A stretch of 64,000 nucleotides of DNA from Prorocentrum cordatum (taxonomy: Eukaryota; Sar; Dinophyceae; Prorocentrales; Prorocentraceae): contig CAUYUJ010012725.1 in NCBI GenBank assembly GCA_963575745.1, positions 12,501 through 76,500 on the forward strand. Direction: 5' to 3'. Shown here piece by piece: positions 1 through 64,000 of the stretch (position 1 is its first letter; the number at the start of each line of letters is the position of its first letter). The notes below the pieces were generated by a model. That model was not told the origin of the DNA and ran no database searches. It worked only from the letters and a program-made list of their open reading frames with translations. The position numbers and the translations under genes are program-made.

Positions 1-193
1 GTTCACGCACGGCGCGCTCGAAAGCGTCGCGCCTCTCCAGCCAGCTCGGGCTGTGCCGACGGGCCAGCGCGGCAGCACCCGCAGCGGTGGGGAAGCCCAG
101 CGCGGCCTCGTCTAGGCAGTCACGGAGCCGCCTGAACGGGGGGTAGCCAAGCGGCGGCAGCGGCATGCCGCAGCCCATCGCCCACTAAGGCAG

Positions 194-1851
194 CTACTCC
201 TCCACGTCCTGGATGTGCTGCCTGATCTGATCAGGACCTCGAACCCCAGCCAGGAAACGTGCCTCCCCCACACTCTTGCGGCCGCGCCGCCCCTCGAGGC
301 CCGCAGAAGTGGGCCGCTCGTGCCCAGCAGCTTCGCCCTGCGGCCCTTGCGGGCCAGTGCCAGCCAAGCGACTCGTAGAGCCCGCGCGGCCCCGTGGGCG
401 TCGAACTCGCCGCTGGTCCCGTAGTCGCGGTCGTCGCGCTCCTCGGTCGCGATAGGGAGGGGGTTGTTTGTGCGGGCCCCCACCGCGCGAGGACCCCCTG
501 CGAGTCGCTGGTGCTCACCTCCGCGCCGAAGAAGTGCGGGGTCCTGCCCTGGTGGCCCTTGCTGCTCACCTGGCCGCCGTCGAGCTTCAGCGGGCCGTCG
601 ATGCCCTCCTGCTCCTCGAGGGCCTCCTGCGAGTCGCCGATGTACACCTCCGCGTCGATGATGTACGTGGTCCTGTCCTGGTGGCCCTTGACGCTCGCCT
701 GGCTTACGTCGAGCTTCGGCAGGCCGTCGATGCTCTCCTCCTCCTCCAGGGCCCCCAGCGAGTCGCTGAAGCCACACACCTCCGCGCCGAAGATGTGCTG
801 GGTCCTGCCCTGGTGGCCCTTGCTGCTCACCTGGCCGCCGTCGAGCGTCGGCAGGCCGTCGATGCTCTCCTCCTCCTCCTCCTCCAGGGCCCCCAGCGAG
901 TCGCCGAAGCACAACGCCGCGCCGATGATGGGCTGGGTCCTGCCCTGGTGGCCCACGATGGTGACCTGGCCGCCGACGAGCCTCGACTGGCCGTCGAAGA
1001 TCTCCTCCACGTCGACCTCCTGCAGCGTCGTCTCCTGGACCTGCGCCGTGTTCTCCTGGATCTCCTCCACGCCCAGCTCCCCGAAGCTGTCGCCCAGCTC
1101 GTGCTCGTCCCCGCTCGCCAGGCTGATGCTGTCCCGCTCCTCGCCCTCGCCAGCCTTCGGCGCGCCAGTGATGCCGCCGCCACCCGGCTCGCCGCAAACT
1201 CAAGCAGTGGAGAAGCGTCTTGGCTCGCCTATAGCCCTACCGAACAATGTTCTAAGAACCTCTTGTGTCCGCGAAATGTTCTTAGAACACTTCTGGCTTG
1301 GACTGTCTTGGTTTCACACATCGGGCTTATGTTCTAAGAACATTGTTTTTGTTCGTAGAACATTTTGGGGTTCTAAGAACATTTCGTGGTAGGACTATAG
1401 GAATGCCAGGACGGTCGGTCCCTGCTCAACAAGCGCCGAGGGCGAGCAGGAGCTCCTCGTCTTGCGGCCGCACGCCGTAAAGCTTGCCCCTGAAGTCCTC
1501 CAGCACTTCCCCTTTGACCACGGGCTCCTGGGCTGGTCCAGGGAGGCTACTACTCCCGGAAGGGGGCGCATGCCGCCCCCAGTTGCCGTGCCCGCAGAGC
1601 TCCTCGGCCGCCTCGACCGCCATCGTGGGGAGCTTGAGGAGCCTCGCCGCGCTGAGCGCCTCGCCCATGGCGGCGGGGTGCCAACCAAGGGCGTCGCCCA
1701 ACTCCCAGTGGGCAGCCAGCGCCGCGCGCATCGAATTGGTGCGCGCCGCCAGCGCCGCGGAGCGGCTCAGGCCGCGCTCATCGCGCGCCTGCCGCCGAAG
1801 CCGCCGCGCCAGCGTGCGGGCGCTGGCAACCGCCCAGCGCCGTGTCTTCAT
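194..1851 (-). CDS. Probable retroposed gene with internal 43-45-residue repeats; exons joined by inference
   Basis: The first ATG after the spliced-leader relic is at 1851, and no ATG lies in the 72-nt leader between them. Exon 1 (about 1851-1435) is basic and Ala-rich, beginning MKTRRWAVASARTLARRLRR and ending near DEELLLALG. A probable intron (1434-1188) holds a 174-bp inverted-repeat element. Exon 2 starts near 1187 with an acidic stretch (EEIQENTAQVQETTLQEVDV), then 3.7 copies of a unit whose core is GHQGRTQ..IFGAEV and whose tail is DSLGALEEEE.IDGLP.LDGG. The frame changes near 440-480, perhaps at a second short intron. A plausible C-terminus ends GPDQIRQHIQDVEE before TAG at 196-194. 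I recognise no family. The start is well supported by the leader; the exon junctions are inferred. Downstream sequence leaves the window at base 1, so a 3' flank cannot be tested. Confidence 0.5.
470..1010 (-). repeat. In-frame coding tandem repeat, unit ~129-135 bp
   Basis: About 3.7 copies of a unit encoding 43-45 residues. Each copy has GHQxRT near its start, then a hydrophobic IIG/IFGAEV patch, a run of 3-6 glutamates and IDGLPxLD. Length differences are whole codons, mostly in the glutamate run, which indicates that the frame has been maintained by selection. Confidence 0.8.
1188..1434 (-). other. Inferred GC-AG intron carrying an inverted-repeat element
   Basis: A GC donor at 1434-1433 and an AG acceptor at 1189-1188 join exon 1 (..LLLALG) to exon 2 (PGGGGITGAP..) in phase 0 and bypass in-frame stops at 1428-1426 and near 1200. 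GC donors are common in dinoflagellate introns. The junction is inferred, not observed. Confidence 0.4.
1228..1401. mobile_element. 174-bp terminal-inverted-repeat element (MITE or introner type)
   Basis: The left end CCTATAGCCCTACC (1228-1241) is matched inverted by GGTAGGACTATAGG (1388-1401). The similarity continues inward through AATGTTCTAAGAACC to give about 33-bp arms. The interior holds further copies of the palindrome TGTTCTWAGAACA (near 1246, 1276, 1331, 1371). It lies wholly in the inferred intron. No clear target duplication was found. Confidence 0.75.
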
Positions 1852-1923
1852 CGCGGCCTCTGGCGCGCGCCCACGAGCCCGCCGCGGGCGCGCGTCCGCG
1901 AGGGCCTCCCGTTCGCCGGCTCG

Positions 1924-1945
1924 CTTGAGCCAAAATGGCTACGGA
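1924..1945 (-). other. Dinoflagellate spliced-leader relic (DinoSL)
   Basis: A full 22-of-22 match on the minus strand to DCCGTAGCC...TTTTGGCTCAAG, with D = T. The leader is normally added by trans-splicing, so a genomic copy upstream of an ORF marks a reinserted cDNA. It is followed by CGAGCC rather than a GT donor, so it is not an SL RNA gene. Confidence 0.96.
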
Positions 1946-2385
1946 GAGGAGGAGGAGAAGGAGGAGGAGGAGGAGGAAGAGGAGGAGGAGGAGAAAGAGG
2001 AGGGGGAGGGCGAGGCGGAGGGGGAGGAGGAGGGGGAGGAGGAGGAGGAGGAGGAGGAGGAGGAGGAGAGGAGGAGGAGGAAGGAGGGGGAGGGGAGGAG
2101 GAGGAGGAGGAGGAGGGAGGAGGAGGAGGAGGAGGAGGAGGAGGAGGAGGAGGAGGAGGAGAGAGGAGGAGGAGGAGGAGGAGGAGGAGGAGGAGGAGGA
2201 GGAGGAGGAAGAGAAGGAAGAGGAGGAGGGGGAGGAGGAGGGAGTAGGGAGAGAAAGATGAGGAGGGATGAGAGGCGGATGGATGGAGGGATGCAGGGAG
2301 GGAGGAGGGAGGGAGGAGGGAGGGAGGGAGGAGGTTGGAGAGGAGGGAGGGAGGGAGGAGGAGGGTGGAGAGGAGCGAGGAGGGT
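1946..2385. repeat. GGA-type purine tract
   Basis: Nearly pure purine on the + strand, built of GGA, GGGA and GGAGGGA steps. It directly abuts the outer end of the spliced-leader relic. The ORFs through it (poly-Glu, poly-Gly, poly-Arg) are artefacts of the repeat. Confidence 0.98.
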
Positions 2386-2397
2386 AGGCGACGCTGC

Positions 2398-2664
2398 TTC
2401 GGAACACGCGGCTGCGGGACCAGGCGCAGGACGAGCTGCAGCGGTAGGACCGGCTGCAGCGCGAGTTCCAGTACGCGCAGCACCAGCAGCAGAAGTAGCA
2501 GCAGAAGGAGCAGCAGAAGGAGCAGCAGCAGCAGGAGCAGCTGGCCGCCGCGCCACTGGAGGACCAGCCGCAGAGCGAGCAGCAGCTGCTGCTCGCCGCG
2601 ATGCTCCCCGGCGCCGCCGCCACACCGCAGGAGGGCCACCTGTCCTCCCTCAAGGGAGGAAAAA
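2398..2664 (+). pseudogene. Decayed Gln/Glu-rich coiled-coil coding fragment
   Basis: One + frame reads LRNTRLRDQAQDELQR, then stop, then DRLQREFQYAQHQQQK, stop, and QQKEQQKEQQQQEQL followed by AAPLEDQPQSEQQLLLAAML. Charged and glutamine-rich heptads suggest a former coiled coil. Two in-frame TAG codons interrupt it. A CAG/GAG-rich repeat with no coding history is the alternative. Confidence 0.3.
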
Positions 2665-3153
2665 CCACCCGGACACCATACGTGGCGTTTACTAAACGGC
2701 CTGAAGCGCTTATTAGACAGCTCTGCCCTGTTCGATTCATCCTTTGGGTGCGTTTACTAAACTCGGGAGCGGCCAAGAGGGGGGTGTCCAAGAGGGGGGG
2801 GTGCAAATCATGGCCGGCGGCATGTGCGCGGCCCAGCGGGGGGGCCGGGGACGTAATGAAACGAGAAGAGGCGCCACGAAGTCTGGGGAAACATCCTCGC
2901 CCCCGCCATGATATCCATCCCCCCCAGTCATCACCCCCCTCTTTGCCGCCCCCGGCTTCGCGTGTCGGGGTGACCGCTGTGAGTGCGGATCTTCTGCTCT
3001 CTGCGAGGGCCCGAGCGGGCCGCAGCAGCCGGGCGCCCCGGCGGCTCCGGGCCCGGCCGCGGGGCCAGAGCAGGACGCCAGGTCTCGAGGAAGGACATCG
3101 GTGGCTCAAAGATGGGGTCCTGAGGGACGGGGTCCTGAGCTCAGTGTGACGAG
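2665..3153. other. No gene seen; two copies of a short palindromic direct repeat
   Basis: GCGTTTACTAAAC occurs at 2685-2697 and 2750-2762, each nearly palindromic (GTTTACTAAAC). The rest has G- and C-runs and no convincing frame. Confidence 0.5.
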
Positions 3154-3340
3154 CGAACAACACGCACCCATACCCATAGGGGGGTCGTTGGGAGGAGGAC
3201 TGGCTATGGGTATGGGTGCGGGTTGTCGGACCCTGGGGAACGCTCCCGCTCGAACGGGGGCCCCCATCCGACAACACGCACCCACAGCCCTCTCCGACCC
3301 CCCTATGGGTATGGGTGTGTGTGTGTGTGTTGTCGGTTCG
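3154..3340. mobile_element. Palindromic element with four alternating copies of a ~26-bp motif
   Basis: CTATGGGTATGGGTGCGGGTTGTCGG occurs as inverted, direct, inverted and direct copies at about 3154-3179, 3204-3230, 3266-3284 and 3303-3340. In the last copy the middle has expanded to a TG run. The outer arms also share CGACCCCCCTATGGG. It is a MITE-like hairpin with no coding content. Confidence 0.65.
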
Positions 3341-3347
3341 TCATTGT

Positions 3348-3580
3348 GGGCCCTGGAAACGGCAGAGCCGTTCTTTTACCGGTTCCGTTTTGCCGTTTCT
3401 TCGCCGGTTCCGACACCGTTTTTGCCGGTTCCGTCGCCGTTCTTGTACGGGCTCCCGCTCCGATTCCAATCCTGGAGCCGTTTTTGTTGACGTTTCCGGT
3501 CGCCGTTTTTTGCCGTTTCCATTTTCAATGGACTTTTTTTCGGAAACGGTGAAAAAACGGCCCTGCCGTTTCCGGGGCCC
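3348..3580. mobile_element. 233-bp terminal-inverted-repeat element rich in CCGTTT
   Basis: The left arm GGGCCCTGGAAACGGCAGAG (3348 on) pairs with the right arm ending CTGCCGTTTCCGGGGCCC (to 3580), with 23 of 25 positions complementary. The interior repeats GCCGTTTYC and CCGGTTCCG. No coding content or target duplication is evident. It starts 8 bp after the neighbouring palindromic element. Confidence 0.6.
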
Positions 3581-3708
3581 ACTAAGGAAGGGATCCGAGG
3601 GTAGATTTACGTTGTTTGAGGCTCCTCGTCCTTGGGATCCTACCCCTCAGGACCCCATCTCTGAACCACCGAGGCAAAAGCGCCAGAAACATCAGCTTCT
3701 GGCGCTCC

Positions 3709-4025
3709 GCGCGGATTTCTTGGATCCGCGCTGGGCCCCCCCTGGCGGCGCCTCTGGCGCCGCCCCTGGCGCGCTCCGCGCGCCAGGGAGGGGGGGCCCA
3801 GCGCAGGTCCAAGAAATCCGCGCGGACCGTCGGAAGTTTGTGCTTGCTGTATACTGCCGCTTTTCCTCTTTCGAGGTCGGCCAGCTTGGCGCGGGCAGCC
3901 AGGGCCAGGGCGATGGAGCCCTGAAGCCTCCCCCGTCAACTCAGTGCCCGTCGGTCGTTGGAGAGGAGGTGTTTCTGGATCCCCAGGTCCCAATATGTTT
4001 CAGGCGTCTTCCTATGCTTCAATTC
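3709..4025 (+). repeat. Dispersed composite repeat, copy A (GC hairpin plus 3' module)
   Basis: 3709-3826 is a GC hairpin: CGCGGATTTCTTGGATCC on the left, and its inverse around AAGAAATCCGCGCGGA on the right, with CTGGCGCGCTCCGCG in the loop. 3953-4025 is a module starting GTCGTTGGAGAGGAGG and containing ATCCCCAGGTCCCAATAT. Related hairpins are at 45195-45335 and 48520-48620; related 3' modules are at 16479-16552 and 38981-39030. Confidence 0.65.
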
Positions 4026-4424
4026 GGAGGTTGATAGGCCTCCTACCCTGACACGTCGATGAAGGAATTGGCCGTATTCGGTTCGCGAGAGGGCGTCGCG
4101 GCCGTCATTTTTGCGGGTCCAGGTCCGTCGGTTTCGGTCTTAGGGGAGCCTTATTACAGGGAGGTTTGTCCACCGCCGATCAATCGACGAGAGCTTGTTC
4201 CTTTTCCTTTCTCTTCATGGGGCGGGCGGCGACCCAGTCTACTTCCAACGCCTTCCTACTTCCATGCTTCTGCCAACTTCTTCCGACCGACGGGTATCCT
4301 TTCACCGACCCCCATCCCCGTCCCCGTCGAGACCCCAACCATCTCAGCACCCCAGTTGGGGCTATCCCCCTCGAAACCTGCAGGAAACAGCCTGCATCCC
4401 CATCTAGGGGGGTAAATCAGCCAG
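4026..4424. other. No recognisable gene
   Basis: An open + frame (ATG 4059 to 4415, starting MKELAVFGSREGVAAVIFAG) exists, but its Pro/Ser-rich second half resembles no family I know and pyrimidine-rich sequence alone could produce it. I do not call it a gene. Confidence 0.35.
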
Positions 4425-4905
4425 TGGGGAGGAGGAGCAGGAGGAGGAGGAGGAGGAGCAACAGGAGGAGGAGGAGGAGGAGGAGCAGGAGGAGGAGGAG
4501 GAGGATCAGCAGGAGGAGGAGGAGGAGGAGGAGGAGCAGGAGGAGGAGGAGAAGGAGGAGGAGGAGGAGGATCGGGGATACGGGTCGGTTAAACGATGCT
4601 CATTGACAGCGCGGCCGTTGCGCGCACTCCCGCGAGGCCCGCGGCGCGCGGAACGCGCTCCGTGGCGTGCCGCCGCGAGGCCTGCGTGTGCGCGGCACGT
4701 CTTCCGCTCTCGCGGCCGCGAGGCTCCCCGCGTCGCCAGCCTCCGCTGCGGTGGGGACATTGGACTCCTCCTCCTCCTCCTTCTCCTCGTCCTGATCCTT
4801 CTCCTCCTCCTCCTCCTCCTGCTCCTCCTACCCCTCCTCCTCCTCTTCCTCCTCCTCCTCCTTCTCCTTCTCCTACCCCTCCTCCTTCTCCTCCACTCCA
4901 ATCGT
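4425..4905. repeat. Opposed GGA and TCC tracts around a GC-rich spacer
   Basis: About 155 bp of GGA/GCA steps (4425-4580) and about 140 bp of TCC/TCT steps (4766-4905) face each other across a 185-bp GC-rich spacer, forming a potential large cruciform. Confidence 0.9.
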
Positions 4906-5976
4906 GGAGCGGCCATGGATATCACCGCCGCCCTCATCAGATAAGGGATCCTCCGGCAGTCTCCTCAGCACATTCCCTTAACGAGCGCCACCACCGTACT
5001 CGCAAACATCAGAAAACTAAAACAGGTTTGCTACGATGTAGGTAATGGGTCGTGAACCCCCCGCGGCGGATCCAGGCCATTTGCGAGCGGCTGCTTTTCG
5101 AGCAGCGGAGCGTGCTTTTCTAAGCGGTATCGGGGGACGCCCCCAGGTTTCAGGACCGTCTTCCTTCGCAGCCCGCTTCCTCTCCTGCTGAGTACAGCCG
5201 CAGGCGGTGGGGGCCGCGTCTGCTTGTGGTGCGCGGCGCACCATCTACGGCCACGTGAGGTCACGCGTGCCTCGGGGCGCGCGCCTGCGGTGCATGACGG
5301 CGCCGCATGTAGTGCGGAGGTCCGCCGGCACGTGAGGGTAGAGGAGCAGCGGGCGTAATAAGGGGCGGCGAGGATTGGGACAGGGAAGGGGGACGCGGGG
5401 GGAGGGGAGGGGACGGGGGGGGTGGATAGTGGAGGGGACGGGAGGGTGAAGGAAAGGAAGGGAGGGGGAGGGAGGCGAGTGGGAGGAGGGGAGGGGAGGG
5501 GAAGGTAAGGGAAGGAGAGAGGGGGAAGGGGGAGGAGCGGGCTAGGAGGAAATCTGAGACAAGGAAGACGCATTATGCCTTGGCGCAGGGCGTACCTGGA
5601 GGTAGGCAGCAATTCCACAAGTCATGGGCCTGGTGGTCCTTCACACTGTCCCATCTCCCCCAAACCCTGTTCCTCCCTCCTTCCTCCGAGAGAGGGCTCG
5701 GCAAAGGTCTCCACCCAAAGAAGGACGGGGTCTCAGTCGAGCCGTTCTCTTGTTGACCACCCCCTTAAGGGGGATCATTGGCCGTGGATGTCAAGAACAA
5801 TCCTCCCTCCTTCCTCCCCTTCCTCCGCCTCCACCTCCACTTTCGCCCCCCTTTGGCCTCATCAGCCGGGTTCTACTATAGCTTGCTGCCTGTCGTTGTA
5901 GAGCTGTCGATCCAGCCCCAGGGGCAGATAGCTTCGCCCTTGGATCTGCTCGGGCCTGGTGTCGCTGCGCTGGCTG
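4906..5976. repeat. Non-genic stretch with a G-rich purine minisatellite (5346-5550)
   Basis: 5346-5550 is built of GGGAGGGGAGGGGACGGGG-like steps. 4906-5345 and 5551-5976 show no convincing coding frame; both contain ORFs with skewed Pro/Arg/Ser content only. Confidence 0.6.
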
Positions 5977-6310
5977 CGGTGTACGGTGGCGTCTGTCGGG
6001 GATTCTTCGTTGCGGGGCCCACCTGTGGGCGATCAGGAAGACGACCCAGGTACCTGCGAGCTGGACAAGGAGATGCGGAACGAGTCCAGCTCACGGTGTA
6101 CGGTTGCGTTTGTTAGGGGATTCTTCGCAGCGGTGCCCCCGGGTGGGCGATCAGGAAGGCGAGTCGCAAGTTTTCTACCTGCGAGATGGTCAAGAAGATG
6201 CGGAGCAAACACAGGTTGTTCGCATCTCCTTGTCGAGCTCACGGTGTACGGTAGCGTTCGTTGGGGATTCTACGCTGCGATGCCCACGGGTGGGTGATCA
6301 GTAAGACTAG
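5977..6310 (+). repeat. Degenerate tandem repeat, three units of ~116-148 bp
   Basis: Units begin CGGTGTACGGTNGCG at 5977, 6093 and 6241. Each carries GGGGATTCTWCG, then TGGGYGATCAGGAAG or a variant. The linkers differ in length. No coding reading is convincing. Confidence 0.8.
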
Positions 6311-6609
6311 CCGCAATAATGTTGTTTGCCAGCATGTTCTTCTTTCCGCCCGTCCCATACAGCGCAAACACGCATATATATAATGTATATTTATCTATCG
6401 GAGGTGAGGGGGTGAGATCGAAGTGGAACGGAGAGCCCCCGTACCAGGAAATCGGTTTCGGTTTCGTGTTCGTGCGTGCCGTGCGTGCGGGCGAGGCGAA
6501 GCTGCGTGGGCGGGCGAGAAATGTCCCGCCTGTGGCTGAGGCGCGGCCGGACCAAAAGTCTCCCTTCCGGCAACCGGTGTCGCGCGGTGTCCCGCCGGTG
6601 TCCCGTCGG

Positions 6610-8200
6610 TGTCCCGATGATGATGTTGATGATGATGATGATGATGATGACGATGTTGATGATGATGATGATGATGATGGCCATGGTGGTGATGATGATG
6701 GTGTCCCGATGATGATGTTGATGATGCTGATGTTGATGATGATGATGATGGTGGTGTCCCGATGATGATGACGATGATGTTGATGATCCTGATGATGATG
6801 AGATGATGAGATGATGATGCTGATGAAGATGAAGGTGATGATGGTGTCCCGATGATGATGATGATGATAATGATGATGATGATGAGGTTGATGATGATGC
6901 TGTTGATGATGATGATGATGATGATGCTGACGCGGATGGTGCCCCGATGATGCTCATGATGTTGATGACGATGATGATGACGGCGATGGTGTCCCGAGGA
7001 TGATGGTGATGTTGATGATGAGGATGATGATGAGGTGATGATGATGGTTTAGATGGTGGTGGCCCGATGATGATGATGCTGATGTTGATGATGATGGTGT
7101 CCCAGCGATGATGATGATGATGGTGTCGATGATGATGGTGTCCCGATGATGATGATGATTATGATGATGATGCTGATGTTGCTGATGATATTGTCCCGAT
7201 GATGATGATGTTGATGATGCTCTTCATGATGATAATGAGATGATGATGCTGGTTGTGTTTTTGATTTTTTGGTCATGATTTTGTCCCGATGATGATGATG
7301 ATGATGATATTGGTAATGATGGTGGTGACGATGATGGTGTCCCGATGATTGTGATGATGGTGATGGCCATGGTGGTGATGATGATGGCGTCCCGATGATG
7401 GTGATGTTGATGATGCTGATGTTGCTGATGATGATTGTGCCTCGATGATGAGTTTGATGATGATGTTGATGATCTTGATGATGTTGCCGATGCTGAGATG
7501 GTGATATGATGATGGTGATGAAGAATCTGTTGATGATGGTGTCCCGATGATGATACTGTCGATGATGATGATGATGGTGATAGTGTCCCGATGATGCTGA
7601 TGTTGATGATGATGATTGTGACGATGATGGTGTTCGATGATGAGGACGTTGATGATGAGGGTGATGATGAGGTGATTTTGATGTTGATGGTGGAGGCCCG
7701 ATGGTGATGGTGATGCTGATGATGATGTGGTCCCGATGATGACGATGATGAGGGTGATGCTGATGATGATGATGATGATGATAACAGTGCTGATGGTGTC
7801 CGATGATGATGCTGGTGATGTGTTGGTGATGATGATGTTACTGATGATGGTGGTGTCCCGATGATGATGATGATGATGATGATGATTGACGATTCTGTTC
7901 ATGATGGCGATGATGAGATGATGATGATGATGATAGTGGTGTTCCGATGATGATGATGATGGTGTCCCGATGATTATGTTGATGATGCTGATAGTGACGA
8001 TGGTGGTGTCCCGATAATGATACTGATGTTGATGATGATGGTGATGAGGTGGTTATGATGATGGTGCCCCGATGGTGATGATGATGATGATGATTCTGAT
8101 GATGATGATGATGATGATGTTGATGACGTTGATGACGATGATGTCGATGATGATGATGATGCTGATGATGATGATGATGATGATGATGACGTTGATGTCG
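6610..8200 (+). repeat. 1.6-kb GAT/ATG array punctuated by GGTGTCCCG
   Basis: Long runs of GATGATGAT with GTTGAT and GCTGAT variants, broken every 30-80 bp by (T)GGTGTCCCGATGATG. The punctuating motif recurs about 20 times, so the array is a higher-order repeat. Poly-His, poly-Asp and poly-Met ORFs across it are artefacts. Confidence 0.97.
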
Positions 8201-8330
8201 ACAGTGAGACCGAACGTGAGATAGATTGCGAGATCGATAGTGAGGTCGATCGTGATATTTATTGTGAGGTCGATAGCCATAGCGAGTGTGAGATCGATCG
8301 GATCAAATAGATCGAGTGATACCGATTGTG
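8201..8330 (+). repeat. GATCGATAG-type minisatellite
   Basis: Imperfect repeats of GAGATCGATAGTGAGGTCGAT with TGATATTTATTGTGAGG inserts, directly following the GAT array. Confidence 0.7.
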
Positions 8331-8819
8331 GTCATCCACGGCGTGTCCCCGAGTCTGGGGGTGTTGATCGATTTTCTGCGCCGTGCTTCAAGTCCTGGTG
8401 TGGACGCTTCGCGCAACCGCGCCAGCCCATCCAGAAACGATGCCTGGGCGAGCTGCCCTGATCAGGGACGTGGAGGAGCATGCGATGGAAGGACAGGCCG
8501 GGGACGTCGCCATACACAAAAACGAGGAATATGGAGAAGGAGTCGGGGGAGAAGGAGGAGGAGGAGGAGGAGGAGGAGGAGGAGGGGGAGGAGGGGAACG
8601 CGGAGGGGGAGTGGGAGGAGGGACAAGGGAGGACAAATAGGCGGATGAGGAAGAGGAAGCGGAGGAGGAGCGCGAGCAGAAAGGCCAGAGGCCTCTTGGA
8701 TGCCCTCAGAGTCTCTTCGGTTGTCTCTTGATGTCCTCATGGGACGTTTTGGGGGCCTCTTGGTGGCACGGGTTCTCTTAACAGTGAAATCGATAATTGA
8801 ACATCGAATAGAATTAAGC
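8331..8819. repeat. Unassigned sequence, GGA tract and a short CTTGG-satellite piece
   Basis: 8331-8535 holds no convincing gene. 8536-8680 is GGA-rich. 8690-8765 has isolated units of the CTTGGGGGCCTC satellite seen in full at 22.1, 33.6 and 49-51 kb. Confidence 0.7.
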
Positions 8820-10070
8820 TGCGAAGCGTTTTCTGCGCATTGCTTTCTAGGCAGTGTTTTCTACGCTGTGATTTTTAGGTGGTGTTGTCTACATGGTGCT
8901 GCCTACGTTGGGTTTTCAACGTAGTGTATTCAACGGTGTGGTTACTACGTAGTGTTTGCTACGTAGTGTTTGCTACGTTGTGTTTGCACGCGCATCCCAG
9001 AGTCCTTCGCGCAAAAGGTTTTCATGGTGCAGGCGCCCTTCGCTTAGGAGCTGAGAGCTCTTGGGCAAAAAGCGAGGCAATGCAACGAACCAGACACTTG
9101 CCGTAGACAAGATCGCGCCTCCAAAAAGGACAATGCAAATACGCTTGCCAAAACATCTGTCTGCGCGCACTTGTGATTCTTCTCCGCGGACCGCTGTTTC
9201 TGTTGCCAGGCGCCTTGAACTTCTAGTTGTTGGAGGCGTGCTCTTGTGGTAGAGAGAATGTGATGGGAGGTGTTGGCAAAACCCAAGCGCCGCGTACTAT
9301 ACGCAGCGCTTTCTACGCAGTGTGTTCCACGTTGTGTTGTTTTACGTTGCGTTTTGTTTACACGGCTGTGGTATGGAGTGTCGGGTGTTGCGTGGTAGAG
9401 CGTGTTAGGGAACGACTTGACCAAATAAGCAGTAACTTACAGCGCATTCTCGGAAACCCCCCAAACGCAGCGTGTTCGATGCAGTGTGCTTTGTCCGCAG
9501 TGTTTTCTACGATGTGTTGTTCTGCGCTTTGCTGTTTTACGGTTGCGGCATGGTAAAAGCACACGTAAACAAACGCAGCAGCGTACAACAACGCAGCGAA
9601 CACAAACACCACGTAACACACAACACGCCAGGTAACCACATCGCGCGAGCAAGCACAACGTAACACACCAGCACCTACAATCTATTGCAGGACACTGTAA
9701 CACAACACCGGTCAACAACACTACGTAGAACACAACGTACGAACAGCACGGCGCAACCAACACCAGGTCGGTGTGTACAAATCACCACGTAACAACACCA
9801 TTTAAATACCAACACCTCAAAAACAAGCAAAGTAAAACAACCCACAGCGTGGCACATCGTAAAACAGCGCAATCTACAAACCACAACGTAAACCACAGCG
9901 TAGCACACACAACGTAACAGCTCACTACATGAAACACACCACGTAAACACAACCCGCAAACAGGCATTACGAAAACAAGCAACACCTACACAGTTGTGCA
10001 TGACATCAAAACTGCAACACGTATACCTTCCAAATCGTAAAACACAGCGTGCAACAATACAGCGTAGGCG
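8820..10070. repeat. Diverged ~11-12-bp minisatellite in two opposite orientations
   Basis: 8820-9010 and 9290-9560 carry units such as TTTTCTACGTAGTG and CTACGTAGTGTTTG on the + strand. From about 9560 to 10070 the complement appears (AACACAACGTA, CACGTAAACA). The orientation flips near 9555. 9060-9290 is non-repetitive between sense segments. The Cys/Val-rich ORFs on the minus strand reflect the repeat. Confidence 0.85.
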
Positions 10071-10089
10071 AGAATGCAGAACACAGTTA

Positions 10090-10230
10090 TATCCTGCAGG
10101 CTCTTGAAGGATGCTGGCTTCTTGGTGGCTTTCTTGAGAGGGTCAGTGGCCACATGGAGCCGTCTTGGGGCGATCTTGGAGGTCATATTCGGCCCTCTGG
10201 GGCCCTCTTAGGGCCATCTTGGGACACAAA
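10090..10230 (+). repeat. CTTGGGGCC satellite, short array
   Basis: Units such as CGTCTTGGGGCGATCTTGG and CCCTCTTAGGGCCATCTTGG, the same family and orientation as the long arrays at 22.1, 33.6 and 49-51 kb. Confidence 0.8.
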
Positions 10231-10385
10231 GACCCTCTGACACCTCGCGGCCTTCCCCTCCTGACCCAGGGTAGGGGGTTACGGGGTATGGGGGAGGGAA
10301 CACAACACTTCCCGCCCACAAGGTGCAAGCCGTCTCGTTCACTCCCACCCGCCCTCCCAACACAGAAGTCGCACCTGGGCATCCT

Positions 10386-10765
10386 GGTCAAAAACAAGTA
10401 GGTCGTGTGGCGCCCGCGCATGCTCCAGATTTGGAGGCAACGTGAAGTGGTATTGTAAGTTGACAAGGGTGCCGGCCTACATTCAGCAAGCAATGTGAAG
10501 GCACCCCTGCCGCCCCTGCCAAAACCCAATGCAAACTGGTCACGAAGCGCCCGCGCATGCTCCAGAATCGGAGGCAAAGTGTATGCTGCACTGTTTGTTG
10601 GCAGGGATTGTTGGCCTGCGCGCAGCAAGCATTCTGAGGACAGCCCGGCAGCCCCTGTCAAAATCCCATGCAAAGTAGTCGTGGGGCGACCGCGCATGCT
10701 CCAGATTCGGAGGCAAAGTGCATTTCCCAACCATCTTGCGGTGTTGGGTCCTCGTTTTGAAGAGA
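10386..10765 (+). repeat. 138-bp tandem repeat, ~2.7 copies
   Basis: The anchor CGCGCATGCTCCAGA starts at 10415, 10552 and 10691 (spacings 137 and 139). Each anchor is followed by TCGGAGGCAAAGTG and preceded by CAAAAYCCATGCAAA. No coding frame is preserved between copies. Confidence 0.88.
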
Positions 10766-10817
10766 CAGCGCCCCGCTCCAAATTGCACCTTTTCTTAATC
10801 TTCTTGAGCGCGTTGCG

Positions 10818-11970
10818 GTGCGGAGTGGCAGCGGTGGCTTCATGGGCGACGCGTCGGAGTTAGAGGTGTTCATACAGAGTTATCATAATGCGGCCCGTGC
10901 TTGGGCTTCTTTTGAGAGGCGCCAAGGCGCTGGGAGCATGGTCATAACCTCCGGCCTTTTCGCCACGATAGACGCTAGCATGGGCGCGCTCATGGGCGAC
11001 ATTTTGAATACGGTGCCCACCCCGAAGGATCTGATCGGTGCTATGGACACTGTGGTGCAGTCGCTGGCGGCGCGCGAGCGCACGCAGGACAGGGGCCAGC
11101 AGGGCGCGGTGCTCGCGTTGAGGTCGAGGCAACTCACGCGGCAGGTGATCGCGGGCCTGAGGCGCTCTGGCTGTCAGGCGGGCTACGAGTTGAAGCACCT
11201 GGGCGCCTGGTTCAACGCGGCGGGGAGCAACGCGAACGAGCTGAAGGCGAGGCCCCAGGCGCTCAACCGCGGCTGGCTCATGGCGAAAGGGGCTCTGGTA
11301 TTCGAACGCGCTGGAGCGGGTGAAGAGGTCGATGTTTGATGTTCACCTCGCTGGTCAGTACGTGGCGCTAGGTTGTCTGGCACGATCGCGATGGCTTGGA
11401 CGGGGAGCGAGCACCGCAGCATTTGCTCATCACCGGTGCAAAAACTGCGCTCGATGATGGGAGGTGCGGCTGCATTAATGGACGATCAGGTTCGCTTGCT
11501 CACGTCTCGGGAGGTCTACCGTTACTGGCAGCTGGTGCCGTTTGCGCTGGAGGCGACTGTCCAGAGGCTGAAGGCGCAGCAGGGTGTGGTTAGGGATCGC
11601 GTGAACCATTCGCATTTCCTGTCGGTGTTCTTTGGAGAAATGAAGTGGGAGCTCGCGGCGGAGCTTGCTTGCCAAACTGCATTCGCGCCAACGTGCAAGC
11701 TGAATGACAGCCCTGCGACGCGCCCGTGGCTGGCACAATTCAAACGCGATATGCTGATTGTCCTAGGCCACCCTGATGCAGAGGACTTTGTGGAGGCGTG
11801 GAGTGGCGATATCCAAGATCTGCTCTGGGACGCGGACGTGAACTGCCACTTCTTGGCTTTCGATCCGCGCTCCTTGCGGACGGCCTTCGCAGCTACTGCG
11901 TGGAAGCCCCCTGCGTCGCTGACGGATTCCGCACCTGCGGAGCTCGACGGAGAAGTGACGTGGGATAATC
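10818..11970 (+). pseudogene. Decayed LINE reverse-transcriptase C-terminal region
   Basis: Several + frames together read like the thumb and C-terminal part of a non-LTR reverse transcriptase. ELKHLGAWFNAAGSNANEL at about 11190 corresponds to the YLG-type motif E region. It is followed by RPQALNRGWLMAKG, then in other frames ERVKRSMFDVHLAG, QKLRSMMGGAAAL, LTSREVYRYWQLVPFALEAT and HFLSVFFGEMKWEL. Stops and frame changes occur at 11339-11373 and near 11490. No catalytic DD motif is visible, so the fingers and palm are missing. The tail (RPWLAQFKRDM, DFVEAWSGD) fits the hydrophilic region after the thumb in such proteins. The N-terminal part from 10818 is unassigned. It is probably a dead 5'-truncated or recombined element. 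Confidence 0.55.
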
Positions 11971-12522
11971 AATCTCCGTCCTTGGCATGCGCCAGCGTCA
12001 TGGGGGATGGGTCGCGTCGTGGAGCGTCGTTCAAGTCACGAGCGGTACTTGTAGCACATGCTACGCAGAGCCAAGGGGGGGAACATGGCGGAAGAAGCAT
12101 GTCCCATCTTATCACACCTACGAGCGCGTGCATCAGCTTCGGTGCCATACATCAGAATCGCGGAAGCAGCGCGACGCCCTGCGCGAGCTCGGCGCGCAGG
12201 GCACTGCACGCGTAACAACGCGGCGTGCCCGTGCGCGTGCAAGGACACGCACATTACAAGGGCATGATGCGTGGTAGTGCATGTTCATCGCATCAATCAT
12301 TCCGCGGCCACCTCTGCCCGCGCTTGCCGCCGACAGCGGCGGGGCCCCCGATTGCTGCGGTCGAGCCCCGACCGCCGCGTCAGCCTCGCGGCCCGCGCCG
12401 ACGCGCGATCGCGCCTCCTGTGCCCGCGGCGCCCCCTCGTGCTCTTGGCAGCGAGCCGCGTGTTACTGCAGGGCTGATTGTCGCTGGGGGCGGCCTCCGT
12501 CGGCTTCGTGCGGGTCGTGCTG

Positions 12523-13469
12523 ATGGAGGTGGGGCAGCCTCGGGGCACCTGGCGCGGGCCCAGGAACGCGGGCCCCTCTCGGCCGCCAGCTGCTGGCGGG
12601 CAGCAGTCCGAGCCCGAAGGTCGCAAAGCGCAGAAGGCCGGGGACGGGGCGCGAGTCGCGCGAGGAGCAGCAGGCAGCGAGGAGGTGGCAGCCCGGGCGG
12701 CGCCAGCCCTCCGCGGCGGCGCCCGCCGTCGGCGAGCCGATAAGGACAGGAAGCTGGCGACCACGGGCGGCGGCTTGCGCGAGCTGCTGCTCCCCCTGGC
12801 CACTCAGGTCGCGCAACTTACCCAGAGGGGCCGCGCCATGCGGGGCATGGCGACGAAGGCCGCGATCGCGGAGGAGGGCCCCAAGGTGGCGAAGGCGATG
12901 AAGGGCGAGAACAAGAACTTCGCGGCGGGCGCCCAGTCGCTGAGGGAGCGGATCAAGAAGTTAGAGGACGATGCAAAGGCCAAGGGCGCGGGCGACAAGG
13001 GGCGGAGTCAAAGGCGGAAGCCGGGGCGGGGAAGCCCAGAAGGAGCTGCGCGAGCTGGGCTTTCCCGCGGCGACAGCGCCCGCGGCCCTGGTCGAAGCGT
13101 TGGGCGAGGAAGATGTCGGACGGGCCAACGGGCAGGCGCCGGAAGCTTGGTCCACGGCGATGGTGGGGGACGCGCCCGGCCGCGTCAAGTCGCTCCGTCT
13201 CGAAAATTGCTGCCAGCGAGACATGATCAAGATCGTATTCTCGGTGAGCGACGAGGTAATGGAGAATGTGCTGACCGACCCGTTCAAGCAGCTCGGGTTG
13301 GCGGTCGCCTCTGGCTCGGCCCCTGCCGGATGTGCGTGGAAGAAGAACTCTCGGCGTGGATCGGCGTTCTCAAATCGTGATGATGATCGCAGGTATGCCC
13401 ATCAGTTTTGTTCCATCTCGCCAGCGGCGCTTGCGACAAACTTTTTCATGATGCGCGCGTGCTGCTGAC
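12523..13469 (+). pseudogene. Frameshifted hypothetical coding fragment with a coiled-coil segment
   Basis: From ATG 12523 (MEVGQPRGTWRGPRN) a + frame runs through an Arg/Ala-rich segment into a helical stretch: RELLLPLATQVAQLTQRGRA, KAAIAEEGPKVAKAMKGENK and SLRERIKKLEDDAKAK. Near 12995-13030 coding character moves to the +1 frame and continues AQKELRELGFPAATAPAALV and DMIKIVFSVSDEVMENVLTD, ending near 13468. A single indel explains the switch. I do not recognise the protein; its position beside a LINE fragment suggests a retroelement ORF, but a cellular gene with a small intron is possible. Confidence 0.45.
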
Positions 13470-13489
13470 CCTGGTGCGTGGACCCCTCC

Positions 13490-13930
13490 CCCATCTGCGG
13501 CTAGCCCCTAATGTCTGGACCCTGGCGTCCTGCACCTTTGGAAGGGGGGTGTATTCATGTTGGTAGGTGGGCCCATGATGCCGCTGAGCATTGTGCCAGC
13601 GGGTTGCGTACTTCAGGCCCCCACCCCCGCTCCATCGGCGGCTGGCCCTTAATGTCTGGACCCTGGTGTCCTGCACCTTTGGATGGTTTTTTTTTTTGGG
13701 GCGGTGGGCCTATGGTGCTGCGATCAAGTGTGCCAGCGGATGGCTTTCCCTAGCCCCCCCACCATCGGCGGCTAGTCCCTGATGCCTGGAGCCCCGTGTC
13801 CTGCGCCTTTGGGGGGGGGGGGCGCGCTTATGTTGGTGGGCCGATGGCGCTGTTGATCAAGTGCGTCAGAGGATCGCTCATGTCAGATGATGGGTTCCCC
13901 TGTGGCGCTGCTGATCAAGTGCGTCCAGTG
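13490..13930 (+). repeat. ~130-141-bp tandem repeat, about three copies
   Basis: ATGTCTGGACCCTGG begins at 13511 and 13652, and a diverged ATGCCTGGAGCCCC at 13782. Each is preceded by ATCGGCGGCTAG or a variant and followed by GTCCTGCRCCTTTGG, a homopolymer run, then TGATCAAGTGYG. The homopolymer differs between copies (G, T, G). Confidence 0.85.
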
Positions 13931-15537
13931 AATAGCTGATTCAGGTAACGAGTCCTCTTCGCTGGACTGCTCGCGCTGATAGGTTGTTCGCGGCAGTGGG
14001 CACTAGTTCTGGCGCGCGGCCATGCACAGCGTCAGGCCTTCGAGCTCGGCATTGCTGCCGCGGCACCAGGAGAAAATGAGTAGTGGTGTGAGGCCGCGGA
14101 CAGCGGGCAACAGCATATCCTGTGGGTTTCACGCGTGCGTCGTGGCCCTCGCCCGCCTGCTTCTTCGCCTCCCTCCCTCCTCGCGGCCCCTCGGGCCCTC
14201 GTCCATTCGCCTTCGGCCCCCTCTGGTCGGTCCCCTCTCGGCCCTGTCTGTGTGCGAGCAGCGCGGTGCGGCGTGGCGTGCTTGTGTGCTTGTTATTTTC
14301 GAGATGCACAGCTCGTGGATATCCTTGTTCGGTGCGTACTCCTCCTCCTCCGCCTCCTCCTCCTCCTCTTCCTCCTTTCCCTCCTCCTCCTCCTCCTCCT
14401 CCTGTTTTTCCTCTTCCTCCTCCTCCTCCCCCTCCTCCTCTGCCCCCCCTCCTCCCCCCCTCCTCTCATCGCTGTTTCGGCGCACCCCTCACGCGCTTCG
14501 TGGCTCCATAGAGGGTTCCATTGGCGACGTTCGCGTGCGGTTTTCTGCCTATGTCGGTATATCCCTTATACGTTTTTCCCTCCTCCTCCTCCTCTTCCGC
14601 CTCCTCGTCCGACTCTTCTCTCTCCCTCTTCGCCTCCATTGCCTGCTTCTTGTTCGCGCGTCAGGTGGGGAGAAAACGGTTTTCAAGTGCAACTGCGTGA
14701 TCAGTCGTGCACCGCGCGCGTGTTGTTGGGTCATGATGCGCGCCCCCGTCTTCTCCTTCCCATCTATTTCCGAGCAACATATATCCTCGGTCGCCCTCAC
14801 CTCGCAAGGCCGTAGGTTCGTGCCTCTCGCCGGGGGACAGGACGTAATGGCCGTGTCCAGCGTGTAAGGCGGTTCCACCGTATACCTGGCAGAGGCCGAG
14901 TGCTTGCTGAGCGGGAATTGTTTCCTTTCGCCAGCGGGTGCTCATCAAAGAGGGCCTGTATATTCAGGTCGCCTCAAATTATCTGCATGTTAGCGCTAAC
15001 TCCTACGTGGGATGTCGGTCGGGCAATGGACTTCCATCCTGCAGCCAGTCGCCGAGGCCCCCCCCCGCAGGACAAGCAATATTTGTAGGAGTTCGCCAAT
15101 GCGCCATACGCTTTGGCCACTCAGCATGGGCTTCGTCCTGGGCGGTTGCCCAGAGAGCCAAGACACCCCATTTGCTGCGCATCGAGGACACCCGCTGGCG
15201 CCACCCCGCCCAGCAACCGCCGCTGAGAGTTTCAACTGCAGTTACCACAGCACCAGGAGGAAGGAGGGAAAGAGGAGAAGGGAAGGACAGGCGAAAAGGG
15301 GAATGGAAAGGGGAACAGGAGGAGGATTCGAATGATGTTATTGGTTGAAGGGCTCCCCCGCGGCGGTCAAACTTGCCTCGCGCTCGCGACCGCGCTCCTG
15401 CTGGGGATCGAGCCATCTGTCCGCCAACGGCCGCCTCGTCGCGCACTGGCCGCTCGTTGTTGGCCCGGGCTCGGCGTGTGCTTGCGAATGGGCACGTGGG
15501 CCGCCAGGAACTACCTGGCGCCGCGTCGCGATGATTA
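13931..15537. other. No supported gene; contains TCC microsatellites
   Basis: 14338-14470 and 14575-14640 are TCC-rich. Between 14661 and 15235 the minus strand has gene-like snippets (for example RMAHWRTPTNIACPAGG near 15090) in several frames without a start, a conserved motif or an agreed frame. I regard them as GC-driven or very old coding remains. Confidence 0.45.
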
Positions 15538-16329
15538 ACGAGGAGGAGGAGGAGGAGGAGGAAGAGGGCGGACGATGACGGTGACGATGACGACGATGAT
15601 GACATTGATGATGATGATGATGGAGTGAATCGGCCAGCGGGGCCGCCGCGCCAACCGGGATGGGCTGTCGAGCCGGACCTGATGGTAGGATAGGGAAAGG
15701 GGGAGAAGCGAAACCTGCCGCACGCAGCCGGGTTTGGCCCCGCCGCCGGGCCCGCCCCTCGATGCGGGGGCGCCTCCCCGCGCCACTGGGCGCCGGGAAA
15801 ACCAGCCGGGTCACCGCCCTGCTACCCAGAGAAGATCCGGCATCGCGATCTGTTCAAAGCGGGGCCCCCGGAAGTCTCGACCCATTCCCCAGGACCAGCT
15901 CTGCATCCCGAATCGTTTTGTTGACGATCCCAGGGCCGGGCGAGGGTCTCTACAGAGGCCGAACATTGCGAGAGCCCATCGTTTTGATGTTTTCCATGCG
16001 TTGGATCTCGGGGTCTCCTGCCCGTTCGCCCCCCTTCCCCGAGAGTGGTCCTGACAGCGCCCGCCGCCGTGCCAGTCCGCGCCGGCGCTCCCCGCCCCAC
16101 CGCGGCGGCGCGCCGCAGCGCCCGCCGCGACGCGGCCGGCCGCGGCGCCGCCAGCCGCGGCGCCGCCAGCCGCGGCGGCGGCGCCCTCCGCGCCCGCCGC
16201 CGCGCCCGAGCGGCCGCGCTCGCCGCGCCGAGAGGCGCGGCAGGGCGTTGGCGGCGCGGCCCCGGAGGCTCCGACGGGGGGGGGGGGGCGGCGCACCGAT
16301 GCCGCAGCTCGCCCGGGAGGGCCCCCGTC
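15538..16329. other. Short GAG/GATGAC tract, then GC-rich low-complexity DNA
   Basis: 15538-15635 has GAGGAG and GATGACGATGAC steps. 16050-16270 is dominated by GCCGCGGCG steps, giving open Arg/Ala/Pro frames on both strands. No family motif appears. Confidence 0.5.
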
Positions 16330-16552
16330 GCCGCGCAGAGCGCGCCCCTGGAGTCTATAGGCCTCCTACTAGAGGGGGTCCGTGTGGATGGGGTCGGAGG
16401 ATCGCGCCGCATCGCAGATGCGCCGGCGACGCATCGGAGATGCATCGGCCATGCATCGCCGACCTCGGCGACGCATCGGTCGTTGAAAGTAGGTATTCAT
16501 GGACCCCCAGATCCCAATCTGCTTTGAGCGCCTTCCTACTTCAATGATCGAG
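16330..16552 (+). repeat. Dispersed composite repeat, copy B (GATGCATCG array plus 3' module)
   Basis: Starts CTATAGGCCTCCTACTAGAG, then GGGTCGGAGGATCGCGCCGC, a degenerate GATGCATCGGC array to 16478, then the module GTCGTTGAAAGTAGG...CCTACTTCAA, whose ends are inverted and form a hairpin. The first part matches 45336-45520; the last matches 3953-4025 and 38981-39030. Confidence 0.75.
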
Positions 16553-16637
16553 TGGCTTCACCTTTTCCCTCTTCTTCAGACAGGCGGGCCAGAAGGCATC
16601 TCCGGACACGCGGGGCGGGCGGGTGGATTGTAACAGT

Positions 16638-17230
16638 ATGGAGGTGGCGAGGGGGGCAGAGATGCCCCCGACGCCACGGGGCGCAAGAGCCTTCGCCGAG
16701 ATCACTGCCGGAGGTGTGGTCGAGGAGACGCTCGTGCCGAACGGCGCCCCGCAGGCTGCGGAAGAGGGCGCGGGCGGGGGGGCGGCGCCAGGGCAGCGGC
16801 ATCCCAAGGGCGGGCTGCGCAGGAAGCCTGCGGCCGCGATGCGGAAGCCAGCGGGCTGCGCCGTCGACGGCAACGACAAGGAGAGATGCAGCGACGACGT
16901 GGCGGGCTCTGCAGAGGAGCAGATCAGGGGGCGCAGCAGAGGGGGCCAGCGGCCGCGGAGCCCGCCGCCGCAGCCGAGGAAGCCCAGGCGGAGGCCAGGC
17001 GGCCTCCTGCAGATCGGCGGGGAGCGTCACTTGGCACAAGCGCGATAGAGCCGCGGCGGCCCGCCAGGTGCATTCGCCTAAGAGACAGATGACGCAGTGG
17101 CTTGCGAGCGGGAACTACACCGAGGAGCGCGCGAAGGAGATGGCCAACCACATCGTTGCCCAGCTGCCCACGGTTGCCCAGCTGTCCACGAGCTGCATCG
17201 CCGAAGGGGAAGTGCGCGCGAAGGGATGTG
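16638..17230 (+). CDS. Hypothetical protein with KPAAAM-type basic repeats
   Basis: The frame from ATG 16638 (MEVARGAEMPPTPRGARAFA) includes GGLRRKPAAAMRKPAGCAVD and an Arg/Pro-rich stretch (RSPPPQPRKPRRRPGG), stopping at 17048. In the overlapping frame the sequence continues as HSPKRQMTQWLASGNYTEER and AKEMANHIVAQLPTVAQLST to about 17230, so an intron or indel near 17020-17050 is likely. Ala/Lys/Pro motifs of this kind are, from memory, frequent in dinoflagellate gene models; they carry no specific function. The C-terminal part overlaps the end of a minus-strand fragment, so one of the two must be shadow or remnant. Confidence 0.42.
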
Positions 17231-17244
17231 AGTTCTTGCGTGAG

Positions 17245-17600
17245 ACCTCCTGTGGAAAAAGTACACGCGCGGAAGATGGGGAGCTCATTGCCCGTGGTCG
17301 ACGTGCTCCCGTCGGGGTGCGCGACCGCGTCGACGAGCACGCGCTTCTCCCCTCTGCAGGTGCCATAGCCGTCCTGGTAGCCCTTGAGCTCTCCGATGAA
17401 GCTGCGCGCCGAATACAACCAGGATGGTTTCGCAGATGCCCTGCCAAATCGTTCAATTTGGATTTCCACCCCGTGCAGCTTGCGGGCCTTGGGGAGCTCT
17501 TGGAACCGAGGGTGGCATTCCATGAGGGGTCCCTTGGGCTGCTCCAGTATGACGAAGATCCGCGAGCCATTGCTAGCCACCTGCGCGCGAGTCAAATGGC
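17245..17600 (-). pseudogene. Fragment of an abundant uncharacterised dinoflagellate protein family
   Basis: The minus frame starts just after a CGCGCAG|G acceptor-like site near 17592 and reads VASNGSRIFVILEQPKGPLM, ECHPRFQELPKARKLHGVEI, AKPSWLYSARSFIGELKGYQ, and ends near ELPIFRACTFSTGG. The combination LEQPxGxLMxxHPRFQ ... KPxWLYS matches, from memory, a highly repeated uncharacterised family in Symbiodinium-type gene models. Flanking sequence in this frame is not protein-like. It may be one exon of a larger gene or a retroposed remnant; no catalytic motif is known to me. Confidence 0.5.
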
Positions 17601-17877
17601 GCCCCCCCCCCCCCCTTTCATCAACAGTGCTCCCACTAACCCTCTGGGCGCAGGTGGTATAGGGGTTCACCTGCCCCCTCAACCGTTCCCCCCCCCCAAC
17701 CTGCTGCCGGAGCGCTGCTACGAAGAGGCGCGAAGGTGTGCGCGGCAACAACGCAGGACAGCGCAAGCCGCGCACATAACAGACAAGAGAGCAGAAACAC
17801 AAACAACAAAACATCTCTAACGCAACAGTGCTTACCAAAGACTGTTAAAACATATCAAACATGTCAGTGGGCCTGGT
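17601..17877. other. Intergenic or intronic, with C-runs
   Basis: Contains two C-runs (17605-17617 and 17690-17697) and an AC-rich stretch (17755-17860). No gene is seen. Confidence 0.5.
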
Positions 17878-18135
17878 ATGCCAGACGTGATGGATCAGCT
17901 CTTCGTGTGCATCACGCCGCACATGCTGGACGAGAAGGGCGTTCGCGGCTGGGCGCCCCTCCGCATCATCGCGCAGAACAAGTCGGGGGAGGTTGAGAAG
18001 TGCACCATGATCCGCACGTCGGTGGAAGGGGGGGCCGACGTCAACCCCTGGGGGGATCGCGGCGCGACCCCGCTGTTCAAGGCCGCCAGCAAGGCGGCGA
18101 TGAGCCAGGCTGGGGCCCTCCTCGAGCTCGGGGGA
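17878..18135 (+). CDS. Ankyrin-repeat protein fragment (single exon or remnant)
   Basis: The frame from ATG 17878 (MPDVMDQLFVCITPHMLDEK) contains one recognisable ankyrin repeat: SVEGGADVNPWGDRGATPLF followed by KAASKAAMSQAGALLELGG. The GADVN turn, the G.TPL tetrapeptide and the LL..GG end fit the 33-residue consensus. The preceding 40 residues (GWAPLRIIAQNKSGEVEK) may be a divergent earlier repeat (G.APL). After residue 86 the frame becomes Gly/Arg-rich and probably leaves the exon. Ankyrin repeats mediate protein binding; the partner is unknown. Family membership is moderately certain, intactness is not. Confidence 0.55.
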
Positions 18136-18518
18136 TTGGAGGCGCGAGGTGGGCGGCGGGGGGGGCGAGCGGAGACGCGGATAGAGGGAGGGGGGTGCGA
18201 GAGGGAGACGCTCTCTCTAGCGCAGCCGCTGGCGGCCGCGAAGTCGCGCCTCGAGAGGCGGCGGGCCTCTCGCGTAGAGGCCCTTCGCGGGCCTAGACAG
18301 CCTTTTAACCATGCGGAACCAGAACTCACAGCAGACAGAGTCCCCGGGCAGCGCGCCCGCCTCCCGCCCTCTCGTCAGACGTCCTTCGCCGTTCCCGACC
18401 TTGCCTGCTGAAAGATCTGGCTCCGCGACGAGCGAGCCAGGCCTGTTGCCCAACAGGCCGGGCGTTCTCGCCGTCGGTGGCGGCGCGGAGGATTCGCGGC
18501 GCGAAGCCGCGGGGCCCG

Positions 18519-19106
18519 TCAGCGGTTCTGCCGGGAGTCGCGGCTGCTGAACGCGTCGCTGGCGCGCAGGCCCTCGGCGCCCTTGCCGCCCTTCTTGCCG
18601 TCGTTCTTCCCGCCATTCGGGCCCGCCCAGTTGTTGCGCGGATCCCGGCGGGCCTGGCTCCCCTGGCTCGGCCTGTAGTTCGGGCCGTCGCGGCGAGGTC
18701 GCAGCCTGCGGGCGGGCGCGCGGCCCTCCACCGGCACTCGCGCCGCCCCCCTTCCCCGGTTCACCGAGGGGTCGTCGCGCCAGAGATGCGGGAGATTCAC
18801 GCCCTGAGCGATCGTCTCCGCATTATTGTACTGCGGCTGGTGCTGGGCGCTGAACTTGACGAAGGGCTTGGGCCCCGGCCTGTTGCGATGCTGGATAATT
18901 GCCCCAGGCTTGGCCTTGTCGAGGAGGGCGCCCATGGGGCGCCCTTCTCTTTGGGTCTGGGCAGCGCCGCGCAGCGCGGGAACGGCGGCCCTCCAACTCT
19001 GCGGGCCACTGGCGCCGCGCACAGCCCAAGTCGCCGCGGGAGCCGTCGTCGCAGCCGTAGGCGTAGACGAGGTTGTAGGCGCAGGCAAAGCCGTGGGCGG
19101 AGACAT
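18519..19106 (-). CDS. Hypothetical basic, Arg/Gly-rich protein (195 residues)
   Basis: ATG 19106 to TGA 18519. Residues 1-35 are a Thr/Ala/Pro low-complexity region encoded by a near-perfect CTACGGC-type repeat (18990-19140). The core MGALLDKAKPGAIIQHRNRP, FVKFSAQHQPQYNNAETIAQ and GVNLPHLWRDDPSVNRGRGA has ordinary protein composition. The tail (RRDPRNNWAGPNGGKNDGKK) is RG/KG-rich and ends AFSSRDSRQNR. RG-rich tails often bind RNA, but that is inference only. The frame is also open upstream of the ATG, so the N-terminus may be longer or spliced. It lies on the same strand as its upstream neighbour. No family is recognised. Confidence 0.45.
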   Translation of the reverse strand: MSPPTALPAPTTSSTPTAATTAPAATWAVRGASGPQSWRAAVPALRGAAQTQREGRPMGALLDKAKPGAIIQHRNRPGPKPFVKFSAQHQPQYNNAETIAQGVNLPHLWRDDPSVNRGRGAARVPVEGRAPARRLRPRRDGPNYRPSQGSQARRDPRNNWAGPNGGKNDGKKGGKGAEGLRASDAFSSRDSRQNR

Positions 19107-19227
19107 TGTGGTCGAAGGCGTAGTCTTCGTGGCCGTAGGCGTGCTGCAGTCGCAGTCGTAGGCGTTCTCTTTGATCTCTCTTCTGACACTGATAGCGCGG
19201 GCTCAGAGTAAGATTTCAAGACTGAGG

Positions 19228-19656
19228 TCACCAGCAATCTCCACAGGCGGAGACCATGACATTTGAGACACTGGGGTTGCCTGCGACATGGTCGCATCTG
19301 GCTCTCTCGGGATGCGCGGGACACTCGTGGAGTGATCGTTTGGGGCGGTCGTGGCGCCGCGCACTGGGGTCATTGAGACATCCCAAACAAGCTCGCGCCC
19401 CCGCCCTCCTTCCGGCGCCGTCCTGCTGGGTGCCGTCGTGGATCTTATGGTGGTCGCATTTGCACAGGATGGCCGCGCCTGCTCCCGGATCGCCGGGTTC
19501 CTGCGGCGGGATCGGGCTCCCTGCCGCGCTGAGCGGGGAGCAAAGGTACAACGCCCCACTGATGATCATGCTGCTCGATATGCGAAAGAACACAGGGTTC
19601 AGGTAGACGGGGTGGGAGAACGTCTTCATCAAGATGACGCGAGAAGAACGGAACAT
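19228..19656 (-). CDS. Hypothetical Cys/His-rich protein (142 residues)
   Basis: ATG 19656, starting MFRSSRVILMKTFSHPVYLN, then a hydrophobic FFRISSSMIISGALYLC segment that could be a signal anchor. A Cys/His-rich half follows: ILCKCDHHKIHDGTQQDGAG, RACLGCLNDP, SLHECPAHPERARCDH and VSACGDCW. The spacing suggests zinc binding but fits no finger I know. A second minus frame (19559-19203) is also protein-like, ending PPVEIAGDLSLEILL, so a small intron or frameshift could join them. It lies 121 bp upstream of the next minus-strand ORF and may be part of the same gene. Confidence 0.4.
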   Translation of the reverse strand: MFRSSRVILMKTFSHPVYLNPVFFRISSSMIISGALYLCSPLSAAGSPIPPQEPGDPGAGAAILCKCDHHKIHDGTQQDGAGRRAGARACLGCLNDPSARRHDRPKRSLHECPAHPERARCDHVAGNPSVSNVMVSACGDCW

Positions 19657-19852
19657 CGTGGAAGGGAGCCAAAGCCCCGCTACTTTTTGGAGTAACAAGT
19701 TAGGAATGACAGATAAGAGAATGCGCGCTCTGTTTTACGGGGGCGATGTACGCGGCACGCGGTGTTGTGAGGCGCATTCGGGGGCTGAACCCGGCCAGGC
19801 TCAGGGCCCGCAAGGCAGCGGGGGGAGAGGCGGGTGAAACAGGGCAGGGGCG

Positions 19853-20460
19853 GTGGAAAGGCAGGGATGGCCCGACGTGGATCCGTTCGAGTTGCCTCCT
19901 CTTGCTGTCCGCTCTGTGGTGCAGGGGCGCGCTCATCCACCCATCAGTGTGAGAGCATTATCGCCCCTTCTTTCTGCGTCCATCTCCCTTGTCTCCCTCC
20001 GCCGCCCTAGTCCCGCGCGGTTTCTTCATCTCGTCCTCTGCGGCCGTTCTGCTCCAGCGCAGTGTGACTGCAAGGCCATTCGGCGCCCGGCCAGCTCGTC
20101 TCCCGCGAAGCCCGCCCAGCCCGCCCGCCCCCGCTTGGCCGTGGCATCCACCAGCCGCGCCGAGAAGGCCGCTGACAAGGAGGCCGCGGCCGCCCTCTCC
20201 AGCTTGAGCCGCGCGGGCGAGGCGGCGGTCGAGCAGGCGTTGGCGGGCGCTTGCGGAATCCTGCGCGTAGACCCAGCCTTGCAGCACCACTAGAACGCGC
20301 TCCTTCGGAACGAGGAGTAGAAAGCGGCCCTGCGGGAGTCGGCCGAGGGGCAGAGCGAGCGCGGCGAGAAGCTGGCGAGCGAGCGGCCGCAGGGCGCGAA
20401 GCTTCGGACGAACGCGACGAAGTTCGCGCACCTGGACAGGAGGAGGGCCGACGGAATTTC
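19853..20460 (+). pseudogene. Decayed Ala/Glu-rich helical coding fragment
   Basis: One + frame reads STSRAEKAADKEAAAALSSL, SRAGEAAVEQALAGACGILR, hits a stop at 20291, continues NALLRNEE, hits another stop, then KAALRESAEGQSERGEKLAS and KLRTNATKFAHLDRRRADGI. The helical charged pattern and single-frame continuity across two stops suggest an old coiled-coil gene. No homologue is recognised. Confidence 0.32.
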
Positions 20461-20767
20461 AAGCCTTGAAGTGCCCATTGCGCACCCCGGAGCTTTCCGC
20501 CCGTCCGCGCTGGCATGGATACGAATGCAGTAAAACGAACATCTCGATTGAAAATCTGCGCCCAGGGGCCCAGGGTTCCCTTAACACACCGTGCTGCAGC
20601 TCTGAGGGGCCCGCGACAACCACCTGGGAATTCGATGGGTGCCTCAAGTGGTCCGCAGAGGAGATGATCGAGCCACGGGGCGAGGCCAAACAAACATTGC
20701 TAGTTTTTTTTGTGTTTTCCCTCAGTCGGGTGCCCACGCTCGCTCGTCGCTCTTTTTCCCCGCGCAG

Positions 20768-21478
20768 CAGACGAGGCAGAACGGGCCCCTGGACTTCCCG
20801 CTCCACGAGCTCGAGCCCGAGCGCTTCCAGGAAGCTCCAGACGCGAACTGCCGGCGCAACGACTGCAAGTTGTGCTTCGCCCTCTTGGCGTTCAAGGTCT
20901 CGCCGGACACGCCCCCCCCCCCCCCGACCATCTCGCGCAACGGCCTGGAGACTTGGCAGGCTTCCGGCACGGCGCTCAGCCTGCGCTGCAACGAGAACGG
21001 ACGCCCCCTGAGCGACGAGCACACCGACGACGACCTCAAGAAGGGCCTCTACGCCGCGGAGAAGAGCGAGGGCGAGCGCGCGTGGTCGGTGTCCACGTAC
21101 CTCGACCACCACCAGCCGAAAGTGGTCATCGCGTTCGAAGCAGGCGAGCTGAAATTCGACTACGCGTTCAACTACAACGCGGTCGCGACGCTGAAGAAGA
21201 ACGGCCGCCAGTGCAAGGTAGACGCCCACCTGGGGGAGTTCACCGAGAAGGGCGTCCGCGCCCCGCCTGGGGCCCTGAAGTGGACGGGCGCCGCCTGCGC
21301 GAGGAAGAAGGGGCCAGCCACCCCGAAGAGTTCGCCAGAGGCCGGCAAGGGGAAGGGCGGCAGGGGCTTCAAGCGGCCCCCCCCTTCGCCGCCGTCAGGG
21401 GCGGGGGTGAACGAGGCGCTGCGCAGGCGCCTCGCCACCATGGCGGGCAAGGGGCCAGCGTCAGGGTCTGGTCGCTGA
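20768..21478 (+). CDS. C-terminal exon of a hypothetical protein
   Basis: A pyrimidine-rich tract and CCCCGCGCAG acceptor at 20755-20767 precede an open exon to TGA 21478 (236 residues). It starts QTRQNGPLDFPLHELEPERF, has a Cys motif ANCRRNDCKLCFALLAF, then mixed alpha/beta-type sequence (GLETWQASGTALSLRCNENG, DEHTDDDLKKGLYAAEKSEG, VSTYLDHHQPKVVIAFEAGE, FDYAFNYNAVATLKKNGRQC) and a Lys/Gly/Pro-rich tail. A C12 run (encoding Pro) at about 20920-20935 is a slippage site. Codon use is strongly G/C at third positions. The 5' exons were not found. No family is recognised. Confidence 0.55.
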   Translation, partial: QTRQNGPLDFPLHELEPERFQEAPDANCRRNDCKLCFALLAFKVSPDTPPPPPTISRNGLETWQASGTALSLRCNENGRPLSDEHTDDDLKKGLYAAEKSEGERAWSVSTYLDHHQPKVVIAFEAGELKFDYAFNYNAVATLKKNGRQCKVDAHLGEFTEKGVRAPPGALKWTGAACARKKGPATPKSSPEAGKGKGGRGFKRPPPSPPSGAGVNEALRRRLATMAGKGPASGSGR

Positions 21479-22127
21479 GGTGAGCGCCTAGGCCGGCAAG
21501 ACGGCTGGCGAGAAGCCTTCGGCAGCGCGCGCCCGCTAATGCACGGCCTTTTTTCGATCGCTGCTGTTCCGCGGAACGCCTCCGCGGTGCGGCAGGGCTA
21601 TCGGCGACGAGCCTGGCCTCGCGCAGAACACGCCCCTTATCATTGTCATCGTTCTCCCCTCCCGATCCCGCCACCAAGTCTCCCTCGCCCTCCTCCCCTG
21701 CGCGGCCACCCCCCCCGCCCCTTCCTCGTGGACCTCCCAATCTGTCAGTTGCATCCGCCTCCTCTTCCAAGACCCTTTCCTCTTCTTCCTCGCCCCCTCC
21801 CCTCCTGTCACGCTGCCAAAGAAATCAGACGGAAACGCGCGCCCGAGCGCAGAACCAAAAAGCAAAAGGCCGCCACAGAGAGCATCTTCGTGTGAACCAC
21901 AAAGGGCGCACCTATCGCCGTGCCTACACATACGGACCCGTATAACACAGTTGTCAATTGATTAATTATCACGAATGCATGAGTTGTTTATTCCTGTGTA
22001 TGTGGCGCCATTCATGAGCGCATGCTGTGCTCGCGGCCTGGCGTGCAGATTTCTTTTATTGAATCGCTTCTCTCATTCCGCCGGCCCATAGTGTAGCGTC
22101 GCTGGCACTTGCTTGCGTGCTCGGGGG
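21479..22127. other. No gene; pyrimidine-rich then AT-richer spacer
   Basis: 21640-21830 is CCTC-rich with poly-Pro/Ser ORFs. 21930-22080 is less GC-rich than its surroundings and contains no frame of note. Confidence 0.5.
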
Positions 22128-22690
22128 GGCATCTGGGTGGCCTCCTGGGGCCGCTTGGGGGCCTCTTGGGGGCCTCCTGAGGGCCTGTTGGGGGCCTCTT
22201 GGGGCCTCTTAGGGGCCTCTTGGGGCCTCCTGGGGACTTTTGAGGGCCGAGGGCTCGAAATATTGTTTCGTGTTCCCCCCCTGGGGTCCCTCTTGGGGCG
22301 TTCTTGGGGCCCTCTTGGGCCGTCTTGGAGGCCTCTTGGGCCGTCTTGGAGCCCTCTTGGGCCGTCTTGGGGCCCTCTTGGGGGCCTCTTGGGCCCTCTT
22401 GGGGCGGTCTTGGGGGCCTCTTGGGCCCTTGGGGTGTCGTTGGAAACGGGAAAAGCAGTGAATTTTGCCTCTTGGGGCCCTCTCGGGAGTGCTCTTGGAG
22501 GCCTCTTGGGGCGTCTGGGGGCCATCGTGGGCGTCTTGGAGCGATCTTGTGGCATCTCGGACCCCTCATGTAGCATCTTGGGGGCCTCTTGGAAGCCTCT
22601 TGGCCCTTCTTGGGGCTCTCGGGGACGTCTCGGAGCCGCGTTGGTGCGCTGCTGGAGCGCCCTGGTGACTCCTCCCGGGACTCTCTCGGG
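22128..22690 (+). repeat. CTTGGGGGCCTC satellite array
   Basis: About 560 bp of units such as CCTCTTGGGGGCCTCTTGGG and CCGTCTTGGAGGCCT. Unit lengths are mostly multiples of 3, so both strands stay open (GPLGGLLG... on +, PQEAPKRPPRGP on -). An interruption near 22440 (GGAAACGGGAAAAGCAGTGAA) is a short form of the AT-rich block in the 49-kb array. Confidence 0.93.
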
Positions 22691-24602
22691 ACCTTGCCAG
22701 GGTACTTTCCGCCCGGGGGGCCCCAGGGGCCGCCCCGCGCGCGCGAAGTAGAAAGATTGTAAAGCAGTCACCGGAGATCTTAGCACGCCTCTGGCCCGTT
22801 GGGCCGGCGAATTTAGGGTTCCTTAGGTCAACGCCCCGACTGAAAATGGGCAGAACGCGCCACGCGAGGCCTCCAAGAGGGTCCGCGGAGCTCAACGCAA
22901 AGCTGACCTCACATACCCCTTATGAGGTTCCCAGGTGTCGTCTCCTGGAGGCTCGGGGGCGGGGTGGGGGGAAGGGCGAGTCTTCCCATGGCACCCCGCA
23001 GAGGCGGATCAGAGTGAGGAGGCGGAGGGCTGTCGGCAGTCTCCCGGGCTCGGAGGAAGCCCCCCGCAGGCGCCGATGGTTCACAGATGGTTCGCATATT
23101 GCACAATGGCCCCAGAGGAGGAGGAGGAGGAGGAGGAGGAGGAGGAGGAGGAGGAGGAGGAGGAGGCAGAGGAGGAGGCGGAGGAGGAGGAGGAGGGGGA
23201 GGAGGAAGAGGAGGAGGAGGAGGAGGAGGAGGAGGAGGAGGAGGAGGAAGAGGAGGGTCGCGGGCGGGTGGCGGGCGGGTGGCGGGCGGGTCGCGGGCGA
23301 GTCGCAAGGGAGGGTCGCGGGCGAGGAGGGCGACAACAACAGGCAACAGCCAGCAACGGCGACTCTCGCCGCAGAAGCCCACCTCAGGCACGCACCCAGC
23401 GATGATGTACGATCGTTCCGCCTCCCCATTCATTCTGGTCTGAGTCCAGAAGGGGTTGATCGTTTTCTGACTAGGAGTGGCTCTCGCGCAGGGATCCTCT
23501 CGAGATCATTCTTTGCAAGACTGCCATGCCCCTGGGGACCCCCTCCCAGTTGTCCCTGGGGTTAGCGCATCACCGTTTCACATTGCGAGCGTTGCCTCGC
23601 TGGACCTTCATCGCGAATGTCGCAAGCATTTCCGAGTCGAGCTGCGAGATCCTCACAGAGGTGGTCGCCACGACATCCTTTCTATGTCCGAGTCTAACAG
23701 AGACCGCCCTGGTTGCCATGCGTGTAGGTGCGGGCGGCGAGATCCGCATCGCTCAGTGTTTTGAATACACTGCGGTTGTGGAGGTCATCTCTTCGGCGCC
23801 TGGGCTGGCATGCGGATCGTTGGGGACTGCCCCCCCCCCCCCCCCGATGGCGTCGCGAGCTGCGACGGCGCCAGCGGGCGCAGTGGCTCCCATTGGCACG
23901 CCGTAGGGTGGCGCGCGCCCCGGCGGCGCCTCGCAGATCCGTAGGCACGGCGGGCCTCCAGAGGGAATTCGTCAGGAGGGAAAGAAACACACAGACACAA
24001 TTCATCGTCGACTCCCCAGAAAATATGGAAAATATTGGAAGTGGGGGGGAAGGCAGAAACGCAGAACATATGGGAACGTATAGGGAATCCTTTTATTTGT
24101 GTGTATTCATTTGTGTGTCCTAGTGCCCCTTCAAGATCGGGGCGAGGGTGCAGATGGCCGTGGGTGGGTGCGCTTCACTCTGGGCTGCCGTCCTCTGAGT
24201 TTGTGAATCGCAATCGAGTTCTCTGCAGCTGCTCCAGACCTCGAGATAATACGTCAACCAACCAACCGTGCGCAGAAAATGGTGTCGACGTGATGTTGGC
24301 TGCTCCACGTGTTTCGATCGATGGTAGTGGTATAGCCACTCGGCCACAGGGCTCCGACTCGCTCTTGCCATTCGAGAGGCTTCGCAACAAAACAGGAATG
24401 TCTCAACAGGATCTCTGAGGAGCCCGACAGTTCCCCAAGATGTCCCCCGCGAGGGCCCCAGGAGCGCTCCGAGAGGGCCCAGGACCCGCTCGCCGCAGTC
24501 TCGATATCCCTCCTGGACAGCCAGGGGGCCCCTCAAGGCCGCTCCCGACCCCCCTCGACGGACCCCCCTCGACGGTCCGCCCCGGGCGCCCCGGTTCATA
24601 TG
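22691..24602. other. Non-genic stretch with GGA tract and GGGCGGGT minisatellite
   Basis: 23117-23255 is GGA-rich and 23256-23320 repeats GGGTGGCGGGC. 23456-24420 contains short open frames on both strands without shared motifs, plus a C15 run at about 23830. No gene is supported. Confidence 0.55.
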
Positions 24603-24735
24603 GGGGGAGGAGGAGGGGGGGGAGTGGAAGAGGGGGGAGGAGGGAGCATTGTAAGAGGAGGAGGAGGAGGAGGAGGAGGAGGAGGAGGAGGAGGAGAAAG
24701 GGGACGAGGAGGAGGCGGAGGAGGAGGAGGAGGCA
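24603..24735 (+). repeat. GGA microsatellite
   Basis: GGA/GGGGA steps, then nearly pure GGA with one GCGGA variant. Confidence 0.95.
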
Positions 24736-24839
24736 CGTCGAACCCCATGCCTGGCCCTTACCCCCTAACAGCGACCCCGAGTAATCCCCCAAGACTCCCC
24801 ACGATCCGAGGCGTGAGTTTATACATGACCACCGCCTGG

Positions 24840-25155
24840 AGGATCCGTTTTCGAATGGTGTAGGGCCTCCAGGGGCTTCCTTGGACGGACATTTCGCATG
24901 GTGTAGGGCCTCTGGAGGCTTCCCTGAACGGATGGTTTCGCATGGTGTAAGATGGGCGTTCTCGCATGGTGTAGGGCCTCTGGCGGCTTCCCTGGACGGA
25001 CGTTTTCGCAAACGTTTTCGCATGGTGTAGGGCCTCCGGGTGCTTCCCTCGACGGACGTTTTCGCATGGTGCTGGGCCTCTGGGGGCTTCCGTGGACGGA
25101 CGTTTTCGCATGGTGCAGGGCCTCCGGGAGCTTCCCTGGCAGACGGTTTTCCAAG
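24840..25155 (+). repeat. 44-bp minisatellite, seven anchors
   Basis: The anchor CGMATGGTGYAGGGCCTCYR starts near 24852, 24895, 24939, 24963, 25019, 25063 and 25107. Typical spacing is 44 bp, with one short (24) and one long (56) interval. Each unit includes GCTTCCCTGGACGGACGTTT. The whole minus strand stays open through it (ALHHAKTSV, PYTMRKRP), probably by composition. Confidence 0.9.
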
Positions 25156-25310
25156 GGGGCTGGCTTTCGGGAAAGTAGCTTCAGGGGGACTCAAGGGTGG
25201 CCTCATCGCCTCCTCTCCAAGGGGTCACGTCAGTTGGCGCAGGCGCCGTGCTACCCTTCACGGTCGGGGTTTCCAGGCCGCCCGCGCGCGGCGTCCAGAC
25301 AGTCGAATTC
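25152..25310 (+). repeat. ~160-bp direct repeat, left copy
   Basis: Shares TCAGGGGGACTC, GGGTGGCCTCATC, CAGTTGGCGCAGGCGCCG, CGGTCGGGGTTTCCA and CCAGACAGTCG with 27892-28055 in the same order and orientation, at roughly 85-90% by eye. It directly follows the 44-bp minisatellite. Confidence 0.9.
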
Positions 25311-25737
25311 GCATGCGCTGCAACGGGCGGATGCGAAATTCCGCCTGGGCCCGCAGCCCGCAGTTGTCTGTAACTTTGCGTTCCATCAGTCGACCCAGCG
25401 CGCGTATCTAGATTCAGTGCTCGCGGAAAACATGCTGCGCAATGACATAGCAGAGGATTCGCTGATTCCCTTCCCTTCCTCCCCCCCCGCCCTGCGCCCC
25501 ATCCGGCCCTCTGCATCTGCTGCCCCTCTGGGAGCCCCCCGCCCCCCTGCTCCGCTGCTCCCCCCGCGCCACCCTGCCGCCCGGACAGCTCGCGTGCCTG
25601 ACTGGCGCTGCGTGGCTGCCAGAAGTTCGGTGACGGCGACGACGAGGGCGGCGGCGGCGACAGGGGGGTCGCCTGCCCGGCCCTGCGCCCGCTCGCCCCC
25701 GGAGGGGCCAGGGCGGGAAGCCGAGGCGGAATTGGAG

Positions 25738-25900
25738 TCTCCTCCTTCTCCTCCTCCTCCTCCTCCTCCTCCTCCTCCTCCTCCTCCTCCCCCTCACCCT
25801 CACCCTCACCCTCGCCCTCCTCCTCCTCCTCCTCCTCCTCCTCCTCCTGCTCCTGCTCGTGCTCCTCCTCTCTCCTGCTCGTGCTCCTCCTCCTCCGGCG
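25738..25900 (+). repeat. TCC microsatellite with CACCCT interruption
   Basis: CTCCTCCTC steps split by (CACCCT)4-like sequence at about 25793-25818. Flanking DNA (25311-25737 and 25901-26400) shows no supported gene. Confidence 0.93.
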
Positions 25901-26654
25901 GGGCCGAGAGCCTGCTTCTGTATCCAGGACATGGTTTCTGGCCCCGTCCAACCTCCCCCACCTCCACCGTGACCCCCCTCAGCGGCAGGGCGCGGCGAAG
26001 TCTGCCCGGTTGATCGCGAGGTCCGGGGCCGCAGGGGATGCGCAAGTCCGAAGATCCAGCCATATAAAATCCGAAGAATGCGTCATCGCATTTTCTGGCT
26101 TGGCTTCGGCTGACAACTTATGGGTCTGAGCCCGCTCGGACTCAGACAGGGTGTCATTCTTACCCATGCCCCCTCCCTCCCCCTCTCGCATTTCACATCT
26201 CCCCCTCCGCTCCTCCCTGACGACAGTGCGATGGGAGGAAATCGGGTGTTTTTTTCATCAATTTCTGCCAACGCACCCCGCCCACCTCAGCGCGGGCTCA
26301 AGCCAACAAAAACATGGGGCCTTCCCGCTAGCTCACCCGCATCGGCCCCTCTTCTTTGCACAACAACGATTCGTAGGGGGCCGCGCAGGAGGACACCCTG
26401 ACTCTCGGCGCAACGGCCAGGCAATACCCTGCGGCCTGCAGGGCTTTTGGCGAGAAGCGGCACCATACCTGCCGCATAGCCGGCAGGATCTTTCAGACTC
26501 CACACCGGCTTCTTCATCGAGCGCGACGGGCGCCACCCCCAGTTGGTCCCCTTCACACTGTCCGAAGTGAGCCAGGCCGCGCAGGCGCCGGCAAACGCTG
26601 CCGACTCGGACCGCCCCGGCGCCCGGAAGCCAGCTGTCGTGCAGAGGCACTTCC

Positions 26655-27660
26655 GTGCCCGGAGATGTGGACGCAGGCTCTGCGGACGGCAGCGTGCACA
26701 GATCCTCTGCCGCCGTCCAGGCGTGCTTCGAGGCCGCCTGGGAGTCATTCGCCAAGGTGCGGTACGCGGCGGCTCTCTGCGACGTGGGCCGGATGGAATC
26801 CCTGGTGGTATTGCCGCTCCTCCCGTGCGATAGCGAGTGCAAAGTCATGCTCCTCTTCGCGGGCCCGGACGGCTGGCCGGGGGGTCCATCGCAACTTTGT
26901 GGGCCGCAGTTCGAGCCTGGCATCAGGAGCGAAATTTGCTCCGCACTTCTGACCTACCTTGGACAGACCGCTCGGCTAATTTCTGGCGCGGGCTCAAGAA
27001 GCGTGCTGGCCACAGTCAAACACTGATGCACCTCTTCCCCTGCCCGAGCTGCGAGCTTTCCGCGTGTCCAAGTTGGCCGCAAAATCTGCGGTTGGTTTGC
27101 GCGACGCAGCAGCAGCTACTTTTAGTTTGTTTTGTTTTGTTGGGCATTCGACGCAGTGCCGAAATGCGGGGGCTTGTGGTTGAAGACGTGCAGATCGTAG
27201 ACTCGCGCGTGATCGCTTTGATCCGTTACCAGAAAAACGATCCCGATGGTCACGGCATGAAGTGTTTCGTGCCTGCTTTCCTTGCTCTAGGGGGCCGTTG
27301 CCCGGTCGTGCTCCTGCGACGCTGGCCCGCCAAGAAGGCCGAGTTGTGGCCTGACCACTGGTCTTGTTTTCGCCGTCTCTAGCGCGGCGTAAGCAACTCT
27401 CTCCGGATTCGTTCCGCAAAGCGCTCTCTGGCGCGTTCCCTCAGCACGCCGCTGGCACGCATTCTCTACGCAAAGGCGGCGCCCAGTGGTTTAGGTCACT
27501 CGGCAACGTGCCCGAGCAGATCATCCAACCCCAGGGCGGGTGGTCCGGGCCTGAGTGCGCGCGATCCGCGTGCATATTTTCCCGAGACGAGCGGCGACAG
27601 ATTTTCGTCGACGTTGGGCGCGCCAATATCGCGCCCGCCTCGGCGTCCGTCGTGGCCTGA
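26655..27660 (+). pseudogene. Tyrosine recombinase (integrase-like), frameshifted
   Basis: A helical N-terminal region (VQACFEAAWESFAKVRYAAA) near 26720 precedes a core-binding-like segment SIATLWAAVRAWHQERNLLR at about 26885 and FWRGLKKRAG. The catalytic domain follows: LLGIRRSAEMRGLVVEDVQI carries the box I arginine (codon near 27149-27154); after a frame change at about 27370, GTHSLRKGGAQWFRSLGN carries the H-x-x-R box II (27460-27471), then QPQGGW. The expected nucleophilic tyrosine some 8-10 residues later is not seen; the site reads CARSACIF. At least two frame changes and the missing tyrosine argue it is inactive, unless small introns explain the shifts. It is closest in style to eukaryotic transposon (DIRS or Crypton) recombinases. 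It sits between two ~160-bp direct repeats. Confidence 0.65.
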
Positions 27661-27891
27661 CCTTCGAATTGCCTCCAAGGGGCGTGCCAGGCAGGCGAGA
27701 CGAGCTTCGCCTTCCGTTTTCGCTTCTGTGGGAGGGCCAGCGCCTAAATCTGGCGCGCCAGCAGGCCTGCAGATCACCTGGCAACCCCCTTCGAGGAATT
27801 AAGTTGCCACTGCGATTCGCCCCAGAACGGACGTGCCTGTCGTCGCGCGCTCGCGCCCGAAAACATGCGAGATCCCACAGGGAGGCGGCTT

Positions 27892-28055
27892 TGAAAGGGG
27901 CCTGGCGTTCGGGGAAGCAGTTTCCAGGGGGACTCGAGGGTGGCCTCATCTCCTCCTCTCCGCGGGGTCATGTCAGTTGGCGCAGGCGCCGCGCCACCCT
28001 TCGCGGTCGGGGTTTCCACGCCGCCCCCGCGCGGCGCCCAGACAGTCGGATTGCC
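27892..28055 (+). repeat. ~160-bp direct repeat, right copy
   Basis: Partner of 25152-25310; offset 2,733 bp measured at the shared CAGGGGGAC. Both copies lose similarity just after CCAGACAGTCGRATT. Confidence 0.9.
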
Positions 28056-30386
28056 TTTCGATTGTCGCAGACGGAGGCCTGGGGTTCCATTACCACCGTC
28101 TTCTAGCGAGTTTTTTTTCCCTACCTCCCACTCTGCCTCTCTCTGCCCCTCTCATTGGGCAGGCGGCTTTTCGAACCGGCGTCGCCCAGCCTGCCCCAGT
28201 ATCGCTGCCGAGCAGCTCGGCTGCGCGTGCCTGCGGCTCTCCGTGGCCGAGCGCAGGCGAACTCCGAGGCGTCGGCGACGGAGTGACATTCCCGGAAAGC
28301 TGAAGTTCCCCCCGGGGTCGGGGCTCGAGAGACGGGGGTCGATGCAAACGGTGGTCAGCCAGGGCGCCGGATCCTGCAGGATCCTGCGAAGACCCCCTTC
28401 TGGCTGACCCGGGTCTGCGAGCCGCTCGTGGCCGCGAGGCGGCCGCGCATATTGGCTGACCTTGGTTTGCGAAGCCCCGCGTTGCAGTTTTTTTTCTCCT
28501 GCATTGCAGTTGTTCGGTTTCCTGCTGGCCCCGGTTTGATTGACCCGGGTGGGGGGGTCCCCGGCGGGGTCGGTTTCTCGTCCCAGTTCAGAGCCCCTGG
28601 GCCCGATGTTTCGCTGGAGGCCGAAGAAGAGGGCGAGAAGCCCTCTCGAGCTTCGACCGCCGATGTTTCGCCGTCTCGATCGCCGCCGCGTCCCGGGTTC
28701 GGGGCGCCGTGCCGATTATGAGCGTTCGAGCGCCTCCGACTGCTGTCCGATTGGCAGGCCTTTCTCTTGTCGCTGCGAGGAGCCCGATGCGCCATCATCT
28801 CCGCGCTCTCGGACAGGACCAGGTCGAACAAGGGACCTGGGGACTGGCAACTTCGCGCCGCGGGGGCACGGTTGCGGACCGCGCGCCTGCGGCCCCGAGC
28901 TCCGCTCGAACCTCAGGGGCGTGGCCCCGGCTGTGCAGTTTTCCTTTCCCTCTTCCGTCTTCTCCTTTCTCCTCCTCCTGCCCTGGGCCCCCGCTTTGTC
29001 GGAGCCGAGGGTCGATCCTTGCGGGGGGGGGGGGGGGGGGGGGGGCTCTGCGAAAGCAGCTCGCCGAGGCGAGGCTGGTCTTTCTTTTATTTGTACTTGA
29101 AGTTTCGAGGGCGTGGCCGCGCATCAGCGCAAGTACTTTTGCTCGCGCGCGTTCTCCTGCGTTGGAATCGTAGACGCGCGCGAATTCCAGCATCCACGCG
29201 CGGGTGCGACTGTTCAAAGGTCATGCGTGTATATATATATATATAAATAAAACTGGGACCCCGTCACCAGCTACATAAATCTCACAGCCGCGCGCCGTGT
29301 GCCGGGGGTTTCTTCGCCCCGAGATGGACGAAACAGTAAGCGCATGCCCTCCTTTCCTAAATTTCGGTACCAGGCTCCCGAAAACATTCACAACAGAAAA
29401 GTTCAAACGCATCCTTGGCCCCGCTCAAAGGAAAAGGACAGACCGGGCTGACAGACGGAGGGCCGGGGGGGCGGAGAGGGGGAGCCACGTGGAGGTGGAG
29501 AGGGAAGGAGATCGCGCAACGAACAAGGGCAAGGCAAGGAAACACCAGGGCAAGAGACAGCCACAGAGAGGGAAATACAAAGGGGAGAGGAGTGGAGCCG
29601 AAAGCAGAGGAGGAGCCGAAAGTCGGGGAAAGGCAAGTCTGCCAAGTCTGCCGCGTTCGCCGAGCACGAGTTTCAGAGGAGGGCGAGTTAAGACAGCATA
29701 GTCGGCCTTCGGGGGCCCCGTCGCCACGGCTGGGCGGCGGGGCGCAGGTCGGGAAATTGGTGCGTTTGGTCCCCTGGAGGGGTCTGGGCACCGATTCTAA
29801 GTTGCCTCTCTCATCCCGCCCTGCTCCGAACTACAGCAGCAGATCGCGGCGGCAGCGACGAGTAATTACATCCACCTGCACTACCCACGCGACGACGTCG
29901 ACAGCAAGGATCCCCCCCCCCCCCCCTCGTCCGTACTCCTCCCCCCCCTCCTCGTCCTCTTCCTTTTTTTTCGTCAGACCTGAACAGTTTTTGTTCTAGA
30001 CGTTTCGCATGCATGGCCTGTCGCACACAGGATCTGGAGGCCACGACCTCGCCCAGCTGGTCTCAGGCAGGCCCTGGACGTGCCCGCATCGGCGTTCGTT
30101 CGCTCGCTCGCCGAAGGGCACGTGCGGAGGGGGGGGGAGGGGGGCCCTGATCCACCATGAATGCCCAGATGCCTCAGACCTTGCAGGCCTTGCGCTCAGC
30201 GGGCGGGCGGCGTGCAGCGGGAGACGCTGAAACAAGGGCCGATTTGAGCTTGGGAGGGGTTCGCTGTTCCTTCGGTCCTTCCGTGGCTGCTCCTCCAACC
30301 CTCCTCGTGAACGAGGGCCCTTCTCGGGCCAAGAAGGGGCTTCGTTGTTAATCTGGCGTTCCGTCTGGCAGCAGTTTGGTTGCAGC
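28056..30386. other. No supported gene; includes a 23-nt G run
   Basis: 29023-29045 is an uninterrupted run of 23 G. 29227-29247 is a short AT repeat. 28355-28831 is open on both strands; each reading is Ser/Pro/Arg-rich and neither has a motif, so I make no call. 29700-29990 has C-runs and TTTTTTTTCGTC. Confidence 0.45.
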
Positions 30387-30600
30387 ATGCCCGAGCACAC
30401 AACGCAAGAGCTCCGCGAGGAGGCGCCGAGCGCGGTCGGCGCGCCGGCCTTCGCGACGTCGGCCCTGGAGCCCGAATCGCCGCTCGCGCCGACGTCGAGG
30501 CGCCTGGCCCTGCTCAAGGCGCCCTTCGGCTGGCCGCCCCCGCCGCGGAGGAGGAGGAGGAGGAGGAGGAGGAGGAGGAGGAGGAGGAGGAGGAGAGCAG
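30387..30600 (+). CDS. Possible N-terminal exon running into a GGA tract
   Basis: A TTTGGTTGCAG acceptor-like site precedes ATG 30387, giving MPEHTTQELREEAPSAVGAP and ESPLAPTSRRLALLKAPFGW, after which the frame enters a GGA microsatellite (30547-30600, poly-Arg in this frame). The first 50 residues have ordinary composition; nothing identifies a family. It may be an exon interrupted by microsatellite growth. Confidence 0.28.
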
Positions 30601-30635
30601 CACGTTTCCCTGGGGCTGGCGTCTCGGGCCCACTC

Positions 30636-30838
30636 GGCACGATAGAAATGGGCGCGGCAAGAAGGGGTGACCGACACCAGGCCCTGTTCATTTTGAACCG
30701 GATTCGCAGTCGGTGTCGCCGCGAGCGTTGTCCAGTTGAGACAGAATGCTGGTTGCCCAACAGCGGCCGCTGTCGGTTTGGGATACCGTTTGTTATTGGG
30801 CATCGTATCCATTTTTTCCCTATCCATCTCGAGCGTCC
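30636..30838. mobile_element. TIR element family M, copy 1 (203 bp)
   Basis: Left end GGCACGATAGAAATGGGCGC; right end (inverted) GGACGCTCGAGATGGATAGG. The interior has TTCATTTTGAACCGGATTCG and CAACAGCGGCCGCTGTCGG. Homologous to 38703-38909 and 41115-41298. Non-coding. Confidence 0.82.
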
Positions 30839-31317
30839 AAACTTACGTGGGGGGCGTCAAAAACGGGGCCGACTATGCCAACACTCGCGCGCCAGCTTCC
30901 CGCGCACGGTCGCGCACGAGCGCCCTCCTCTCCGCGCGGTGTGCCGCGCCGGCAGCCCGCGCAAGCCACCGCGCAAGTTCGCTATGGCGTCTCGCGCAAG
31001 GCCCGTTCCGTTTCGTCGCTCGTGTAACGGGGGTCGGCGCCAACGGAGGTCAGCCATTAAGCTGACCCTCGCTGGGGGCCCGCAGCAGGGGTGTGAGCCC
31101 TGGAGGATCCAATGCGGTGGCCCAGCCTCTCTCTTGCGGTGTCGGGCGTCGTGAGAAACCGCGGCGGGCCTGTTGTCTTCTCGCGCCCCAGCTTCGGACC
31201 CTTCCACTGGCTGGCCCGGGTCTTGAAGCCATCTGGCGGCCAGCTGGGCTTTGGGATGAGATGTCCAGGAGTTAGCAGCACGCGCAAAATACGTATGAGT
31301 TTTTTTTTGTTTTTGTT
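30839..31317. other. No supported gene
   Basis: Open on several frames of both strands. The minus frame around 31287-31057 (LTPGHLIPKPSWPPDGFKTR) and the + frame around 31150-31260 are equally protein-like, so neither is called. Confidence 0.35.
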
Positions 31318-32235
31318 CAGGGCCGATGGCGGTCGTCATTTGGGAGGGGAGGGGGCCGATGATGTCACGTTTCGCGCCAGCGGCGTCTGGGAACGCCTTA
31401 TAATGACCGAAGACGGGTAGCAGCAGCATGTAGGTTGCGATCTGCGCCACAGCGCCTGTGTACACAGTGTCTGCGTGCACCACAGCGCGCGTGTACACCA
31501 TAACGCCTACGTACACCACAGCAGCCGCGCGCAACACCGCGCCAGTGTGTGCCTCAGCGCCCGCGTGCACCACAGCGCTTGTGTACACCACAGCGCCTGG
31601 GTACACCACATCAGCCGTGCGCAACACGGCACTGTACACCACAATGTCTGCGTGCACCACAGTGCCTGGATACACCATGGCGCCTGTGTGCACCTCAGCA
31701 ACCGTGTGCAACAGAGCACCGCTATTGTATATAGAATTTCATAAATAATCCGTATGACAAAAAAGGAGCGCCTGTGGGTTACACAGGCAATAAGTGCTTT
31801 GGAGAAGATTTGGTTATGAATCCTAATGGAAAAATGGTGCGCCACTGGAATCTACGAGTCCTCCCGGGTCCTCCCGCATCACGTGAACTCTTCCCATCAG
31901 CGTCCACGATGCCCCCGCAGAATTGACCGTCCGAGAGCCACGTGGACTGATTAAATAAGCCATTATGCAACGGTGCATACTGACATGCGCATGTGCGCTG
32001 TAGCGCCGACCCGCACGACGGGGGTAAGGGTGAGGAAGGAGGAGGAGGTGGAGGAGGAGGGAGGCGGGAAAAAACATCGCATCATATTACCAGCACTTTT
32101 CCGGCGTGCTGTTCAGTTGTCCGCAGCAAATCTTGACCTACATGATTCTTCCACCTGTCCTGTGCACGCAGGCGTTGTGGTGTACACCAGCGCTGCGTTG
32201 CACGCGGATGCTGCGCCGCGGTGGCGCTGAGCTGA
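31318..32235 (+). mobile_element. Palindromic 18-bp-array element P, copy 1 (right arm truncated)
   Basis: Homologous along its length to 47157-48100. Order: a 115-bp lead (GATGATGTCACGTTTCGCGC), an 18-bp array CACCACAGCGCCTGTGTA (31444-31728), a unique middle (TAGAATTTCATAAATAATCC ... TGGAATCTACGAGTC ... GACCGTCCGAGAGCCA), a GGA patch (32035-32060), then the start of the inverted array (GCGTTGTGGTGTACACCAGC, 32170-32235), where homology stops. Confidence 0.8.
31444..31728 (+). repeat. 18-bp minisatellite
   Basis: Consensus CACCACAGCGCCTGTGTA. The period is a multiple of 3, so hexapeptide ORFs such as HHSACV (+) and CTQALW (-) run through it; I treat these as repeat artefacts. Confidence 0.92.
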
Positions 32236-32459
32236 GCACATCCCAGCGGGCGCTTCGGTGCGAGTCGGCGATTTGGGCGGGAGCGGTGTCAGGGCAACGT
32301 CGACAACGGTAGACACGATGATGCTAGTAGCGGTGTTGGTGACGATGTTGACAAAGACGGCGGCGTGACCAGAGCTGGCGCCGATATTGATCACGCCGAC
32401 GACGATGACGGCGTCCTCGCGTCGGTGATGAAGGTTTTGGACACAGTTTGACATGCGCC
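32236..32459. other. No gene; short ACGATG-rich stretch
   Basis: GACGATGTTGACAAAG and GACGACGATGACGG steps resemble the GAC arrays downstream at 35.3-36.0 kb. Confidence 0.4.
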
Positions 32460-32995
32460 CACGGCCGACGCGCGATAATTGCCCGCATGGCAGTATTTGC
32501 GCGGATCGTGCCTCCCCAGCGCGCGGGCAAGGGCGCGCGAATGATTTCGGCATGCGGCGCCAGAGGCCCGTTTGGCAGAATTCCGTGAACATGTTGAGAA
32601 GCTTGCGGTTCTCTGAAGAATTCGCAAGGGCGCGAGCGCACGCTTCTTTCAAGCTCTGATGCTGTGAAAACCATATGTGTTTAGCTGTACTCGGTTTTGA
32701 AATCTACGAGACCGCCTGTTTTTGAAGGATTTCGGCATGCGCGCTCGACGACGCGTGCGTGCGCACTTCGTCACATACTGTTGCACGGGATGTTTGAAAA
32801 TTGTTGGTTTTTGATGAACGAGTGCGCGCGCGTAGTTTTTTACAAATGATGGTGGGGGAAGGATAATGGCCTCCCTGGGATGGTGCGACTTCATGTTTAG
32901 GATGGGCGATGCTGCAGAATCATTTGTAATTTACAAAACGCAGGGGGGACCGATAAGTTCGGGGTCGGCGGGGGTAGAGTTTATTTTTGACGCTT
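32460..32995 (+). repeat. Module D, 3' part only
   Basis: Shares TTTTTGAAGGATTTCGGCAT, GCGCGACGACGCG, GTGCGCACTTCGTC, TCATGTTTAGGATG, TTGTAATTTACA and CCGATAAGTYCGGGG with the tandem modules at 34.3-36.7 kb. Confidence 0.75.
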
Positions 32996-33569
32996 CGCGT
33001 ATCCCCACCAGCTGCCATGGCAGGCGCCAAATTCCATGACACTGTGTCCTCTGCGTGCGTTCGAGCTCTCAGGATGCCCCCCGCCGTCAGCTCCCCTTCA
33101 GTTTCGCGGCTGCTTTGTGAGTGGGCCGGCCGGCCTGTGCCTGTTGTAGCTAATTATCCTCGCTCGTGCCCCGGGCTTTGCTTTCGCCGCCTGACCGTTG
33201 TCTCGCGGCCGCGACCAAAAAAATATCCCCACCAGCCCATCCACAAACGATCAGCGGGGGAGTTGGTCAATCGGGGACGGCTGGAAGCATGCAGTTGCGC
33301 GGCTGTTTTCGGGAAGACAAGGGTCACACATAGCTTCCCGCACTGGAGTTTAAGATGGAAGCCGGTGCAAAATACGACGTGGTGCTCCCGTTGGTAAGCG
33401 CTTCTAGCGCTGGTGGCTGCATCCACCCCGGGCCATGAGAAACAATGATCGCACATAGTTTCCCGTAACAAAGTTTAGGATGGAAGCCGCTGCAAGATAC
33501 GCCGGGGTGTTCCCTGTGGTACGCGTCCCTGGCGCAGCGGATCCCGTGATATACTCGTATGCTCTATCC
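32996..33569. other. No supported gene; direct repeat of a ~60-bp segment
   Basis: CACATAGYTTCCCG...GGATGGAAGCCG...GCAAKATACG occurs at about 33325-33385 and again at 33452-33512. No ORF with family motifs. Confidence 0.5.
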
Positions 33570-34130
33570 TTGGACCCTCTTGAGGGTTTCTTGGGGCGTT
33601 AATGAAGCTCTCTTGGGGCTCTTTTGGGGAGTCTTGGGGCCCTCTTGGGGCTCTTTTTGGCGGGTCTGAGGGGCCTTTTGGAGCCGTCTTGCACCCCTTC
33701 GCTCAAAAAGACGGGGGTAGTACATTGAGGCCCCCCTCTCGGAGGCCCAAAAAGGACGTTTTGGGGCCCTCTTGGACCGCTCTCGGGCCGTTTGGGGGGC
33801 CGTCTTGGCGCCCTCTTGGGCCTCTCTTGGGGCTATGTTGGGCCATTTTGGGGTCATTTTGATGCCTCAAGGGCCCATCGGAAGCGAAAAAGCGAAGCGG
33901 CAATCAACATTGATTGTCCTTGGGTTTTGAACCCATTTTGGCCTGTTGGGGGGGTCCTTGGAGGGTTCGGAGGGCACTTGAAACCGTCTTGGGGCCGTTT
34001 TAAGGTTTCTTGGATGCGTGTTGGCGAATATCTTGAGCTGTCTTGAGGTATCTCGGGCGATTTTGGAGGCCATCTTGGGCTAGCTAAAGCCCTCTTGAAG
34101 CTATCTTGTGTCATCTTGGGCGCTCTACCC
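33570..34130 (+). repeat. CTTGGGGCC satellite array
   Basis: Same family and orientation as 22128-22690 and 49070-50110. An AT-richer interruption at 33880-33950 (GGAAGCGAAAAAGCGAAGC ... TTGATTGTCC) corresponds to the recurring AT block of the 49-kb array. Confidence 0.92.
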
Positions 34131-34265
34131 CCTCGCGGGGGAGCCCGTCCAGACCCAGGGAGGGAGGGGGAGGTAAACCTCCCGAGCAGGGAAAGGACGG
34201 AGGTTAGAACAGGAAACGTTCTGAACCACCTGCGCCCAGAAGGCTGGTGGGATTCTCTTCTTAGC

Positions 34266-34493
34266 AAGGAGAATCAACGTGGTGCAAAACATGTGGAGCA
34301 ATATACGTGGTGCAATTAATGTGCTGAACTTGAAGTTGTCTTCTCCATTGCTCGAGCAAACATCCCACCCTCCCACCCCCAACTTGGTCAGCAAAACTCA
34401 CCAGACCGTGGCTGCAAGTACCAAGCGAAGCTTCCTAGCGAGTACCTGACGCCGACGTCGTCGTCGTCGTCGTCGTCGACGCCGTCGCCGAAG

Positions 34494-34535
<42 letters not shown>

Positions 34536-34544
34536 TCTTCCCCG

Positions 34545-34591
<47 letters not shown>

Positions 34592-35193
34592 TGTCGTGGT
34601 CGTCGTCGCGGGCAAAATTTTGAAACTCCGTGCAGGTTTTTTGAGGACCTACGGTGCGATTCGTGTGTTTTTTTTTTTATGATACGCAGTGCTGAAATGC
34701 TCAAGAAACCCAATGGTTTTTGAAGATTCCGGCGCGCGCGCGAAGAAAAAAACGAATGTGTCCCGCATGGCATTATTTGACAAGGATTATGCCCCTGGCA
34801 GGCGCGCAGCCGTTGTTGAAGAAGTTCGAAGCGCAGGAAAAAGTTGCTCGCAAGAGCCCTTTTGACAGAAATGTTGAAAAAGTAGTGGGTTTCCTATGTT
34901 TTTATGTTAAAATCGCTACGAACACTAAGGTTTTGGAAGGATTTCGTCTTGCGCGCGCGAATGTGTCCCGCATGGTATTATTTGACAGGGATTCGTAAAA
35001 AGTGTTATGTTAGAAAGAAAAATGTCCCCGCATAGTGTTATTTGACAGGGAACCGCAGGGGGGGATACCGGCTTGGCTGGGATGGTATGAATTCATATTT
35101 AGGATGGACATGTGGTCAGAATCATATGTGATTTACAGCACGCGCGGGGGTCCCGATAAGTCCGGGGGGGGGTAGGATCTATTAGTCTTTTAG
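34266..35193 (+). repeat. Module D, tandem copy 1 (with GTC array)
   Basis: Begins AAGGAGAATCAACGTGGTGC, includes GCAAACATCCCACCCTCCCA and CAACTTGGTC, then a (GTC)n array (34455-34600), then the FFEG-like AT-rich half (GGTTTTTGAAGATTCCGGCG ... TTATTTGACAGGGA) and ends CCGATAAGTCCGGGG ... TTAGTCTTTTAG. Confidence 0.85.
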
Positions 35194-35951
35194 AAAGGAG
35201 AATCTAAGTAGTGCAACTTAATCTTGACCGTCTTGAAGCTGTCCTCTTCACTGCTCGTGCAAACATCCCACCCTCCCACCCGCAACTTGGTCGCAATACC
35301 TCTTCAGACAAGACCGTGACGGTAGGTACCACATGGCACTTGGCCACGACACCGATGCCGACGACGACAGCGACATCGACGACGACGGCGCCGCCGACAG
35401 CGACTGCGACGACACCGACGACGTCTCCAATGTTTTCGACGGCGACAACGACGACGACGACACCGACGACGACGACAACGACGCCGACGACGACGACGAA
35501 GACGACGACGACGTCGCCAACGGAGACGACGACGAGGGAGGAGAAAAAACGACGACGGCGACAACGACGACAACGACGATGGAGGAGGGAAGACGGCGAC
35601 GACGCCAACGACGAAGAAGGAGGAAGGACGGCGACGCCGACGACGACAACGACGAGGGAGGAGGGAAGACGACGACGATGACAACGACGACGAAGACGAC
35701 GACGACGGCGACGAAATGAAGGGACGACGACGAGACGCCGACGACGGACGACGACGACGAGGGAGGAGGATAACGACGAGGGAGGAGTGAAGACGACGAC
35801 GACGACGACGACGACGACGGCGACGAAATAGGAGGGACAACGACGAGACGCCGACGAAGACAACGAGGGAGGAAGGACGACCACGGCGACAACGACGACG
35901 GAAACGACGACGACGCCAAGACGACGACAACGACGACGAGGAAAGACAGAA

Positions 35952-35982
<31 letters not shown>

Positions 35983-36709
35983 GGGAGGAGGGAGGAGGAC
36001 GACGACGACGACGACGCAAGAGCGCGCGCGCACGCTTTTGTTGAAAATCCGTGTTGCGAAACCTTGGGTTCTTGTAGGTTTTTTGGACGCACGATTTTGA
36101 AATCCTTCTGAAACCGATGGTTTTTGAAGGATTTCGGCATACGCCCGCGACGACGCGCGCGTCTGCACTTCGTCCCGTTTTTTGCAGAGGATTCTCGCGA
36201 CGGCACACGCGCAAGGGCGTTCGACAGATTTCGACATGCGCGCGCGCGAAGCCCGTTTGGTAGCATGTTGTAAAAATTTCGAGAAAACAAAGAAAAAACA
36301 AAAAAAACTATGGTTTTCTTAAGATTTCGCAAGACCTCACGCAGAAGTTGTTTTAGCAAGTCAGTGTTGCGAAACCATGTGTTTTTGTATGTTTTTCGGA
36401 AACTCGATTGCGAAATCCTTCCGGCACCGAAGGTTTTTGAAGGATTTCGGCTTGCGCGCGCGACGACGCGCGCGTGCGCACTTCGTCCCATTTGTTGCAA
36501 GGGATTCGTGACAAAGTGTGATGTTAGAACCAACAATGTCACCGCATAGTGTTTTTGTACCAGGGAACCGCAGGGGGGGGATACCGGCTTGGCTGGGATA
36601 GTATGAGTTCATATTTAGGATGAGCATGTGGTCAGAATCGCATGTAATTTACAACACGCGCGGGGTAACCGATAAGTCCGGGGGGGGGTAGAATTTATTA
36701 GTCTTTCAG
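35194..36709 (+). repeat. Module D, tandem copy 2 (with GAC array)
   Basis: Same start (AAAGGAGAATCTAAGTAGTG) and same end (TTAGTCTTTCAG) as copy 1, but the central array (35340-36015) is (GAC)n-rich on the + strand, the complement of the GTC array in copy 1. A truncated third copy starts at 36710. ORFs of poly-Asp, poly-Thr and poly-Val across the array are artefacts. Confidence 0.85.
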
Positions 36710-38180
36710 AAAGGAGAATCTATGTTGTGTGCGCAACGCAATGCACAGCGCAGGAACCACGAGGCGGCGACGGCGGCGACGGCGGCCACAGGGTCGCCAG
36801 ACCGACGCACCTGCACAGACAATGGACGGCGACGAGGCGGCGACGGGGCCGCGACGGCGGCCACATGGCCGTCAGACCGACGCACAGGCCCAGACGAGGG
36901 GGCGGCGACGAGGCGGCGACGGGGCGGCGACGGCAGCCACATCCCCATGAAGTCCGAAGAGCAATAGGAATCTTGAGACCTCTCCCGGTCTCTCTATTCC
37001 CATCATCTCTTCTCCATGTCATCCTCAGTTGCTTTCCACATTCAGCAGCCAATGAAATTTCTAGAGCCGTCTGCAGTTTCTCCTCCCCCCTCCCTCCACC
37101 TCCCTGATTGCTCCTCCACCCTCTGGCCCCCTTGACCTCCATCCTCCTCCCTGTCCTCCGATTATCGTCCTACTCGTGCCCCTGTCCCATTTTTATCCAC
37201 CCTCGCCCTCCTCCCCTCCTCGTCCTCATCCTCCTGGTCTTCCTCCTTCTTCCAGTCACTATCGTTCCCAACTTGTCTTCCTCATGCCTCGCCTTCGTCA
37301 TTATTCATGCTCACTATCCTCCTTCCCCATCTTGCTCTTGATTCTCTGAGGGGAACAGGGTGCCCGGGTCAGGCGAAGGCCAGCCTGGAAAACTTGCTGT
37401 GCGAGCAGAGCTCGCTTTTGAACGCCCTGAGGACAAAGACCATGTAGGGGGCTTGTTGTCGGGGTGCGCTGATCTCTGCAGGTTGAGGATCACGAGGAGG
37501 AATCGGCGAGGTGGAGAGGCTCCTCCTCTTCCTTCCTCCTCCTCCTCCTCCTCCTCGTCATCCTCCTCTCCCTTTCCTTTGGGGGCGTGTTTGTCGCCAC
37601 GGGCGGATGCGCCTTGACATCCTTGTCAGAACGCGCTCCCGGGGAGGTTCGGGCCTCGCTGATCAGATGAAGCTCGCAGGCACCCAAAGGGCATGATAGC
37701 CTCTGGTAAGTAGAATGGACTAAGCGAGCTTGATTTTTGTACCGATGCTGAAACAAAGCCACGTTCACTGCCCTCTCATCGGCGGGCCAGTGAGCAGCGG
37801 GGTGCGCAGCTCCCGCTCCAGGAAGTCTGTGCTGCGCATCGACGAATAGGGACACCAGGAACGAGAAACAAGCAAACGTCGACGAACGAGCAATCGGGGG
37901 GCCAGGCCAGGCGGGACGAAACAGCAAGCGGGCGGGCAGGCGGGAAAGGACAGAGGAGAGACAGCAAACGGGGAGCAAGGGGGGAGAAGGCGAGGGAGAA
38001 GAGGAGGAGGAGGAGGAGGAGGAGATGGGAGACGGGAGACAGGAGACGACGAGGGAGAGGGGAGCAACTGCAAGCAGACGGGCCAGAACAGGGGTCGTTG
38101 CGGGCTGGAGGGGGCGGCGAGTTTCGGCGTCGAGTGCTTTCCAGCTTCAGCGTTCACATGTCATCGGAGGTTCGGGGAAT
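36710..38180. other. Third module start, GGCGAC minisatellite, then no supported gene
   Basis: 36710-36735 matches the module start. 36755-36945 repeats GGCGACGGCGGCGAC and GCCACATGGCCGTCAGACCG. 37080-37330 is CCTCCT-rich. 37535-37575 is TCC-rich. 37340-38180 has no motif-bearing ORF. Confidence 0.5.
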
Positions 38181-38580
38181 CCCCCGGGGTTTCCTGAGGT
38201 CCCCGGGGGAGGGAGGACGGCAAGGGGGCTGGTTGATGTGGTGGCGAGGGGAGGGGGTGCAGGGAGAGGAGGGAGGGAGGGGGGCGGAGAGAGGAGGGGG
38301 GGAAGGGGGGGAGGGAGGGCAGAGGATGGGAGGGATGGGATGGTATTGGAAAGAAAGGAGGGGTGGGGGAGGGGGGGAGGGAATGGGGGGGGAGGGCAGG
38401 GGATGGAAGGGAAGGGGGGGGATGGGGGCGAGGGAGGGAGGGAGGGACGGGGAGGGAGGGAAGGGGAGGGAGGGAAGGGGAGGGAGGGGAGGGGAAGGAT
38501 GGGAGGGGAGGGGAAGGATGGGAGGGGAGGGGAGGGACGGGAGGGAAGGGGTGGGGAGGGGAGGGGAGAGGGAGGCTGCG
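38181..38580 (+). repeat. G-rich GGGA minisatellite
   Basis: Steps GGGAGGGGAGGGGAAGGATG and GGGAGGGAGG, with potential G-quadruplex character on the + strand. The long Gly/Arg and Pro/Ser ORFs are artefacts. Confidence 0.95.
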
Positions 38581-38702
38581 CGCGATTTTTCGACGTGGCA
38601 AATGACGTCATCCAGCGGACGCCCCGCGAGGAAACGGCCGCGTTTTTCACCAGGTCAATGCGCGCTCCTACACACGGCGCGCAAGCTTGGGGCCCGAAAT
38701 TC

Positions 38703-38909
38703 GGGACGATCGAAATGGGTACGGAACAAATGGGTACGATGCCCACCAGAAGTTCTTGATCATTTTGAACAGGACTCGCTGTCCGTGCCGCCGCGGACGT
38801 TGATCTTTGAACACAACGCCGCCTGCCCGACAGCGGCCCCTGTCGGTTTTGGACAACAGTTGCTGTTGTGCATTGTACAATTGTTTACCCGTACCAATTT
38901 CGTGCGTCC
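38703..38909. mobile_element. TIR element family M, copy 2 (207 bp)
   Basis: Left arm GGGACGATCGAAATGGGTAC and right arm (inverted) GGACGCACGAAATTGGTACG remain similar inward for about 41 bp. The interior contains TTCTTGATCATTTTGAACAG and GACAGCGGCCCCTGTCGG. The best preserved of the three copies. Confidence 0.88.
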
Positions 38910-39397
38910 AAAAGATGTGTTCCCTCGGCCTCCTTTCCCTCCTCGTCCTCCTCGCGTCCTCGTCCCCATCCTACGCGCCAGTCGTTGAACGTAGGAATTC
39001 CTAGAGTCCCTGAGCCCAATATACTCCATGTTTGGACTTATTGTTTCTGACCAGCGTGTATGCGTTGTCGGGTCGCTACGAGGGGCAGGGTTCGGAAGGC
39101 CCTTCGCCTTCCGAGAAGCTTGCTGGGCCTCCTCTGGAGACCTTTAGTTCGGGCATGTCCTCCTATTGGCGGGTTTTGGATGGAAAGTAGAAGTAGCCCA
39201 ACACATCTTCAATCATAGTCAGAAGTAGACGAATTCGTCCCCATAGTTCCTTGATTATGGTTGCATACTCGTCCTGTAAAGGGACATGCCCGACTTAACG
39301 AGACACATACGGTTGCTGAGTAGCCCCGCCGCCTTCCCGAGAAGGCTTGCCCCCTCCCATTTCCCCCGTTGGCGCGCCGCCCAGCTCAGTTTTTTTT

Positions 39398-39404
<7 letters not shown>
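38910..39404 (+). other. No gene; holds a copy of the GTCGTTGAA module (38981-39030)
   Basis: GTCGTTGAACGTAGGAATTC ... GAGCCCAATAT matches the 3' modules at 3953 and 16479. The remainder is unassigned. Confidence 0.55.
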
Positions 39405-39452
<48 letters not shown>

Positions 39453-39556
39453 CTTTCTCTTTTTCTCTCTCTCTTTCTTTCTCTCTCTCTCTCTCTCTCC
39501 CTCTCTCTCTCTCTCTCTGTCTCTCTCTCTGTTTCTCTCTCTCTCTCTCTCTCTCC

Positions 39557-39610
<54 letters not shown>
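39405..39610. repeat. (TA)n followed by (CT)n microsatellite
   Basis: 39405-39450 is (TA)n; 39458-39610 is (CT)n with TTTCT variants. An inverse composite (GA then TA then GA) occurs at 61243-61460. Confidence 0.97.
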
Positions 39611-39611
<1 letters not shown>

Positions 39612-39961
39612 ATAAATCTTCATATTCTGGCCTTCGTCCTCTTCCCTCTCCCCCTGGCCCAACCCCATGACAAAGAGGAAGAACAGGAGGAAAACGAGGA
39701 GGAACAACAGGAGGAGGACGAGGATACGTAATAGCTGTTGACAGACGCATACGCCATGAGCGTCCAGCGCCCAGCATCCAGGACGAGGATGAGGAGGAGG
39801 AAAAAGAAGAGGTAGACGAGGAGGAAAAAGAAGAGGAAGAGGAGAGGATGTAGGCGTTTGGGCGTTATTCGTTGCCCTTTTCAGCTCCCGGATGCCCCCT
39901 GATCTGGGGGCTTCCGGAAACCTCGCGCGGCGGCTCCCAGTGCCCTCCGGGCGTAGACAAG
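39611..39961 (+). repeat. GGA/GAA-rich purine tract, then spacer
   Basis: 39675-39855 has GAGGAAGAACAGGAGGAAAA steps; no gene. Confidence 0.7.
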
Positions 39962-40338
39962 CGGAGAGTTGATTTAGTCATCGCCCCCCCCTGCGTTGCC
40001 GCCGAACCGCTGTCACCACGGTGCGTGACGTCGGTGCCCGCCGAAGCTGTATCAGCTTCGGTTGCACTCGCAAAAAGAGTGCCCCGCCCCGCCGCGCGCG
40101 CGCCCTCCGGGCGCCCACCTCGGCCTGCCAGGTCACGTCCGCCCATTGTAGCCTTAGCTGAGCTTAGCGACTCACTTACTTCGGCAATGGCGGGGATAAG
40201 TACATACCAATTAGTCGCGTGAACTGGAGCATGAAGCTACTACAGGAAGAATATCAACACTAATAGTAAGAATCTGTTTTGCCGTTTAGTCGGGTGGCGA
40301 AAGCTCCCCTCCAGACGGAGAAATAGCAAAACACGGGC
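39962..40338 (+). repeat. ~380-bp direct repeat, left copy (possible solo or degenerate LTR)
   Basis: Shares GATTTAGTCATCGCCC, CTGCGTTGCCG, GCCCGCCGAAGCTG, CCGCCCCGCCGCGCGCGCG, TTGTAGCYYTRGCTGAGCTTA, GCAATGGCGGG and GCGAAAGCTCCCYTCC with 42705-43090 in order. It contains a perfect hairpin CCGAAGCTG-TAT-CAGCTTCGG, decayed in the right copy. Confidence 0.85.
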
Positions 40339-40482
40339 TATCAGCCGAAAGTTCTTCACCGATGAAAGTGGCGTCACGAGAGGGAGAAACTATGCTATTT
40401 CCCTCTGTGGACGACGTGCGAAGGAAAGAAGATCAGCGCCACGGTTTAAGTATGAGCGTTCCTGTGGCTGCTTCCTCTGGCT

Positions 40483-41061
40483 ATGTCAGGGGACAGAGCC
40501 CGCGCCCCCATCCGAAGATCTGGTGGAACCTCTCTCGCGGCGACGAGCGCCGCCCACCCAGCTGCTCCGAGGGCCAATGGCGACGAGGAACCCGACTGGC
40601 ACGAGCGCGGCGAGCAGATGCCAGTGCCGATCGCCGCCCAACCTAACGTCGCCATCGACCTCTCGGAGGACGAGCAGGACCTGGAGTCTATATCATCGGA
40701 GGAGCATTCCTCCCTCAAGTCGACGCCCGGGCCGATCGCCTACGGGGGCGCTGACCTGCCGCGAGGAGGGCGCGGGGGCCTGCGGCGCCAGTTCCCTTGC
40801 CCCCTTGGCCGACGATCCATCCTTCGCGCCCGCGCCCCTCGCCGACTGCGACGAGGCCGCGCCCCCATCCGACGGCCCCCATTGAGCGGGATCTCGCGGA
40901 AATCATGGGTGTCAGCCGGCGGACAGTCATCCAGGGCCGCTCCCGAGCACAGGTGCGAGACGGTCAGTCTGTCAACGACGTTCCTGCTCATCGAGCGGAA
41001 GAGGTCTGACGGCATGCTAGAGAAGAGCGTCTGGGCACGCCCTGGGGGGGGGGGGGGGCGC
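40483..41061 (+). CDS. Hypothetical acidic protein between the 380-bp direct repeats
   Basis: ATG 40483. MSGDRARAPIRRSGGTSLAA is followed by PRANGDEEPDWHERGEQMPV and an acidic run AIDLSEDEQDLESISSEEHS, then the frame becomes Arg-rich near 40770 and recovers as RCETVSLSTTFLLIERKRSD to about 41060, just before the TIR element. An alternative frame (EEGAGACGASSLAPLADDPS) covers the middle, so one or two indels or small introns are likely. No gag, protease, RT or integrase motif is visible. If the flanking repeats are LTRs this would be the internal region, but that is unproven. Confidence 0.35.
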
Positions 41062-41114
41062 GGGCAGCCGCGCGCCTGGGCGCCCCCCGCCCCTTGTCTA
41101 GCCCGATCCTCTCT

Positions 41115-41298
41115 GGGCGCTCGAAATGAGCGCGGAAAGAATGGGTGCGATGCCCAATAGCAGTTCCTGTTCATTTTGAACAGGACTCGCTGTCCGCGCC
41201 GCCGCGGCCTGTGTTAATTTGAGACAGAAGGCCGCCTGCCCAACAGCGGCCGCTGTTGGTTCGGGACAACATGTGTTCGGTGCCCATTTCGGGTGTCC
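41115..41298. mobile_element. TIR element family M, copy 3 (184 bp, right arm shortened)
   Basis: Left arm GGGCGCTCGAAATGAGCGCG; right end GGTGCCCATTTCGGGTGTCC. The core TTCATTTTGAACAGGACTCG, CTGTCCGCGCCGCCGCGG and CAACAGCGGCCGCTGTTGG matches the other two copies. Nested inside the interval between the 380-bp direct repeats. Confidence 0.85.
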
Positions 41299-41687
41299 AA
41301 ATCCTCGGCCTTGGACCCCAATGCCCGAGACCCCTGGCCCGCGCGCCCGCCCCCCCCCACAAGAGGCGGTGGGGGAAAGGGGCAGACCGAGAGCGCCGCG
41401 AACCCGATCGGGAGCGTCCGACCTATCGGTTCTCGGGCCAGTCGAGCGCATTCAGCGCGCGCGTCAACGCGAAATGCGCGCATTTCGTGGAGCGGCGCGC
41501 GGCGCCCCCCGAGACGCGGCGCCTGGCGCGCTAGGCCGACGCAAGAAGCCGGCGCGAGTAGCCGGAGCAACGGGGGCCCTACAGACTGGGGAAGACCAAA
41601 CAACTGTGGCAAAGGTGGATCACATTCCAAAAAGCACATCTTGAGACGCCCGCGACTAGCAGCAACCCTGTTGTTCCTCCAAGGACT

Positions 41688-42065
41688 ATGCATCAGCAGG
41701 GGGAACATGGGGGGAAGGATTATGCCCTCCTCGAACCGCGCGACTGGGACTGCGCTCTCACGAAGGACCGCGACCTCGACGAGCCCGGCATGGGCTGGTC
41801 TAAGCGGCGCGCCGAGTCTGGGCGGGGCGCCGAGGTCCAGACGCCCGCTGCTTTGAAAGACGAAATGGAGCGGGAACTGACGGAGCACTGGCCCCCATTG
41901 GAATTCCCGGCGCCCCCGGTGCCGGCCGCGCGGTATTCTGGGGCTCTGGCCCCCTCTGACTGCGTCGGCGAGGATGCGTGCCCTGGAGCGCAGCCAGTCA
42001 AATTTGAAAAAGAGGCCCAACTCCGCTCGGCCCGAGGGCCGCCCCGCGACAGCGAGAATGACTGA
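41688..42065 (+). CDS. Hypothetical protein (125 residues)
   Basis: ATG 41688 to TGA 42065. MHQQGEHGGKDYALLEPRDW, DCALTKDRDLDEPGMGWSKR, TPAALKDEMERELTEHWPPL and FEKEAQLRSARGPPRDSEND give balanced, mostly acidic composition unlike shadow frames nearby. No family is recognised and no signal or membrane segment is seen. Upstream the frame is also open in part, so the ATG may be internal to an exon. Confidence 0.4.
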   Translation: MHQQGEHGGKDYALLEPRDWDCALTKDRDLDEPGMGWSKRRAESGRGAEVQTPAALKDEMERELTEHWPPLEFPAPPVPAARYSGALAPSDCVGEDACPGAQPVKFEKEAQLRSARGPPRDSEND

Positions 42066-42704
42066 CAACGTCAGAGGAATGGGCAAGGTGGCTGGGGTCG
42101 ACGGTAGAGCGGCTAAGAAGCGCAGCAGTCGCGCGCCAGACGATCAGCAGGAATCTCGGCGTCGCCGAGCAGCAACCCCAACGCAGCGGGACCCGCGCCC
42201 AAGATCCGGCGCCGCCTCATCAAGCCCCGCCATGGCACCAGGGCCACCGGCCGAGAGAGACTCACGGCAGGACACGGGCCTCTATCCGCCATGCCGACGC
42301 TGCACGGCAGCGCGCGGACCGCGCCCCGCAATGGCGCGAGAACGCCGACATTCCACGGCCGATCTCGGAACCCCCTTCCGCCATGACGCGAGAACGCCGA
42401 CGTTTGGCGGTCGTCTTGGAGCCGGGGCTCAGGCATTTGGCGAGCTACAGCAACTGGGGCCGCGGCGACCAGAGTTGGGGCTGAGTGGAGGAGGATGGAC
42501 ACTTGCGGCAATGCTGCGAGCGCCCCCATCGACGCCTCCGCGCAATGCGCCGAGCGTCTCGCAGCGCTGCGAGCCAGGTGGCGGGCGAGCTGCCTGCTGG
42601 GCGCGGCGCGACGGGCCGTCATATCACAGCAATTCGAGGCGTTGACAAATCGCCAACGCCCACCCTGGCGAGTGGGGCTCCCCGGGGAGGCCGTGGGGGG
42701 AGTC
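42066..42704. other. Open on several frames; no decision
   Basis: The + frame from ATG 42495 (MDTCGNAASAPIDASAQCAE, RLAALRARWRASCLLGAARR) and a minus frame from 42811 are both protein-like in GC-rich DNA. A purine-rich stretch GGGGAGGCCGTGGGGGGAG lies directly before the right direct repeat. Confidence 0.35.
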
Positions 42705-43090
42705 GATTTAGTCATCGCCCCTGCGTTGCCGCAACTTCGCCGTCGCGACGCTGCGCGACGTCGATGCCTCGATGCCCGCCGAAGCTGCATCTTCTTCGGC
42801 TGCGCTTGCAAAAGAGTACCCCGCCCCGCCGCGCGCGCGCGCCCTCCGGGCGCGCGCCCTCTCGGCGCCCTCGGCCGGCCGGGTCTCGTCCGTCTATTGT
42901 AGCTCTGGCTGAGCTTAACGGCTCCACTTACTCAGGCGATGGCGGGAAGGAGTACATCGCCAATGAATCGCATGAACCAGGGCGCGAAACTATGGCAGGG
43001 AGAAGATCATCAAGAAGAAAGAGTACGCTTTGCCGTTTAATCGGGTTGCGAAAGCTCCCTTCCTGACGGAGTGGCAAAACACTCGGGGAC
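42705..43090 (+). repeat. ~380-bp direct repeat, right copy
   Basis: Partner of 39962-40338, offset 2,744 bp at GATTTAGTC. A polypurine-like run directly precedes it. Ends near GCAAAACACTCGGG. Confidence 0.85.
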
Positions 43091-45194
43091 TTTCTCCGCT
43101 CCGGCTGCGTCGCAGTCGATTGCGTTCGGTCGGTCTGGTTCGTTCGGTCACCGTGCTGGTGCCGCGTCGATGCGCCTTTCTGGGCTGCTCGCGGCCCGCC
43201 GGTTTCGGTCGGTTTTGGTTATGCGGTCGATTCGGTGGGTTATCGATGCTTCCGATTCCTCCGAAATGCCTCGGCCCGCTTTGAGTCGATTTCGAGGGGT
43301 TCCGATTCCGATTCGCTTCGGCTTCGGATTCCGATCTGGACTCTTGGATTCGTTTTTTTCAACGGAGGCCTGACTGGCCTGCCAATTCCTGCCGATTCGA
43401 CGTCTCCCGATTTGGCTGCCGATGTCCGCCGATCCGAGTCCTGTCGATCGCCGATCCGAAATATCGATTCGAAGTGTTTCGAGGTGGGAGTTTAAGCATG
43501 ACCACCGCCCTGGGGAGCGGTCTTTGGGGGAAAGGTCGACCATAGCGTTGCGTTGGAAATGTGGTTGGTCGTTGGTTTTCGTTTTGTTTTCGCGCTGGGC
43601 TCACCATTGGTCAATCACGTGCTCGGATTTAAGCCAACACGCGGCTCTGGAGGCAATCGATCGGACCGTCTTCGTTCCTCAACGCCCCAATAAGGAAACA
43701 TGACGAAAGCGCAAGACGCTGTTTTGGGGTCGACCCATGCTTCGGGGGGTTCGGCAAGCGGTGGATCCGGAAATCTGCGGGCCCCCCCAATGCAAAAATA
43801 CATCCATATCCACAAGTATCCACCGCCCGGTGGGGTCCCAAGACGTCGGTTCCACGGGCGGTGGATACACATAAATCACCGCCTCACAGAAGTGCGACAT
43901 CTTCTGTTTTTGGCCACCCTTTTAGGTCTCCCGATCGAGAGTTGCAACCGGCGGCAACAATAATAATAATGTTTGCAGCGTCCTTGCGTGAACACTGATA
44001 TTTTCGTGGGCGAATGCATATCCGTATCTGCTCGGCCGCGACCCCGCGGATACGGGGTGTTTTTAGGGGGGTGCCCGGCGCGGACCGTATCCGTATGACC
44101 GCATTTCTGTAGGATCGCGCCCCATAATCCAGACCGTGAAGGCGCGGGTGCGGATATGTGCGCCGCCCGTGGGGCTGAGGGGCGCGGGGGCACGGGCCAC
44201 GCGCGAGAGCTGCATTGCTTCACCAGGGGGGCGCAGGACCCACCGACGGCCTGGCCGCGATCGGTGCCTGGCGCGATCCGCCCGTATTCGCAGTTTCGGG
44301 GCCCTCCCTCGCGTACTCTGGATGGGGTATTTGTCAAGGCTTGGGCGATTTACTTTCCGACGGATCCTGCCCATCCCCCCCCCCTGTTTCCTCCTCTTCT
44401 TCTCCTCCTCTTCCTCCTCCTTCTCCTCATCATTATCATCCTCTTCTCCTGCTCCTCCTCCTCCTCCTCACCTTCCTCCTCTTATGCCTCCCCCCCACCC
44501 GATCCGACAGCACGCGCCCACTCACCCAACCGCGGATCCAAGGGGGGACGGGCGATTATTGTCCCATCCATCAGTGGGAGTTGCAGTCGGCAGCTTTCCT
44601 GGCGCACGCGCGCATCATTCCAGTGATTGGCCAGGCCGTCATCCGTCTTCAGATGCACGCTTCTCTTCGAAGGCTTGGTGCCAGGTGCGTCGGAGTCGAC
44701 CTGGCAAACCGGGGGGGGAATGGAGGGCTCCCCGTGACCAGCCATTGACATCGCCGGATATTCAAGCTGCGTTGCTCGCGGTGTCTGGTGATGACCTGGG
44801 ACCCGCCCGCGCTCCCACATAATATGATGTTGTCGCTATCCGTTGATTTTGTGTGAGCCTCCCCCCATAAACACACACAGGCACTGTTTATCTTCGACGC
44901 GTGGCAGAGGGACTCCGCTCGCGCGTGGCCCCATAATGCGCACAAGCACAACACACACTCTTGTCTTCAGGGTAGTGCCCTCGGCCCAACAATCATCGCA
45001 TTGCTGGCCTCCAGCAAGTTCAACGTGCGCCTGGCAGCCTAGCACGTGCCCGGAGATATGCATGTATGTCCTGTGTCTCCCCTCCGCCCTCCATCTGCTT
45101 TCGCTTTCCCCTGCATCGAGGGCTGTGCGTGCGTAAGGTGTTTCTTGGTTTCTGGCGAGTGATACACAAACAGCATAATCACAAATCATTCGGG
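43091..45194. other. No supported gene; hairpins and a TCC tract
   Basis: 43140-43460 is dense in TTCGGTCGG, CGATTCCG and TTCCGATTC steps. 43817-43877 forms a hairpin (GTATCCACCGCCCG ... CGGGCGGTGGATAC). 44012-44160 repeats CGGATACGG / CCGTATCCG in both orientations. 44390-44480 is TCC-rich. Confidence 0.5.
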
Positions 45195-45540
45195 GCTCCG
45201 ACGGGACTTCTCAGATCGGCGCTGGACCCCTTCCCTGGCGTGCGGAGCGCGCCAGGGGGCGCCTGCGCAGATCCGAGAAATCCGCGCGGAGCTCCGAACG
45301 CTTGTGTGGTGTGCAGTTTCTTCTTCCTGTACTATTTTAGGCCTCCTAGATGAGGTCGGAGTAGATTGGGTCGGAGGATGGCGCCGCATCGCCGATGCAT
45401 CGGCAATGCATCGGCGATGCCTCGGCGATGCGGCTCGACGCCCACGTCGCCGATGCATCGCCGACGTCGGCAGTGCATGGCCGATGCATCGGAGATGCGG
45501 CGCGGTCCTCCGACCCCATCGAGGAGGCCTCTGGATATGC
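45195..45540 (+). repeat. Dispersed composite repeat, copy C (hairpin plus GATGCATCG array)
   Basis: 45195-45335 has GCGCCAGGGGGCGCCTGCG and GAGAAATCCGCGCGGAGC, matching the hairpin of copy A. 45336-45520 has AGGCCTCCTAGATGAGGTCG and the GATGCATCGGC array of copy B. It links the two halves into one family. Confidence 0.75.
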
Positions 45541-45764
45541 TCCGCACGATGGGCCGTGCCTGTGCGTCTGCGCGTGCTGCGGAGCGCCCTGCGCGCCCAC
45601 GCTGCGGGGCGACGCGCCTCGCCCCTGTTTGGGGCGGCGCACGGGAAACAAAAAAGCAGGTGCCGGGCGCCCTGTGGGGCCCTTGCCGTTGCTGGCCGCC
45701 AGGAGGGAGGCGGGTCCTGAGGGAAGCGGGTCTTGAGGAGTCTCTCCAGGTCGGTCTTCACGGG

Positions 45765-45900
45765 CCAGGAGGAGGAGGAGGAGGAGGAGGAGGAGGAGCA
45801 GGAGCAGGAGCAGGACGAGCGGGAGGAGCAGGAGGAGGAGGAGCAGGAGGAGGAGGAGGAGGAGCAGGAGGAGGAGGAGGAGGAGCAGGAAACGACTCAG
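45765..45900 (+). repeat. GGA/GCAGGA microsatellite
   Basis: GGA runs with regular AGCAGGAGC interruptions. Confidence 0.95.
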
Positions 45901-46950
45901 GATGAAGAGCTGGTCCCCGAAGAAGTGCCCTGAGGTCCAGGACCCGTGTCCCTCGCGCCCCCTGGTTGCTGCTGCTACCTCCCCTCCGCTTCCCCCGCTC
46001 TCGGGCTGAGGGGGAGATAGGCTCAGGGGTGGACGCATCGACCCCCAATCGCCCATCCATCGCCGATGGGTGCCCGATAGGCCTGCCCCGCCCGGGAGCG
46101 TGCGGAGTCGCTATTGGGGCCCTTTCGCCGATCTATCCGCGATGAAGCACTGATTCCAGGTCGATGCTCCCTCCGGAGCCGGTCCCTCTGGCACCCCCGT
46201 TCAGGATATAGGGTAGGGGACAGGGTGGGTTAGGCACGAAGTCTGTTGCGTGCAGCTGGTTTCGGTCCCGCCGCCGGGCGCCGTCCTCGATGCATGGGCG
46301 CTTCCCGGCGCAAGGAAGCGCCGGGAGGTTTGGGGGGCGCGTAGTGCGATGATTGGGGGGGGGGCAGCGAGGGATGCGGAAAGGAGCCCTTTCGGGCCCC
46401 AAAGGCCCAAAGGGGGCCTTTAAGTCCCGAAAAGGGCACTTTTCTTTCACCCCCCATGTGTCGCCCCCCATAAGTCGCGCCCAAGAAGTCAGCTGCGTGA
46501 GCTGGTTCGCTAGCCCCCTCGCACACTGACCCCCCTTCCGTCCGACCGGCGTGGGAGGAAAAGATACCGATGCCGCTGCTCGTCCTTGAGATCCCTCATC
46601 GCCACCACTGGATTCGCCCCGAAATGTCAGAACGCACCCTGGGAGGGTCCAGAGAGTAGCGGATAGTTCGGCTACACGTGGTAGTGACCCTTCGCCTGTG
46701 TGACCTTCTGGTGCGGGCCCAGAGGGGTCCCTTCAGGCGCGGTCCTGCGCGCTTGGATTTGACCCACCCGCGGCCCCCTAAAGCCGTGCACCAAAGGTCA
46801 CTCTTACCTAGGGCCACTCTTGCGTGTAGTCGGTCAGCTCAAAGAAGAAGGAACTGCACAGACAGAAATGTTCGACGCTCTAGGCGGATGTCTTGGAGGC
46901 CATTTCTTTATTACGTGGGGCATGACGGGCGTCATGGCCCCCGCTCCCCC
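45901..46950. other. No supported gene
   Basis: 46030-46080 has a short GATGG/ATCG piece of the GATGCATCG family. 46370-46450 is rich in GGGCCCCAAAGGCCC-like palindromes. No motif-bearing ORF. Confidence 0.45.
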
Positions 46951-47287
46951 CCCCTATGACGTAACGCTCCCCCCCCCCCAGTGCGCTCCGGGCACTGCCG
47001 CCGTGCGCATTGGGATCCGCGTAGGTGTCCGCGTAGGAATCCGCATAGGTGTCTGGTCCGCAGGCGTCGTCGTCAACGTCGTCGTCGTTCGTCGTCGTCG
47101 CTCGTGGTTCGTCGCTCGTCGCTCATCGTCGTCGTGCGCGCGGACGCGGCTGGAGCCTGTTTTTAAGTCCAGGCCGATGACGGCAATCATTTGGGGGGGG
47201 GTCGATGATGTCACGTTTCGCGCCGGCGGCGTTTGGGAATGGTTAGGAATGACGGAGGACGGGTAGCACGAACATGTAGGTGGCGAT

Positions 47288-47600
47288 ATGCACCACAACG
47301 CCTGTGTACATCACAGTGCCCGCGTGCACCACAGCGCCTGTGTACACCACGCCGCCGATGTACACCACAGCAGCCGCGTGCAACACAGCGTCAGTTTGTG
47401 CCACCGTGCCTGCGGGCACAGCAGCTCCTGTGTACACCGCAGCGCCTCCGTACACCACATCAGCCGTGCGCAGCACAGCACCAGTGTACACCACAGTGTC
47501 TGCGTGCATTGCAGTGCCTGTGTACGCGTGCATTGCAGTGCCTGTGTACGCCACGGCGCCTGTGTGCACCACATCAGCCGTGTACAACACACCACCATTG
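47288..47600 (+). repeat. 18-bp minisatellite, left arm
   Basis: About 17 units of CACCACAGCGCCTGTGTA, recurring with whole-unit spacing apart from one 6-bp insert. Confidence 0.93.
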
Positions 47601-48037
47601 TTGTGTATAGAATTTCAGAAGGAATCCTTGTGACAAAATGGAGCGCGAGCGGATTCCAGAGAAAACAATGGAAAACAAATCCTCATGGACAAAGGAGCGC
47701 CGCTGGAATCTACGAGTCTCCCCGAGTCCGCCCGCATCACCCTAACTCCCATTTGCGTCCAGGCGGCTCCAGCTAAACTGACCGTCCGAGAACCAACTGG
47801 ACCGATTCAATCGACCATTCTGCGGTGCACGGTGAGATACGCACGTGCGTTGTAACGCCAAGCCGCACGACAGGGGGTAAGAAGGAGGAGAAGGAGGACG
47901 AGGAGGAGGAGGGGGAGGAGGTGGAGGAGGAGGGAGGAGGGAAAAACGTCGCATTCGATTATCAAAACTTTCCTGGCGTGGCGTTTAGTTGTCCGCATTA
48001 GATCCTGACGTACATGCTCCTTCTACTTGTCCTATGC

Positions 48038-48325
48038 ACGCAGGCACTGTGGTGTACACCAGCGCTGCGTTGCACGCGGATGCTGTGGTGTAGACAGGCG
48101 CTGTGGCGTGCACAGGCGCTGCGGTGCACGCAAGCACTGTGGTGTACACAGGCGTTGTGTTGCACATGGCTGCTGCGGTGTATGTTCACCTGCGCTGTAG
48201 TGCTCCCAAGTATTGTGGTATACACGGGCGGTGCGTTGCACACGGCTGTTGCGGTGTACGCAGGCGCTGTGGTGCACGCGCGCGGCGTGGTGCACGCGAG
48301 CGTTGTGGTGTACACAGGCGCAATG
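48038..48325 (-). repeat. 18-bp minisatellite, inverted right arm
   Basis: The complement of the left array (GTGGTGTACACAGGCGCTG units), ending in ATGGGCAGATCGCCACTTACATG, the inverse of the left-arm border. Confidence 0.93.
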
Positions 48326-48455
48326 GGCAGATCGCCACTTACATGCTGCTCGCGTCGTCGTCGTCGCTCGTCGCTCGTCGCTCGTCGCGTCGTGGGTGCG
48401 GGCGCGGCTGTGGTGCCAGAGCCACACGGCGGGGGGGGGCGTCACGTCATACCCC

Positions 48456-49069
48456 CCCCGCCCTCCCCCCCCCCCCCTCCATGACGCCCAGCATCGCCGA
48501 ACATAAAGAAACGCCTTTTTGGATGTGCGCGGGGCCCCCTTTGGCGCGCTCCGCACGCCATGGAGGGATGCCTGGCACAGATCCAAGAAATCATGCAGGT
48601 TTTCTTTTTGTGTTATCACTCTTCGGGCACCTCCCGCTTGCGTTCTTCGTCCCCTCCTCGTCCTTTTCCGTCCCCCCATTCCTCTTGCGCAGCTGTGGTT
48701 GTCGACGTGAGTGGGTCCGTCCGCGGTCGCTGAGTGGTGCCTCGTCAGGGCTCAGTTGTTCACGCCGCAACCTGCCTCGTTTGTCCGTGCCCTTCCCAGA
48801 CCTAGGACGTCGCACTGTTCCTTGCATCCTCAGGCCGGAAGTTTTATCCTCTTGGATTACGTTATGGCATCACCAATGGATCCAATTGGGTCCCTTTTCT
48901 GGGTGTGTAATAGTCTCGTGGGTTCTATTTTTGTGCTGCGCGGATCCAGATTCCGGTGTGTGAAAAACAAATGAGTGATGTTCTGTTGGAGTCACTCTTT
49001 GATGATATTTTTGGGCGTGCGCCACACCGCCGACCCCTTGGGGAACTGGCGGTTGTTGTGTGTTGCTCC
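48456..49069. other. Hairpin-repeat copy (48520-48620), then no supported gene
   Basis: GGGGCCCCCTTTGGCGCGCT and CAGATCCAAGAAATCATGC match the hairpin family at 3709 and 45195. 48620-49069 has no motif-bearing ORF. Confidence 0.5.
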
Positions 49070-50110
49070 TGAGGGCCTTTTGGGGGCTTCTTGGAGCGCT
49101 TTGGGGGCTGTTTTTTTTCGGGGGCTCTTGGGCTGACATTCTCAGTATCCGCAGTGCGCGCATGGGGAAACGGGCGAGAACCTACGTACACAGGCGGCGG
49201 GCATCTGTCAAAACACCCGGCGAATGATTATCGAAGACGCCTACGGCGAATCACCGCCGCCCCCTGCCTTTGTGGAGGCGCGTATGTGGCCGAACGTTGA
49301 GGCCAGACCTGCCAAGCCATCGGACCATGTGTTCCCCGAATCGGTTTGGAAAGCCTTCGGGGAACACGTGGGCGTCTTGATGGTCATCGTCGCCGTCTTG
49401 GAGGCCTCTTGGGCGATCTTTCGGCGATCTTTGGGGGCTCTTGGGCCGTCTCGGGCCGTCGGAAGGCCGAAAAAAGGGAAATGCCCAAATCCATCAAAAA
49501 CCTTTGGAAAATCATTGATTTTGGCATCTTTTGGCCTTCCTGGAGGCCCTCTTGGGGGCCTCTTGGGCCCTTTTGGGCCAGCTTCGAGCCAACTTCGGCC
49601 ATCTTGGTGGGTTCCTGGCACGTCTGACGCCGTCGGGAGCCGTTTTGGGGGCCTTTCTGGGCCAACGGGGGACCCTCTTGGGGCGCTCCAGGGCCGTCTT
49701 GGAGGCCATCTTGGGCGTCTTGGAGGCCATCTTGGGCGTGTTGGAGGCCTCTTGGGCCGTCTTGGGGCCCTCTAGGGGCCATCTTGGAGGCCACTTGGGC
49801 CATCAGGGGGCTCTCTTGGGGGCCTCTTGGGCGATCTTGGGGGCTTCTTGGGCCGTCTTGAGCCGTCGGAGAGCCGAAAAGGCGCAAATGCCAAAATCCT
49901 TCAAAAACCAATGGAAAATCAATGATTTTGGCCTCTTCGGACTCTCCTGGAGGACCTCTTGGAGGCCTCTTGGGCCGTCTGGGAGGCCTCTGGGGGGCCT
50001 CTTGGGCCGTCTTGGGCCGTCTTGGACTCTCTTGGGCCGTTTTGGAGGCCGTCTTGGACCATCTCGGGCGGACTTGGAGGCCATCTTGGGCCATCTTCGC
50101 GATTTTTTGA
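49070..50110 (+). repeat. CTTGGGCCGT satellite with higher-order AT block
   Basis: Dominant unit about 21 bp (CTTGGGCCGTCTTGGAGGCCT). A ~75-bp AT-richer block (GCCGAAAA ... AAAATCMWTGATTTTGGC) occurs at 49465-49540 and 49868-49940, about 402 bp apart, marking a higher-order repeat. 49130-49330 is a non-satellite insert. Long ORFs on both strands are artefacts. Confidence 0.93.
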
Positions 50111-50354
50111 GGATGTCCCGAGCGAAACGGCCGTTTTTGGAGGATTTGTTCCGGTCGTTGAGCACCCTTCCGGGTGGCCAGCGGGTTCTGCCGGAGCCCA
50201 CTGGGGAGTTCTTTTGGAAAAAGAACCAAAACCAAAACCTAACAGCTCGTCCAGCACGCCGTGCACCCCTGCAAGCAGGGGGCGGCGGATAGAATGGTCT
50301 TCGGCACATCCCGCCACCGTGCCTTGGTTGCAGGTCTGAGGCCGCTCGGATGGT

Positions 50355-50905
50355 TAATGAGGTCTCGTGGGAGGCGTCTTGGAGGCAGTTTTTGAACCTC
50401 TTGGGGGCATCCTATGTGCCTCTTGGGGGCTTTTTGCGGCCGTCTTGGGGCTCCCTGGGGGCCTCGGGGCGGATGACTCTGGGCCCCCTCTTGGGGCTGT
50501 CTAGGGCCCTCCTGGGCCGTCTTGGGGACTTCTTGGGCCGTCTGGTGGCCCTCTTGGGTCGTCCCGGAGCCCTCTTGGAGGCCTCTTGGCCCGTCTTGGG
50601 GCGCACTCGAAGGCCTCCTGGGCCGTCTGGGACGTTGTGAACGCCCAAGAGGCGAATGTGCTAAAAAAATGCGTTTCCCATAAAGGGAATGGAACGTTTT
50701 TTGTTTCTGGAGGCCTTCTTGGGACACGTCTTGGGGGTTTCTTGGGGTCTCTTGGGGGCCTCTTGGGCCGTCTGGAGGCCAGCGTGGGCGTTCTGGATCG
50801 ATCTTTCAGGGACTCGTGGCCCTCGTGAACCGCCCCAAGGGCCTCTTGAGGCCCTCTTGGTCTGTTCTGAGGCCCTCTTGGTCTGTTTTGAAGCACTTCT
50901 GCTTT
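50355..50905 (+). repeat. CTTGGGCCGT satellite, second array
   Basis: Same orientation and units. 50645-50700 (CTAAAAAAATGCGTTTCCCA ... GGAACGTTTTTTG) is another AT-rich interruption. 50111-50354 between the arrays is unassigned. Confidence 0.92.
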
Positions 50906-51319
50906 CATTACCTCACTCGGCTGCCTATGGCGCAACTTCGAGTATGCCGACGCGTTCTTCAGGATGCATGGCCTTTGCTTGCGTGCTTGCTTGCCCCCCG
51001 GATGCGTTCACCCGAATCCCGGGGGACCCCCCCCCCCCAAATCGACCGGACCGGGCTCCCAGGGGAGGGGTTTGGGGAGGGGGGAACATGTCACACGCCG
51101 ATGAAACCAAGGGGTCGGTGGATTCAAACCTCCTGGACCCACAGGAAATTGGATCCACGGGGCACTGGACGCGAGGCATCATGCTACCCACGGAGATGAG
51201 GCTCTGCCGACCAATGTTCTGATTCTGCGGGGGAAGGGTCTTTTGGGTGAAGAAAGGAAAGGAGGGAGGAGGCAAGGGGATGGGAGTGGAGGAGACAGGG
51301 GGACGGAGGTGGGAGGATA
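50906..51319. other. No gene seen
   Basis: Unique sequence with a C-run at about 51028-51037, leading into the purine tract. Confidence 0.45.
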
Positions 51320-51702
51320 TATAGGAGGAGGAGGAGGAGGAGGGAGGAGGAGGAGGAGGAGGAGGAGGAGGAGGAGGAGGAGGAGGAGGAGGAGGAGGAG
51401 GAGGAGGATGGAGGAGGAGGAGGAGGAGGAGGAGGAGGAGGAGGAGGAGGAGGAGGAGAGGAGGAGGAGGAGGAGGAGGAGGAGGAGGAGGAGGAGGAGG
51501 GAGGGGGGGAGGGGAGGGGGGGAGGAGGGGGAGGAGGGGGAGGGGGAGGGGGGGGGAGGAGGGGGAGGAGGGGAGGAGGGGGAGGAGGGGGAGGAGGGGG
51601 AGGAGGGGGGGGAGGAGGAGGGGAGGAGGGGGAGGAGGGGGAGGAGGAGGAGGAGGAGGAGGAGGAGGAGGAGGAGGAGGAGGAGGAGGAGAGGAAGGAG
51701 GG
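51320..51702 (+). repeat. GGA microsatellite, 5' flank of the retrotransposon
   Basis: GGA, GGGGA and GGAGGGGGA steps, ending GAGGAGAGGAAGGAGGG directly at the first base of the spliced leader. Confidence 0.97.
51686..51702 (+). repeat. Target-site duplication, left copy
   Basis: GAGGAGAGGAAGGAGGG, identical to 56577-56593. The GAGAGGAAGG interruption of the plain GGA pattern makes this more specific than a chance match between two GGA tracts. Confidence 0.82.
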
Positions 51703-51724
51703 TCCGTAGCCATTTTGGCTCAAG
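51703..51724 (+). other. Dinoflagellate spliced leader (DinoSL) at the element 5' end
   Basis: A full 22-of-22 match with D = T, followed by TTCAAACC rather than a GT donor, so it is a leader joined to mRNA and not an SL RNA gene. The first base abuts the target duplication. Confidence 0.97.
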
Positions 51725-51862
51725 TTCAAACCGCTCGGCCCTGGCGGCTTGAGCTTGTTCGCAGCCAAGGGGCTGGCTCGATAGCCCCCAGCGATTTCGG
51801 CATCTCCTCTTCCTGGACTCCTCGCTCTCGCCCCAGTTCTTTGTCCACCAGCGGCGCGCGCC

Positions 51863-52833
51863 ATGAGTGGCCAGCATGGCTCTGCCGCATCCTCGGAGAC
51901 CCAACCTGCTACGCCACGCAGCGAGCAGGAGACGCCCCAGCGAAGATTGCCAGAGCTGGCGGCGATGACAATAATGAGATTCGTGCTTATGTTGATCGGA
52001 CTCGGTCTGAGCTGTTCGGCGCCCTGGACGGCGTCAAGCGGAGCCTGTCTGGCATCACTGAGAATCTGGACAAGCACTTCTACGGGCTCAGCCAGCAGCT
52101 GGAGCAGCGCTTCGCCAGAGTTGAAACGCGAGTCGACAATCACCAGAAGTCCATCACTGACATGCAGGCCGAGATCGCCGAGATGCGCCTGCTCCTCAAC
52201 TGTGTTAAGACGGAGACCCCGACCTCATCGACTCCTGTTTCTCAAGCACTCCACAGATCGACGAACCCGAGCATCATCGTGGTTCGAGCCCAGGCGCTTG
52301 TCTCGTCGGCGAAGGTCGCGGAGTGTATTGGCCCGTGGCTCGCCGACTGCAACCTCGACGTGGACGACTGGGAGGTCTCTACACTGGAGGGCCCCGCCGC
52401 GCGCCGCTTCACGGTCACCATCAGAGGCGCCGCTGGCTACGCAGCCAGGAAGGTTGCCCAGTGCCTTGGCAACCTCAGGAACCACGACAACACGTACAGG
52501 AGGTTCAACATTGTTGACGTTTCAGGTCAGCAAATACAATTGTTCGTGTCAAGCGACAAGAACACGTTCCAGATCAAGAGAGAGTTGTTCATCAAGCAGG
52601 CTCGCAAGCTCCTCTCGGAGAAGTACGAGCACAAGCGTTTCTTCACAGACCGCGGCAAGGGCGAGATCTCTTGCCAGTGGCGCCCCATCCTGCGGATCAC
52701 GCCAGTCGACGGGGAGGCCCCGACGATCGAGTGGGGCCGCACCGTGTGCAGCGAGCTGGGCATCGACAGCGACGGCATCGGCTCGCAGCTCAAGACCCTG
52801 TTCTGTGGTCCTGAGGCCCAGTGGAGCTCCTAG
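51863..52833 (+). CDS. LINE ORF1 protein (coiled coil, RRM-like), one frame change
   Basis: The first ATG after the leader (51863) gives MSGQHGSAASSETQPATPRS and EQETPQRRLPELA. The long ORF1 frame, one base earlier, continues from about 51955 as GGDDNNEIRAYVDRTRSELF to TAG 52831-52833 but has no ATG of its own at its N-terminus. A 1-nt deletion or sequence error is the simplest explanation; I see no canonical slippery heptamer. A coiled coil (about 51990-52215, VKRSLSGITENLDKHFYGLS, QQLEQRFARVETRVDNHQKS) is followed by an RRM-like part (SIIVVRAQALV, RRFTVTIRGAAGYAARKVAQ) and a basic C-terminal domain (TFQIKRELFIKQARKLLSEK). This order matches L1-type ORF1 proteins, trimeric RNA chaperones that coat element RNA. 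TAG is 4 nt before the ORF2 ATG. Confidence 0.72.
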
Positions 52834-52837
52834 CGGT

Positions 52838-55800
52838 ATGTTCAGTTTCTTCCCTTCTTCCTCTTCTCAGGACATGATCATTAAGTTCAGTACTTGGAAC
52901 GCCCGCTCTCTCTTCCACCATGACCCCAAGACCCGCTCCCGCAAGCAGGTCTACCTTCGCCCCCTCCTCCGCGGCTTCCAGTTTGTCGCCATCCAGGAGA
53001 CCCATGGTTCTTCAGAGGACCTCCAGGATTTCCTGCACTTCAGCAGTCACAGATTTGAAGCAGTCTTCTCGGGCTTCGACTCCAGGCGGAAAGGAGGTGT
53101 GGCCACTCTACTCCCCTCCCCGTGCTCCTCTTTCGGATTCGGCGCTTTGTCTAGCGTCACAGGCAGAGCTCTGGTGGTGGGCAGAGCTCTCTACACCTGT
53201 GTCAAGCTAGGCTCGCGGTCTAGTGGGTGCTCGGAGAATTTCACCACCCACCACTTTAACATCCATAACTTCCAGCTATCTTCGGAAGAGGTCCGACTCA
53301 TCGTTTCATATATCGACTCCTCTCTGGAACTTGTCCGATGCCATTCTCATTCGCACTTTGTGGTGGTGGCTGGTGATTTCAACTTCTCGAGCGAGCCGCC
53401 GCGCCCGACCATCCCGCCTCCGAACTTTGCCCCTGCGCCGGCGGTGCAGGAGTGGTTTGCATCGCGAGGCTCTGGCTGGAGGTCTACCTTGGGAGCCATG
53501 ATTGAGATCGATACCCCTGATATGACACACTACAATGGCACGTTCGACCATGCGTCCAAAATCGACAGGATTTTCTTATCGGGTCCCAGTTGGAGGCTTA
53601 CACAGATGTCGATCACGGCTGCCACGATAGAGACGCCTGAAGCCCTCGAACAGCGAGGGATTTCAGATCACGCTGCGCTGCAAGCTGTGCTACGCTTTCG
53701 CCCTCGCCCTGATCCTGACTCTCAACCAATCCCTAAACATCTCTTTCAGCATCCTCGATTCCGTGAATATGTTCTTGCCGCCTGGGAAAACATCGACGCG
53801 TCGAGCCTCTCCCCCCCGCTGGTCCTCCTACAGTACAAAGAAGTTATTCGTGAAGGTGCCCGTCAGGCTCGTAACAGCTTCCTCAAAGGGAACCCCACGG
53901 ACCCCAAACGCAAGATCCTCCTCCTCAGGGCTATCGCCAGGGCAGTTTGGAGACAAGATTTTCGAGGCGCTGGGAACCTACTACAGTATGATCTTGGGAA
54001 GGAATTCTTGGACCTGGATCTCGCCATCCCGTCTCTCTCCATCCGCAAGCACGCCGAATTTTGCACGCTCCTGGACTCTCTGCAGCTGGCTGACGCCGAA
54101 AGCGAGCAAGCTGCAATTCGTCGTAACATGACGGAGCTCAGCGCACCTGCGAAGTTGGCTAAGTCCAGGCGTCGACTTCGCGCGCTTGCCCGCCGTGCTC
54201 GTCTCTGGGCACCGTTCAACCGTCGGCTGCACCTCTCGGGGCTGAGCATTGGCCACAACACAACATCATCGGAGACTGAGATTCGGGAGGGCATCTCGGA
54301 CCACTGGAGGCAAGTTTTTGGGAACAAGTGTATCGATATTGAGGCCGCCTCTACCTATCTCGCCCGCTTCGCCCCCAAGATCACGCTCCCCGACCTGGAA
54401 CCCCCCTCGCTCCTGGACTTCCAGAAAACGAACCTGAAATCATCGGACTCTGCTCCTGGACCTGATCAAATCCCCTATGCGGCCTGGCGGGCTGCTCTGC
54501 ACTCCGTGGAAATCCTGGACAGTGTGTGCCGGTGGATCATCGGGGGCAACCACATGCCGTTTGGCTTCAACGCTCTTTTGGGCATCTTCGTCCCGAAACC
54601 TGCCGATGATGACATCTCTGAAGAATGCATTCGCCCAGCCAGTGGACTCCGACCCCTCGGGCTCAAGAACACAGATAACAAGCTGATTACATCGGTTGTA
54701 TTTCGCCGATTGTCTCTCGCTCTTCCTCGCAATCTCTGCGACAGCCAGCGTGGATTTGTAATGGGAAGGAATTTCGGCCAGAACGTCGTCGAGATCGACG
54801 GCTTCGCTCGTCTCTACTCCGCCGACCCCTCAGCCGTCTCTCTCAAGCCGGCCCTCGTGAGCTACGACTTCGGCGCGGCATTCCCGAGTCTCTCTCACCA
54901 ATGGATGCTCAAGGTGTTGGAATCCTGTACACTACCTGCCCCATTCGTGTTCTATGTGATGGAGATATACCGCTGCATCACATGCTACGGCATAAGTGCC
55001 GACTCCAGTTCCCAGCTCGTCGTGCTGTTCCAGATTCTCAGTGGAATTGTCCAGGGGTGCCCTGGACCGGGCGCCCTATTTGCAATCTCGGCAGATCCGT
55101 TTCTTCAAGATATGCAGTTGAGTATAGAAGGTCGCAAGTTGGGCATTGTCAGGGCATGTGCTGATGATGTGGGGGCTGCCATTCGTCAACTGTCCGCGCT
55201 CAAGATTATGGCACGCATCTTCAGAGTCGTTGCGCGGGTGGCATCACTTAAGCTCAAATGCAGCAAGTGTGTTGTGGTCCCTCTAGCCTCTTGCTTCTCG
55301 CCCGCCATCGCCAATGATTACAATAACTGGATCGAGCAGAACATCCCTTCCTGGAGTGAGTTCCCTGTGCGTGATCAGCTGAAATGCCTAGGCATCTGGC
55401 TCGGGCCCTCAGTCGCTACGGAGTCCTGGAGAGAGCCTTTCGCTAAATGGGTCGACCGCGGTTTCCAGCTTGCTTGTCAGGGTGCTCCTGCTGGGACTGT
55501 CGCTCATTTATATAACTCCAGAGTGGCTAGCGTACTATCGCATGTTGCTCAGTTCCTCCCTCCTCCTTCGGACCCCCCCCACCTCGAAAGTGTAGCTATT
55601 GCCCGCCTGCTTCGAATTCCGCACTTTGCTCCCCCTCGGTCTGGCCAGCTGTCTTTGCGCTCCTGGGGCGGTCCGCGATTCCATTGTTTGACGTCCACTT
55701 GTTGCTCCTCCCTCATTCGTGCTAGCAAACCTTCGCTCAGCGTCTGGCCATCTGCGATGACAGCTCTCAGAGAGGCCGCCGAGAGACATAGAGACGAGGC

Positions 55801-56545
55801 TACGTTGGCGAGCCTCCCTTTTTCCCCACTGTATCCCGATTTCTGGAAACAAGCTTCGTTCGCTGAATTCCTGGCCGCCGCATCTGAAGGATTCCCTCAG
55901 GATATTGGCAAGGGTCTCATTTCCTCCTCCCTTGCCGCGAGAAGGCGCGTGTCTGCTGCTGCCCTTGCTGCCCTCGACTCTCTCCGACTGAAGACCGAGG
56001 CCACTCCTGTAGGACAGACGTTCAAAATCCAGAGATTGCTCACCACTGGCATGCGTGAACATTTGCACCCAGCCTGCCTCGCGGAGGTGTTCGCCCAGAG
56101 GCTTGCCAGCTGGCTCCCGATTACGATTTCCGATGCTCGTGCGCTTCCTTGGTCTGACATCCAGACTACGGTCGCTGCGCTTCCGACAGCGAAATTGCTT
56201 GCGGTCCTCAAATTCCTGAAGCACGGCTGGCCCACAGCGGCCCGCTTTCAACAAATTGAGCCCTGCAGACTGGGCTGCGGCGCCCCAGCAGCAGATGCTC
56301 AAGAGCACTATTGGCGTTGCCCCAGATTCCTCACCCATCTCTGCTCTGTTGTTGATCTCCCTTTCCTTGCCTCGTGTCCCATTGCCCGTCTTGGCGTCCA
56401 CCATCCGTCCCGCGTCTCTCTGTCCATTCTCGCCGCTTCCACTTGGCTTTACCACGCTATCAGAGCTTGCAGCCCAGAGCCCTTCTCTAATTCAAAGGCC
56501 GCCGAAATCGCGATGACGGTTCGGTGGCAGATGCGGCGAGGCTAG
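52838..56545 (+). CDS. LINE ORF2 protein: EEP endonuclease, reverse transcriptase, zinc knuckle
   Basis: 1,235 residues, starting MFSFFPSSSSQDMIIKFSTW. The endonuclease spans about residues 13-288 with the expected residues: N21 (TWNAR), E54 (IQETHG), D180/N182 (AGDFNF), D243 (KIDRIF) and D277/H278 (ISDHAA); it nicks target DNA to prime copying. The reverse transcriptase spans about 520-860: APGPDQIP (539), RPLGLKNTDNKLI (605), motif A SYDFGAAFPS (D677), motif B QGCPGPGALF (739), motif C ACADDVGA (D776, D777) and motif E KCLGIWLG (849). Motif A has a Gly and motif C an Ala-Asp-Asp, acceptable variants. A C-x3-C-x9-H-x3-C knuckle lies at 1143-1161. No RNase H is seen. The frame is open upstream to 51863 without a stop, but that part reads as ORF1 shadow, so I start at 52838, 4 nt after the ORF1 stop. 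All catalytic residues are present, consistent with an active enzyme. Confidence 0.93.
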   Translation: MFSFFPSSSSQDMIIKFSTWNARSLFHHDPKTRSRKQVYLRPLLRGFQFVAIQETHGSSEDLQDFLHFSSHRFEAVFSGFDSRRKGGVATLLPSPCSSFGFGALSSVTGRALVVGRALYTCVKLGSRSSGCSENFTTHHFNIHNFQLSSEEVRLIVSYIDSSLELVRCHSHSHFVVVAGDFNFSSEPPRPTIPPPNFAPAPAVQEWFASRGSGWRSTLGAMIEIDTPDMTHYNGTFDHASKIDRIFLSGPSWRLTQMSITAATIETPEALEQRGISDHAALQAVLRFRPRPDPDSQPIPKHLFQHPRFREYVLAAWENIDASSLSPPLVLLQYKEVIREGARQARNSFLKGNPTDPKRKILLLRAIARAVWRQDFRGAGNLLQYDLGKEFLDLDLAIPSLSIRKHAEFCTLLDSLQLADAESEQAAIRRNMTELSAPAKLAKSRRRLRALARRARLWAPFNRRLHLSGLSIGHNTTSSETEIREGISDHWRQVFGNKCIDIEAASTYLARFAPKITLPDLEPPSLLDFQKTNLKSSDSAPGPDQIPYAAWRAALHSVEILDSVCRWIIGGNHMPFGFNALLGIFVPKPADDDISEECIRPASGLRPLGLKNTDNKLITSVVFRRLSLALPRNLCDSQRGFVMGRNFGQNVVEIDGFARLYSADPSAVSLKPALVSYDFGAAFPSLSHQWMLKVLESCTLPAPFVFYVMEIYRCITCYGISADSSSQLVVLFQILSGIVQGCPGPGALFAISADPFLQDMQLSIEGRKLGIVRACADDVGAAIRQLSALKIMARIFRVVARVASLKLKCSKCVVVPLASCFSPAIANDYNNWIEQNIPSWSEFPVRDQLKCLGIWLGPSVATESWREPFAKWVDRGFQLACQGAPAGTVAHLYNSRVASVLSHVAQFLPPPSDPPHLESVAIARLLRIPHFAPPRSGQLSLRSWGGPRFHCLTSTCCSSLIRASKPSLSVWPSAMTALREAAERHRDEATLASLPFSPLYPDFWKQASFAEFLAAASEGFPQDIGKGLISSSLAARRRVSAAALAALDSLRLKTEATPVGQTFKIQRLLTTGMREHLHPACLAEVFAQRLASWLPITISDARALPWSDIQTTVAALPTAKLLAVLKFLKHGWPTAARFQQIEPCRLGCGAPAADAQEHYWRCPRFLTHLCSVVDLPFLASCPIARLGVHHPSRVSLSILAASTWLYHAIRACSPEPFSNSKAAEIAMTVRWQMRRG

Positions 56546-56576
56546 ACGAGCTCGAACTTCATGCCGAGGCACGTGC

Positions 56577-56593
56577 GAGGAGAGGAAGGAGGG
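56577..56593 (+). repeat. Target-site duplication, right copy
   Basis: GAGGAGAGGAAGGAGGG, identical to 51686-51702, directly after the 33-nt 3' end (ACGAGCTCG...GCACGTGC) of the element. Confidence 0.82.
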
Positions 56594-56825
56594 AGGAGGG
56601 AGGAGGGAGGAGGAGGAGGGAGGAGGAGGAGGAGGCGGGAGGAAGGAAGGAGGAAGGAGGAAGGAGGAAGGAGAAAGGAGGAAGGAGGAAGGAGGGGGGC
56701 GGGGGGAGGAGGCAGGAGGGGGTAGACGGCGGGAGGAGGGAGGACGACGACGAGTAGGAAGAGGAAAAGCGGAAGGAGAAGAGGAGGGATGACGAGGAGG
56801 ACGAAGACAACGAAGTGTCAAGGTC
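56594..56825 (+). repeat. GGA/GGAA microsatellite, 3' flank of the retrotransposon
   Basis: GGAGGAAGGAGGAAGG and GGAGGGAGGAGGG steps. It continues the tract into which the element inserted. Confidence 0.95.
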
Positions 56826-57000
56826 GGAAGCTCGAGCGCCACAGCGGATCCAGCCACTTCCCTGACCCATCCCATTACATGCGGGCGCTTGAGTGCCACA
56901 GCGGGCCCCGCCATCACACAAACGCCTCGCATAAGAGACGGTTGCTCGAACGCCACAGCGGGCCCGGCCAACTCCCGCATCCCCTCCCAAAACATGTGGC
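56826..57000 (+). repeat. 57-bp tandem repeat, three copies
   Basis: CTCGAGCGCCACAGCGG (56831), CTTGAGTGCCACAGCGG (56888) and CTCGAACGCCACAGCGG (56945), spacing 57 bp, with similar GCCC-rich remainders. Confidence 0.85.
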
Positions 57001-57920
57001 GCGCCCCGATTCGAAGCGAGCGCAACATACATCTGTTCACTTGAACGGCACGGCGCCTCCGACATTTCGGGCTCAAACGGAGAATCTTCCGGCCCGTAAA
57101 GGACGATTTGATCGGGGAGACAGACAACTCGGAAACCGACGACGACCACGAGGACCTGGGGCCCTACGCAAGGACCAGGAGAGCATCGACCCCCCATCCA
57201 TGGCGACGACACAAAGGACACATAGGGGCACCGTCCCCAGGCTCGGCCTGTGACCAAGCGCATGACCGATATGAGGGCCTCAGCAACACGCGACAGAAAG
57301 AGGAGTAAAACAAGGCCCTGCACAAGGAGGAGGCGCAGACCTACAAGCAAGGGACAGCATCTACAGCAAGTGCGAGAGCGACACGGCCAGAAGGAATAAC
57401 AGCGCCAAGTACCGCAAACATGAACACGCGCTAACCGATCAAGCGCAGCATTACCCAGGACCGTCAGGGCCCTAACGGCAAGCATCGACAGCAATACCCA
57501 CGCTGCCGAGGATGAGTACGAGAACCACCGCAGCAAATTTCAAACTATCGACCACCATGCCAAGAAGCAGAAAGATCATGCCGCGAGCTCCTACATCGAG
57601 GCGAGCAGGAGGGAGGGGGGCGTTGAGGACAGTTCTTGAAAGAGCGAACAACCACATGTCAAACTATAGGCAGTGAAGGCAAAGGACGTGGCTCCCGAGA
57701 CCCAGGAGGCAGCAAGACAAGGATACGGTATGGCATTACATTGCGCGGCCATAGATGAGACCAGTAACCACAATATCGAGGGCACCTCCGATGGAGCTAC
57801 AAAAGCCCAATCGAAGCCGGATAATACGAGCAGGGGTAACCACAAACGAAATCCGAGCTCGACAGCCGCAATATGGAAATACACGAGCAGGGCACCGTCG
57901 AAACCAACAAGTAGCACAAA
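57001..57920 (+). pseudogene. Decayed coding stretch, AC/purine-rich
   Basis: One + frame reads THAAEDEYENHRSKFQTIDH, HAKKQKDHAASSYIEASRRE, then stops at 57637 and 57669, then KAKDVAPETQEAARQGYGMA and CAAIDETSNHNIEGTSDGAT. The hydrophilic, helix-rich sequence in a single frame across stops suggests an old gene, possibly a retroelement ORF1. No motif identifies it. Confidence 0.3.
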
Positions 57921-58457
57921 TGCCAGCCCCACGCGCCGTGGGAGGGCAGAGGGATACCGAGGCCCGCTCCGCGGCCCAGGGGAACGCCGCTCCCCAGACA
58001 TTGGGCGCGGCGCCCCGAGCGTCGCCCCGAAGCGCGTCGCAGCGACGCCCGAGGCGCCAGGGGCGCGAAGAACCCCCAGCGGCGCGGGCGCGGCGAGGCA
58101 AAGCGCGCGCACCGCGCGCGCGACGGGCCTCGCCAGCGGCGCAGCGGGCGCGCCCGCCAGCTTCACAACGGCGGCCACCAGGCCAGCGGCCGCGCATAGG
58201 CGGACCGCGGACAGGAGAAAGCAGGAGCGCAGAAGCGGCAGCCGCACAGGCAGAGCAGGGCCCCAGCACCCCCCCCCCCCCCCCCCACACACACACACAT
58301 GCACGCAACACGCGCACACACACGCCCACACCACACACACCACACACCACACACCACACACCACACACCACACACCACACACCACACACCACACGCACAC
58401 GCACACGCACACGCACACGCACACGCACACGCACACGCACACGCACACACACACACA

Positions 58458-58518
<61 letters not shown>

Positions 58519-59535
58519 CCCTGCACCCCGCCCCCCCCCGCCCCGAGGGCGAGGAGAGGGCGGGGGGGCAGGGCGGGCGCAGGAGCGGCATTCGTGCAAG
58601 CCCACAAACGCAGCTACAGTGCGAGCACAGTCCCCGAGTTTGCGGGTTCATCGCGCATGCCAGCCCCACGCGCCGTGGGAGGACAGAGGGCTGCCGAGGC
58701 CCGCTTCGCGGCCCAGGGGAACGCCGCCCCCTGGGGCGCGGCGCCCCGAGCGTCGCCCCGACGCGCGTCGCAGCGACGCCCGAGGCGCCAGGGGCGCGAC
58801 GTGCCCGACGCCAGATCGTGGCCCTGGTGGCTCGGGCGGCGCCTGCCCCAGAGGCGCACCGCCCCCCGCTGCGTGCGCCTGCTGGGGCGATGCAAGGCAC
58901 GAGGCCGCGTTGCGTTGACCTCCCAAGCGGGGGGCGCCACAGTGCGCTGCGGCTCGATGCACCGCCAGGGCGCATGAATCGGATGAGGAGTCGCTGCTGG
59001 AAGACTCGCCCAAATGCGCCTGCGAGCGACGAATGCATTGCGGACCGCCTAAATGCGGAACGCATCGCGCCTCCACATTCACAAAACGCGGCGCGCGGCC
59101 TCGCATAGGCAGCGCGCGCGCCACGGGCCTCGCGGGCCCCCACCCCCAGAGAGGCGAACCCACAGCGCGCGCAACCGCGCGCGCGGGCGGGCCCATCGAG
59201 GCCGCCCCAACGCCACCCGCATCGCGGCGCGGTGGCCCAGCGCGGCGGGACAGGCGCCCGCCGGCTTCACAACGGCGGCCAACAGGCCAGTGGCCGCACA
59301 TGGGCGGGCCGCGGACAAGAGAAAGCAGGGGCGCTGAAGCGGCAGCCGCGCAGGCAAAGCAGCGCCAGCATCCCCCGCCCCACCCGCGGCCCTGCACCCC
59401 GACCCCCCCCCGCCCCGGGGGCCCCGAGGACGAGGGGAAGGCAGGGGGGCAGGGCAGACGCAGGAGCGGCATTCGTGCAAGCCCACAAACGCAGCGACAG
59501 CGCGAGCACTGTCCCCGAGTTTGTGGGCCCATATG
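57921..59535 (+). repeat. Tandem duplication, two units of ~0.74 and ~0.88 kb
   Basis: Three landmarks recur in order: GCCAGCCCCACGCGCCGTGG (57921, 58659), CTTCACAACGGCGGCCA (58160, 59262) and GCAGGAGCGGCATTCGTGCA (58579, 59460). Unit 1 holds a CA expansion between landmarks 2 and 3; unit 2 holds 350-400 bp extra between landmarks 1 and 2. Confidence 0.85.
58285..58520 (+). repeat. Compound CA microsatellite
   Basis: Ordered blocks: (CACACAC) start, (CACCACACAC)n, (GCACAC)n, then pure (CA)n. The block order records successive expansions of different units. Confidence 0.97.
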
Positions 59536-60275
59536 AAAGCGCAACGGAAGGAATTGAGAGCCGAGCGTGTTCGAGGACGCCCTGGCCAATCGAATCCAGC
59601 GAGATGCGGCCAGGGCGCAGCGCGTCGCCAGCGCAACCACGGCCGCGCGCAACGCCGCCGAGGAGGCCGCAGGAAGGACAAAAGCTATTCCAGGGACGTA
59701 GAGCCCATGAAGAATGCGTGCGCGAGGTGGCTGCGAAGAAAAACGACAATTTGACCCGTCTACGCGAGATTGCGGAGCACCGAGCACGCCGCGACCAACA
59801 GGCGACGGTATCGACCGAGCACGCGATCAACGATGCCAGAGGGCACCGGATAGGATGGGAGCAATGGGCCACCAGGAACACGGAGGATTTCAAGAGGGAG
59901 ACCACCGTGGCCAACGGCCATCACGACGAGAAGCAGGTGGCGCCACGGAGAGAGCAGGGGCCCCAGAGGGCCCCTGGGGAAGCCCCGCGACATCTGCACC
60001 CACAAAACTCTACGGCCGCGGGCGCTCCCGGCCGCGCGGGCCCACGTGGAAGAATCGACTGCGACTGCCCCGCGCCGATCGCCTGGGCGCCAGGAAGAGT
60101 CGGCAAAGACGGCGCAGCGACGCCCATCCTCGCGGTCGACGTGGCGGTCTTCTTGGACGACGCGCCAGAACCGCCCCGTCCGCCGCCATTGCCGACCCTG
60201 ACGCCGCGCCCGAGCCTCTCTGGCCGCCGATCGGACGGATCGCGGAAATCGACCCCGGCCAGGCGACCGACTTAG
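59536..60275 (+). pseudogene. Possible coding remnant with a helical segment
   Basis: The + frame (59232-60275 open) becomes protein-like after the tandem repeat: GQKLFQGRRAHEECVREVAA, KKNDNLTRLREIAEHRARRD, QQATVSTEHAINDARGHRIG and WATRNTEDFKRETTVANGHH. The charged helical pattern suggests a coiled coil. No start, domain or supporting neighbour is seen; it could belong to the same decayed element as 61.5-63.2 kb. Confidence 0.32.
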
Positions 60276-61242
60276 GGGGAGATCGAGGTCGCCAGGGAAG
60301 GCGCGCTCGCCCGCGGCGGCAACCGACCCCGGGCGCCCCTCGCCTCTCTGCGAGATCCCGCAGCCAGTGGCACTTCAGGAGCGACGTGCCTGAATTGAAG
60401 GCAGGAGAACGCGAGGGCCCCCGTCGGCGACCTCGCCCCCGCGGCGTCGGCGCGGGGGGCTGGGCCTCTGGCCCGGCCAGCGCGGGGCCGACCCGGCCGA
60501 GGACGCCCAGGCACGCAGCGCGCTGCCACGCGGGCGCAAGGAAGGGGCGAGGCGACGGCGAGGCCCAGGTCGGGCAGCAATCCAGCAGAGAGGGCGCGCA
60601 GAAGGTTAAACTTCGACGTTCCGACAGACGATGACCGCGCGGGCACGCCGTCAAGTCCTTCCCACGGAGAGGGGCGACGTCGACCCTGACCCGGGGAAGC
60701 CGAACAACGATGCGCCAAAGCGAACGCCTCGATTGGAACCCTTGGGGCGCCTAGAGTTCAGCGGCCGACCCCGGCAATGGCGCCCTTCAAAATTGCGCTC
60801 GCCGGGGCTCGTTTTGGCCTGGGTGGGAGATGGGCGGCGACGGCCGAGCGGTGGGCGCGCGTCGCAAATTCGACCATGCCTCCGCGGCCCCAGGCACCAC
60901 CGCTGACGCCACTGCAGGAAGCACTCCAACTGGCGGCGAACGGGCGGAGGAGCGCGAGGTCAGCCTAGCCGCGCGAGTGGGCGACTCTCCGCGCGAGGGC
61001 GCGACCTCCAGCTGGCGCCCGCCGGGGGGGCGGGGGGCAGCGCGGAATCGCAGGGGCCCCCGTGCGTGGGCCTCCAGCGCCGACCTGCAGTCGCGGCGCC
61101 CATTGCTCCCAGCGAGCCACGCGCCACTTCTGGACGACGCGCGTCCCCGCCCGCGCTCGTGACCCAGTTCAACAACCTAGATGGGCCAGAACGCTTTCAT
61201 CCAGTAGCGAACACGGTGCTGGTTCACGCGCGCTGAGAGACG
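60276..61242. other. No supported gene, GC-rich
   Basis: Open Arg/Ala/Gly frames on both strands, with no recurring or family motif. Confidence 0.4.
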
Positions 61243-61243
61243 A

Positions 61244-61279
<36 letters not shown>

Positions 61280-61284
61280 GATAC

Positions 61285-61319
<35 letters not shown>

Positions 61320-61460
61320 TAACACATCAAAAACACCAACCATACATGAGAAATTTGAAAGAACGAGAGAGAGAGAGAGAGAGAGCGCAACACAAAACCA
61401 AGGGATAGCGGGATAGAGAGAAATAGAAAGATAGAGAGAGAGAGAGAGCAGAGACAACAA
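61243..61460. repeat. (GA)n-(TA)n-(GA)n microsatellite
   Basis: 61243-61277 GA, 61283-61308 TA, then GA blocks at 61309-61318, 61365-61386 and 61432-61451. It is the inverse of the TA/CT composite at 39405-39610. Confidence 0.95.
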
Positions 61461-61511
61461 AAACAACAACAACAAACACAACAACACAACCATTCTTCAA
61501 TCACAAATGTT

Positions 61512-63190
61512 TTGATGTTCTACATCAAACGATGGCATGTCTACATTGGCAGAACGCGCCGGACGGGTCCAACAGTGGACGCGTGGGCAGTCGTCATAAT
61601 CGCCGAGAACAGGGCTGTTTTAAGTCCGATCGCGCCATGGTTTCGAAGACCGACGACGCAGCCAACGAGGAAGACTTCGGGACCGCGCAACTCCACCGTC
61701 GGAACAAGCCGCGCTCATGGGCGCGCGTGCGGGTCGACTCCGCAGCTGACGCCGACCGACGCAGCGTCGCAATCCACGTTGACCGACTTCCAAGGCGGTT
61801 CATGGATTCGCGGATGGGGGGTCCAGCGATCAGCAGAGCATGGCAGTTCGCGCGGCTTCTTCATGACCTTGCCAAGACCACCGCGGAATTGCACGCTGAC
61901 TACGTCTGCACCCGCTGGGGACAGAGCCAGCGAACTCACGGGCCAAGAGAGCAGCCAAGAGGAGCGGCCCACGCCCGCAACTGCACTGGGCGAAGGACTT
62001 CCGCGTCAGCAGTTCGCGGCCGCCTCGGCGCGCAGACCCGAAGACTCAAGCGGCGTGCCCCGCCCCGACCGAAGGCGGGCTGGAAGAGGCCGCCCGCGGC
62101 GGCGAGCGCGGAGCCGCGACGTTTCGCCCCAGAATGCAAGACGACCGAGCGCGAGATGCCGATCCTCTGGAAACGCAATCACCTTCAACGCCAGGGGCTT
62201 CAAAGACCCCGCCCGCGAAGGATGGCGGCAGACGTTGGAAGTCAATCAGACATGCAGACGTCCGAGCACGGCTCAAGCATATTAACCAGCGCGCAAGTGG
62301 CGAGGCTGCCAAAAGTGCTACAATCGCAAACTTGGGCGCTCTTTGCTCAATCGGCACGGGCATCCCGCGCTGCGAGGGCGACGGCGAAGCAATGTATCGG
62401 GCGCCCAAGTCGCCGCGAGCCATTTCGACAGGTACCGGGGCTGCTCGCCGCGAGGACCGAGGCCCCCGGCGCACCCATGACAGGAGCAGCGGTGCGCGCT
62501 CCCTGCAGCGACGGCGCCGACGGGCAGGCGGAGGAGTTGTGGGCATCTCTCGCCGGACGCCGAGACGCACGGGGTCGATCCACTGCTGATCGACGCGAAC
62601 GGCGCTGCAGGCGAGGACATCTCGGGCTCTACTGGCGGCGAGGGCGAGCCCATGTCGGAGGAAAGAGGAGGCGGGCCCCTCCGCGCGCGGCCCCGAGAAC
62701 GCAACTCGACGGCGGTCAAAGCAGCCGCGCGCACGAAAGGGGCCCAATCACACCGACCGGAAGCAAGGACACGCCGTGGGCATGGATTACATCGTGGCAC
62801 CAACCAACCAGACGCCCGCGGACACGGATTCCAAACCGAGCGACGCCTTCGATATGCACCAGGAGAGCGAAGATCACCAGTCGGTTATGTCCGAGCAGGA
62901 GTACGTCAGCAAGGCGAGGCAACAGGAGGCCATGCCAAGGCTCGACCCACGAATGTTCAGGGACGCGTAGCACATTCGCATCTCCAAGGAAGAGCCCAAT
63001 AGCATCGAAAACCACCTGCGGGTTGCCGACCTCGGCGCGCAGGCCCGCGAGTTGACGCAACAAGTCCAGAACGCGCCCTAGAAGGCGCTCAGACTAACCA
63101 GCATCCGGCCGCGCGCGAAGAGCACCAACCTTCGCAATGATGTGAATGAGGAGAGCGTGCCAGAGGCTTCTCCGCACTCTCGGGCATGAT
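61512..63190 (+). pseudogene. Decayed LINE endonuclease region
   Basis: Pieces of an EEP endonuclease appear in order but in different frames: NAITFNARGFKDPAREGW at 62172 (the N-terminal TFNARG motif), LLIDANGAAGEDISGSTGGE at about 62586 (position of the GDFN-like strand), YIVAPTNQTPADTDSKPSD at about 62785 and AFDMHQESEDHQSV to about 62885, where SEDH occupies the place of the catalytic SDH. A hydrophilic linker RLDPRMFRDA follows, then TAG at 62968-62970 and more stops at about 63079 and 63188. No reverse transcriptase follows within the window. The 507-residue frame at 61532-63055 is mostly shadow. Sequence style differs from the intact LINE at 51.7 kb, so it is a different family. Confidence 0.55.
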
Positions 63191-64000
63191 GGGGCACGAC
63201 CAACGCCGGGGTGCAGCTCGCCTAGCTTGCCTACCAATGACGCGAGGCCACCACATCGACCATCGCAGTGGCGGCATATCTGCAGCGACATGAGGCTTTA
63301 GCCCAGGTGGTAGACAATGCTACCCAACTCGTCTGTTGCCAGATCAACGCTACGAGATGGCACTCGCGGCAGCGCCGTTCTTGAGCGACTCCAGCAACCA
63401 GCTCGCGACTGCCATCAGGGAGGACAGCGCCGCGCTCCTTGGCGACGGCACCCGAAACATCGCCGGCGGCATCTCCGCGAAGGATCCTAACAGGAAGTGG
63501 CCAGCACTCGAGAGGCCGCTCATATTCTGAGGCAGAGCGCCGAGAATAACACCATCATAACGCCCATGTGGCTCGACGAGGACGGGGGCCCAGCTGGCTG
63601 GGGCCGAACCCGACCACCTCGCCATAGCAGAGCTCCCTCGTCGAGACCCTGTACGAAATATGTGGCTGAAGCCGCGATCGCGCCCTGGGCGCAACGATCG
63701 CGCCCGCGGCCATCATGGGCTCTCCGATCGAGAACGTCACCGCGGGACACGAGCGGGCACAACTCATGGCCAGAGCCATGAAGGACATGCAATGAGGTTC
63801 GGGTCGCATAATAGATGGCCTAGCAGCCATCGGGCCAATTTCAATCACGCGGTTCTTCCTCCTCCCCGCCAAGGCGCGGCTTGCCACAGTCGAGCTAGCA
63901 TTTGAGAGGTAAAATGGCGGGCGTCTCTTGCGAAAGCCGACAGAGGAACGCCGGGCCAGGCGGCAAGGAGTCTGAGCCCCTTTTACAACGTCATCACCAA
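63191..64000. other. Possible continuation of the decayed LINE; no gene called
   Basis: A short + frame (63336-63530, ALAAAPFLSDSSNQLATAIR) is hydrophilic and protein-like but stops early. The window ends here. Confidence 0.35.

What the first reader, a model, noticed from the sequence alone, without database searches (positions are those of the whole stretch)
51703..56578. Full-length LINE whose genomic 5' end is exactly the dinoflagellate spliced leader, inside a perfect 17-bp target duplication
The element starts at base 1 of DinoSL and is flanked on both sides by GAGGAGAGGAAGGAGGG. The template must therefore have been a trans-spliced mRNA, and reverse transcription reached its extreme 5' end. 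If the leader is part of every copy, the element either relies on host trans-splicing to mature its RNA or regains the leader each cycle (a genomic SL followed by a new acceptor would give doubled leaders; only one is present). With intact ORF2 catalytic residues and an exact duplication, this is a candidate active, SL-dependent retrotransposon.
Basis: partly seen in the sequence, partly recalled or inferred. Interest (0 to 1): 0.92.

Follow-up and report, generated by a model that had tools for sequence, protein, structure and literature searches.

The report
LINE family carrying host spliced leader
In a dinoflagellate genome a family of jumping genes starts, in the full-length copies examined, with the 22-base tag that the cell splices onto its own messages, and a conserved RNA hairpin just behind the tag seems to pair with the tag's last bases, so the tag may be a working part of the element.

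Summary
A LINE occupies 51703-56576, starts at base 1 of DinoSL and lies inside an exact 17-bp duplication. The genome (4.13 Gb, probably Prorocentrum cordatum) holds five further full-length places, four of them independent insertions, all starting at the leader. Five more 3' ends lack the 5' part.

New here: a ~57-nt module directly behind the leader is shared by diverged families. It folds into a 13-bp stem whose base is the leader's own CAAG; one pair covaries strongly. In a leader-independent sample, 41 of 47 module copies have the leader directly upstream; none clearly has another sequence there.

Corrections: the window copy has a one-base ORF1 frameshift relative to the others, so it is a poor candidate for activity. 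Doubled leaders do occur. One leader does not exclude re-splicing, since splicing at the leader's terminal AG replaces it exactly. Exact leaders number 14,218 genome-wide: the tag is common, the module anchored on it is unusual. Renewal by trans-splicing or inheritance in DNA: unresolved.

The parts
51686..51702 (+). 5' target-site duplication GAGGAGAGGAAGGAGGG
   Evidence: only two places in the window, 0 in 100 shuffles
51703..51724 (+). DinoSL, 22 nt, exact; first bases of the element
   Evidence: DinoSL consensus as printed in PMC6050394 (passages)
51725..51781 (+). conserved 5' module directly behind the leader (57 nt)
   Evidence: 0 of 57 sites vary among five family A rows, against 13 of 81 in the rest of the 5' UTR; shared with diverged families
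51721..51757 (+). central RNA stem-loop: 5' strand 51721-51734 (its first four bases are the leader's CAAG), 3' strand 51744-51757 (ends CUUG)
   Evidence: 95.2% of cells paired; three pair types at one position; second set
51759..51781 (+). second, weaker hairpin of the module
   Evidence: 75.3% of cells paired
51863..52833 (+). ORF1 (coiled-coil-like by eye), frameshifted in this copy near 51934 relative to the other copies
52838..56545 (+). ORF2, 1235 codons from the first ATG at 52838
   Evidence: third codon positions vary most among family A copies
52892..53671 (+). ORF2 endonuclease domain (PF03372)
54638..55282 (+). ORF2 reverse transcriptase domain (PF00078)
56546..56576 (+). 31-nt 3' UTR ending CACGTGC, no poly(A)
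   Evidence: same terminus in the other five family A places
56577..56593 (+). 3' target-site duplication

Best explanation
This is a LINE whose retrotransposing RNA begins with the host spliced leader. Shown: the full-length copies seen start at leader base 1, lie mostly behind GGA repeats, and carry target duplications where these can be read. Shown: directly behind the leader sits a conserved module with a covarying stem; the leader's last four bases can form the base of that stem, opposite a nearly invariant CUUG. Inferred: genomic copies are transcribed by readthrough and host trans-splicing sets the 5' end. The usual acceptor is the leader's own terminal AG, which replaces the old leader exactly and keeps one copy; occasional use of the internal AG at nt 6-7 leaves a 15-nt relict. 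Reverse transcription then runs to the cap of the leader-bearing RNA. Inferred: the stem makes presence of the leader part of the RNA's function (translation, or recognition of a complete 5' end by the element's proteins).
For: Six of six near-full-length family A places (five independent insertions; L035 and L036 share 1000 of 1000 upstream bases) start at leader base 1 or 2. In a leader-independent pattern search (58 hits, reversed control 10) 51 of 58 were read: 4 chance, 47 with module. Of the 47, 41 have a leader (intact or decayed) directly upstream, 1 keeps only leader nt 11-22 clearly (L051), 3 have a leader with an internal deletion (L098; L099 and its duplicate L100), 2 are truncated inside the module (L083, L102). 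Re-splicing of leader-bearing copies: five exact tandem leaders with module, one of them inside an exact 19-bp duplication (L050). Stem: 21 cells changed on both sides against 7.3 in shuffles, covariation score 0.197 against 0.116, each 0 of 500; the variable pair holds in 30 of 32 sequences and, in later copies, 25 of 27, against permuted means of 13.7 and 13.1, 0 of 5000. The four leader pairs hold in 27, 29, 29 and 29 of 29 rows. Extra G before the leader in L034 and L033 fits reverse transcription of a capped end.
Against: No transcript data. The leader hardly varies, so its pairing cannot be tested by covariation. The covariation rests mainly on one pair (14 of the 21 two-sided cells); the number of pairs with two-sided changes is no higher than in shuffles (216 of 500, 341 of 500), the number of pair types only modestly (14 and 50 of 500), and shuffles ignore relatedness. 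One sister pair (L081, L104) shares a leader change (T12G), which looks inherited, although the nine T12G copies among 55 are not clustered overall (1957 of 3000 random sets as close). In tandem copies the inner relict is more decayed in L095 and about so in L096, equal in L087, and less decayed in L084, so relative age of the leaders is mixed. Most copies have no pyrimidine tract upstream of the leader (27 of 39 follow a GGA tract), and the presumed acceptor AG lies in the stem. The tandem rate of the element (4 of 37 with exact outer leader) is like that of all exact leaders (1,202 of 14,218), so it does not set the element apart.
Confidence: 0.5

Rival explanations
1. Hard-wired leader: the module is an internal promoter, transcription starts at leader base 1, and the leader is inherited in DNA as mimicry of host mRNA. 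No trans-splicing is needed in the normal cycle; tandem leaders come from rare readthrough transcripts.
For: Module invariant among five family A rows. L081 and L104, nearest neighbours by module, share the leader change T12G. Trypanosomatid LINEs share a 77-nt 5' promoter that makes unspliced RNA (PMC8190864, passages). A dinoflagellate RNA virus assembly carries a 5' dinoSL, described as speculated mimicry (PMC10235124, passages). The stem would bury the leader's terminal AG.
Against: In two other close pairs the leader change is private (L058 against L059, L060 against L029), and T12G is not clustered overall. The module varies by compensatory change at its best pair, which points to RNA structure and not to a DNA site alone.
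Confidence: 0.32
2. Incidental leader: the element's RNA is simply one of many trans-spliced mRNAs that get copied, and neither the leader nor the stem matters to the element.
For: 14,218 exact leaders in the genome. Four incidental leaders without module were seen in the window and the fetched loci L031-L050: three follow a GGA or TCC tract and the fourth a less strict pyrimidine-rich stretch. Tandem rate like the genome's.
Against: The module is conserved next to the leader in diverged families, with CUUG opposite the leader's CAAG. No leaderless full-length copy was found.
Confidence: 0.16
3. Chance or assembly artefact.
For: The region is rich in GGA repeats; the assembly holds duplicated insertions (L035/L036; L099/L100; L063/L069 by eye).
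Against: Several independent insertions with different flanks and duplications; reversed-pattern controls 0.
Confidence: 0.01

Closest known systems
DinoSL-DinoRL retrogenes of dinoflagellates (Slamovits and Keeling 2008, known to me through PMC3229502, PMC6050394 and PMC12014239, passages)
   Same: Leader-tagged cDNA in the genome; 15-nt relicts from the internal AG at nt 6-7
   Different: Those are host genes; here a self-coding LINE carries the leader in its full-length copies, followed by a conserved module with a stem based on the leader's end
Trypanosomatid ingi/L1Tc elements with Pr77 (PMC8190864, passages)
   Same: A conserved ~77-nt 5' end shared by several element families in a lineage with spliced leaders
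   Different: Pr77 is a promoter plus HDV-like ribozyme giving unspliced RNA; here the 5' end is the leader itself and Rfam shows no ribozyme
L1-type LINEs (recalled) with ORF1, APE-type endonuclease and reverse transcriptase
   Same: Two ORFs, PF03372 and PF00078 in ORF2, target duplications, 5'-truncated copies
   Different: Insertion mostly behind GGA repeats, no poly(A), 31-nt 3' UTR, leader at the 5' end
dinoRNAV with 5' dinoSL (PMC10235124, passages, citing Levin 2017)
   Same: A selfish RNA bearing the host leader
   Different: RNA virus, not a LINE

Membership tests
LINE (non-LTR retrotransposon) | ORF2 with endonuclease and reverse transcriptase | tested here: met
   PF03372 3e-11, PF00078 7.4e-12, both above cut-off
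LINE (non-LTR retrotransposon) | target-site duplication and 5'-truncated copies | tested here: met
   duplications. Truncation: five 3' ends have no 5' match (their 5' boundaries were not read); L083 and L102 end inside the module
L1 clade | place in a reverse transcriptase tree; L1-type ORF1 fold | not tested
   no tree built; structure job not accepted; Pfam gave no ORF1 match above cut-off
DinoSL retrocopy | exact leader at the 5' boundary of the insertion | tested here: met
DinoSL retrocopy | source RNA trans-spliced | not testable with these tools
   no transcripts available; indirect support from tandem leaders
Pr77-type 5' end (promoter plus HDV-like ribozyme) | HDV-like ribozyme at the 5' end | tested here: not met
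   no Rfam family at gathering score in the window; 51650-51950 at E up to 10 gives four weak matches, none a ribozyme
Pr77-type 5' end (promoter plus HDV-like ribozyme) | internal promoter activity | not testable with these tools
   needs a bench assay

The most novel reading that the evidence does not exclude
The leader is a structural part of the element: its 3' end is one strand of a conserved RNA clamp, so only leader-bearing, hence mature and complete, RNA is a proper template. Trans-splicing then acts as a quality check on retrotransposition, and this group of LINEs may also have helped spread the genome's 14,218 exact leader tags.
Probability: 0.28. Interest if true: 0.85.

Novelty: new variant of a known kind. 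Interest (0 to 1): 0.6.

Why it matters
PMC6050394 (passages) says that it is unknown which type of retroelement mediates retroposition in dinoflagellates and leans to LTR elements (Ty1/copia); PMC10235124 (passages) leans to LINEs for viral insertions. A LINE that itself carries the leader, with duplications and GGA-tract targets, is a concrete candidate whose insertion signature can be compared with that of host retrogenes. A stem based on the leader would be a new link between trans-splicing and retrotransposition. In the listings of searches, and the passages read, I saw no report of it; most subscription papers are not held.

Tried and rejected
HDV-like ribozyme at the 5' end: considered because of Pr77; no Rfam match, and by eye no partner for leader nt 1-7. 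Pairing of leader UUGGCU with module AGCCRA: 92.5% of cells paired, but the same bases can form hairpins within the leader and within the module, so I do not claim it. Loop-to-tail pseudoknot: own pairs 15.2 against 14.5 in permutations, 31 of 2000 at least as high, suggestive only. ORF1 relatives by protein search: none among 1567 candidates. ORF2 relatives: 7 of 7999 candidates scored, best an annotated P. cordatum protein at 38%. Viral contigs: no relative of ORF2, no module, one record with two leaders. Leader variant T12G: 558 genome-wide; the control variant did not complete, so whether it is a second SL RNA is open. Count of leaders behind GGA tracts: not completed. The family B DNA query did not complete.

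Limits: codon positions printed for ORF2 are shifted by one; the high count (333 of 1224) belongs to third positions. In one search, 28 of 30 copies could be placed (not L062, L064), L095 was cut from its outer leader, and 27 of 28 entered. Seven of the 58 pattern hits were never fetched. Counts of 39 and 47 include a few duplicated insertions. Presence of module was judged by eye.

Full report
What is there. The window (61.8% G+C) lies in a 4.13-Gb assembly of 21,875 contigs. Size, G+C and the closest annotated protein suggest Prorocentrum cordatum (published 4.15 Gb, 22,724 scaffolds, 59.7% G+C; PMC10666404 passages; protein); this is inference. At 51703-56576 lies a LINE of 4,874 bases: leader, 5' UTR, ORF1, ORF2, a 31-nt 3' UTR without poly(A), between exact 17-bp duplications. 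ORF2 and ORF1 vary most at third codon positions among five family A rows: 333 of 1224 third against 96 and 100 of 1223 at the other positions in ORF2, and 27 of 296, 7 of 296 and 79 of 297 at positions 1, 2 and 3 of ORF1 (the printed ORF2 position labels are shifted by one). This indicates past selection on the proteins. The window copy has a one-base deletion near 51934 in ORF1 relative to the other rows. Copies with both frames open exist elsewhere in the genome.

Copies. With 51703-52838 as query, 40 of 302 candidates were scored. Six places match at 93-100% along the whole query, all from base 1 or 2; two of them are one insertion duplicated in the assembly. The 3' query, which is independent of the leader, scored all 18 candidates: 11 places at 86% or more reach the 3' end, of which six are the above and five have no 5' match, as expected of 5' truncation (their 5' boundaries were not read). 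A related family B (L040-L044, L046-L048, L050), found through its 5' end, begins with the leader as well; 3' ends were found in all of these but L046. Upstream flanks of 13 copies show only six weak matches, hundreds of bases from the leader. Readable duplications besides the window's: L050 19 bp exact, L048 18 bp then CG, L034 19 bp then an extra G, L033 19 bp then three extra G. Of 39 module-bearing copies, 27 follow a GGA tract, 5 a TCC tract and 7 neither; background positions fall in each class in about 2.5-3.3%.

The module. Short matches showed that the first ~79 bases recur in other families. An alignment of 29 distinct modules supports a stem of 13 pairs from the leader's CAAG to CUUG. 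95.2% of its cells are paired; one position shows C-G 13, A-U 7 and G-C 7. For the structure, cells changed on both sides number 21 against 7.3 in shuffles; slid versions pair 21-51% and 19-43%. Against this: the number of pairs with two-sided change is no higher than in shuffles (216 and 341 of 500), so the covariation rests mainly on one pair, with some at a second; and shuffles ignore relatedness. A second set gave 25 of 27 paired at that position against a permuted mean of 13.1. That set was partly chosen by a pattern fixing most of the 3' strand but leaving this base free, and includes relatives of the first set. A second hairpin is weaker (75.3%), and a loop pseudoknot is only suggestive.

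Is the leader always there? The pattern GGCTTNAGCTTGNNCGCAG, which contains no leader base, has 58 hits (reversed control 10). I read 51: 25 already in hand and 26 fetched. Four are chance. Of 47 with module, 41 have a leader directly upstream (intact or decayed), L051 keeps only nt 11-22 clearly, three have a leader with an internal deletion (L098 and L099, the latter seen again as L100), and two are truncated inside the module (L083, L102).

How the leader is kept single. Exact single leader plus TTNAA: 34 places, 33 with module. Exact tandem leader cores plus TTNAA: 6 places, 5 with module. With an exact outer leader this is 33 single and 4 tandem. Genome-wide, 1,202 of 14,218 exact leaders are tandem. 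The tandem copies show that leader-bearing copies are re-spliced at the internal AG, as described for retrogenes (PMC3229502 passages). Since LINE lineages must have passed through many cycles (inference), arrays should grow unless the leader is usually replaced exactly at its terminal AG or is inherited in DNA. The data do not decide between these. For replacement: host genes in this lineage are processed in this way, and leader changes are private in two close pairs (L058/L059, L060/L029). Against it: the nearest neighbours L081 and L104 share T12G; yet the nine T12G copies among 55 are not clustered overall (1957 of 3000 random sets as close), which would also fit a second SL RNA. I lean to replacement, weakly.

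What it is not. The leader alone is not remarkable in this genome. The window has a second exact leader at 1924-1945 (minus strand) without module. The unusual part is the conserved module that can take up the leader's end.

Noticed in passing
window 1924-1945, minus strand: Second exact DinoSL behind a ~400-nt TCC-rich tract, followed by a reading frame of about 140 aa from 1851; likely a leader-tagged retrocopy.
   Followed up: partly
L032:7687, L041:1874, L045:5159: Incidental leaders without module: behind a GGA tract (L032), a TCC tract (L045) and a looser pyrimidine-rich stretch (L041, leader with one mismatch).
   Followed up: partly
L009, L015, L052, L081, L082, L092, L093, L094, L104: The same leader change (T12G) recurs in different families; 558 leaders with this change alone genome-wide. 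Possibly a second SL RNA; no control count obtained.
   Followed up: partly
L033:8365: Old tandem-leader module copy met by chance downstream of a full-length family A element.
   Followed up: no
L045, about 938-1000 on its reverse strand: A CACGTGC|GAGGAGG junction, like the 3' end of these LINEs, lies about 30 bases before the leader of another element: perhaps one insertion next to another.
   Followed up: no
L078:2746-2766 and 2893-2913: IMG/VR contig with two exact DinoSL copies on the minus strand.
   Followed up: no
window 58133-59385: CA/CACG simple repeats and a duplicated segment (58133-58281 and 59237-59385, 81% alike).
   Followed up: no
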